The notes below the pieces were generated by a model that was not told where the DNA came from, ran no database searches, and was given only the letters and a program-made list of their open reading frames with translations. The translations under genes and the position numbers were made by a program. A DNA stretch of 37,198 bases from positions 1 to 37,198 of the IMG/VR virus record IMGVR_UViG_3300025759_000259, one strand, 5' to 3'. The stretch comes from a virus. Shown in pieces: positions 1 through 37,198 of the stretch. Positions within the stretch are counted from its first letter, which is position 1. Each line of letters starts with the position of its first letter.

Positions 1-27
1 ATGACGTTAGAAATGGTCAAGAAATAT

Positions 28-67
28 TAAATTAGGGGTTGCTTTATCTGTGGCACTGGTTCATAGT
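28..67 (+). promoter_or_regulatory. Candidate early promoter with repeated upstream element
   Basis: A weak sigma70-like pair is visible: TTGCTT at 39-44, a 17-nt spacer, and CATAGT at 62-67. It is preceded by the 14-mer TAAATTAGGGGTTG (28-41), which recurs exactly at 332-345 in the same position relative to a second -35 element. It lies upstream of the first complete gene (ATG 104). Bases 1-30 form only a 9-codon ATG...TAA stretch, perhaps the tail of something cut by the window edge. The promoter call rests mainly on the repeat, because the hexamers are poor. Confidence 0.4.
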
Positions 68-103
68 GTCACTAGATAAACACCTAGGAAAAGGAAAAAG
101 AGT

Positions 104-334
104 ATGTCACACACAAACATTTTAGTAGATGCAGATATTGTAATACGTAACCGTTTGACAGGTAAGGAAGTAGATCTATCTGTCAAGGATATTAGATGCC
201 TATGGATATGGGATGATATATCTAGGGATGCTGCAGAATATTGGGCTGTTTCCGATTGGATAGCAGAAAATTTTGGTAACGGAATAGATTGGTTTTCTAT
301 TAAATCATGGACTGGATCACCAATAAAAGAATAA
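104..334 (+). CDS. Hypothetical early protein (76 aa)
   Basis: I do not recognise this small acidic protein. It carries an N-terminal ILVDADIVIRNR segment and a tryptophan-rich middle (CLWIWDD, AEYWAVSDW). The start is supported by AAAAGGAAAAAGAGT directly upstream of the ATG, a good ribosome binding site. It is the first complete gene of the rightward block and sits between two copies of the TAAATTAGGGGTTG element, so it is probably expressed early, when phages make host-takeover or anti-defence proteins. No membrane segment or metal-binding motif is visible. The function is unknown. Confidence 0.65.
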   Translation: MSHTNILVDADIVIRNRLTGKEVDLSVKDIRCLWIWDDISRDAAEYWAVSDWIAENFGNGIDWFSIKSWTGSPIKE

Positions 335-371
335 ATTAGGGGTTGACAACAAAAAAGAAACATGCTTAAGT
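332..371 (+). promoter_or_regulatory. Candidate early promoter, second repeat copy
   Basis: The 14-mer TAAATTAGGGGTTG (332-345) runs into a consensus -35 TTGACA (343-348). At 17 nt spacing the -10 position reads TTAAGT (366-371), which is poor. The shared element with 28-41 suggests a paired regulatory site ahead of the small early genes. The 404-631 gene follows. Confidence 0.4.
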
Positions 372-403
372 TTAACCATAGACAAACACAGAAAGGAAAA
401 CAA

Positions 404-631
404 ATGTTTGTATTACTAGCAACAAAAGACTTGAACGACGGAACAAAAGGTTTTCGTTTTAACTTCCTAGGTATCAAAGGACTAACACGAAAACGGAAAG
501 GACTAAGCCGTGGCCTAGGTTTCCAGAAAGGTAAGTGCACCACAGCCTTGCACCTAGGGAAACGCACTGTTTACTTTGAAACAAAACGTAATAGACAATC
601 AGTGCGACAGCTGCGACACTTTGCAGGATGA
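404..631 (+). CDS. Hypothetical basic early protein (75 aa)
   Basis: This is a strongly basic 75-residue protein with many Lys and Arg (for example GLTRKRKGLSRGLGFQKGK) and no recognised domain. The start at ATG 404 is chosen over the upstream in-frame ATG at 362 because AAAGGAAAACAA sits immediately before it. Its charge would suit nucleic-acid binding, but that is inference only. It ends at 631, overlapping the possible ATG (628) of the next gene, and lies in the string of small early genes before the replication module. Confidence 0.65.
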   Translation: MFVLLATKDLNDGTKGFRFNFLGIKGLTRKRKGLSRGLGFQKGKCTTALHLGKRTVYFETKRNRQSVRQLRHFAG

Positions 632-633
632 CC

Positions 634-855
634 ATGGGCAAGTATGTCAAAAGGTTTTTGATAGCTCTCTCAGTGCTGCTCAATGTGGCACTGGGGGGAC
701 CAAGTAACCAGACGTTTAGTGCTAGGAATTGGCAATGGAAAAGAGAAAAGAGAAAGAACTTAGTCTTTTATATTGACAAAGTTTTAGGCGTCGATCATTG
801 TAGCAATAGCTGGTCCTATTGGATCACCAGAAAGGAAAAGAAAGATGATAAGTAA
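634..855 (+). CDS. Small membrane-anchored phage protein (73 aa)
   Basis: Residues about 7-22 (FLIALSVLLNVALGG) form a hydrophobic N-terminal segment, either a signal anchor or a signal peptide. It is followed by a conserved-looking block, NQTFSARNWQWKRE, and a tail with DHCSNSW and a Lys/Asp-rich end. The SNQTFSARNWxWKR pattern resembles a small protein of unknown function that I recall from many tailed phages; this is from memory and unchecked. The start could be 628 or 634. AGG at 625-627 fits 634 better. It overlaps the next gene by 11 nt. Confidence 0.6.
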   Translation: MGKYVKRFLIALSVLLNVALGGPSNQTFSARNWQWKREKRKNLVFYIDKVLGVDHCSNSWSYWITRKEKKDDK

Positions 856-1012
856 GAAAAAGAAATGGTCCCCACAGTATGGACAATATACGGAGAGTGA
901 TGCCATAATTGATGCTGAATGGCTAGATCCAGATGAGGACCAAGAGAAAATAGAAGAAGAATATTATATAGAAATATGTCAGAAAGGGGACTTGACTTAC
1001 AGTCCTGACTAG
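845..1012 (+). CDS. Hypothetical acidic protein (55 aa)
   Basis: The frame runs from ATG 845 to TAG 1012. It has a lysine-rich start (MISKKKKWSPQYGQY) and then a very acidic half (AEWLDPDEDQEKIEEEYY). AAGGAAAAGAAAG lies just upstream of the ATG, a good ribosome binding site, and the frame overlaps the end of the previous gene, as is usual in this block. The function is unknown. Its last codons contain the -35 hexamer of the promoter at 992-1020. Confidence 0.6.
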   Translation: MISKKKKWSPQYGQYTESDAIIDAEWLDPDEDQEKIEEEYYIEICQKGDLTYSPD

Positions 1013-1020
1013 AGTATATA
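992..1020 (+). promoter_or_regulatory. Sigma70-type promoter TTGACT-17-TATATA
   Basis: TTGACT at 992-997, exactly 17 nt, then TATATA at 1015-1020. The start site would be near 1027. It sits in the 3' end of the preceding small gene and would drive 1092-1370 and the replication genes behind it. Confidence 0.7.
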
Positions 1021-1030
1021 CATATATATC

Positions 1031-1046
1031 CTGCCCTAACGGACAG
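1031..1046 (+). other. Possible 5'-leader hairpin
   Basis: CTGCCC (1031-1036), loop TAAC, GGACAG (1041-1046): a six-pair stem with one mismatch. It would lie about 4 nt into the transcript from the 992-1020 promoter, a position where hairpins can stabilise mRNA 5' ends. No U-tract follows, so it is unlikely to be a terminator. Confidence 0.35.
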
Positions 1047-1091
1047 CCTTATTATACAAAGTAAACCATGACTTGTCAAGAGGAAAATATC

Positions 1092-1370
1092 ATGCAAGAG
1101 GACAGCATTTATTTCAGCATAGGGGACCAAGAGTTCGAAGTGCTTAGTGAAGTAGTACAAGAGGGTGAGTTCAAACTAGAAAGATGGTCAGACTTGCCAT
1201 ATGAATTAGACATTATAGCCAACCCAATGATCAGGATCTTAGATGTATTCGACGGGGAAGGAAACAGACATGACCCTACAGTCTTGACAAAGAAACAGCA
1301 TCAGACTATAATGGAGCTATTGACCCAGAAATACTGGGATGAGGTAGTAGAAGGAGAAGTATGGGTATGA
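1092..1370 (+). CDS. Hypothetical acidic protein (92 aa)
   Basis: I do not recognise this protein. It is acidic, with a globular-looking composition (YFSIGDQEFEVLSEVV... DVFDGEGNRHDP) and no membrane segment. The start at ATG 1092 is preferred over ATG 1068 because AGAGGA lies about 8 nt before it, while 1068 has no ribosome binding site. It ends 10 nt inside the primase-helicase gene, so the two are probably translationally coupled. Its 3' half carries the perfect sigma70 promoter at 1284-1312. It could be a replication accessory protein from its position, but nothing in the sequence shows this. Confidence 0.6.
   Translation: MQEDSIYFSIGDQEFEVLSEVVQEGEFKLERWSDLPYELDIIANPMIRILDVFDGEGNRHDPTVLTKKQHQTIMELLTQKYWDEVVEGEVWV
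1284..1312 (+). promoter_or_regulatory. Perfect sigma70 promoter TTGACA-17-TATAAT
   Basis: TTGACA at 1284-1289, a 17-nt spacer, and TATAAT at 1307-1312: all 12 consensus bases at optimal spacing. The start would be near 1319. It is embedded in the 3' end of the 92-aa gene and about 50 nt before the primase-helicase ATG, so it should drive the replication module using host RNA polymerase. Confidence 0.85.
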
Positions 1371-2941
1371 CATGGGTAAGCCACCAGCCTTGTCCCTATG
1401 AGGACTGCGGTAGCTCAGATGCGTTCAGCTACAACACAGAAAGCATGGCTGGCAGGTGTCATTCATGCGAGAGAAAGTATAGGTTCAACCAAGAAGAAAA
1501 GGATGACTGGGAAATGCCAGAGCAAGAACAGATAAGACCTGTCCCAACAGAAGTGCTGACCCCTGTCTATCGTAGTGTCAGAAGTATCAGCAAGGAAACC
1601 ATGGAGTTCTTTGGGGTCAAGACATTCTTGGATAGCCAAGGAAAAGAGATAAAGCAGGACTACCCATATCCATCAGGCGGCATCAAGACAAGGTTCTTCC
1701 CTAAGGAGTTCAGAGCTAAGAACCTGAAGACAGATGAGCTATTCGGAATGAACCTGTGGAATGCAGGATCAGGAAAGATCGTCACCATAACTGAGGGTGA
1801 GCTAGATGCCATGTCAGCCTATCAGATGTGTAAGAACCCTAAGTATGGTTCAGCATTTGTATCACTGCCATCAGCCACCCCTAGCAATAAGCTATGGGCT
1901 AACGTAACGGAGTGGCTCAAATCATTCGATAAGATTATCTTGTCAATAGAACATGATGACCAAGGGAATGCTGTAGCTCAACGCATAGCTAACCTATTCC
2001 CTAATAAGGTCTACAGGGTACAGCATGACAAATATAAGGATGCCAATGAGTTTCTTGAGGCAGGTGCAAGGAATGAGTTCTATCATGCATGGTACAACGC
2101 CAAGAAGTACACACCTGAGAACATACTGAATACCCCTGACCAGTTCCTTAAGTTATTCAATACGTCAGAGAACCATGTCTATGTTGAGACAGGCATACAG
2201 GACTTCGATGATCTATGCATGGGCCTGATGCAAGGACACTTCACATTGTTCAAGGCACAGACAGGTATAGGCAAGACAGAGTTCATGAGATACCTAGAGT
2301 ATCACATCCTAAAGAATTACCCTGAGATTTCTATAGCTGCATGGCACATGGAAGAGACAAAGCTACGTAGTCTGCTTGGTCTTGTGTCATACTATAGTAA
2401 CAAGAACCTTACCCGAAAGGATCTAATAGAACAAGAGCAAGCAGAAGAAGAAGTACAAAGGGCTATCGTAGATATAACAAAGGATGAGAGACTATACCAA
2501 TTCTTCCTTAATGATGAGGACGATCCCCTTGACATACTGGGACACATAAGGTATCTTTCTCAAGCTTGTGGTGTCCGATATGTATTCTTCGAACCTATCC
2601 AAGACATCGCAGCTAACATGGCAGGGGATGAAAGCAAAGAACAATTCTTAGCTGATCTATCTGTCAGACTATCTAAGTTAGCAGCTGAGTTAGGGGTAGG
2701 CATCATCACTATCGGACATACCAATGATGACGGGGCTGTCAAATACTGCCGCATGATCGAGCAAAGGGCATCAGTGGTTGTAGAATTACAACGTGACAAG
2801 ATGTCAGAAGACGCAGATGAGAGAAACACAACACGCCTACTGGTCACAAAGAATAGACCCGTTGGCCCCACAGGATACGCAGGTCAGCTATCGTTTGACC
2901 CAGCATCCTTTACACTTAAGGAAAAGTATGCAACATATTGA
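1361..2941 (+). CDS. Primase-helicase, T7 gp4-like
   Basis: A bifunctional replisome motor that primes lagging strands and unwinds the fork. An N-terminal zinc motif has C11, C16, C33 and C36 (T7 uses CxxC twice; here the first pair is C-x4-C). The Toprim primase core shows TEGELDA (E145, E147) and IILSIEHDDQG, where the usual DxD reads E197-x-D199. Walker A is QTGIGKT (300-306). The Walker B region is GVRYVFFEPIQD, followed by GIITIGHTND. Its 526 aa are close to T7 gp4 (566 aa). The ATG at 1361 follows AAGGAGAAGT. The polymerase ORFs come next. The family assignment is firm; the altered Toprim acid is worth checking. Confidence 0.95.
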   Translation: MGMTWVSHQPCPYEDCGSSDAFSYNTESMAGRCHSCERKYRFNQEEKDDWEMPEQEQIRPVPTEVLTPVYRSVRSISKETMEFFGVKTFLDSQGKEIKQDYPYPSGGIKTRFFPKEFRAKNLKTDELFGMNLWNAGSGKIVTITEGELDAMSAYQMCKNPKYGSAFVSLPSATPSNKLWANVTEWLKSFDKIILSIEHDDQGNAVAQRIANLFPNKVYRVQHDKYKDANEFLEAGARNEFYHAWYNAKKYTPENILNTPDQFLKLFNTSENHVYVETGIQDFDDLCMGLMQGHFTLFKAQTGIGKTEFMRYLEYHILKNYPEISIAAWHMEETKLRSLLGLVSYYSNKNLTRKDLIEQEQAEEEVQRAIVDITKDERLYQFFLNDEDDPLDILGHIRYLSQACGVRYVFFEPIQDIAANMAGDESKEQFLADLSVRLSKLAAELGVGIITIGHTNDDGAVKYCRMIEQRASVVVELQRDKMSEDADERNTTRLLVTKNRPVGPTGYAGQLSFDPASFTLKEKYATY

Positions 2942-3140
2942 TTTCTGGCCTACATTTAGTGCGGTGGTCTACTTCTTAGGAATGATCTTGCACTACTATC
3001 ATGTGCTCACAGTGTTTTACTTACAGGATATACCAGATGAGGAAAGGAGTAAGGTAAGGACAATGATGTTCTCTTTGATATGGCCTTGGACAGTTATATT
3101 GATGACAACGGGGTTGATGGGTGATGGTGATGATGACTAA
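2928..3140 (+). CDS. Small two-span membrane protein (70 aa)
   Basis: The frame starts at ATG 2928, inside the end of the primase-helicase gene, with AAGGAAAAGT directly before it. Two hydrophobic segments are clear: about residues 9-30 (VVYFLGMILHYYHVLTVFYL) and about 46-64 (MMFSLIWPWTVILMTTGLM). They are separated by a charged loop (DIPDEERSKVR), and the protein ends in GDGDDD. I do not recognise a family. Its position between helicase and polymerase suggests co-expression with replication. Membrane anchoring of replication or superinfection exclusion are possibilities, not shown. Confidence 0.6.
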   Translation: MQHIDFWPTFSAVVYFLGMILHYYHVLTVFYLQDIPDEERSKVRTMMFSLIWPWTVILMTTGLMGDGDDD

Positions 3141-4026
3141 TAAAATTGTAGCTATGGACATAGAGACAGATGCATTAGATGCCACAAGGATCTGGGTTAT
3201 CTGTGCTCAAGATGTCAACACAGGGGAAACAGAACAGTTCCTCAATGTTGACAGGATACCTGAGGAAAGGGAGAGGTTCATTGAATATTGTCGCACAATA
3301 CATACTTTTGTTTTCCACAATGGCATTGGCTTTGATGTCGGTGTTATTAATCGACTGGTCAAAGAGGATTGCATTGATCCTACTATGGTTCTCGATACTC
3401 TTATTCTGTCTCGCCTTATCCAATACGACTTAGAAGGTGGTCATAGTCTTAAGGCATGGGGTAAACGGCTTAGTGATTTCAAGATGGACTTCAAGGATTT
3501 CTCAGTGCTCACCCAAGAGATGATCGACTATTGTCATCAGGATGTAGCTGTCACAGTTAAGATCTATAAGAGGTTCTTAAGTGTTATCAGTAACCCAATG
3601 TGGCAAGATGCTATCAGATGTGAGCATGACATACAGATCCTGTGTGAAGAGATGACAAAGAATGGTTTCTATTTCGAGAAAGATAAAGCTGAACATCTTC
3701 TGGATGAGATAGAGCTACGCATGTGTGAATTAGAAGAAGGATTCCAACATGACTTTCCACCCAAACTAGAGGAAGTCAATAGGATTATCTATCGCAAGAA
3801 ACAAGATGGCTCATTGATGGCTAATGTTGTCAAGGCTAAAGAGAAATACCCGAAGACAGAAGTTGACAAGTCTACCTACCCACCTAATCTTATCTGCTAT
3901 GATTGGGTAGAGTTCAAACCATCGTCACCTAAGATGCGTATTGAAAGACTATGGCAAGCTGGCTGGAAACCAACAGACAAAACCAAGGGGCATATAGAAT
4001 ATGACAGAGAACAAAACCGTAGATAG
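3121..4026 (+). CDS. DNA polymerase, 3'-5' exonuclease part (split gene)
   Basis: This is the N-terminal proofreading half of a T7 gp5-like family A polymerase. Exo I is MDIETDAL (D13, E15), Exo II is VFHNGIGFD (N67, D72) and Exo III is YCHQD (Y137, D141), so all catalytic acids are present. The end (KPTDKTKGHIEYD) corresponds to the stretch just before the polymerase thumb in T7 gp5. The frame then stops at 4026, while the polymerase domain continues in the +1 frame from 4001. The start is uncertain: GTG 3121 and ATG 3124, 3130 and 3133 are all possible, and no strong ribosome binding site decides between them. The alternatives (true split, frameshift, 1-base sequence error) are set out in the findings. 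Confidence 0.88.
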   Translation: MMVMMTNKIVAMDIETDALDATRIWVICAQDVNTGETEQFLNVDRIPEERERFIEYCRTIHTFVFHNGIGFDVGVINRLVKEDCIDPTMVLDTLILSRLIQYDLEGGHSLKAWGKRLSDFKMDFKDFSVLTQEMIDYCHQDVAVTVKIYKRFLSVISNPMWQDAIRCEHDIQILCEEMTKNGFYFEKDKAEHLLDEIELRMCELEEGFQHDFPPKLEEVNRIIYRKKQDGSLMANVVKAKEKYPKTEVDKSTYPPNLICYDWVEFKPSSPKMRIERLWQAGWKPTDKTKGHIEYDREQNRR

Positions 4027-5032
4027 AGGGGCTAAGTTTGCTAGGTACGGATGGACCTTATCTGAGGCAAACCTTAGCACACTCCCTGAGACAGCCCCTG
4101 CAGGAGGCAAACGTCTGACTGAGTGGTTGACACTTGAAGGACGCAGAAGCTCACTGGTGGAGTGGCTAGGACACTGTGGTGACGATTCACGTATTCATGG
4201 TAAGTTCCAAGGGATAGGTGCATGGACAGGACGCATGGCACACAGAGCACCTAATCAAGCTAACATCCCAGCTGAGTTTCATGGTACACCTAAGTCAGCC
4301 GTAGATGAAGTGAAGGACAAGTATGATGGACAGTTCAGGGCATTGTGGTCAGTGCCTGAGGGCAGCTATCTAGTAGGCACAGATGCTGAGGGTATCCAGC
4401 TGCGTATCTTAGCTCACCTTATGAAGTCAGATGAGTATGTCCATGCGATTGTGTCAGGAAAGAAAGAGGATGAGACAGACATCCATAACGTAAACCGTAA
4501 GGCTCTGGGTATGTCACACGTAACAAGAGACATGGCTAAGACATTCATCTATGCCTTCTTGCTAGGTGCTGGCACAGGTAAAATCTCACAGATCCTAAAG
4601 GTCAGCCACAGAGAAGCCAGTCAAGCTGTCGATAACTTTATGGAATCAATTCAAGGACTTGCTGATCTAAAGAAGAAGGTCATACCTCATATAGCTAAAC
4701 GTAAATGGTTCAGGGGCTTAGATGGACGTAAGGTTCCTGTCCCTTCTGAGCACAAGACACTGGCAGGTATGCTGCAGAACGGTGAGTCAGTCATCATGAA
4801 ACACTCAGCCTTGCAATGGGTATCTCAGGCTAGACAGAAAGGTATAGACTTCAAGCTTGTCACATGGCCCCATGATGAATGGCAGACAGAAGTCTGTGGC
4901 GATTATGCAACAGCTGAGGAACTAGGCACAATCCAAAGACAGAGTATTGTTGACACTGGTGTTAAATTTGGTATGATGTGTCCGTTAGCTGGATCAACTG
5001 ACATAGGTAAGAACTGGAAGGATACTCACTGA
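4001..5032 (+). CDS. DNA polymerase, family A polymerase part (split gene)
   Basis: This is the C-terminal half of a T7 gp5-like replicative polymerase. GKFQGIGAWTGRMAHRAPNQ matches the conserved GR-motif region before the palm. Motif A is DAEGIQLR (D128). The O-helix motif B is RDMAKTFIYAFLLGAG (R176, K180, Y184). Motif C is PHDEWQ. Two residues differ from the family norm: Q133 where T7 E480 / E. coli E710 sits, and L188 where T7 Y530 / E. coli Y766 sits. ATG 4001 has AAGGGG about 10 nt upstream (3985-3990), so it could be translated separately. Without the N-terminal ORF it would lack proofreading. It ends in a TGATG overlap with the next small gene. Confidence 0.9.
   Translation: MTENKTVDRGAKFARYGWTLSEANLSTLPETAPAGGKRLTEWLTLEGRRSSLVEWLGHCGDDSRIHGKFQGIGAWTGRMAHRAPNQANIPAEFHGTPKSAVDEVKDKYDGQFRALWSVPEGSYLVGTDAEGIQLRILAHLMKSDEYVHAIVSGKKEDETDIHNVNRKALGMSHVTRDMAKTFIYAFLLGAGTGKISQILKVSHREASQAVDNFMESIQGLADLKKKVIPHIAKRKWFRGLDGRKVPVPSEHKTLAGMLQNGESVIMKHSALQWVSQARQKGIDFKLVTWPHDEWQTEVCGDYATAEELGTIQRQSIVDTGVKFGMMCPLAGSTDIGKNWKDTH
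4950..4977 (+). promoter_or_regulatory. Possible promoter TTGACA-16-TATGAT
   Basis: TTGACA at 4950-4955, a 16-nt spacer and TATGAT at 4972-4977, inside the polymerase 3' end and about 100 nt upstream of the stronger promoter at 5071-5099. It may be a secondary start for the SSB transcript. Confidence 0.4.
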
Positions 5033-5136
5033 TGGAATGGATAGTAGCTATACTTCCTATAATTTTTGTCTTGACAATCCAATCAATAATCTATATAATA
5101 AACAACTCAACAGCCAAAGGAGATAGCAATGGCTAA
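5032..5136 (+). CDS. Very small membrane protein (34 aa)
   Basis: The start codon overlaps the polymerase stop (TGATG), which implies translational coupling. AAGGA lies about 10 nt before it. The product is a single hydrophobic helix (residues about 3-23, WIVAILPIIFVLTIQSIIYI) with a short polar tail, and it ends 8 nt inside the SSB gene. The perfect promoter at 5071-5099 lies within it. The frame could partly be a by-product of an AT-rich promoter region, but the neat start overlap supports a real gene. The function is unknown. Confidence 0.5.
   Translation: MEWIVAILPIIFVLTIQSIIYIINNSTAKGDSNG
5071..5099 (+). promoter_or_regulatory. Perfect sigma70 promoter TTGACA-17-TATAAT
   Basis: TTGACA at 5071-5076, a 17-nt spacer and TATAAT at 5094-5099: 12 of 12 consensus bases. 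The start would be near 5106, about 23 nt before the SSB ATG, leaving just room for the AAAGGAGAT ribosome binding site. It should give strong SSB expression and continue into thyX. Confidence 0.88.
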
Positions 5137-5611
5137 AACTAAATACGGTGTATTCGAAGGTCAACTATACTATGCCCGTGTATTCACAGATAACATGGAT
5201 GACCATGAGTATCATGAGAAAACAAGTGGTCAGTTCAACACTGTCTTTGTCCCTAAGGATGACGCAGAGTTAAACAAGATGGTTGACTTAGGTTTCCCTG
5301 AGGTATCAATGGGTAACAAGATGATCAAGGAGTGGTCAGTTGCTGGTGACCGTAAGGGTATGAAACTTAAACGCCCTAACGTACACCCATCAGGTATCGA
5401 AGACTTCGGTGGAGCACCATCTGTAACTAAGGGTAAGACCAATACACCATGGGACTACATCGAAGATGGTGGCTTGGGTGATGGTACAAAAGCCCTTGTC
5501 AAGATCTCTATCTATGGCGAAGGATCGACAGCATCTGTTCGCCTAGAGAAGATCGGTGTGATTGAGCATGTACCAGTACAAGAGTCAGAGTTAGCTGAGG
5601 ATCGTTGGTAG
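5129..5611 (+). CDS. Single-stranded DNA-binding protein, T7 gp2.5-like
   Basis: A 160-aa protein that should coat single-stranded DNA at the fork and contact the polymerase and helicase. Evidence: its size, its place right after the polymerase, an OB-like beta-rich composition (for example KALVKISIYGEGSTASVRLEKIGV near the C-terminal third, split here only as a description), and an acidic C-terminal tail ending EDRW. T7 gp2.5 likewise ends in an acidic tail with a terminal aromatic (Phe) that is essential for partner contacts; here it is Trp. AAAGGAGATAGCAATG gives an excellent ribosome binding site, and a perfect promoter lies just upstream, fitting the high copy number SSBs need. Confidence 0.82.
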   Translation: MAKTKYGVFEGQLYYARVFTDNMDDHEYHEKTSGQFNTVFVPKDDAELNKMVDLGFPEVSMGNKMIKEWSVAGDRKGMKLKRPNVHPSGIEDFGGAPSVTKGKTNTPWDYIEDGGLGDGTKALVKISIYGEGSTASVRLEKIGVIEHVPVQESELAEDRW

Positions 5612-5612
5612 T

Positions 5613-5756
5613 ATGAACAGGGAACTAGAGATGTTCCTTCAGGAGATCGGGGTAGTTGAACCTCGGTCTCTTGACCAAGACTTAGATGACAAAGTTGTAA
5701 GAGACTTTTCATTTAAGATGCCAGAGTTAGATGAGAATGGAGAACCACCGTTTTGA
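5613..5756 (+). CDS. Hypothetical acidic protein (47 aa)
   Basis: A short frame from ATG 5613, one base after the SSB stop, to TGA 5756. It is acidic (VVEPRSLDQDLDDK ... MPELDENGEPPF) with no recognised motif. The end of the SSB gene offers TGAGG as a weak ribosome binding site. The stop codon overlaps the TTG start of ThyX, consistent with a coupled operon. The compact fit between two clear genes supports it. The function is unknown. Confidence 0.5.
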   Translation: MNRELEMFLQEIGVVEPRSLDQDLDDKVVRDFSFKMPELDENGEPPF

Positions 5757-6418
5757 TTAAGGCAACTTATATAGGACATATGGGTAATGACCTTTCAGTT
5801 GTCAATGCAGCCAGAGTATCCTTTGGTAACAAGAGTGAGTGGGATTATGAAGAATCAGATGCTTACAGTTTTAAGCAACACCTTTCTGAACGTGATAGAA
5901 AACTTATTCACTACCTTGCAAGGCATAGGCATACTTCTCCTTTCGGGCATTGCTTTATTTCTTGTCATGTACGTGCTCCTGTCTTCGTAGCTAGGCAGCT
6001 AGTCAAGCATAAATTCCTGCGTTGGAATGAAATATCTCGTCGTTATGTTGACAGTGAAATTGAGTTCTTTACACCTAAAGAATGGAGAGGACGTAGTGCT
6101 GACAAGAAGCAAGGGTCTGCTGGTGTCGTGGAAGTCAGAGGTAGTGTGCCAGTTGGTAGAGCTATGTATGCTTGTAGAGATGCTTACGAAGGTTTACTTA
6201 AAGCTGGTGTATGCCCTGAGCAAGCACGTATGGTACTACCACAGAGCATGATGACTGAGTGGCACTGGTCAGGTAGCTTAGATGCATTTGCTGACATGTG
6301 TAAGCTTCGTCTTAAGTCTGACACACAACAAGAAACAAGAGAGGTAGCTATGCAGATAGATGAAATTATAGAACCTTTATTCCCTGTGTCGTGGAAAGCA
6401 TTAAGGGAGAATCAATAA
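5753..6418 (+). CDS. thyX: Flavin-dependent thymidylate synthase ThyX
   Basis: Converts dUMP to dTMP using FAD, NADPH and methylenetetrahydrofolate, supplying thymidine for phage replication. Family features: the N-terminal GNDLSVVNAARVSFG block (11-25), HYLARHRHTSPFGH (53-66), and the signature RQLVKHKFLRWNEISRRY (81-98). The usual RHRx7S core reads K85-H86-K87-x7-S95, a conservative change. Length 221 aa is typical. The start is TTG 5753, with GGAG about 10 nt upstream. An ATG start at residue 10 would cut into the conserved N-terminus. It is followed by a TAATG overlap with the next gene. It probably shares the 5071 promoter. Confidence 0.95.
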   Translation: MIKATYIGHMGNDLSVVNAARVSFGNKSEWDYEESDAYSFKQHLSERDRKLIHYLARHRHTSPFGHCFISCHVRAPVFVARQLVKHKFLRWNEISRRYVDSEIEFFTPKEWRGRSADKKQGSAGVVEVRGSVPVGRAMYACRDAYEGLLKAGVCPEQARMVLPQSMMTEWHWSGSLDAFADMCKLRLKSDTQQETREVAMQIDEIIEPLFPVSWKALRENQ

Positions 6419-6633
6419 TGAGTGAGATAAAAGTAACAGATATAGAAGAACACGAGGATGGTAGTGCCACATTACAAGTAGAGTGTGATCCTGAGACATT
6501 CATGGCTATCTTTGACGTAGGCTTTGTGACATTAGTAAAGAGAGGTCTTGAAGGTGAGAAGTGGCAGACCTGTGTAAGTTGTGGTGGTCCTGCACAAAAT
6601 AGTATGTGTGGCTTTTGCTTAGAGGAAGAATAA
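6418..6633 (+). CDS. Zinc-ribbon-like small protein (71 aa)
   Basis: The ATG at 6418 overlaps the ThyX stop (TAATG). GGGAG lies about 10 nt upstream. The N-terminal half is acidic (DIEEHEDGSATLQVECDPETF). The C-terminus carries two CxxC knuckles, CVSCGG and CGFC, in a short zinc-ribbon arrangement. No enzyme motif is visible. Proteins of this build often bind nucleic acid or a protein partner such as RNA polymerase, but this one cannot be assigned. Confidence 0.6.
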   Translation: MSEIKVTDIEEHEDGSATLQVECDPETFMAIFDVGFVTLVKRGLEGEKWQTCVSCGGPAQNSMCGFCLEEE

Positions 6634-6634
6634 A

Positions 6635-6751
6635 ATGGAAACTATTATTTATATTGTATGTGGTGTAGTGTTTGGTTCAACAACTTGGTTACTATATGAG
6701 ACACACCAGTTAAAGAAAAGACTCAATGAAATCTTAGGAGACTATGAGTAA
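6635..6751 (+). CDS. Small single-span membrane protein (38 aa)
   Basis: ATG 6635 follows AGAGGAAGAATAAA. Residues about 4-20 (IIYIVCGVVFGSTTWLLY) form one transmembrane helix, followed by a charged coiled tail (HQLKKRLNEILGDYE). It ends in a TAATG overlap with the next gene. No family is recognised. It belongs to a series of tiny membrane proteins slotted between the replication genes here. Confidence 0.5.
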   Translation: METIIYIVCGVVFGSTTWLLYETHQLKKRLNEILGDYE

Positions 6752-6927
6752 TGAGTATGGTTGGAACAATAGAAGACATGCGTTGGGAAATCAAACTCCT
6801 TAAGGATGAGAATAGTAGACTCAGGCGTTTCATAAAGGACAAAAAATTAATCCGTGAGTTCGATGACTCAGAACGTAAGAGAGCCATGGAAAGAACTAGA
6901 GCTAACTCAGATAGCCGTGAGTATTAA
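6751..6927 (+). CDS. Hypothetical charged helical protein (58 aa)
   Basis: It starts by TAATG overlap with the previous gene; TAGGAGACT is the likely ribosome binding site about 12 nt upstream. The product is a highly charged, probably fully helical protein (WEIKLLKDENSRLRRFIKDKK, then basic/acidic repeats to SDSREY) that looks like a short coiled coil. The function is unknown. Confidence 0.5.
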   Translation: MSMVGTIEDMRWEIKLLKDENSRLRRFIKDKKLIREFDDSERKRAMERTRANSDSREY

Positions 6928-7054
6928 TGAGTTCATACCATATGTCATAACGATGTCTGTCATTGTGTCATGTATATCCTTCATAACTTTAACCCCTCTA
7001 GTTCTTATTATACTTAAGATAAGGAAACTAATATGTTCAAACAAGTCCTCGTAG
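6917..7054 (+). CDS. Possible small membrane protein (45 aa)
   Basis: The reading frame has a long hydrophobic stretch (PYVITMSVIVSCISFITL, then PLVLIILKIRK) that would span the membrane once or twice. A GTG at 6917 or the ATG at 6953 could start it. Neither has a clear ribosome binding site, and the frame runs 22 nt into the exonuclease gene. I list it because about 100 nt would otherwise be empty and the hydrophobic pattern matches neighbouring mini-proteins. Confidence 0.35.
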   Translation: MSINEFIPYVITMSVIVSCISFITLTPLVLIILKIRKLICSNKSS

Positions 7055-7743
7055 ATGGAGATACGTTTGCCTATCGTGCAGCATTCTCCTGTGAAGATAC
7101 GACAACTGAGGATGCCATTGACAAAGTTGATGAGTTACTAGAGGAAACTCTTAATGAAGTTCTGTGGGAAATCGACAGTGATATGTATCAAATATTCCTG
7201 ACAGGTAAAGGTAACTTCAGGTATGACATAGCTGTCACTCATGAGTACAAAGGTAACAGAAAGAAGGCTGAGAAGCCTCAACATCTTCAGGCTGTACGTG
7301 ACCACATGATAAACAACTGGGAAGCCATTGTGTCACAAGGTGAAGAGGCAGATGATCTCTTAGGCATCTGGTCAACAGGCTATGGACCTGAAGCTTTGGT
7401 TGTATCTATCGACAAAGATATGCTGCAGTTACCTTGTAATCATTACAACCCTAACAAAAGAAAATACCTGACAGTATCCGAAGTAGAAGGTAATAAGTTT
7501 TTCTACTCACAGATATTGACAGGTGATAAGGCAGACAATATTATAGGGTTATATGGTATTGGTCCTGTCAAGGCTAACAAGATCCTTGAGGACACAGAAA
7601 CAGTTGAAGGTATGTATGAGGCTTGCTTAAGATCCTACAACGGAGAAGAGGATCGTGTCATTGAGAATGGTAGGCTACTGTGGTTACGTAGGTATGAAGG
7701 TCAGATCTGGGAGCCGCCCAAATGCGTTTCAGATCGGGCCTAG
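7033..7743 (+). CDS. 5'-3' exonuclease, FEN/T7 gp6-like
   Basis: A structure-specific 5' nuclease for primer removal, recombination and host DNA breakdown. The PIN-like core has the early acid D9 (LVDGD), GEEADDLLGIW (E105, D107, D108) and VVSIDKDMLQL (D127, D129). The helix-3-turn-helix is TGDKADNIIGLYGIGPVKA (164-182), with D165 and D168. Length 236 aa is in the range of phage exonucleases. The start is ATG 7033, with AAGGA about 7 nt upstream. Its 3' end overlaps endonuclease I by 22 nt, so the two nucleases are probably translated together. It contains an internal promoter at 7516-7544. Confidence 0.9.
   Translation: MFKQVLVDGDTFAYRAAFSCEDTTTEDAIDKVDELLEETLNEVLWEIDSDMYQIFLTGKGNFRYDIAVTHEYKGNRKKAEKPQHLQAVRDHMINNWEAIVSQGEEADDLLGIWSTGYGPEALVVSIDKDMLQLPCNHYNPNKRKYLTVSEVEGNKFFYSQILTGDKADNIIGLYGIGPVKANKILEDTETVEGMYEACLRSYNGEEDRVIENGRLLWLRRYEGQIWEPPKCVSDRA
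7516..7544 (+). promoter_or_regulatory. Near-perfect promoter TTGACA-17-TATTAT
   Basis: TTGACA at 7516-7521, a 17-nt spacer and TATTAT at 7539-7544 (11 of 12 consensus). It lies within the exonuclease coding sequence and would drive endonuclease I and the genes behind it. Confidence 0.6.
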
Positions 7744-8105
7744 AAGAAAGGACAGCCAAGTACCTAAGGAAACTAAAGGTTAAGTTCACATATGAGAAAC
7801 TAAAAATCAAGTGGCAAGACCTTAGGTACAAGACTTACACACCTGATTTCGTATTAGCCAACGGAATAATAATAGAAACTAAAGGGAGATTTATCTCTTC
7901 AGATAGGACAAAACATCTCATGGTAAAACGACAACACCCAGAGTTAGACATAAGATTTGTATTCAGTAATCCTAATGCTAAACTATATAAAGGGTCAAAG
8001 ACAACCTATGCATCTTGGTGTGAGAAGAATGGGTTCATGTATGCCAAAGAAAATATACCTATTGAATGGATAAAAGAAAAAAAGGTACTTGACAATGTTC
8101 GATGA
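7722..8105 (+). CDS. Endonuclease I / Holliday junction resolvase, T7 gp3-like
   Basis: Cuts branched DNA and helps degrade the host chromosome and resolve replication intermediates before packaging. It follows T7 gp3 closely: FRSGLEER (E8), YTPDFVLANGIIIETKG (D42, E52, K54), then RTKHLMVKRQHPELDIRFVFS and KLYKGSKTTYASWCEK, ending IPIEWIKE. The catalytic spacing (D to E 10 residues, E to K 2) equals that of T7 D55, E65 and K67. The N-terminus begins right at the conserved block, so it is about 12 residues shorter than T7 gp3. The start at ATG 7722 is inside the exonuclease gene. Confidence 0.95.
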   Translation: MRFRSGLEERTAKYLRKLKVKFTYEKLKIKWQDLRYKTYTPDFVLANGIIIETKGRFISSDRTKHLMVKRQHPELDIRFVFSNPNAKLYKGSKTTYASWCEKNGFMYAKENIPIEWIKEKKVLDNVR

Positions 8106-8117
8106 AGATAGTAAAAT
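8089..8117 (+). promoter_or_regulatory. Near-perfect promoter TTGACA-17-TAAAAT
   Basis: TTGACA at 8089-8094, a 17-nt spacer and TAAAAT at 8112-8117 (11 of 12). It overlaps the end of endonuclease I and the first codons of the next small gene. Transcripts from about 8124 would skip that start and serve mazG and nrdJ. Confidence 0.6.
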
Positions 8118-8280
8118 ACATGCTCTTGTGGAGAACTACGGGCTTAGTCTTCTGCTAGAACAAAATGAAATAGAAGAATATTTTATTGTCAAATACCTAG
8201 TAGAAGAAGGTATGATTGACTTGAACGAATACTTTAACTTGGACGCAGAAATGCAAGAATGGAAAGAGATGGAAGAATGA
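8095..8280 (+). CDS. Hypothetical acidic protein (61 aa)
   Basis: A very acidic, leucine-rich, probably helical protein (LVENYGLSLLLEQNEIEEYF ... YFNLDAEMQEWKEMEE). ATG 8095 is preferred over TTG 8089 because AAAGG at 8081-8085 is correctly spaced only for the ATG. It overlaps endonuclease I by 11 nt and the start of the mazG-like gene by about 4 nt. No family is recognised. Its charge would suit DNA mimicry or a protein-protein adaptor, but this is speculation. Confidence 0.55.
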   Translation: MFDEDSKIHALVENYGLSLLLEQNEIEEYFIVKYLVEEGMIDLNEYFNLDAEMQEWKEMEE

Positions 8281-8615
8281 TGAGCTTTAAAGAATATAAA
8301 GAATACTTGGACATGTACTCTGACTGGGTGGAAGGTAAGATCCTGACCAAAGGTAATGATCGTATCTTTGAGAACACCTTGGGTTTAGTAGGTGAAGCTG
8401 GTGAGGTAGCTGAGAAAGTCAAGAAGATGCTACGTGACAAGGCCCGTTACAGCAATGAAGACTTATTAAATGAATTAGGGGATGTGTTGTTCTACACTAC
8501 AGCATTAGCTAATATCTACGGTGGTACACTAAAGTCTATCATTGAACTCAACATGGAGAAACTAGACGGGCGTATGGAACGAGGCACACTACGGGGATCA
8601 GGTGACAAACGATGA
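8277..8615 (+). CDS. mazG: MazG-like nucleotide pyrophosphohydrolase
   Basis: A MazG-family NTP pyrophosphohydrolase that hydrolyses (d)NTPs or (p)ppGpp-type nucleotides. Phage copies are thought to adjust host nucleotide metabolism. The helical metal-binding motifs are visible: GLVGEAGEVAEKVKK (the ExxE-type helix) and NELGDVLFYTTAL (ExxD helix). Length 112-118 aa fits a single-domain phage MazG. The start is ATG 8277 or 8280, overlapping the previous stop; GGAAAGAGA is the likely ribosome binding site. Its stop overlaps the RNR start by 4 nt (ATGA). It is grouped with ThyX and NrdJ as nucleotide metabolism. Confidence 0.85.
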   Translation: MMSFKEYKEYLDMYSDWVEGKILTKGNDRIFENTLGLVGEAGEVAEKVKKMLRDKARYSNEDLLNELGDVLFYTTALANIYGGTLKSIIELNMEKLDGRMERGTLRGSGDKR

Positions 8616-10519
8616 ATAACTACCTACCAACAGACTATCAAGCCTTCATTCATACGTCACGGTATGCTCGTTGGCTTGACGATAAGGGGCGTAGGGAAAG
8701 CTGGAGTGAGACAGTCTCTAGGTATATGGACAATGTAGTTCGTCGTGAACTAGACATGGATACCATTGCTATCGCATCTGAACTAGAGAAAGCTATTCTT
8801 AACCTAGATGTTATGCCCTCTATGCGAGCCATGATGACAGCTGGTCCAGCCCTAGATCGTGACAACACAGCTGGATATAACTGCAGCTATCTACCCGTAG
8901 ATGACCCTAAGTCCTTCGATGAGGCTATGTTCATCTTGTTGTGTGGCACTGGTGTTGGCTTTAGTGTCGAGAGGCAGTTCGTTCAGAAGCTCCCTGAAGT
9001 TCCTGAGTTGTTCGACAGTGAGACAGTCATCGTTGTCAAAGACAGTAAGGAAGGTTGGGCTAAGGCATTCCGTCAAGTTCTTGCTCTCCTATGGGCTGGT
9101 GAGATACCTAAGTGGGATGTGTCTCGTGTACGTCCAGCTGGTGCCAAGCTAAAAGTATTCGGTGGACGAGCATCTGGACCTGCACCTCTTGTAGATCTAT
9201 TTAACTTTGTTGTCAAGGTATTCAAGGATGCCCAAGGGCGTAAGTTGTCCTCTATCGAATGCCATGACATCATGTGTAAGATAGGTGAGGTTGTAGTTGT
9301 AGGTGGTGTACGCCGCAGTGCTATGATTAGTTTATCTAACTTGTCAGATGATCGTATGCGTCATGCTAAGTCAGGCAAGTGGTGGGAGAACGAACCTCAA
9401 CGTGCCTTAGCTAATAACTCAGTAGCCTACACAGAGAAGCCAGATGCTACTTCATTCATGCGTGAATGGATGGCCTTAGTGGAATCAGGAAGTGGTGAAC
9501 GAGGCGTATTCAATCGTCAGGCAAGTAAGAAACAAGCAGCTAAATACGGAAGACGGGATGACAACTATGAGTTCGGGACTAATCCTTGTAGTGAAATCAT
9601 CCTTCGTCCGTATCAGTTCTGTAATCTTACGGAAGTTGTGGTTAGGGCTACAGATAATATTGAAGATCTTGAACGTAAGGTTAAGTATGCAACTATCCTT
9701 GGAACAATACAATCGTCACTTACAAGATTTCCCTACCTCAGAAAGATCTGGAAGACAAACACAGAAGAAGAAAGACTTCTAGGTGTATCACTGACAGGCA
9801 TCATGGACAACCCATTGATGACATCTAAGAATAAAGGATTGGAGAAAACTCTTGACCACCTACGTGAAGTTGCTGTTAGTACCAATTCTACTTGGGCTGG
9901 TCTCCTTGGCATTCCTAAATCAACATCTATTACTTGCGTCAAGCCAAGTGGAACGGTGTCACAACTTGTCGATAGTGCCTCTGGAATCCATGCCAGACAT
10001 TCAGACTACTATATTAGAACCGTTAGGGGAGACAACAAAGATCCGTTGACACAATTCATGAAGGACCAGAAGATCCCTAGTGAACCCTGTGTGATTAAAC
10101 CCGATGGTACAACTGTGTTTAGTTTTCCTATCATGTCACCTAAGGGATCAGTAGTTACTTCCGATATGTCAGCCATTGAACAACTAGAGACATGGCTTAC
10201 CTATCAACGCCACTGGTGTGAACACAAGCCATCTGTCACTATCAATGTCAAGAAAGATGAATGGTTCGAGGTAGGAGCATTTGTATATAAACACTTCGAT
10301 GAGATGTCAGGTGTGTCATTTTTACCATACAACGAACATACTTATCAGCAAGCACCATATCAGGAGATTGACAAGGACCAGTATAATATGTTATTAAGTG
10401 AGATGCCAGATGAAATAGATTGGTCTAAGTTATCTGAGTATGAGAAGGAAGATAACACCGTAGCTATGCAGACAATGGCTTGCTCAGGTGATGTTTGTGA
10501 AATTGTAGACTTAACATAA
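8612..10519 (+). CDS. nrdJ: Class II ribonucleotide reductase, adenosylcobalamin-dependent (NrdJ, monomeric RTPR type)
   Basis: Reduces ribonucleotides to deoxyribonucleotides using adenosylcobalamin to make the radical, without oxygen or a second subunit. Compared with Lactobacillus RTPR: redox pair C91 (GYNCSYLPV) and C337 (QFCNLTEV), thiyl C326 with E328 (NPCSEI; C326 to C337 spacing of 11 equals 408-419), GTGVGFSVE (112-120), and the tail cysteines C624 and C629 (ACSGDVCEI, spacing 5 as in 731/736). At 635 aa it is about 100 residues shorter than RTPR. The start is ATG 8612 in an ATGA overlap with mazG, with AGGTGA upstream. It implies that the host makes or imports B12. Confidence 0.95.
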   Translation: MNNYLPTDYQAFIHTSRYARWLDDKGRRESWSETVSRYMDNVVRRELDMDTIAIASELEKAILNLDVMPSMRAMMTAGPALDRDNTAGYNCSYLPVDDPKSFDEAMFILLCGTGVGFSVERQFVQKLPEVPELFDSETVIVVKDSKEGWAKAFRQVLALLWAGEIPKWDVSRVRPAGAKLKVFGGRASGPAPLVDLFNFVVKVFKDAQGRKLSSIECHDIMCKIGEVVVVGGVRRSAMISLSNLSDDRMRHAKSGKWWENEPQRALANNSVAYTEKPDATSFMREWMALVESGSGERGVFNRQASKKQAAKYGRRDDNYEFGTNPCSEIILRPYQFCNLTEVVVRATDNIEDLERKVKYATILGTIQSSLTRFPYLRKIWKTNTEEERLLGVSLTGIMDNPLMTSKNKGLEKTLDHLREVAVSTNSTWAGLLGIPKSTSITCVKPSGTVSQLVDSASGIHARHSDYYIRTVRGDNKDPLTQFMKDQKIPSEPCVIKPDGTTVFSFPIMSPKGSVVTSDMSAIEQLETWLTYQRHWCEHKPSVTINVKKDEWFEVGAFVYKHFDEMSGVSFLPYNEHTYQQAPYQEIDKDQYNMLLSEMPDEIDWSKLSEYEKEDNTVAMQTMACSGDVCEIVDLT

Positions 10520-10531
10520 AGGAGAAAGACT

Positions 10532-10600
10532 ATGACAGGTTTAGAGGTATATGCCCTTATTATTACTGTAGTAGCTGCACTTGAAATCTTTGTAGCATGA
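10532..10600 (+). CDS. Tiny membrane peptide (22 aa)
   Basis: TAAAGGAGAAAGACT right before ATG 10532 is one of the best ribosome binding sites in the block. The 22-residue product (TGLEVYALIITVVAALEIFV, after the initial Met) is a single hydrophobic helix. The stop overlaps the next ATG (ATGATC). The strong site could serve mainly to start translation for the coupled downstream gene, but the peptide itself has a clean transmembrane pattern. The function is unknown. Confidence 0.5.
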   Translation: MTGLEVYALIITVVAALEIFVA

Positions 10601-11037
10601 TCAAACGCCCATTCAACAGAGCCTTATATGAAGCTTATGATGCTAAGGCTAAAGAAACTCTGGTGTCCCTTCTCGAAAGGAAGGGGCATACAGTTGTCAG
10701 CACAAAAGAAAACTACGATGCTGATGTGGTGACACAGAAAGATGACTACACATACTTCAATGAGGCTGAGGTTAAGGTAGCATGGAAAGAAGATTGGCCT
10801 ACCACTTGGGCTGAGATACGTATCCCTGAACGTAAGGGTAGATTAGTCAAGAAGTACCAGAAACAGAATGGTGTCTTGAACTTCTACATCTTTCGTAATG
10901 ACATGAAACAAGCATGGAGAATTAAGGATACACTACTGACTGAGGAAAGCCTGAAGGAAGCTAAGGGTAGATACATTGTTAAAGGTGAGAAGTTCTTTCA
11001 TATTCCCTATACTAAAGCTGAGTTAATAAACATCTAG
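10597..11037 (+). CDS. Hypothetical protein, candidate PD-(D/E)XK nuclease fold (146 aa)
   Basis: I do not recognise a named family. The layout helix - YDADVV (D41, D43) - strand - NEAEVK (E58-V-K60) - basic helix (ERKGRLVKKYQK) resembles the D...ExK catalytic core of restriction-endonuclease-like nucleases. This is a pattern argument only. The rest is basic and aromatic (VLNFYIFRNDMKQAWR). It starts by ATGA overlap with the tiny peptide gene and lies after RNR, within the replication and host-takeover block. Alternatives include a DNA-binding protein without activity. Confidence 0.6.
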   Translation: MIKRPFNRALYEAYDAKAKETLVSLLERKGHTVVSTKENYDADVVTQKDDYTYFNEAEVKVAWKEDWPTTWAEIRIPERKGRLVKKYQKQNGVLNFYIFRNDMKQAWRIKDTLLTEESLKEAKGRYIVKGEKFFHIPYTKAELINI

Positions 11038-11045
11038 GAGAACCT

Positions 11046-11270
11046 ATGTCAGATCCAGTAAATAAGCCACTACACTATGGTGATGGGCAGATAGAATGTA
11101 TAGACTATATGAAGGACAACATGGATACGATGATGTTCTTGGGGTACTTAGAAGGCAATACTAAGAAGTATCTCCATCGTTACAGGTATAAGGGAAAGCC
11201 TGTTGAGGACTTGAAGAAAGCACAATGGTACTTAAATAAACTTATACTTGAAATGGAAGGAGAAATCTAA
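11046..11270 (+). CDS. DUF3310 family protein (74 aa)
   Basis: Matches the DUF3310 (SaV-like) pattern: NKPLHYGDGQIECIDYM near the N-terminus, then FLGYLEGNTKKYLHRYRYKG and EDLKKAQWYLNKLI. The family is common in phage replication or nucleotide regions, and its biochemical role is not established. Length is typical. CTAGGAGAACCT before ATG 11046 is a good ribosome binding site. The stop overlaps the next start (TAATG). Confidence 0.85.
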   Translation: MSDPVNKPLHYGDGQIECIDYMKDNMDTMMFLGYLEGNTKKYLHRYRYKGKPVEDLKKAQWYLNKLILEMEGEI

Positions 11271-11455
11271 TGATAGCAGCTTTAGTATTAGCCTGTTATG
11301 CAGAAAATAATGTCTGTAAAACTTTTACTGGACCAGATATGTACAAAACAGAAGAGGCTTGTCAGGAAAGCATAGGTGTCGGTATAAAACTTATAGAAGA
11401 AAGGGGTTGGTTTGTTGTTGACTATGCTTGTTATGACTGGGGTCAGTCTGCATAA
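11270..11455 (+). CDS. Small cysteine-containing protein, possibly exported (61 aa)
   Basis: The N-terminus (MIAALVLACYA) is hydrophobic and short. Cysteines at 9, 16, 31 and 54 could form two disulfides in the periplasm if the protein is exported. The rest is soluble-looking (GPDMYKTEEACQESIGV ... YACYDWGQSA). ATG 11270 overlaps the DUF3310 stop, with AAGGAG just upstream. It is the last gene of the rightward block. Whether the N-terminus is a real signal peptide is doubtful because it lacks a basic start. Confidence 0.6.
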   Translation: MIAALVLACYAENNVCKTFTGPDMYKTEEACQESIGVGIKLIEERGWFVVDYACYDWGQSA

Positions 11456-11494
11456 AAAAAAGAGGAGCTTAACGGCTCCCCTTCCTTTTCTTTC
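11454..11494. terminator. Bidirectional terminator between the two gene blocks
   Basis: An A-tract (11454-11461), then GGAGC (11464-11468), loop TTAACG, GCTCC (11475-11479), then a T-rich run (to about 11494). The stem with A and T tracts on opposite sides can end transcription from both directions, which fits the convergent genes. The stem lies partly in the last codons of the leftward gene. Confidence 0.75.
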
Positions 11495-11693
11495 CTGATG
11501 CTGTTGTGGACCAAGATACTCTCTTCGGTCCTTTCTTTTTGGCAGCTTCCCTTTTACTGATGCTACCTGCTACCGCCTTGGGTCTGCAAGCAGGGTAAGC
11601 TCTCTTCTCACCCTTGGATCTGCCACAGGGTTTACCTGTCTTGACGTCGATCCATTCCTCACTGAACCATTTACCTAGACCACCCTTAGCCAT
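11469..11693 (-). CDS. Small basic phage protein (74 aa)
   Basis: Very rich in Lys/Arg/Gly: the start KGGLGKWFSEEWIDVKTGK leads to PCGRSKGEKRAYPACRP, and the tail ends KKRKGSR. The GKWF..EWxDxKTGKPCGR and YPACRP blocks match a small protein of unknown function that I recall from marine phages and other viruses. Two cysteines sit in the PCGR and PACR blocks. It starts by TAATG overlap with the next leftward gene and is the last gene of the late block. The charge suggests DNA binding or a virion role, not shown. Confidence 0.7.
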   Translation of the reverse strand: MAKGGLGKWFSEEWIDVKTGKPCGRSKGEKRAYPACRPKAVAGSISKREAAKKKGPKRVSWSTTASGKKRKGSR

Positions 11694-11809
11694 TATTTCT
11701 TCTTCTTTTTCTGACGAAGTTTCTTTAGGTCAGCTGATGTAATCTTCTTACGGGGTACAGCAACTGCAGCTAGACGTTTTTGTTTAGGTGTATATTTTTC
11801 ATAAGGCAT
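11693..11809 (-). CDS. Tiny lysine-rich protein (38 aa)
   Basis: The start is ATG at 11809, preceded by GAGGAAAAC, so the longer frame to 11881 is not used. The product MPYEKYTPKQKRLAAVAVPR is followed by a tail ending in a run of lysines. It resembles short basic head-region peptides seen next to structural genes in marine podoviruses (memory, unchecked). It sits between two other basic small genes with tight overlaps. Confidence 0.6.
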   Translation of the reverse strand: MPYEKYTPKQKRLAAVAVPRKKITSADLKKLRQKKKKK

Positions 11810-11979
11810 TATGTTTTCCTCACTCTGTTGTCTTTGCCTCTCCAACCACCACCCTTTTCCTTGTACCACTTGGATGCCCAAGCATTAGCATAAGCTGATG
11901 GGTAGACTTTGAACTTCTTACGTGCTGCTTGCTTTGCACGATTCCATAACGCAGGGTTAGTTGGTTTAGGACTTGACAT
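11809..11979 (-). CDS. Small basic protein with YPSAYANAW motif (56 aa)
   Basis: The start is ATG 11979 after AAGGAAAAACT; the frame further upstream overlaps the next gene and is not used. The core KFKVYPSAYANAWASKWYKEKGG is a pattern I recall in many tailed-phage and giant-virus proteins of unknown function. The rest is basic. It is part of a three-gene run of small basic proteins at the end of the late block. Confidence 0.68.
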   Translation of the reverse strand: MSSPKPTNPALWNRAKQAARKKFKVYPSAYANAWASKWYKEKGGGWRGKDNRVRKT

Positions 11980-11989
11980 AGTTTTTCCT

Positions 11990-12442
11990 TTATAGTCTGC
12001 CGTAGTAAAAGAGAAGAAAGAATAAAGCAAAGCCAAAGGTGAATAGAACAATAAGAGTGACACCACCCCATAGAAGAATATTCTCCCAAAGTTCTGCTCT
12101 TTTCTTCCTCTTGTCCTCTGCTTCTTTTTTCTTCCTAACTCGTATTTCTTTTCTTAAGGCTACCAATTCTTGCCACCCTGAGTATCCCCTAGTGGCTATG
12201 ATAATCTCCCTTAAATTATTCTCTAAATCTTCGGCCTTCTTACGGTTGACATACGTGTCTAAAGCTTCTTCATTTGCATTAGCAAATATACTACTTCTTT
12301 TCTTGTCATGATTATCTTTGGCCTGATCGATAGCTTCAAACAAACTACCTATGTCTTTAGCTAAAGAGGTTATCTCCTTACCAGCTGACACACCAGCCTT
12401 GATAGCTGAGAAACTAGCCATAGCTATAGTAATGGGGTCCAT
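11990..12442 (-). CDS. Phage protein with C-terminal membrane helix (150 aa)
   Basis: It begins MDPITIAMASFSAIKAGVSAG and continues as a helical, charged protein (about 45-115, with YSGWQELVALRKEIRVRKKK). It ends with a long hydrophobic segment (about 122-145, LLWGGVTLIVLFTFGFALFF). This layout matches a widespread phage family of unknown function that is usually found among late genes; the recall is unchecked. AAGGTAGGTTAAG precedes ATG 12442. It could sit in the host inner membrane during ejection or lysis; a holin role is possible but unsupported. Confidence 0.68.
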   Translation of the reverse strand: MDPITIAMASFSAIKAGVSAGKEITSLAKDIGSLFEAIDQAKDNHDKKRSSIFANANEEALDTYVNRKKAEDLENNLREIIIATRGYSGWQELVALRKEIRVRKKKEAEDKRKKRAELWENILLWGGVTLIVLFTFGFALFFLLFYYGRL

Positions 12443-12453
12443 CTTAACCTACC

Positions 12454-12690
12454 TTAGGCAATGACAAAGTTTACAATCTGACCATTTGGTTGTCTAAGCT
12501 TAGTGTAGTCAGGCCCATAAGCATAGGGTTTATTCATCTCTATCTGACGGACTATCTCTGCAGGACTGATCTCTTTTCTTTTCTTCTTCAAGGGTTCTTC
12601 ACCCCTGCCATTCTCAAAGACTACATTGGTATGCGTTTGGAATGGCATACTAGGTAAAGGAAAGTGAGATATAAGGGTGTCACCTACCAT
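12454..12690 (-). CDS. Hypothetical late protein (78 aa)
   Basis: Proline-rich N-terminus (HFPLPSMPFQTHTN), a basic patch (EEPLKKKRKEISPAEIVRQIE) and a C-terminal YAYGPDYTKLRQPNGQIVNF. No family is recognised. The start at 12690 overlaps the stop of the preceding gene (ATGGTAG). No clear ribosome binding site is seen, so translation may be coupled. Confidence 0.5.
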   Translation of the reverse strand: MVGDTLISHFPLPSMPFQTHTNVVFENGRGEEPLKKKRKEISPAEIVRQIEMNKPYAYGPDYTKLRQPNGQIVNFVIA

Positions 12691-12926
12691 TGCTTACATG
12701 ACCAGTATCTAGCTGTAAACTTATCCTTGGCTGTGTCACACTTATGTCTAGCCCTGAAGCTCTTACGTCTAGCTGGTATATTCTTTTTGATCTTCATATT
12801 AGGATCACCAAAACGAATAACTTTTTCTTTACCATCCTTACAGGCTTTAACAACAAACTTCTTAGGGCCACCTGAGGTTCTCTGAACCTTGTTGCACTTC
12901 ATCTTTGATTTGTCTATTTTAGCCAC
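12684..12926 (-). CDS. Small basic cysteine-containing phage protein (80 aa)
   Basis: A Lys-rich protein with ordered motifs KMKCNKVQRT, KKFVVKACKDGKEKVIRFGD, RKSFRARHKCD and TARYWSCKQW. Its four cysteines (in KC, AC, KC, SC) could bind a metal. It resembles a small family I recall from marine phages and viruses, of unknown role. The start is GTG 12926, with GGGGCGAT upstream, overlapping the u-spanin stop. The same set of short basic proteins at the end of the late block recurs here. Confidence 0.65.
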   Translation of the reverse strand: MAKIDKSKMKCNKVQRTSGGPKKFVVKACKDGKEKVIRFGDPNMKIKKNIPARRKSFRARHKCDTAKDKFTARYWSCKQW

Positions 12927-13263
12927 GGTATCGCCCCAATGTTATTGTCTTAAGGAAACCTCTCCAGATTTCTTGAGGACTAGGAAGCATCCAGCCTAAG
13001 ATAAGAAGTATGATTACCCATGTTGGTATGTCTTGGTTTAAAACTTTGATAGATTCTATAGGACCATTTGAGCTAACCTGAGAGTTATCTACAGATACAT
13101 TCTCACCTGTTATGTCAGAACTCTGGTCAATGACAGACTGGTTATTTTCCTTACCTGCTTGAACATTAGCAGCTACGTTAGGACCACCACCACCTAGGAG
13201 TGACAAAGGACTTAGGCAACCACCAAGGAAGAGCACAAGTACAAGGGCTATAAATAGTCTCAT
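12919..13263 (-). CDS. u-spanin-like lysis lipoprotein (114 aa)
   Basis: The N-terminus is a lipoprotein signal: MRLFIALVLVLFLGGC with the lipobox LGGC and acceptor C16. A glycine-rich and polar middle (about 20-78, beta-prone with many N/S/V) follows. Residues 80-94 (PTWVIILLILGWMLP) form a C-terminal transmembrane helix with a basic tail (RYRG). Outer-membrane lipid anchor plus inner-membrane helix in one chain is the design of unimolecular spanins such as T1 gp11, which fuse the two membranes in the last step of lysis. It lies directly after the peptidoglycan hydrolase and starts by ATGA overlap with it. Confidence 0.75.
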   Translation of the reverse strand: MRLFIALVLVLFLGGCLSPLSLLGGGGPNVAANVQAGKENNQSVIDQSSDITGENVSVDNSQVSSNGPIESIKVLNQDIPTWVIILLILGWMLPSPQEIWRGFLKTITLGRYRG

Positions 13264-14612
13264 GGTGTAGCCTGTTGCTGTATATAGTTGTTTCTTTCTT
13301 GCTCTAAAGCTTGTCTAGTCTGAGCTACAGTATGGAGTGCCTGATTTCCACTCCCATAATAGCTGTTCCCTTCAGGAATATTTATTACCCTTTCTTCGTC
13401 AGTACCTTCGTTTAGTGTTTTTGTAGTATTTGGAGGTACAGGTACAGATGCAAATTGTTTAGCTAAAGACAAAACAGCTTGATCAACTGTAACATTACTT
13501 TTACCTTGTATGTAGTCTCTTACAGTAGGTCTATCCGAACCTATTAAAAATTTCAATGCCACTCTATCTTGAAATGAAGGGGTAAAGACTTCATCACTTT
13601 TCACGGCCCCACTTCTTACGGCTGACCACAGAGTTTTAGGTATAATTTGATAAGCACCTACGGCAAAAAATTCCCTATCTCTTTGGTACTGCTCTAGCTC
13701 AGGATTTAATGCTAATAATTCATCTTTAGTAAGACCTGTCGTGCCTACTTGAGCATTCATGATTTCATTAACAGTCATTTCCGTTAAAGGTTTATTATAA
13801 GTATCAGAATAATAAGATTGACTTACACTGAATTTATCAGCTAAAGTGCTAGTGCCATTATTAGCTGCACCGTAGCCTCCTTCACCTTCACTTATAAACT
13901 TAAGAAGATTGTTTTCTGGCTCCTTGACCTTTTCTAAACCTGTTTCAGCTAATTTAAGTCTTGTTTGCTCATCAGCTGCATCACCTGTTACAGGAAAATT
14001 ATTCAGGTATTGAAATGTTTTAATAGCATTTGTTGTCTCTGACTTTGCACCTGCAAGACCATCGACAGCTTTTGTATAATACCCAAGATCCTTTAACCTT
14101 TGCTGAACCCCTCTCAAACTTGCAATAGGTTCAAGGGGTGCTTCTGGTTGAGTAGTTGTGTCTGGTGCAGGTGAGGGCTGTTGTGTAGCTTGCTGCATTG
14201 GTTCTTCTGAAGGAGCTTCACTTACAACTGAAGGTTCTTCTGTAACCTGAACACCTTGTACTGGTGCAGGTGCCTCAGTTGGAACAGAAGGTTCTTGGAC
14301 AGGTTGAGTAGAAGGCAATGCTTCAGGTGTGACAGAAGGTTGTTGTATTGTAGGGGGTGTCTTAAAAACTTGAGGACCAAGAATCTTACGAAGGTTCTCC
14401 ATAACTTCTTGAGGATTTCTTAGGGATTGTGTAACACCCATTGCCTCTTGAATAGCTGCCATTTTTTGAGCATCCTCACGGGCAATCTGACCTAAGTCTT
14501 GTTGGACTTCTTCCATCTGCTCCATGACAAGAGGTTGTGTCACTTCTTGTGGTTCCTCTACAGGCTTACCACCTCTGACAACAACACGAGATCTTTCACC
14601 AAACATTCCCAT
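13260..14612 (-). CDS. Peptidoglycan hydrolase with PG-binding domain (450 aa)
   Basis: A cell-wall-degrading enzyme, either endolysin or virion-associated. Order: an N-terminal helical region, a long P/Q/E/T-rich linker (about 88-160), a PG_binding_1-type domain (about 164-224; GVQQRLKDLGYYTKAVDG), then a lysozyme-like domain beginning LLKFISEGEGGYGAANNGT, with E242 or E244 as the likely catalytic acid and FFAVGAYQIIPKTLW further on. I chose ATG 14612 (AAAGG upstream, just after the preceding gene ends); the frame opens to 14696 but that overlaps 83 nt of a solid gene. It has no clear signal peptide from this start. The u-spanin follows. Confidence 0.8.
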   Translation of the reverse strand: MGMFGERSRVVVRGGKPVEEPQEVTQPLVMEQMEEVQQDLGQIAREDAQKMAAIQEAMGVTQSLRNPQEVMENLRKILGPQVFKTPPTIQQPSVTPEALPSTQPVQEPSVPTEAPAPVQGVQVTEEPSVVSEAPSEEPMQQATQQPSPAPDTTTQPEAPLEPIASLRGVQQRLKDLGYYTKAVDGLAGAKSETTNAIKTFQYLNNFPVTGDAADEQTRLKLAETGLEKVKEPENNLLKFISEGEGGYGAANNGTSTLADKFSVSQSYYSDTYNKPLTEMTVNEIMNAQVGTTGLTKDELLALNPELEQYQRDREFFAVGAYQIIPKTLWSAVRSGAVKSDEVFTPSFQDRVALKFLIGSDRPTVRDYIQGKSNVTVDQAVLSLAKQFASVPVPPNTTKTLNEGTDEERVINIPEGNSYYGSGNQALHTVAQTRQALEQERNNYIQQQATP

Positions 14613-14613
14613 G

Positions 14614-16605
14614 TCATCGTACCTTTTGTTCAATATCGCCTTCGGGATTAATAAAGTACTGCCCAACATTAAGAGAAGCAAATAATTTCTCATCAACGTC
14701 TGTGTCTTCTGACCAAACTATCTGAAAAGGGTTTTGTAAGGAACCTAATTTAGCCTCTTGATCAGGTACATCCACAGGTTTAATCAAGGCAGCTTCAATA
14801 GATGCTGTATCCATACCTAGTTTCTTAAGTTGGTCTGTGTAGAACTTAAGGTTCTGTGAAACCTTCTGTACCTTACGGTAATCCTGATAGGCTACATTGA
14901 ATTTAAAGCCTTCATTTTCTATTTGACTACGTTCGAAAGTACTGAGCCTACGTCCTCTGTCAGCAACCATAGCTGTGACATCACCATTGTAGTGTTTACC
15001 TGCAAAACCTAATACTAATGCATTAGCCTCTGCTCCCATACGGAAGGCACCCTCCATGGTTCTACGTTCAATATCGTATTCTATTTCACCTAGACCTGAG
15101 ATATTAAAGAATGATGACTGAAGGGAACCTGATGCTGTTGTAGCTGCAATATTGAACTGACTTGCAAGACCATCTTTAAGTCTTTCCACAGCTAGGTCAT
15201 GAGCCTCAGGATCAAGACGTTTAATAATAGCTAGTTTTGTATATGTGTCATCAGAATAGACATTAGCCATTGTGCTCTGCTTTAGCAACTCAGGTGATGT
15301 AGCTATGTTGACAGTAGCTTGACCGACACCAGCTAGGAAGTTAGTCCTGTGCTCAGGTAACTCCATATTCTGTGGCTCTGTAGGATGAATACGAAGTGTA
15401 CTAGCAAAGAAAATAGCATCTTTACGGGCAGTATTACTACGTTCCTCAGCCTTACTTACCTCATCGATGTCATGAAGCTCTTCTACTGGGGGCAAAGGTG
15501 TAACAGTTATTCCATCTGGTTGCTCTTGAGGTTCAGGTTTAGCAAACTCGAATACCTCTAAGTCCGTATAGACTGTATCCTCTACTTCTATATTGTCAAT
15601 AGTTTTTAGAAGATCAGGATAATTCTGTGACACATAGGCTGACCAGTCAACTTTGTCTGACAAGAGAGCCTGAGCTAAGATAGGATCTGTAGCTGTCAAC
15701 TCTTTAGCTTGAGCCATAAGAACCTTAGAGATTGGCTCAAGGATCTCAGCTTTAGTTTTAGCTAATTGACGTTCATCGTAAGTCTCTAGGGAAGTCAACA
15801 AGCTATCAAGGGTATCTAACTGGGCTTGTACACCCTGCCAATCCTCACCTGAGATACTTGCAGGTTTTGTAATCTGAGCTTTAGCTATATCGAACTGAGT
15901 ACGCAGTTGTGTTATTGACTCAGGAGAAATATCTCCACCTGCTATCTCAACCTTAAGACCAGCCATAGCTGTTCCACGGATATTCTCAAGGGTTGCATTA
16001 GCTTGAGGTACAAACTGTTCGAAGTATTCTCTACGATTAGTAATCTTAGCATTTGTCAGGTAAAGAGCAGACGCCTCAGCTGATTGCATAGAACCTAAAG
16101 CTGTCTCAAGAATTTGCTGTTGAGTATATGGTTGACCAGTTTCTAATAGTTTTTGTTCTGCAAGATAAAGATATGAAGGATTATCTGTAAGTTTCTTTAT
16201 GTTAGCATCGAAGGCAGCTTGAGCAGGATCACCTATCATAGTTGTCAAGTCGATACCTGTACGCCTACGGACAGCATCTGCCTCAGCTTGACCTATTTCG
16301 AAACCTTGTGCTTCATATTGACCAACTAAAGAGTTTACATTTGCACGAATAGCTACAGGATCTGTGACACCTTTTAATTCATCCAATCCTGATATAAAGG
16401 TTGCAAACCCTTTTCTATTTATAGAAGCTTCAGTCGGTTTAGCTGCTCTTACAGCCCTGTCATAGGCGTCCAGAGTACCAAAGATACCTCGTCCTAAAGT
16501 ACTTAGACCTTGGGCTGCAGCACTAGCTGATGTAGCACTAGGGGCAGATACACCCTGAGCATATTCAGCACCTGCATCTCCAATATCAACTGCGAATCCA
16601 GCCAT
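14614..16605 (-). CDS. Internal virion (ejection) protein (663 aa)
   Basis: A long, helical, Ala/Glu/Gln-rich protein beginning MAGFAVDIGDAGAEYAQG. It lies next to the 1486-aa protein and after the gp14-like one, the position of T7 gp15-type core/ejection proteins, which leave the head and help carry DNA across the envelope. No enzymatic motif is visible; the composition and length fit. AAGGATAAATAAT precedes ATG 16605. The perfect promoter at 16801-16829 lies about 190 nt upstream, inside the next gene, and would give it its own transcript. Confidence 0.72.
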   Translation of the reverse strand: MAGFAVDIGDAGAEYAQGVSAPSATSASAAAQGLSTLGRGIFGTLDAYDRAVRAAKPTEASINRKGFATFISGLDELKGVTDPVAIRANVNSLVGQYEAQGFEIGQAEADAVRRRTGIDLTTMIGDPAQAAFDANIKKLTDNPSYLYLAEQKLLETGQPYTQQQILETALGSMQSAEASALYLTNAKITNRREYFEQFVPQANATLENIRGTAMAGLKVEIAGGDISPESITQLRTQFDIAKAQITKPASISGEDWQGVQAQLDTLDSLLTSLETYDERQLAKTKAEILEPISKVLMAQAKELTATDPILAQALLSDKVDWSAYVSQNYPDLLKTIDNIEVEDTVYTDLEVFEFAKPEPQEQPDGITVTPLPPVEELHDIDEVSKAEERSNTARKDAIFFASTLRIHPTEPQNMELPEHRTNFLAGVGQATVNIATSPELLKQSTMANVYSDDTYTKLAIIKRLDPEAHDLAVERLKDGLASQFNIAATTASGSLQSSFFNISGLGEIEYDIERRTMEGAFRMGAEANALVLGFAGKHYNGDVTAMVADRGRRLSTFERSQIENEGFKFNVAYQDYRKVQKVSQNLKFYTDQLKKLGMDTASIEAALIKPVDVPDQEAKLGSLQNPFQIVWSEDTDVDEKLFASLNVGQYFINPEGDIEQKVR

Positions 16606-16616
16606 ATTATTTATCC

Positions 16617-19600
16617 TTATTGAGTTTGTTGTTGAAGAACTTGGGCATCATACTCAAGGCCAAGACGCATAGCATTTCTCATGATGTCAGGAAGTACTTC
16701 CCCACGAGCAAGTCTATTCTGTATGGAAACCTTTAGCTCATTCGAAAGATTGGACGCCCACAATTCGTCAGTGATTTCTTCCCAGAGCTTTGTGCCTCTA
16801 ATTATATCAGATTTATCCCCTTGTGTCAAGAGAACAATAGCATAATTAGCTCTTTGTCTTAGACGATTCTCGAACTTACGGGTAGCTGCACCCTCTCTGA
16901 AGATCATTTCGGAATAATCATAGTAGTTCTGTACGGGGGCAGGAGTAGCCCCGAAGAGAACAGCAGCTGCAGCAGAAGGTTCTAGGCCACTTACAGTTAG
17001 TTTTCTTGTGCGACTACGGTAGTTGCCAGTTTCAATTAGTTCTTGTATTTTGACAGCCTTATCTACAGTTGACAAGTTACGTAGAAGTTGTGTCAAATCT
17101 TCTCTGACAGTTTCTGTACGTCCACCATACATAGCTTTTACAGCATTCGTAGCTGCAACCATGATGTCAGAACTAATCTCACCTGAGGGACCAAAGAGAA
17201 CCGTCAGGAATTGGTCATCCATAAGTTTCCGATAGGTATCCTTGATTTGACCTAAAGGTGCCACACGTTGAGCATAGGCTGTCTCAGTACCCATCAGTTC
17301 CGAAAGAAGAGTATCCATCATACCGTACTTAACACGGTTAAATACTTTTACTGTTTCAGGTTCTGTTGGGTCATACCCTAGTTGCTCAGTGACATAGCCT
17401 GACATTTTACCTATGCCTAAGCCTGTCAATCCGAACATCGGTCCCATGACAGCAAACATACCCATGCGTTCACCAGCTGTGAAGTTACGACCTACAGCTA
17501 TATTCTCTAAGGCTCTCAAAGAGAAAGTCAACCACTGAGTAGGTACACGCATTGGTCCACTCTGAGCAAAGCTACGAGAAGCTGTTGTCATACGGAATGA
17601 CAAATCTTGCTCACGGTTAGTAATCCATGTTCTTCCTTCAGGAGACATAGGGTCAATATTAGGACGTTTAGCTCTGTGCTCTAGGTATGCCGTAGTTATA
17701 GATGACATACGTGTGACACGTTCACCTTCCTTAAAGAATATTGTTGACTTATCTAGGAAGGAGTTAATAGCACCACCTGCCTTCTCCGTCAGTGAACTAG
17801 CAGCACCAAACTTTTGTGGAGCTTGGAGTTCGATGATCTGTGTGTCAATAATATTACGTCCACTCTCATCGATATAACGTAACAATCCTGTTAGTTCTTC
17901 CTCTGAAATAGGAGATACTTTAGCTAGGCGTTGAATAGCTAAGGCACGAGCAGCTTCATCTTTCAAACTAGAAACAACTAGAAGTGGGGCAGCTAGTCCT
18001 AGTGCTTTAGTTCCTTGCACAGGAGAGATACCAGCTATTGTCAAGCTATGGAGAGCCTGAAGCATAAACTGATCAGGATTAAAGAAACCAAACTTAGAAT
18101 AGAAACCTACACGCAGAAGCTGAGAGGAAGGATCTGAACCTGTAAGGTCTACTTTCTTACCTGTTTTCTCAAAGATAAACTCAGTAGCTGAGGCTGTAAA
18201 TGTATCCCACTTGTCACTGAACCATGTTGACTGGTTAAGTCTACGTTTGATTACGTCTTGCTGTTCCCTTAGCTGTGCTGCAAGGTCATTGAACTTACCT
18301 GTTCTAGTTACCTCAGCACCTAAGAAACGATTGAGATAGTCATTCTTAGGGATACCTGCAGGGAATGTGACAATACCTTCATTCTTCTCAGCTAGTTTCA
18401 CCCAGCCTACCATGGCATTCTGTGAGGCTGCACGATTAGCATAGCCAAAAGCTTCAGACCCGAATTGATCAGCAATAGCTGACACAGGGCTGGCATTTGT
18501 AGCTTTCTTACCGCCGAACTCCATAAGAGGTGTGTCACCCCGTTTCATATTCAGACGAGTGCCTACGGTTTCCCCGAAGGATTGTCCAACCATAGCTGGG
18601 TTTTCACCAGCCTCAGTGATTGACACCTTTTCATCACGAGCTTTAGCTACGAACTGCTCACGGAAGGTAAAGTTGTACTCACGAGCTAACCTTTGCAGAT
18701 CCTCTAAGTCGGTAATGTGCTTATTCCAGTCGTTATTAGCACGTATCAAGTTACCTAGTTCATCATACTCAGGCTTAGATAGAGTAATCTGGAATATGTC
18801 AGATGCACCCTGACCATCCATTATTTCTGTAATACGACGAGAGATAACATTTATCTGACGAACAGCTGTCTCAGCCTGTTCCTTACCGAATGACCCAAGC
18901 ATTGTCTTGAAGCCACCTGAGATAGTATTACCTGATACTAATGTCTGTTCTTTAGTTGAACCTACAAACCAACGGAACTCAGAGTTAGTACGAGGGCCAC
19001 CCACATTGTAGGGCATAACGTCAACTCGTTCTAAGGCTCTGGCACTCTTCACATTTGTGACAAATAAATGGTCTACATATGTGTCAGGAGTTTTGAATAC
19101 AACATTGTTTTCTGTAAGTTCATCCTTACGGAGTGTACGACCTGTAGCTAAATCAAGGATATACTCATCATCTGGAATACGTACCTTCTGTCCATCTACT
19201 CTGTAGACAACAGCACCGAACTCATCTGTGAAGTCAGCATATACTCCACCTTCAGCTACAATTCTCTTCAGTCTCTCAGAAGATTTGATCTGCCATGTAG
19301 CATCGTTAATATCTTGAAGTGCTACATAAGCATCAGAAGTTTCTTTCTTAGGACTAGAACCATACATAGTCTTATAGAGTGCCTCAAAGCTCTCACGACT
19401 AGGAGCTTGACGCATGTATGACAATTCACCATCACGAAGTTGTGTCATAAAATCAGAAAGGTTTTCCTTTTCTTTTCCCTTGACACGGTTAATAGTCTTC
19501 GCATACGGTTTAATAAGATCTCCTACAAGAGCCTGTCCAGCCTCAGCTTGCAAGAACTTAGCACCTATCTTTTCACCAAGTCTAATTGTGGCTGCACCGA

Positions 19601-21077
19601 AGACCTTATTGATAGCATCCCCTACGAAACCACCTTTGTCGAATCTATCGATTTCATCTGGTAAACCTAAGACATTTATTCTTTCTTCTGTCTCTATGAA
19701 CCAGCCTCTGCCCTCTTCTCTACGGACAACCTTAAGGCTAGGGTCTTTATCAGCTATGGCTTGAGCATCCATCTTACGTCTAAATGCTGTACCTGAGCCA
19801 TCCTTACCTAGTCTGACAACAACTTTGTAGTCCTCTGATCCTTCATCGATAATACGTTTACTATTGATGACTACATCGTTTACTCGTGTGGCAATCCTAA
19901 CAGCTGTGTCATTAGCTACTTGTCTTATTGTTTCATAAGGGACATACTCACCGAAAGATCCCCGACGATTGATCTCTTCTAGTTTTTCTGTAAGGACTGT
20001 CTTACGTGAACCCTCACGAAAGGTGACACCTGATGGCCTAGCAGATGGTCCACTTGCAGGATCTAGTTCTTGTGGAAGACCTCTACCAGCTGTGACTTCA
20101 TCTACCTGTACACCTACGTCATCCACAGATTTAGCTAAGACTGTACCAGCTATTGCATCGCCTTCTTCTACAGACACTACGTCAATAGGTCTACGAGATT
20201 TATAGAGTGACAGAAGCTTACCTGCTACTTCACCTGTCTTACCGACAGCCTTAGGTCCAGCCTTAACGGTATTGATAGCTGCAGTAGCCCCTTTAGCTAG
20301 ACCTAGGGTAGCTATGTCAGCTGCACCAAACAGAAAATTAATGCCAGCCATAGGGTCATCCCCTAGGTATGTGGCATCATTAGCTGTCTTATACAAGTTC
20401 CATATGCTGTCATCTGAGAAGATACCCTCAGCCTTACGTTCTAAGATATATTCCTTAGCCCACTCTTGGAACTCAGATGGTTCCATCATGTTAAAGGCTT
20501 CTCTGATGTCATTGCCTTCACGATTAGAACGAAAGGTAACATTCTCGAAAGCACCTATGGTAAGTTCCCTTAGGACATTTACATCTAGGAATGACAAGAC
20601 TTTAGAGATACCTGACTGGTCATTAGCTTCTAGTTCCTTCTGAAGCAAACGGTTCCATGTTTCCATGTTTGTCAGAGTACGAGCAGCATAAGGATTGACA
20701 TCATTGTCTGACAACATAAGGTTCTGAATGAGCATATACTCACCCAGAGACATATCGTCACCCTTTTCTTTTCTCTCTTGGATTACTTCAGCTATAGCTT
20801 CAGGTGATAGACCATCCTCATAGGCTTGGTCAATAGCTAAAGCATAGTCAAAGTTTAACCCTTGGGTCTTAGCTACAGCTGTAAAGTTGTCATCACCAGC
20901 TAGACGATCAGCCCGTATCTCATCTTCAGCTGCACCTGTGGCTATCGATAACTCTTGTGCCTTGATGCTTTCTACTTGAGAATCTGGGTTATACTGTTCT
21001 AGTTCTTCTACTTCTTTCAGTTGTTCACTAAGGACTTGCTCATTAAAAATTTTGTCTTCTAATGTAAGAGTAGCCAT
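16617..21077 (-). CDS. Giant internal virion (ejection) protein (1486 aa)
   Basis: By size and place this is the counterpart of T7 gp16, the largest core protein, which spans the envelope during DNA ejection. It is mostly helical. It starts MATLTLEDKIFNEQVLSEQL and has mixed segments, including hydrophobic patches (about residues 245-270, and the C-terminal third near MGMFAVMGPMFGLTGLGIG) that could insert into membrane. I did not find a clear lysozyme/transglycosylase motif in it, unlike T7 gp16; the separate hydrolase at 13260-14612 may take that role. The function is inferred from context. Confidence 0.75.
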   Translation of the reverse strand: MATLTLEDKIFNEQVLSEQLKEVEELEQYNPDSQVESIKAQELSIATGAAEDEIRADRLAGDDNFTAVAKTQGLNFDYALAIDQAYEDGLSPEAIAEVIQERKEKGDDMSLGEYMLIQNLMLSDNDVNPYAARTLTNMETWNRLLQKELEANDQSGISKVLSFLDVNVLRELTIGAFENVTFRSNREGNDIREAFNMMEPSEFQEWAKEYILERKAEGIFSDDSIWNLYKTANDATYLGDDPMAGINFLFGAADIATLGLAKGATAAINTVKAGPKAVGKTGEVAGKLLSLYKSRRPIDVVSVEEGDAIAGTVLAKSVDDVGVQVDEVTAGRGLPQELDPASGPSARPSGVTFREGSRKTVLTEKLEEINRRGSFGEYVPYETIRQVANDTAVRIATRVNDVVINSKRIIDEGSEDYKVVVRLGKDGSGTAFRRKMDAQAIADKDPSLKVVRREEGRGWFIETEERINVLGLPDEIDRFDKGGFVGDAINKVFGAATIRLGEKIGAKFLQAEAGQALVGDLIKPYAKTINRVKGKEKENLSDFMTQLRDGELSYMRQAPSRESFEALYKTMYGSSPKKETSDAYVALQDINDATWQIKSSERLKRIVAEGGVYADFTDEFGAVVYRVDGQKVRIPDDEYILDLATGRTLRKDELTENNVVFKTPDTYVDHLFVTNVKSARALERVDVMPYNVGGPRTNSEFRWFVGSTKEQTLVSGNTISGGFKTMLGSFGKEQAETAVRQINVISRRITEIMDGQGASDIFQITLSKPEYDELGNLIRANNDWNKHITDLEDLQRLAREYNFTFREQFVAKARDEKVSITEAGENPAMVGQSFGETVGTRLNMKRGDTPLMEFGGKKATNASPVSAIADQFGSEAFGYANRAASQNAMVGWVKLAEKNEGIVTFPAGIPKNDYLNRFLGAEVTRTGKFNDLAAQLREQQDVIKRRLNQSTWFSDKWDTFTASATEFIFEKTGKKVDLTGSDPSSQLLRVGFYSKFGFFNPDQFMLQALHSLTIAGISPVQGTKALGLAAPLLVVSSLKDEAARALAIQRLAKVSPISEEELTGLLRYIDESGRNIIDTQIIELQAPQKFGAASSLTEKAGGAINSFLDKSTIFFKEGERVTRMSSITTAYLEHRAKRPNIDPMSPEGRTWITNREQDLSFRMTTASRSFAQSGPMRVPTQWLTFSLRALENIAVGRNFTAGERMGMFAVMGPMFGLTGLGIGKMSGYVTEQLGYDPTEPETVKVFNRVKYGMMDTLLSELMGTETAYAQRVAPLGQIKDTYRKLMDDQFLTVLFGPSGEISSDIMVAATNAVKAMYGGRTETVREDLTQLLRNLSTVDKAVKIQELIETGNYRSRTRKLTVSGLEPSAAAAVLFGATPAPVQNYYDYSEMIFREGAATRKFENRLRQRANYAIVLLTQGDKSDIIRGTKLWEEITDELWASNLSNELKVSIQNRLARGEVLPDIMRNAMRLGLEYDAQVLQQQTQ
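16801..16829 (-). promoter_or_regulatory. Perfect sigma70 promoter TTGACA-17-TATAAT (leftward)
   Basis: On the - strand, TTGACA (16829-16824), a 17-nt spacer and TATAAT (16806-16801): 12 of 12. It lies within the 3' end of the 1486-aa gene. The start near 16794 would give a leader of about 190 nt to the 663-aa gene and then the lysis genes. Confidence 0.8.
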
Positions 21078-21083
21078 TATTTA

Positions 21084-21581
21084 CTAACCCCCTAAACCAG
21101 AGAAGTACCCTGTTTTTTGACCTGTAGGTGACATTCCAAATTGCAAACCTTGGAAACCTAGACCACCGATAGCCATACCTAAGTCACCCATACCTGCTTG
21201 CTGTGCAGCCCTTGCTGACAACTGAGTATATTGTTCACCTAAACCTGACATCATTGTGCTAAAGCCTAGGTTAGCTCCTAGTTGAGAGGATATACTACCT
21301 AAACCACCAGCAAGAGCAGAAGTCTCACCTAAGCCTTTTACTTGTGCTGCAGCTTGAAGTTGTGCTCTTGCAGCTATAGATTGCCTAATAGCACTACGTC
21401 TTTGACGGGATGCTTGTTCCCTTTGCATAGTTGCTTGTGTTTGGGCTGCTCGTCTTTGAGATGATATAGCTTTTTGTTGTTGAGACAAACCGTATGCTGT
21501 TCCATATACTGCTGCTCCTGCAGCCACAGCAGTTCCAACACTTATAGTCCCTGCTACTGCTAATGATGTAAAAATTGCCAT
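21084..21581 (-). CDS. Internal virion protein, T7 gp14-like (165 aa)
   Basis: An Ala/Gly/Gln-rich small protein. A hydrophobic N-terminal segment (about 5-30, AVAGTISVGTAVAAGAAVYG) is followed by a Gln/Arg-rich helix (SSQRRAAQTQATMQREQASR) and a glycine-rich tail. This build and its place just ahead of the two large core genes match T7 gp14-type ejection proteins. AAGGAAATATAAG precedes ATG 21581. Identity by layout rather than sequence. Confidence 0.68.
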   Translation of the reverse strand: MAIFTSLAVAGTISVGTAVAAGAAVYGTAYGLSQQQKAISSQRRAAQTQATMQREQASRQRRSAIRQSIAARAQLQAAAQVKGLGETSALAGGLGSISSQLGANLGFSTMMSGLGEQYTQLSARAAQQAGMGDLGMAIGGLGFQGLQFGMSPTGQKTGYFSGLGG

Positions 21582-21582
21582 C

Positions 21583-22044
21583 TTATATTTCCTTCACATA
21601 AGCTGTTTCAACAGGAATAAAACCTTTTCTTTTAAAAAGAGTACCAGCTTTGCTTCCTAGTATATTGTCTAATTCAGATAATCTAATAAAGTTACAGCCC
21701 ATTTTCTGTGACCACTCCACATAAGAATCTATAAGTTTCATTGATGTTTTTCCATTCCTATGCTCAGGGTCTAGCCAAAACATTAACTCTTGTGCAAAGA
21801 CTAATGAATTAATAGGTACACTAGATATTACAGCTATGAGAGAACCTACTATTTCATTGTCATTCTCAACTATTTTGACAAACCCTTGGTCAATTTGGCA
21901 TAGCTGAGAAACTAATTCATTAACTTTATTGCTATCGAACTTATCCCAAGCTGGGTGTGGGACTTCCTTGCAGAATTGCTTTACAGATAAAACAATGTCT
22001 AATACGTCTTGTTCGGTTGCATCACGTATAATATAATCTGTCAT
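21583..22044 (-). CDS. GNAT-fold acetyltransferase-like protein (153 aa)
   Basis: It fits the GNAT pattern: N-terminal YIIRDATEQDVLDIV, the central beta segment FVKIVENDNEIVGSLIAVIS, then ELMFWLDPEHRNGKTSMKLI (motif A region, where acetyl-CoA would bind, with an R/H-x-x-G-K variant) and the C-terminal GTLFKRKGFIPVETAYVK. The substrate is unknown. It sits between the tail nozzle and ejection genes and is coupled to the nozzle gene by TAATG overlap, so it is made late. It might modify a virion or host protein, or be a carried structural-module gene. Confidence 0.75.
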   Translation of the reverse strand: MTDYIIRDATEQDVLDIVLSVKQFCKEVPHPAWDKFDSNKVNELVSQLCQIDQGFVKIVENDNEIVGSLIAVISSVPINSLVFAQELMFWLDPEHRNGKTSMKLIDSYVEWSQKMGCNFIRLSELDNILGSKAGTLFKRKGFIPVETAYVKEI

Positions 22045-24203
22045 TAATATCTATTATTCCTACCTTGGATGATACCCCAGCCTAACAAAAGGAAATCCTT
22101 GCCTTGTTCACTTTCGTATCTCATTCTCATAGATCTACCGTGACCTCTGATTTTAAGTCTTGTAGTCATTACTGTCTCAGGATAGTTAATCGTTGACAAA
22201 TCTGAAGGATCAGGAACCAACGGGTACTTGAAACGATAACACTGTTGACTAGCATTGAATGTTGTCTTGAAGTCCCATGCTGTTGACACAAGAAGAGAAG
22301 ACGGACGGATTAACTCGTAACCTGTAGCTTCTGATCCTGTAAACCCTTCTTCTGTCAAACGAGAGTAAACAACAAGATAAGGTGCATTCTTCTTTAAGAC
22401 TAAATCACCTATGAAGTCATAGCCTGTCTCAGCAAAGGATGTATAGTTTGTGTCACCCCAATCTAAGAAAGTATTACCTGAGAAACCACCCATGGTTAAT
22501 TTATTTGTGGCTCCATCACGAATAAGGAGAACAATAGCTGGGTCTCCTGTAGCAAAGGATGATACTTCTGCTGAGACAACATCATCTCCTGCAGATGTGA
22601 CAACATCATCGCCTACTGAAGTGATGACATCGAAGGTTACTGTGTCAGCCCCATAGCCAGAGTAGAAAGCTAGTCCTACAATACTACTTGTACTTGAGGT
22701 TTGGTCATTGACTTTCCAAGGGAAGAAAGCTTGTAGTTGAAGATCAAGGATTAAGAAGTTATTAATCTTAGACTCGACTGTCTCATTTGAATTAGGATAA
22801 CCCCAGTAAATCCTTTTGTTTATGTCATCGTATAAAGCTGTGACTTTTAGCTTATCAGCTGTAGGAATAGCATCCCAGAAAGTCTGAATTGTAGGTAGAG
22901 TAATGTTCTGATCTGTAGCTCTACCTGATACATCATCGAACTTAAGAGTATAAATACCGAAACGTGACCACCAAAAAGGAACACCCTCAGCTGCTACGAA
23001 AGACTGAGGGTTCTCAATACCTGTATCGGACACACGAGAAATAGAAAATTCAGTTGCTCTAAATACTCCGTCTACACCATTGATCTGCCATACGCCATTC
23101 TCAGCAAATATAAAGAGACTTGTCTGGTAGGTGTAAAGAAGTTTAATTCCTACAGCCTCAGGGATTCTTATGACACCACCATCGGTATCTAAAAGGTCTG
23201 ACAAATACTCAGCTGTAGGGTCATTCCTTTGGTGACATTCGCCTAACTCATTCTTGTCTTCAATCAGACGAGAAAAGAGAATAGTGCCTGAGTTTTTCTC
23301 ACTGTCTAAGCCAGCATAAAATATACGACCTGAGAAAGCTGTGACAGATTTAAATCTACTTTGTTCGAACTCAGTTGCAATCCCTGCGATACCTGAAGCA
23401 GTTGCTCTGTCTTTAGCAAAGAAGTCTAATACGAAGTGACCATTGCCTGTTAGACTTGTACCAGCAAAAACTTTATCCCACTCAGCTGCATCGAAGTCTC
23501 CACTGGAATTTTTACCTGCATACCAAGGGTGTGTTAAAGCTGGATACTTTGAGTTAGCTGTTTCGTAGTCCGTAAGGGCTGCACTTCCTTTGTCACCTAC
23601 CCAGCCAGCATTAGCTGTGTCGTACTCTCTTTCAGTAGAAGGACTAGCTATTCCTTCATCATAAGTTGTTGTGTCACCCTGCCATTCAAAGTCACGGGTC
23701 TTAAAGTCAATAGTACTTATGGTAAATACTGAACCATCCCATGTAATATAGATTGTATCAATAGCTTCAGATGCTACAATCAGAGCACCATCAATACTTG
23801 CGAATTGACACTTAGCATTATTAGCACCTATAGATCCTGCGAACTCGTAAGCTGAAAGATCTATGCTAGTACCTACAGCTTGGCCTGAGTAAGGTGCCTC
23901 AGATTTATTATAGAAATGAAGAGTATTACCTACTTGAACTACAAGAAACTTTTGACCAGCTACACCCTCTACGTTTAACCATTCACCTGTGTGAACTAAG
24001 TCATCATCAGTAATCGTAAAGGATGACAAAACATTTGATGATTCAAGTTCAACAGCTAAACGTCTACGCCTAGAACCATCACGATTTAATTCACAGTTTA
24101 ACTCATCTACAGATGCTCCATCAGGGAATGTAAGTTCAGCCGCCTCAGTTATGAGACCTCTGACAAAGTTATTTACTGTCTTCTGAGTTAAGCTTTGCGG
24201 CAT
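22044..24203 (-). CDS. Tail tubular protein B (nozzle), T7 gp12-like
   Basis: A large beta-rich tail nozzle protein (719 aa from the chosen start; T7 gp12 is 794). The N-terminus MPQSLTQKTVNNFVRGLITE with the following SVDELNCELNRDGSRRRRL is characteristic of this family's start. The repeated beta strands (FLVVQVGNTLHFYNK, LLYTYQTSLFIFAENGVWQI) fit its propeller-like fold. The frame opens to 24239, but MPQSLTQ at 24203 is the more likely start. It lies downstream of tail tubular protein A, separated by a 103-aa gene that it overlaps. Confidence 0.82.
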   Translation of the reverse strand: MPQSLTQKTVNNFVRGLITEAAELTFPDGASVDELNCELNRDGSRRRRLAVELESSNVLSSFTITDDDLVHTGEWLNVEGVAGQKFLVVQVGNTLHFYNKSEAPYSGQAVGTSIDLSAYEFAGSIGANNAKCQFASIDGALIVASEAIDTIYITWDGSVFTISTIDFKTRDFEWQGDTTTYDEGIASPSTEREYDTANAGWVGDKGSAALTDYETANSKYPALTHPWYAGKNSSGDFDAAEWDKVFAGTSLTGNGHFVLDFFAKDRATASGIAGIATEFEQSRFKSVTAFSGRIFYAGLDSEKNSGTILFSRLIEDKNELGECHQRNDPTAEYLSDLLDTDGGVIRIPEAVGIKLLYTYQTSLFIFAENGVWQINGVDGVFRATEFSISRVSDTGIENPQSFVAAEGVPFWWSRFGIYTLKFDDVSGRATDQNITLPTIQTFWDAIPTADKLKVTALYDDINKRIYWGYPNSNETVESKINNFLILDLQLQAFFPWKVNDQTSSTSSIVGLAFYSGYGADTVTFDVITSVGDDVVTSAGDDVVSAEVSSFATGDPAIVLLIRDGATNKLTMGGFSGNTFLDWGDTNYTSFAETGYDFIGDLVLKKNAPYLVVYSRLTEEGFTGSEATGYELIRPSSLLVSTAWDFKTTFNASQQCYRFKYPLVPDPSDLSTINYPETVMTTRLKIRGHGRSMRMRYESEQGKDFLLLGWGIIQGRNNRY

Positions 24204-24480
24204 CTCGTTCTCTCTTGCGTCTATCAAAATCCTCAGCAAATTCTCTTCTACGTAAAGTTTTGCTAGGTTTTTTATTTTTAAGATACTGGGTTATCGCCTG
24301 TTTTGCTTTAGGGATACTTGAGTATTTACCTGATAATTCCTTAGGAACTAAGCCTTTTTCAAAGTGGAACTCAAAGAAAATAAAACCATCATTAGATTTT
24401 CTTATGTGTATATCTGTAGCAAGCTTGTCAGTTTTACATACACAGGTTTGTTTTGCTGTGTTTTCTATAAATTCTACCAT
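24169..24480 (-). CDS. Hypothetical basic protein between tail-tube genes (103 aa)
   Basis: No family is recognised. The N-terminal half is beta-like with CVCK; the C-terminal half is basic and helical (QAITQYLKNKKPSKTLRRRE ... RRKRERDAAK). It starts by TAATG overlap with the tail tubular A stop and ends 35 nt inside the nozzle gene, so it is made together with both. It could be a tail-assembly chaperone or a minor tail component; nothing in the sequence decides. Confidence 0.6.
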   Translation of the reverse strand: MVEFIENTAKQTCVCKTDKLATDIHIRKSNDGFIFFEFHFEKGLVPKELSGKYSSIPKAKQAITQYLKNKKPSKTLRRREFAEDFDRRKRERDAAKLNSEDSK

Positions 24481-25211
24481 TAGTTTCTGCCGTAGTGGGT
24501 TCTCGTGTTAGCCTTCTTAGTTTTGAATTGGTCATTCTGTACGTATGACTTCAACCGACGAGAGGCTTGTTCGATCTTAGGATCACTGCCACCTTTGAAC
24601 AAAGAGAAACATACTGACTTACTTTCAGCTAAAAGATAAGGAAGCATTGTGTCATCTAGGTCAGGCTGGAAGGTATCTGCTTGAGTAAAACTAGGGTACA
24701 CAGTTCCATATGCACGAGTTTTAGATTCCTGTAGGGTTGACTCAACTGATGAGTCGTAGCTATCAAAGACAATATAGTTGTCATCGAAACTTGTGTAGTA
24801 ACTAGGAGCACGATCAGTTCTAATGAAGATCTTAGTGCCACCATTCTTATCTAAGACAGAGGTAACATTACTTCCATCCTCGTTGACTTTATTAAGGAAG
24901 TCAAGAGGCTCTACAAAGTAAATCTCACGGTAGTTAGTTCCTGTCGTGCTTATGTCATAGAATACACGTTCTAACTGTTTAGTATCTGTTGGGTATTGGA
25001 AATGAGTAGGTCTCGTACTGTCAGCTAATGCTGTCAGCTTTAGGAGTTGCTTATGCTCAGGTATTTCACGAGCAGCAATAATATTAAAAAATGTATCCTC
25101 AATGACAGAGGCTACTTGTTGGGCTTCTACTGAATCACTAATGGAGTTCACATTCTCTGAGTCCATGTCACTCAGAATAGACTGAACCATTTCAAGGAGT
25201 GTGTTTCTCAT
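24480..25211 (-). CDS. Tail tubular protein A (gatekeeper), T7 gp11-like
   Basis: A 243-aa adaptor ring between portal and nozzle. The pattern of the family is visible: helical start (LLEMVQSILSDMDSENVNSI), AQQVASVIEDTFFNIIAARE, KLTALADSTRPTHFQYP, KQLERVFYDISTTG and YREIYFVEPLDFLNKV. Length is close to T7 gp11 (196 aa) and marine relatives. The start overlaps the previous stop (TAATG at 25211). It is followed in order by the 103-aa gene and the nozzle gene. Confidence 0.82.
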   Translation of the reverse strand: MRNTLLEMVQSILSDMDSENVNSISDSVEAQQVASVIEDTFFNIIAAREIPEHKQLLKLTALADSTRPTHFQYPTDTKQLERVFYDISTTGTNYREIYFVEPLDFLNKVNEDGSNVTSVLDKNGGTKIFIRTDRAPSYYTSFDDNYIVFDSYDSSVESTLQESKTRAYGTVYPSFTQADTFQPDLDDTMLPYLLAESKSVCFSLFKGGSDPKIEQASRRLKSYVQNDQFKTKKANTRTHYGRN

Positions 25212-25681
25212 TATGTTCTATCCAATACTACTACAAAACGTAGTTTAGCTGTGTTAGTGGATGCTCCATCACTTTCAACAGTAATGAAACTATCGGCTGT
25301 AACTGTATTGTTTGAGACAGGAACTAAAGTATCTACATCACCTGCAGCAGATCCTGAGGCAGTTATTGTCAAAGTTCCCATAGATGAACCTGCAGCATTC
25401 TTAACTGTAACAGTAGAATTAGATGATGAAATAGAACTCTCAAGAACTGTTACAACTTTATTTATAGTTCCAGCAAAAGGAATAGGTAAGTGAACTGTTT
25501 CTACTGAAGAGACATCTTCTAAATAACCATTTAAAGTCTCACCAACTAAGGTTTCTTTAGCTGTCCAAGCTCCTGATCCTGATCCATTAGCAACATATAC
25601 CTCCCCTGAGGCAGCAGCTGCTACACCCTTAGGTTCATGCAAGTAAGGGTCTGTTAGTGAACTATGATTTACGTTTGCCAT
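25211..25681 (-). CDS. Candidate head-decoration or fibre protein (156 aa)
   Basis: A Ser/Thr/Val/Ala-rich beta protein. The N-terminal part (LTDPYLHEPKGVAAAASGEVYVANG) is followed by HLPIPFAGTINKVVTVLESS and a repetitive beta-sandwich-like stretch. The layout suggests a virion surface (head fibre or decoration) protein like those near capsid genes in other phages. TAGGAGATTGCA gives a good ribosome binding site at ATG 25681. The UUCG hairpin at 25706-25721 separates it from the upstream decoration/capsid genes. Confidence 0.6.
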   Translation of the reverse strand: MANVNHSSLTDPYLHEPKGVAAAASGEVYVANGSGSGAWTAKETLVGETLNGYLEDVSSVETVHLPIPFAGTINKVVTVLESSISSSNSTVTVKNAAGSSMGTLTITASGSAAGDVDTLVPVSNNTVTADSFITVESDGASTNTAKLRFVVVLDRT

Positions 25682-25705
25682 TGCAATCTCCTAAGGTGGA
25701 AGGAA

Positions 25706-25721
25706 GGGGGCCGAAGCCCCC
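25706..25721 (-). terminator. Strong hairpin with UUCG tetraloop (terminator/attenuator)
   Basis: On the - strand the RNA reads GGGGGC-UUCG-GCCCCC: six G/C pairs closing a C(UUCG)G tetraloop, the most stable kind. It lies just after the stop of the 157-aa gene and before the 156-aa gene. Only a pyrimidine stretch (CUUCCUUCC), not a U-run, follows, so it may be a partial terminator or an mRNA 3' stabiliser that sets capsid transcripts above tail transcripts. Confidence 0.7.
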
Positions 25722-25732
25722 AACCAATTAGT

Positions 25733-26206
25733 TTATACTTCGATGTACTCAATGACCAATTTGGCAGCACCTGCAGTAAATGCAGCTGTGTCATAGTCAA
25801 GTGATACATAAGCATCTGCAGCACCTACGGTTACAACACCGTTTACATAGGCACCGTCACAAGCTACAACATCACCATCAGCATCGATTGCAGTTACTGC
25901 GATAGCAGCATCGATACCTTGAGCAGCAATAGCTGCACCAGCAGCAGTCTGCAGACCGATGTTAAGGGCAGCAGTTGCACCAGCAAAAGCATCCGAAACA
26001 ATCAAGCTTGCACGAGTGATGTATGATCCTGAAGGAATGAATGCATCATTCGCAGCAGGAGCAGCAGCAGTAGCAGCAATAGTAGTCGCATCATCGATGT
26101 CAATCATCAAGAATTTAACACCGTTGTTGTTACCACCAGTTAGGTTGGCTACGCCTTGATCCCCATCAGTGAGGATGTAAAGGCCATCTGCGTTAGTGTA
26201 AGACAT
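25733..26206 (-). CDS. Candidate capsid decoration protein (157 aa)
   Basis: A strikingly Ala/Asp/Thr/Val-rich protein with almost no basic residues, from SYTNADGLYILTDGDQGVAN to the C-terminal KLVIEYIEV. Its place immediately after the major capsid gene and a very strong ribosome binding site (AAGGAGATACTAA before ATG 26206) point to an abundant virion protein, probably a head decoration protein. No family is recognised with certainty. The UUCG hairpin follows its stop. Confidence 0.65.
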   Translation of the reverse strand: MSYTNADGLYILTDGDQGVANLTGGNNNGVKFLMIDIDDATTIAATAAAPAANDAFIPSGSYITRASLIVSDAFAGATAALNIGLQTAAGAAIAAQGIDAAIAVTAIDADGDVVACDGAYVNGVVTVGAADAYVSLDYDTAAFTAGAAKLVIEYIEV

Positions 26207-26217
26207 TTAGTATCTCC

Positions 26218-27183
26218 TTATACTGTAGGTGTCGTGACAACACGAACCATGTTTTCAGGACGGTACAACTTAACACCATAACGAGCAGTAGTTACAAACT
26301 CGTGACGTTGGAAGTCTTTGTTATACTCGTAGTCTACCTCAGGCTGTTGACGCCATGCACCCACGAATGGATTCACAGTAGGATTAGCTGAGAAGAACAA
26401 GTTCACTTTACCGTTTGTTGAGCTGAAGTCATTGGTAGTTGAATTGTCACGTTCCTTCAGAGCAGTGTCTGTTGCATCAGCCAAGTAGTTTGATGTATAT
26501 ACATCGAAACCATAGACGTTAGCTACGAAACGCATACCAGTAGCAATACCTGAGCTTACGATACCTTCAAACTTAGGGTTGTTGGTAACAGCAGCAAGAT
26601 CACTCAAAGTGTTGATTGTAAACTCAACTGATGGGTCTACAATAGCAACCATTGCTTGATCAGGTACATTAGCCATCTTCAGCTTCATGCGAGCATAAGC
26701 AAAGTCTTCGACTTCGATTTTACCTGCATTACCGCCTGAGAAACGGTGGATTCCTCCGTCAACCAAAGACTGATCATTGTCAGCTAAACCTGCTTCGGGA
26801 GCAGCCATAGTGGTTGTTTCGAAGTGAGCCATGATTGCACGATCTTGTTCAGGAACAAAACGGCTCATCAGTTCACTTGCGTAGAAGGTATCCTGCTCAG
26901 CTTTCTTAGTCATGTAAGTAGCTGATGACAGATACTTATCGACTGTGAAAGTGAACTCACCTGTGTCAAGTGGACGGTATTCTACGGAAGTATCTTCTGC
27001 GTAGTTGTCTACCTGTGCTTGACCGATTGATGGAATGTGAAAAGTGTTCCCATCTGGGAAACCTTCAAGCATACGGACGTACCGTTGTGCTTGCATTTCA
27101 TCACGTAAAATCTCCTTAAGTTCCGTAGACCAGACTTCGGTACGGGTAAGGAGAGTAGAATTGGCTGTATTCATACCAGACAT
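26218..27183 (-). CDS. Major capsid protein (321 aa)
   Basis: The main shell protein, presumably with the HK97 fold. Features: TRTEVWSTELKEILRDEMQA near the N-terminus, FHIPSIGQAQVDNYAEDT, a long spine-helix-like segment (FVPEQDRAIMAHFE...), a P-domain-like middle (VEDFAYARMKLKMANVPDQAM), and the C-terminal RHEFVTTARYGVKLYRPENM. It lies directly behind the scaffold gene, as in other podoviruses. AAAAGGAAAAGAAA precedes ATG 27183, consistent with high expression. Length 321 is usual for marine podovirus capsids. Confidence 0.9.
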   Translation of the reverse strand: MSGMNTANSTLLTRTEVWSTELKEILRDEMQAQRYVRMLEGFPDGNTFHIPSIGQAQVDNYAEDTSVEYRPLDTGEFTFTVDKYLSSATYMTKKAEQDTFYASELMSRFVPEQDRAIMAHFETTTMAAPEAGLADNDQSLVDGGIHRFSGGNAGKIEVEDFAYARMKLKMANVPDQAMVAIVDPSVEFTINTLSDLAAVTNNPKFEGIVSSGIATGMRFVANVYGFDVYTSNYLADATDTALKERDNSTTNDFSSTNGKVNLFFSANPTVNPFVGAWRQQPEVDYEYNKDFQRHEFVTTARYGVKLYRPENMVRVVTTPTV

Positions 27184-27199
27184 TTTCTTTTCCTTTTAT

Positions 27200-27967
27200 T
27201 TAGATTCCAAACTTACTACCCAAACGACTTTTGTCTTCCATTAACTGTTGTTGTATTTTGGGCGTATAGTAGAGATTACGATTTTCCCGACGAAGCTTTT
27301 GGTAATATGACCAATCACGTTCTGCCGAGGCTTGCATGTTGACACCCTCTGTGCGAACCGAACCTTGTACCATAGGGCTAAAGGTTTTCTTAGGTTCACC
27401 AATAAGAGCAAAGAAAGCATTAGGCGATTCAGCCGCAATTTCTTTGATACGTTCCATTGACATACCAAGTTCTTGTGCTTTCTCTTGGATCTTAGCTTGG
27501 GCTTCTGTGCCGTAGCTCTTCTCCAACTCTTCGTCAACAAGTTTAAGATTATTACTTACAGTACTATCTATCTCTCGTTGATTGAGTGTCTGTTCCACAA
27601 GGCTCTTCAGGTCTTCCTCACTCAGAGTCGGATTGGTGTTTCCCTCTGTAGTGCTACCGTTATTATTGGACACTTCAGGTTTCACTGCGGTAGATTCAGT
27701 GGCCTTATTCTGAAGTTGATCAAGTATCTGGGCCTGATATTCTTGTTTCTTAAGATCCTCTCGCATTTGACTAAGTTGATCTTCAAGGTTTTTAATGTAG
27801 CCATCAGCTTCTAATTTGCCTTTAGCTAACACTTCAGGGTCTTTCCAGTTCTCTCCCTTTGTCTCTACGAGTTTCTGCAGATAAGATTCCTGTGATGGGG
27901 TTTCTTGTCCTTGAGCCTCTGAACTCTGCTCTGGCTGTTTGGTTTCAGCACTGTCAGTAAATACCAT
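27200..27967 (-). CDS. Capsid scaffolding protein (255 aa)
   Basis: A hydrophilic, Glu/Gln/Lys-rich, coiled-coil protein between portal and major capsid, the standard place for scaffold. The N-terminus is Gln/Ser/Glu-rich and disordered-looking. KNLEDQLSQMREDLKKQEYQ is a coiled-coil core. A low-complexity NNNGSTTEGN region and a basic C-terminus (KLRRENRNLYYTPKIQ) end it; a basic C-terminal helix binding the capsid is typical. AAGGAATAAAATT precedes ATG 27967. Confidence 0.85.
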   Translation of the reverse strand: MVFTDSAETKQPEQSSEAQGQETPSQESYLQKLVETKGENWKDPEVLAKGKLEADGYIKNLEDQLSQMREDLKKQEYQAQILDQLQNKATESTAVKPEVSNNNGSTTEGNTNPTLSEEDLKSLVEQTLNQREIDSTVSNNLKLVDEELEKSYGTEAQAKIQEKAQELGMSMERIKEIAAESPNAFFALIGEPKKTFSPMVQGSVRTEGVNMQASAERDWSYYQKLRRENRNLYYTPKIQQQLMEDKSRLGSKFGI

Positions 27968-27971
27968 AATT

Positions 27972-28214
27972 TTATTCCTTATCTAGGTTGATAATGTCAA
28001 GCACTTGGGTTAGTGCTCTATTGTAGCCGATACGATCAGCTTGTTTGTAGGCCCATGATGGGCTGTCATAATCAGCCTGAGGAACTACTTCCTTGAGCAT
28101 AGGCTCAAGTATTTCTTTAAGACGGTCAAGGCTTTCACGGTTTGACAAGACTGCTTGTCTTACACCGAACTTATCCTCTTTTGTCTTACATTCTTTAAAC
28201 CAGTAAGATTTCAT
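27972..28214 (-). CDS. Small conserved head-region protein (80 aa)
   Basis: A helical, charged protein: WFKECKTKEDKFGVRQAVLS, a leucine-rich helix (RLKEILEPMLKEVV), and YDSPSWAYKQADRIGYNRAL near the end. The last pattern resembles small proteins of unknown role encoded near portal and scaffold in other podoviruses (recall, unchecked). It starts at 28214, one base from the end of the 33-aa gene, with the overlapping AAATAAATG context. The function is unknown. Confidence 0.6.
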   Translation of the reverse strand: MKSYWFKECKTKEDKFGVRQAVLSNRESLDRLKEILEPMLKEVVPQADYDSPSWAYKQADRIGYNRALTQVLDIINLDKE

Positions 28215-28316
28215 TTATTTCTTCATTGGTTTCTTTTTAGCCATAGGTTTCTTTTTCTCTGCTGGCTTTTTAGTTGTGTTCTTGTAAGGTTTAACCTTGC
28301 CCTTCATATATGGCAT
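28215..28316 (-). CDS. Tiny lysine-rich protein (33 aa)
   Basis: ATG 28316 to TAA 28215; AGAGGATTGTAAT before the ATG is a good ribosome binding site. The product is about 40% lysine (MPYMKGKVKPYKNTTKK, then KPMAKKKPMKK). Such short basic peptides next to head genes could neutralise packaged DNA or act in assembly; this is inference. It fills the gap between portal and the 80-aa gene exactly. Confidence 0.6.
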   Translation of the reverse strand: MPYMKGKVKPYKNTTKKPAEKKKPMAKKKPMKK

Positions 28317-28317
28317 A

Positions 28318-30066
28318 TTACAATCCTCTTTCTATTGCGATCTGTTGTTCCTCTTCGAATTGTACCTGAGCTTCGGTAGCAATCTTCTGAGTATCCATTT
28401 GCTCAATCACTGTGATGTTGTCAGCAAAGAGTTTAGGCTCCCCTAACTCGTCAGCTAAGATACGAGCAAATTCTTTTCCTGACAAGTGGGCACCTACTGT
28501 TGGGTCAGCTGCTTTGATCTGATAGAGTTGTGTCAGGTTTTGTACCCTTTGAGCACGTTCAGCAAAGTGACGAGCACCCATAGGAACAATCTTACCGTTG
28601 CCCTTGATGTCTTCTTTTGTAATCTCTTCGAAGAAGAAAATACCTGTGTCATCATTCAGGACACGGATTGTGTCAGCATAGTCCATGTTACGGCGAGCAG
28701 CCTCTAGCATGGCATTAAGGATTGGCTCAAGGAACACACGTTCAAAGTGAGCAGTTTTGTGCTGGAAGATACGACCAGCAGCTGTCATAAGCTGGTTGAC
28801 CTCAAAGGCTGTCTTCTCGCCAGCTGTACGAATACCCATGGCTTCACGGGGAGCACCAGCTAACATCTCCATTTTGTTTTCTAGGGTCTGGATCTGGAAG
28901 TCAGCATTTAGGGCTGTGGCATCAGGGGCTAGGTATCCTACGTCACCTTCTTCACCTAGGTATATACGAGAGGCTGGTTCAAAGTCGAAGTCCTCTACAT
29001 CTCCACGGATCTTAAGGATAGGATAGGCAATCTGATCAAAGACATCAGCCTTGAGGTTTTCTAGGTGATCAATTCGATACTGCATACCTACTAGGTTATC
29101 TAGTGGTCCCATGGCATATAGGTTGTCAGGGCGTTCTCTCCATCCTGCATGGAACACAGGGGACGTACCTAGCCAGTTAGGGTTCTGCTCATTGCTCATT
29201 ACATAGGCACGATCTAGGACTGTAATGACACGGTTCTTATGGAACTCTTCGTTTACACTATCATAGATGTCACCATAGAATGTGAGGATCTCTACGTAGT
29301 TAGACTCATAGTATTCATTAAGTGTTGAGAACCCATCAGCTATGTATGCCTGAGACTTATTAATATCTACGTCATTACCATAGACAGCACTACGGCTATA
29401 CATCATCTTTTCGAAGACAGCCTTAAGGTAGTCGTTCTCTAGACTCTCTTCCATCTTACGTTTGATTTCACCTAAGGTCATAACTGAACGGATAATCTTA
29501 GGTGATGACGCAAAGTCAGGGGCTGTAGGATTGAAGCAAATATCGAATGGAGATATACGGACTAGCTTAGGGCCAACGTAGTTGACAACCTTTTCTTCTG
29601 TGTCTTCATAGGTAGTGTAATCTCTTACGAAGTCAACAGTTGCGAAGCAGTTTCCATATTGAATATAGTCATTAATAAGTCTACTTGTAGTATTGACAAA
29701 ATCAGATTGACGTACCTTGTTCTCCATGTACGCCTGAATAATATCTCGTTTACTTTTTAGATTACTTGAATCATCACTAGCTTCCCAACGCATCCATTTA
29801 TTATTCGGGAATAAAGCTGAGAAATAATTAGCATGAAGATTGTCAGAAATCTGTGTCAGCTTAGGTGTAGTCGTACTGTTAGTCCAAGGTAACTTAGAGT
29901 TACTTGTAGTACGAGTATCCGTAGCATAGACATAGTTACGCAGTTCTTTCCACTCTTCAATCTTAGTCTGACGGGCCATATTCCATGTGCGCCACCGTTC
30001 AGCAATCTCTGTGCCTAGGTTGTCAGGACTAATAATATTCTCAATGTCTACAGTTGTTCCAGCCAT
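28318..30066 (-). CDS. Portal (head-tail connector) protein (582 aa)
   Basis: Forms the dodecameric vertex ring through which DNA is packed and ejected. It begins MAGTTVDIENIISPDNLGTE, with ERWRTWNMARQTKIEEWKEL (family-typical first helix), QISDNLHANYFSALFPNNKW, the wing region, and GMQYRIDHLENLKADVFDQI in the stem. The C-terminus is Gln/Glu-rich (EAQVQFEEEQQIAIERGL). Length and its place right after TerL match T7-like portals (536 aa). The start overlaps the TerL stop (TAATG). Confidence 0.9.
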   Translation of the reverse strand: MAGTTVDIENIISPDNLGTEIAERWRTWNMARQTKIEEWKELRNYVYATDTRTTSNSKLPWTNSTTTPKLTQISDNLHANYFSALFPNNKWMRWEASDDSSNLKSKRDIIQAYMENKVRQSDFVNTTSRLINDYIQYGNCFATVDFVRDYTTYEDTEEKVVNYVGPKLVRISPFDICFNPTAPDFASSPKIIRSVMTLGEIKRKMEESLENDYLKAVFEKMMYSRSAVYGNDVDINKSQAYIADGFSTLNEYYESNYVEILTFYGDIYDSVNEEFHKNRVITVLDRAYVMSNEQNPNWLGTSPVFHAGWRERPDNLYAMGPLDNLVGMQYRIDHLENLKADVFDQIAYPILKIRGDVEDFDFEPASRIYLGEEGDVGYLAPDATALNADFQIQTLENKMEMLAGAPREAMGIRTAGEKTAFEVNQLMTAAGRIFQHKTAHFERVFLEPILNAMLEAARRNMDYADTIRVLNDDTGIFFFEEITKEDIKGNGKIVPMGARHFAERAQRVQNLTQLYQIKAADPTVGAHLSGKEFARILADELGEPKLFADNITVIEQMDTQKIATEAQVQFEEEQQIAIERGL

Positions 30067-31601
30067 TAGAAGGAAACTCCACCAAATCTTGAATTGAACT
30101 GAACAACATTGTCAGTTTTTCTACGTATAGCACGAGAAGGTTTTACAGCCATGTCTACCACAGAAGCCAGTGCATCGATAATATCATCATGCGGTGGGTT
30201 ACGTGTTGACAATTCTTCTTCTAGTGTCTGTATGTTACCGCCTCTGTAGTGCCACATACTCAGGTTATCATAACGTGGCTCAAGGATAGAAGCAATGCGT
30301 TCTTGTTTGTTACCTTGGTTCTTGTTAGGTCTGTACTCATCAATACTAATGGCTAGGCCGTGTTGCTTAATGAGTTCTTTTAGTTGCTTAACGATAGCCA
30401 TCTGAGCAACGGTAACTTCTGCTCTTAGTTTTCTAAAGGACCACTTACCTGATAGTTGCATAATGTGCTCAAAGTATTCAGCTATCCTATCAGTCTTAAA
30501 TCTGTCAATATCTACAACATAAACATTATTGTCAGCATCTATTCCTATGACAACAATGGCTGTGTAGTCAGCTTTCTTAGATAAACTAAATGCAAAGTCA
30601 ACAGCTGCGAATACGTTAAGCTTGTTGTCTTTGTAGAACCAATGTCCGTTGTCTTGTCTTAGATGCTTGCGTTCGTAGTATTGAAACTTGTCTCTACCTA
30701 CAGGGATGTTGTCAGGATCTGAGGGGTCATTGTAGTACTGCGCCCTGAACTGTCCCTTGTCTAGGTACTGTCCTCGTTTCTTAGCTAGGATCTTTATATC
30801 GAACCCAAACCACTTACCGTCTTTACGTTGTTGACGAGGCCACAAGAACTCCCCTGTGCCATCGCCCTGATCCTCTACTGGTTTCTCGAAGATCTCATAT
30901 ATGTTTTCCTCACCTATCTTCTCACCGTTGTCATCGTACTGGTCTTCCATCATTTGAAGAAGATCGTTGTACAAGTCAGCAGGATGATACCTAGTACCTA
31001 CGACCCACTCTTTAGCTTCAGCACCTTCAATAGACGAGAGAAGAGAGTATTGACTTTTGACTTTATTGCGTCCTTCACCCGTGTAAGCATTCTCGTACAC
31101 CACGACATCATCCAAGACAGCAATGTCACAATGCATTCCTGTGAGTGACGTAGTAAGCCCACCAGTGAAGATCGAAGGGTCTCTAACATTTTCTTTCTTC
31201 CTTAATGGATGGTCTAACATAATCTCTGAGTTAGTCCATCTAGTACGTTTACCTTCATCAGGGTTGACATGATCAGGCCAGTATCTCCTGTGAGTATCTG
31301 ACGTAAGGATGCCCTTAATAAACCCTAATTGTTTCTCTGCAAGGTTAGCTGTAGCTGAGATATAAAGTATCCTCAGGGTAGGATCTTTGGTTAATTCCCA
31401 TGCAACCCTGTAAGCTATTAACCTTGACTTACCATGGTCACGAGGGAAGAGTAATAGTTGGTGAGACTTATGGTCTTCTCTTGTCCACCAATTACAGACA
31501 TCTTCATGACACTGCCCTAGGACTTGCTCAGGTGATACCAACCTAATAAAAGTTACTAAGTCTTGTTCAGCTGCATCCCTGATTTGTTCTAATGTAGCCA
31601 T
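30066..31601 (-). CDS. Terminase large subunit (511 aa)
   Basis: The packaging motor ATPase and nuclease. Walker A is FPRDHGKS (52-59, K58) and Walker B is IAVLDDVVV (D164, D165). VGTRYHPADLYNDLL follows as the coupling region. The nuclease domain has AAVDFAFS (first catalytic Asp) and a late NPPHDDIIDALAS (last acid pair). 511 aa is normal. The start at ATG 31601 has no ribosome binding site, and its first two bases form the end of a perfect -10 box, so it must be read from longer transcripts, or start downstream (a TTG lies about 20 codons in). No small terminase subunit is recognised in the window. Confidence 0.92.
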   Translation of the reverse strand: MATLEQIRDAAEQDLVTFIRLVSPEQVLGQCHEDVCNWWTREDHKSHQLLLFPRDHGKSRLIAYRVAWELTKDPTLRILYISATANLAEKQLGFIKGILTSDTHRRYWPDHVNPDEGKRTRWTNSEIMLDHPLRKKENVRDPSIFTGGLTTSLTGMHCDIAVLDDVVVYENAYTGEGRNKVKSQYSLLSSIEGAEAKEWVVGTRYHPADLYNDLLQMMEDQYDDNGEKIGEENIYEIFEKPVEDQGDGTGEFLWPRQQRKDGKWFGFDIKILAKKRGQYLDKGQFRAQYYNDPSDPDNIPVGRDKFQYYERKHLRQDNGHWFYKDNKLNVFAAVDFAFSLSKKADYTAIVVIGIDADNNVYVVDIDRFKTDRIAEYFEHIMQLSGKWSFRKLRAEVTVAQMAIVKQLKELIKQHGLAISIDEYRPNKNQGNKQERIASILEPRYDNLSMWHYRGGNIQTLEEELSTRNPPHDDIIDALASVVDMAVKPSRAIRRKTDNVVQFNSRFGGVSF

Positions 31602-31628
31602 TATATCACAGTTCTAAACATATGTCAA
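31600..31628 (-). promoter_or_regulatory. Perfect sigma70 promoter TTGACA-17-TATAAT at the terL start
   Basis: On the - strand, TTGACA (31628-31623), 17 nt, TATAAT (31605-31600): 12 of 12. It fills the 29-nt gap before terL. The -10 ends within the terL ATG (31601-31599), so the transcript would begin near 31593, already inside terL, and serve portal, scaffold, capsid and tail genes. Confidence 0.85.
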
Positions 31629-31630
31629 GA

Positions 31631-31888
31631 TTAATTACTAGCCATCTTTTCAACTGATTCTCTAATGGCTTTAATGTTCTCATCCATACGACCAAGAGTT
31701 ACAGCTTGACTTTGAACGATAGTTTCCAGAGATTCTAAACGAGTTTCATTACGAATAATATCTCTTGAGTTAGTATCTACGGCACTGTCTAAACTTGAAA
31801 TATACCAGACAAGGGCTACTGTCTGTGCAACGATAGCCAGTACCAGAGTTACAGGTACTGACTTACTGAGATGCCAACTATCTTCCAT
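31631..31888 (-). CDS. Small membrane protein, holin candidate (85 aa)
   Basis: One transmembrane helix near the N-terminus (about 11-32, VPVTLVLAIVAQTVALVWYI) is followed by a coiled-coil tail (SLDSAVDTNSRDIIRNETRL ... IKAIRESVEKM). One membrane segment with a charged cytoplasmic or periplasmic coiled coil occurs in several small phage proteins placed near terminase, some of which are holins or lysis regulators. Here only the layout is evidence. GAGGGTGTC precedes ATG 31888. The alternative is an assembly or spanin-like membrane protein. Confidence 0.6.
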   Translation of the reverse strand: MEDSWHLSKSVPVTLVLAIVAQTVALVWYISSLDSAVDTNSRDIIRNETRLESLETIVQSQAVTLGRMDENIKAIRESVEKMASN

Positions 31889-31896
31889 GACACCCT

Positions 31897-32193
31897 CTAA
31901 GCTACGAAGACAGTCTTAGATGTGAAGTCCCGATTGTCAGATATACGGATGACAACATTACCTGATACATAACTTGAGACAGTTGCTCGATAATAGACTT
32001 CCTCTGCATCAAACCCTACACCCTCGTAGTTAGATGTGAAAGTATCAGCATCAAACCAGTCAGAGTTATTCCAGCTACGTTGTACTGTAACTGTAGCATC
32101 CCATGTACCAGAGATAGAAAGGTTGAAGTGACCAACTACCTGCAGAGAGGCTGTGCTTGCATTAGAGCTAATTGTTTCTGTTACAGCAACCAT
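31897..32193 (-). CDS. Small beta-sandwich virion/fibre protein (98 aa)
   Basis: Almost entirely beta-like: HFNLSISGTWDATVTVQRSW, then DADTFTSNYEGVGFDAEEVY and VVIRISDNRDFTSK. The alternating pattern and Ser/Thr/Val richness suggest a small fibre, adhesin or carbohydrate-binding module. It lies in the fibre cluster with a good ribosome binding site (AGGGAGAGTAATC). The family is not recognised. Confidence 0.55.
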   Translation of the reverse strand: MVAVTETISSNASTASLQVVGHFNLSISGTWDATVTVQRSWNNSDWFDADTFTSNYEGVGFDAEEVYYRATVSSYVSGNVVIRISDNRDFTSKTVFVA

Positions 32194-32195
32194 GA

Positions 32196-32450
32196 TTACT
32201 CTCCCTCTGCCAAGTGTGCAGCATAAGCAGCCTTAACCGCATCACTGAATACTGGAGTACAGATCGCAGCAACATCAGCATCTTCTGCTGAGAGATCAGC
32301 ATCAGGCATTACCACATGGCGGTGGAATGTACGGCTGATTTCTGTGCCATCCTCTGCAATGATCGTCGCAGTGCGTACTTGCACCGATGACCAATCACCT
32401 TGGTTAATTACTTCGATCTTGTCGTTTACTGTTGATTTAGTCAGTGCCAT
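32196..32450 (-). CDS. Hypothetical fibre-cluster protein (84 aa)
   Basis: The start at ATG 32450 is set by a perfect AAGGAGGT ribosome binding site; the frame further upstream is not needed. It starts MALTKSTVNDKIEVINQGDW, then SVQVRTATIIAEDGTEISR, and ends with an Ala/Asp-rich helix (AVKAAYAAHLAEGE). The N-terminal MALTK is also that of the following spike gene. A fibre-associated or assembly role is a guess from its place. Confidence 0.55.
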   Translation of the reverse strand: MALTKSTVNDKIEVINQGDWSSVQVRTATIIAEDGTEISRTFHRHVVMPDADLSAEDADVAAICTPVFSDAVKAAYAAHLAEGE

Positions 32451-32489
32451 GTTTACCTCCTTGGCTGGACTGTCCACGCACTAGGCGCA

Positions 32490-34436
32490 TTATCTCTCAA
32501 TATACCTAATGGTCATAAGTAATTCGTCTAAATCTTGACCAGTCCCAGTTTTAGAAAACAGACAGGTTATACTCTGACCCTCGTCCACTCGAACAAGTTT
32601 TGCATCTGCATCTGTTATTAAACCAGTCAGATCAGTTACTGCAAAATCGTTAATATCAATGCCGCCAGTTACTTTTGTATTTGGAGATACAATAGCACTA
32701 TCTGTTGCGCCATCTTGTGTGCGTTTGCGGAAGTTAAACGTCACATAGTCAGTGTCACTCTGTGTAACATCTGCATTTGTTGAACAAAGAATTTGATATG
32801 CGTAGCAATCTGTTGCCGCATGAAGCAAAGATTTTTCTACATTCATGCTTGCCGCAGTAACAGTTCCAACAAACACACTAGCCTGTTCTGCTTCTATGAC
32901 TTCATCAATCCCACTAGACACACCACTCATATCGAAAGAGTTGTTAGATGCGTTTGTTATGCGGTTGCCTTTGACTTTAATTTTTGAGCCATTGGCACTT
33001 GTTTGAGTTTGCAGGCGCAAACCATCATAGCAATCATCAATAGTGTTCGATGATGCACTTCCTTGTGTTCCACGTTTGTCTAAATTCTCAAACCTTACTG
33101 CCGCACAATCATTACTTGTTGAAGTGTTGTTGATATAGTTACCATCAAACTTAACACTGTCAGCATATTCAGCACTGAAAACACCGCCTGTGCTGTTTTG
33201 GAAACTGTTGTTCGTGACTGTGATAAACATCCGAGAATATGTTTGAGCATCAGGATAAGTAGTCCAGTCATTCTGGGTATAAGCCAGAATAACCCATCTG
33301 TTTGATGCACCTGTTGGCGTAGTCATACCAGTGAAGCTGTTGCCATCAATGACAATGCCTTCACCTTCAGATAAAGAAATTTGGCCTACATTGCGGCAGT
33401 CATTTGCTGAGAATACAATGCCAAATGGAGATGCGCCAGTTGAGCCAGCACCGTTTCGGTCACTATCTGAAACCCAGTTATTGCCGCAAGTTAAGAACGC
33501 AATGGTTGCTGAGTTAGCACATTCTCTAAACGTATTGCCTGTGACTGTAATGTTTTGAGGTGTCCACCAGACCTTGCTTGCACCAGTTTTGTGGTTTGCA
33601 AAAGTATCTGAGTTTAGCTTTCCGTTGATTGAGATTGTTCCAGTGCCAGTATTGCGAACCTTATTACCCGTTACTGTAATTTGTTTAGAACCGTTAATGT
33701 CTACGGCCTGACCTGTTGCAGAAGAACCGCCATAGAAAACATTGCCAGACACAACAGCACCAATACAGGCTTTGTCAAAGTCAATGGCCTCGTTAAATCC
33801 TCTAAACGAATTGCCAGTAATGTTTGTGTTGTTCGTGTAGATAGATTGATAGCCGCCAGAAATATTAGTGAACAGGTTATTTGTAATATCTACGCCATCA
33901 CAGTTGTAGGTGGACATACTGTATCCACCCTTTGCTGACGAAGAGTGAAACTTACAGTTGGTTACTTTGAGGTTTGAACACCCAATAACAAGCAAGCCAC
34001 GGGTATCTTCTGCACTGGCATTACCTGTTTTATCTACATCAAATGTCAAACCTTCGATCTTGAGATTTGTCACAGTAGTTGTGGATTTGTTCCCCATAAT
34101 CCAGCTAAGATCGCCTGATAGATTTGTTGACACAAGTTTTAGTGTAGCATTTTCACCACGAAGATTTACACTACTGATGTTGGAGTTTAGCTCTAAAGCA
34201 ATATGATTATACAGACCATCTGCATAGTTGTTATAATCAAGTTCTGTTGCCGTAGAGGGAGCATGAACAACATAAGTTCCATCTGGAAAGTAAAGTGTTT
34301 GACCAGAAGAAAGGGCATCAAGAGCAGCTTGTATTGCTGCCGTGTCATTAGTTGACCCATCGCCTAAAGCCCCATAATCCCTAACATTCAGGGCAGAGCC
34401 ATCAATCATTCTGCTGTGTGCTTTTGTTAGGGCCAT
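32490..34436 (-). CDS. Tail spike with right-handed beta-helix, pectate-lyase-like (648 aa)
   Basis: A receptor-binding or polysaccharide-cleaving spike. The N-terminus contains the pectate-lyase-superfamily entry motif LNVRDYGALGDGSTNDTAAI (about 16-35). Long repeated beta-helix rungs follow (many VTNC, ITGNSF, VTGN-type turns) as far as about residue 510, and then a beta-rich C-terminal part. GAGGATAAC precedes ATG 34436. It has no long N-terminal anchor, so it probably attaches through another fibre protein. TGTCA pentamers are sparse here compared with the core genes. Confidence 0.8.
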   Translation of the reverse strand: MALTKAHSRMIDGSALNVRDYGALGDGSTNDTAAIQAALDALSSGQTLYFPDGTYVVHAPSTATELDYNNYADGLYNHIALELNSNISSVNLRGENATLKLVSTNLSGDLSWIMGNKSTTTVTNLKIEGLTFDVDKTGNASAEDTRGLLVIGCSNLKVTNCKFHSSSAKGGYSMSTYNCDGVDITNNLFTNISGGYQSIYTNNTNITGNSFRGFNEAIDFDKACIGAVVSGNVFYGGSSATGQAVDINGSKQITVTGNKVRNTGTGTISINGKLNSDTFANHKTGASKVWWTPQNITVTGNTFRECANSATIAFLTCGNNWVSDSDRNGAGSTGASPFGIVFSANDCRNVGQISLSEGEGIVIDGNSFTGMTTPTGASNRWVILAYTQNDWTTYPDAQTYSRMFITVTNNSFQNSTGGVFSAEYADSVKFDGNYINNTSTSNDCAAVRFENLDKRGTQGSASSNTIDDCYDGLRLQTQTSANGSKIKVKGNRITNASNNSFDMSGVSSGIDEVIEAEQASVFVGTVTAASMNVEKSLLHAATDCYAYQILCSTNADVTQSDTDYVTFNFRKRTQDGATDSAIVSPNTKVTGGIDINDFAVTDLTGLITDADAKLVRVDEGQSITCLFSKTGTGQDLDELLMTIRYIER

Positions 34437-34443
34437 GTTATCC

Positions 34444-35322
34444 TCACGCAGTTAAGTAAGAGCCAGAAATATACAGCCCGTTATCATTAGAACCAGTATT
34501 TAAATTTGCTACAGTTAATGGTGTCGCAACAGTTGTTCCATTGGAATACAATGAAAGATATGTTTGACCGTCATTAACATGAGCAAAGTCTGGGCCGTTT
34601 GTTACAAAGTCAGCTTTGTATCCGACAGATAATGCAGATGGGTATCCGTCACCAGAACTAGCAGAATATGGAAGACCAGAAATGCGAAGGTTTCCAGAGC
34701 CTCCACTTACACTGTCTGTTCTTAGCTGAAGAGAAATGAAAACCATGCGACCAATCTTAACATAGTAACCAGTTTGCTTGTCGTGTGTTACGGTTGGAGA
34801 AGATGTTGAAGCATCGTAGGAAGGCGTCCAGTTCCCTTCTTCATAATCCGAGAACAGTTCACTTGTGCCAGTGCCAGAGGTGGCAGAGAAGTCGATGCCG
34901 TTGCCAGAGGTTCCCATTACTAGGTTGCCATTAGCAATAGTTACATTACCAAGATAGTTAATAGAAAGCTGTGGTGTTCTGGCATCGTAGTTTCCATTAC
35001 CAGAATAAAACTCAAGAACTGGATTATTACCACTGCCAGCAGCATAGGCTTTCATTCCACAATACTGAGGATCGGGTGAAGCAGAACTATCATTAGCCTT
35101 AAATGCCAAACCACCAATCAAGTTATTATTGGCAATAGCAGTGTCATCTCTACTTAAATAAAGCTGCGCACCTCCTGTGCTTTCAATCGTAGATGTTGCA
35201 GCATTTACTGTAAGAGCAGAATTTGTAGATAGACCGCCTTCAAGAGTAAGTGTGCCATCAACCTCAACATCGTTAAATGTTGGGTTTCTTCCAAAGATGC
35301 CGCCTTGCTGTTTGATAGTCAT
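34444..35322 (-). CDS. Tail fibre protein (292 aa)
   Basis: A Gly/Ser/Asn/Thr-rich fibre-like protein. The N-terminal DVEVDGTLTLEGGL is a typical beta-stranded fibre repeat, as is LGNVTIANGNLVMGTSGNGI later. The C-terminal half has aromatic and Tyr-rich loops (EEGNWTPSYDASTSSPTVTH), a pattern common in short-tail-fibre tips. GAGAGGTATCCA precedes ATG 35322. It lies between two beta-helix proteins, so the three may assemble into one branched adsorption device. The exact role is unknown. Confidence 0.7.
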   Translation of the reverse strand: MTIKQQGGIFGRNPTFNDVEVDGTLTLEGGLSTNSALTVNAATSTIESTGGAQLYLSRDDTAIANNNLIGGLAFKANDSSASPDPQYCGMKAYAAGSGNNPVLEFYSGNGNYDARTPQLSINYLGNVTIANGNLVMGTSGNGIDFSATSGTGTSELFSDYEEGNWTPSYDASTSSPTVTHDKQTGYYVKIGRMVFISLQLRTDSVSGGSGNLRISGLPYSASSGDGYPSALSVGYKADFVTNGPDFAHVNDGQTYLSLYSNGTTVATPLTVANLNTGSNDNGLYISGSYLTA

Positions 35323-35336
35323 TGGATACCTCTCAT

Positions 35337-37184
35337 TTAACTATGAATAACATATGCCACTGGCACACTGCCCGTAGCCGTTCCAGCAACAGAAACAAAT
35401 GTAATTAAATCGCCAGATGAAGGCGTAAGATTTGATCCAGTGCCAGTAACAATATATGTGCCATTTTCTATTGTCGTATTTGCATCACCAACTTTGACAG
35501 AGAAAACATCACCCGATGCCGTGCCTGTAAATCTAGTAATAGTTGTTGCGCCAGTATTAGCAGTATGAAGTGTATTAACACCTCTAACATCTGGTGTTGT
35601 ATCGCCATCCGTAATTGTTTGAACCGTATCAGTGCTGCCACCAGCCAAACTATTTCTATAAATTATTTTGCCATCCGTTGTGCCACTATCCGTTAAATCA
35701 TTAAACACGTCCAAGCCATAGTTCCCATCAATAATGGAGTATTTATTGCCTTCATCTGCTCCAAGTGTTATTCGACCACCTGATTGAAACTGATTGTTTG
35801 AAATAACAATGCCTACATAACTTTGTGCATCAATGCTTTGAGTGCCAGCATCCGAAGCATTAAAGTTATTGTGACCAATGAAGCAGTTTGATGCTGTTAG
35901 AGGGCCAACTGTAGACCCTATTTGAATGTGTGACCCAAGACCAGTCCCACCTTCAAATGAACAATTTGTAATTTTGCAAAGATCCGTACCTAAAAATATA
36001 TTTGCCGCCGATGTGCTGCCTTCAATAATACAATTCGATATTACATGCTCTGCGCCATTTAAAAATGCTACCTGATATGCGCCATCAGTAGTGCCATTAT
36101 CTTTAATTGTTGAATTATCTAAAACAAATAGCTGTGGCCCTTGCCCAGATATAAAGTCATTTTCAACAATCAAACCCCTAGCATCAGAGTTTCTAATTTC
36201 ACTTGCGTGGATTACAAAGTTTTGTGGGCGACCTAGACGCACACCCACATTGTTTGCAAAGTCAACCTTAACTCTCTCCATCTTGCCATTGAGAGGATAG
36301 TTTACTTTTAGCAGGTTTGTTTCTGCGCCAGAGGCGTTTCCTTTTAGTTGAATATCCCTAATCGTCCAGCCCCAGAATGTTCCACCACCAGAATAACCAC
36401 AATCTAATGCAACGCCTGACGATACATTAAAATCTAGTATAGTGCTTTCAGAACCTTCACCGATTACATGAACTTCTTTTTGCTGAACTGTTAGGCCAGA
36501 TGTAATGATGTAAGTACCTACAGGAAAAAAGATTGGCTTTTTTAAAACTTCACATTCATCAATCGCAGCCTGAATAGCCGCAGTGTCATCCGTCACGCCA
36601 TCACCGACAGCACCGAAGTCTTTGACCGATACAGTCTCTTGCAGCTTGGTAAGTACTGTACGATTGACAGAACCTGTACCACCCTGTGTGTAGTTTATAT
36701 TAGCTGCATCTTCTGCACCGAAGTCTAGGGTACGGGAGACAACAATCTCAATACCTGCATTAAGAGGAGGTGCCTCTGAGAACGTAAGAGTTGTTCCTGA
36801 AATACTATAACCAGCTTTGTTCTGGTACACACCGTCAATATATACTTGAGCATTATCTTTAATAAATGCTTGGTATCCTGTAGAAAAAGCTACAGTACTT
36901 CCATCTCCCGTATGAGAAATAGAAGTTAGTGTAGCTCCTGCAGCACTAAGACCACTAGTTGATACAACAGTGCCGTCTAGTTTTAATATTGATGTGTTTA
37001 CAGTACCTGCATTCAGGATGTCATTACTGTTCATGTCTAGGTCAGCACCCATAGAATTAGGGGTACTACCGTCTAATGACAGTGTGTTGTCAAATCCATC
37101 TTGTAGGTTTTCGAAGTTAGTGTTCAGTGCTTGCCGACTGTAATAGCCAGAAGCAATGGTTGTAATATCAGGTTTCTTAGCCAC
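35337..37184 (-). CDS. Tail fibre/spike with anchor and beta-helix domain (615 aa)
   Basis: The N-terminal third (1-180) looks like the tail-attachment part: SRQALNTNFENLQDGFDN, then a tail-fibre repeat with AQVYIDGVYQNKAGYSI, DFGAEDA and TQGGTGSVNRTVL. A pectate-lyase-like beta-helix starts at VSVKDFGAVGDGVTDDTAAI (about 186-205). The C-terminus is beta-rich. The start is GTG 37184 with AAAGGA upstream, 14 nt from the window edge. The anchor's DNA is like the core genome in TGTCA density, while the beta-helix part is not, which suggests domain swapping near 36617. Confidence 0.82.
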   Translation of the reverse strand: MAKKPDITTIASGYYSRQALNTNFENLQDGFDNTLSLDGSTPNSMGADLDMNSNDILNAGTVNTSILKLDGTVVSTSGLSAAGATLTSISHTGDGSTVAFSTGYQAFIKDNAQVYIDGVYQNKAGYSISGTTLTFSEAPPLNAGIEIVVSRTLDFGAEDAANINYTQGGTGSVNRTVLTKLQETVSVKDFGAVGDGVTDDTAAIQAAIDECEVLKKPIFFPVGTYIITSGLTVQQKEVHVIGEGSESTILDFNVSSGVALDCGYSGGGTFWGWTIRDIQLKGNASGAETNLLKVNYPLNGKMERVKVDFANNVGVRLGRPQNFVIHASEIRNSDARGLIVENDFISGQGPQLFVLDNSTIKDNGTTDGAYQVAFLNGAEHVISNCIIEGSTSAANIFLGTDLCKITNCSFEGGTGLGSHIQIGSTVGPLTASNCFIGHNNFNASDAGTQSIDAQSYVGIVISNNQFQSGGRITLGADEGNKYSIIDGNYGLDVFNDLTDSGTTDGKIIYRNSLAGGSTDTVQTITDGDTTPDVRGVNTLHTANTGATTITRFTGTASGDVFSVKVGDANTTIENGTYIVTGTGSNLTPSSGDLITFVSVAGTATGSVPVAYVIHS

Positions 37185-37198
37185 GTTGTATATCCTTT

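Follow-up and report, generated by a model that had tools for sequence, protein, structure and literature searches.

A family A DNA polymerase encoded by two overlapping frames and cut in the thumb loop in a marine phage of the Zobellviridae

Two-piece polymerases in phages and the locus in the window

Split DNA polymerases have previously been noted in the Zobellviridae (PMC10143988). For instance, in the Methylophilales phages MEP401 and MEP402, which belong to another subfamily of the Zobellviridae than the phage described here, the polymerase gene is split at a different site (PMC10580990). The T4-like 43A/43B genes of Aeromonas phages 25 and 44RR and the nrdA gene of Aeh1, split by mobE, are two-piece genes associated with free-standing endonuclease genes, and their halves co-purify or make a working enzyme; gp43A and gp43B of Aeromonas phage 25 both co-purify and are active (PMC2988022).

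The window analysed here is a whole stretch of 37,198 nucleotides (virus record IMGVR_UViG_3300025759_000259) from a marine phage that its relatives place in the genus Veravirus (Zobellviridae, Cobavirinae). As in 43A/43B and Aeh1 nrdA, an essential phage gene of replication or metabolism lies here in two pieces; unlike in those cases, the product is a family A polymerase rather than a family B polymerase or a ribonucleotide reductase, and the junction carries no endonuclease gene. Like the window, MEP401 and MEP402 distribute a family A polymerase and its exonuclease over two ORFs, but their break falls much further on, just before motif A, with a small ORF between the halves, and it is therefore distinct from the break in the window. 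The layout of the window is matched by the Roseobacter phage CRP-5 and the Lentibacter phage ICBM2, which have the same two genes, frames, overlap and start and differ in sequence only (polymerase 78% and 82% identical, exonuclease 64% and 69%, respectively). In ICBM2 the two genes are annotated as “DNA polymerase, 3'-5' exonuclease domain” and “DNA polymerase A, polymerase domain”, and the passages found in the CRP paper (PMC6918029) and the Cobavirus paper (PMC6775973) do not discuss the split. Neither the thumb-loop position nor the invariant start described below was found in the literature searched, mostly without subscription papers.

The first-pass annotation had assigned the three Exo motifs to the first frame and polymerase motifs A, B and C to the +1 frame, and both assignments agree with the domain matches (Table 1): Pfam finds PF01612 in the first ORF (E 2.3e-7) and PF00476 in the second (E 1.5e-30), and PHROGs likewise give a 3'-5' exonuclease and a family A polymerase. 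The best solved relative of both halves, in fold and in sequence, is T7 DNA polymerase (gene 5 protein). The catalytic residues of exonuclease and polymerase are unchanged in 48/48 aligned relatives, split and fused alike, and together with Exo I-III and motifs A, B and C they identify a T7-type family A polymerase with proofreading. ATG 3133 appears more likely than the upstream GTG to start the exonuclease gene, because homology to CRP-5 and the annotated CRP-5 start both begin there.

Several smaller observations concern the locus and its neighbours. Motif B reads FLLGAG in the window as compared to FLYGAG in T7 polymerase (4562-4564, polymerase residue 188); 44 of the 48 aligned cobavirus-like polymerases have Leu here, at the position of a Tyr that is conserved in many family A polymerases. 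A 72-aa hydrophobic ORF (2922-3140) between the primase-helicase and exonuclease genes overlaps both; CRP-5 and ICBM2 have a hypothetical gene at the matching place, and Pfam and PHROG searches gave no significant match. The 160-aa protein directly after the polymerase (5129-5611) matched nothing in Pfam or PHROG; judging by its location and its acidic aromatic C-terminus (ELAEDRW), it may be a T7 gp2.5-like single-strand binding protein.

Table 1. Features of the polymerase locus in the window
Feature	Position	Strand	Remark
First ORF, exonuclease	3121-4026	+	Open from GTG 3121
First subunit gene	3133-4026	+	Start at ATG 3133 more likely; 3'-5' exonuclease domain and N-terminal part of polymerase domain (first half of thumb)
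Exo I motif, D..E of DIET	3157-3165	+	First ORF
Exo II motif, HNGIGFD	3316-3336	+	First ORF
Exo III motif, YCHQD	3529-3543	+	First ORF
Shine-Dalgarno-like AAGGGG	3985-3990	+	10 nt spacing to polymerase ATG; AAAGGA, AAAGGG or AAGGGA in relatives
TAG in polymerase frame	3995-3997	+	Just 5' of ATG 4001; confines any joining shift to 3998-4026
Overlap of both frames, 26 nt	4001-4026	+	Within loop of variable length in fused relatives
Second subunit gene	4001-5032	+	ATG 4001, 343 aa, +1 frame relative to exonuclease ORF; palm, fingers and what remains of the thumb (T7-type family A DNA polymerase)
Polymerase motif A, DAEGIQLR	4382-4405	+	Second ORF
Polymerase motif B, RDMAKTFIYAFLLGAG	4526-4573	+	Second ORF
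Polymerase motif C, HDE	4871-4879	+	Second ORF

Position of the cut in the polymerase fold

Alignment puts the end of the first ORF at residues 329-357 of T7 polymerase, downstream of the exonuclease domain, and the cut therefore lies inside the polymerase domain. Whereas T7 polymerase consists of one chain, the window protein is interrupted in a loop of the thumb, at about T7 residue 360. The boundary between exonuclease and polymerase is elsewhere, and the earlier description of a gene split between these two domains has to be corrected in this respect. In fused relatives the corresponding stretch, between “KTKGH” and “YGW”, ranges from absent to about 20 residues above most relatives.

Evidence on the fold comes from an AlphaFold model of a naturally fused relative, L056, taken as one chain. 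The model has a pLDDT of 94.6 and matches T7 polymerase best among PDB structures (2ajq, Z 37.3, rmsd 2.5 over 541 residues, whole length), so that the two halves as one chain are predicted to adopt a T7-like overall fold. Confidence is high everywhere but in a loop at residues ~281-310, the least confident part, which holds the split site and lies between a helix at 266-275, after the thumb insertion, and a long helix at 336-360; we take these to be thumb helices from the match to T7 polymerase and the fold of that enzyme. When the polymerase half was folded alone the palm and fingers were confident and the first ~90 residues poor, which, with an alignment of only 14 rows, is no proof of a dependence of this half on the other but would be consistent with it.

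Probable separate translation and the rival readings

In our preferred reading, to which we give a probability of roughly 0.88, a T7-type family A replicative polymerase is made from two overlapping, separately translated genes whose products assemble as two subunits. The first gene would supply the proofreading exonuclease and the first half of the thumb. For the second, initiation would occur at its own ATG, using a ribosome-binding site embedded in the last part of the first gene and probably aided by coupling to the translation of that gene; its product would contribute palm, fingers and what is left of the thumb. Both chains would then fold together into one proofreading polymerase, held mainly by contacts among the thumb helices and between exonuclease and palm, as in a single-chain polymerase. 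Most likely, an indel that changed the frame created the split, within a thumb loop that is dispensable, varies in length and already contained a start codon; in some relatives mobile endonuclease genes may have settled at the junction afterwards.

Sequence comparison shows that the split is conserved, that the start is invariant, that the frame switches there and that some relatives have inserted genes; separate translation in the window phage, assembly, activity and the origin of the split are inferences, for which split gp43 and NrdA (PMC2988022) serve as functional precedents. Two ORFs that together cover one polymerase recur in 89 distinct loci in all, CRP-5 and ICBM2 included, with identical frames and ATG and an overlap of 17-56 nt; checking relatives, as the first-pass annotation had proposed, turned up the frame relation again in the genomes of two isolates as well as at about 90 distinct loci. 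The polymerase ATG is kept in 89/89 Veravirus-like overlapping loci. The exonuclease-frame codon lying over it is TAT in all 89 (47 distinct junctions), as compared to 72% TAC (537/744) for Tyr codons elsewhere in the same exonuclease genes, and for the Gly of the ribosome-binding site the codon GGA or GGG is used in 90/90 overlapping loci, as compared to 65/98 fused relatives (GGT or GGC in 33/98); both biases were counted over related sequences and are hence no independent trials. The AAGGGG that had been suggested as a route to separate translation is present in the window. Third-position variation follows the exonuclease frame as far as the ATG and the polymerase frame beyond the overlap, with both frames constrained in the overlap itself. 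The second ORF accordingly has a conserved start and ribosome-binding site of its own, the Shine-Dalgarno-like site being a moderate one, since 22% of other ATGs in these genes score as well as the median polymerase start. Tightly coupled genes typically overlap by 1-4 nt, a range that the overlap here exceeds, and both points count against our preferred reading.

Loci with separated halves bear directly on the same question. In our survey of 253 distinct loci with both halves, the two were fused in 141, overlapped or nearly did so in 90 and stood 286-3216 nt apart in 22 (overlapping and separated classes counted from the gap list); these numbers mirror the queries used rather than natural frequencies. 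With 286-3216 nt of genes between the halves, frameshifting is unable to join them, and in these 22 loci the polymerase half must therefore be translated independently. Where genes have been inserted, the polymerase has a new start, usually with a ribosome-binding-like site of its own (e.g., AAGGGGTAACGTAATG in L075) and often overlapping the stop codon of the insert, as ATGGATGA. Taken together, the invariant ATG, the codon biases, the frame switch, the lack of a conserved shift site and the new starts behind inserts make separate initiation of the polymerase half very likely, as judged from sequence comparison.

Alternatively, a programmed +1 (or -2) ribosomal frameshift between 3998 and 4026 might produce a full-length polymerase, alone or beside two short proteins. 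The frames do differ by +1, the TAG said to limit any joining shift is indeed present, and if the ribosome shifted at about 4016, the linker would come close to the length found in fused relatives (CRP-4 and others). The AAAA run at 4013-4016 in the overlap, earlier taken as the obvious shift place, exists in the window, but it is missing in several lineages, e.g., GAGAACAATCAAGAG and GAGCAAGTAAAC, and no alternative shift-prone string is kept in all of them. In the exonuclease frame there is a single -1-type heptamer, AAAGGGA, which occurs in 12/49 junctions and would lead into the wrong frame (-1-type heptamers were scanned by script, +1 strings by eye on aligned junctions). The polymerase ATG, by contrast, is invariant as no shift site is, and frameshifting is unusable in loci with genes inserted between the halves. 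With no conserved shift site and an invariant internal start, we regard a programmed shift as improbable.

A degraded polymerase, the gene having been broken by fission so that only one half or the host polymerase works, is less probable again. A split within the thumb would normally be expected to damage the enzyme; nevertheless the exonuclease and polymerase catalytic residues are invariant over 48 rows each, variation dominated by third positions persists in both genes, and the order of the halves is constant over a diverse clade.

Introns and inteins are frequent in phage polymerase genes, and splicing of the split, of an intron at the RNA level or of an intein at the protein level, has to be weighed accordingly. 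An intron was suggested by the authors of the MEP401 study for their split gene (PMC10580990). In the window, however, the halves overlap with no intervening sequence between them, and the inserts in relatives end in their own stop codons, overlapping or adjoining the new polymerase start. Rfam gave no family at gathering score in the window and nine relatives, seven of which have inserts at the junction. We consider splicing highly improbable.

Finally, there is next to no probability that sequencing or assembly went wrong by one base in a gene that is normally fused: a single indel would suffice to join the frames and fused relatives are known, but the frame relation is repeated in independent isolate genomes and metagenome contigs, the polymerase ATG is upheld against codon preference, and two near-identical contigs from other metagenomes have the same junction (L008, polymerase 100% identical to the window; L009, with 55 mismatches over 5,571 ungapped bases, all of them outside 3796-4050). 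Thus, among the three options that the first-pass annotation had left open, the two-subunit polymerase is best supported, the programmed +1 shift finds no support and the one-base error is excluded.

History of the split and putative mobile genes at the junction

One fused gene is present in CRP-4, CRP-9, CRP-13 and SIO1. Pasto and S2B (Autographiviridae) and the AP013540 phage, considered as carriers of extra genes within the polymerase match, were all found fused. The overlapping form is typical of the clade of the window, and the T5S1-like clade has a separated form of its own; in T5S1 a stretch of 2.7 kb with the primase-helicase gene separates the halves, each of them a gene of its own. 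A single clade of all split loci is rejected (p-AU 6.7e-7), and the gene was therefore split, or re-fused, more than once.

A possible natural re-fusion is provided by L056, which has a continuous exonuclease-polymerase gene with an unrelated linker of ~19 residues (L056 1602-1690) and stands beside the split L041 with 98% DNA identity in the polymerase and 99% in the exonuclease. No match of note to the linker was found among the fetched loci. L056 could also be a chimeric contig, because its junction string is known from one contig only. A continuous gene in an identical context had been named beforehand as evidence against the split; L056 is continuous, but its context is not identical, the linker being different.

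Two further arrangements were seen among the relatives. In T5S1-like phages (L006 1395-5993; L249-L252) the primase-helicase is preceded by the exonuclease half and followed by the polymerase half, with runs of small ORFs between the halves, many ending in a “P.EF” motif (VPEEFMT, IPKEFLE). A stop codon interrupts the frame of the exonuclease half of L260 (4756-5652) inside the homologous stretch, and the gene may be split a second time there, be a broken copy or contain a sequence error.

Endonuclease genes lie between the halves only in relatives of the window, such as L065, L071, L075-L078 and L382-L384. Within its clade they belong to four families, namely HNH_3/AP2 (L065, L071), HNH with HTH_7 (L075-L078), T5orf172 (L382, L383; L385 is alike in spacing) and endonuclease VII (L384), and L069 has two unknown ORFs at the junction. 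The HNH genes of L075 and L076 are 98% identical, above the 77% of their polymerases and the 73% of their exonucleases, and the flanking genes of each are 93-98% identical to an insert-free relative, a pattern as expected of a putative mobile gene. Loci with inserts appear in the tree as tips dispersed among those with overlapping genes, and the split is therefore older than these inserts within the clade of the window. An origin of the split in the window via loss of an endonuclease is unsupported in this clade, where endonuclease-bearing tips adjoin near-identical endonuclease-free loci; the older event may still have come about in this way. No endonuclease insertion at this junction was found in the literature searched, mostly without subscription papers.

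Beyond the window, we lean towards a broader view in which a two-chain, thumb-cut replicative family A polymerase had its cut made, or undone, more than once at one loop, its junction being shared by at least four mobile endonuclease families that take over the polymerase start as the polymerase gains a new one.

The split is real and common to many relatives, and it is already on record for this phage family. The frame break is biology, error having been ruled out, and the position at which the enzyme is cut has been corrected; annotation pipelines should be cautious of “mending” the split polymerase gene. A two-piece family A polymerase with fused relatives, one of them a near neighbour at 98-99% DNA identity, would allow a direct test of how a replicative polymerase tolerates a cut in its thumb, and the series of four mobile endonuclease families at the junction represents a natural case for how such genes settle by essential genes.
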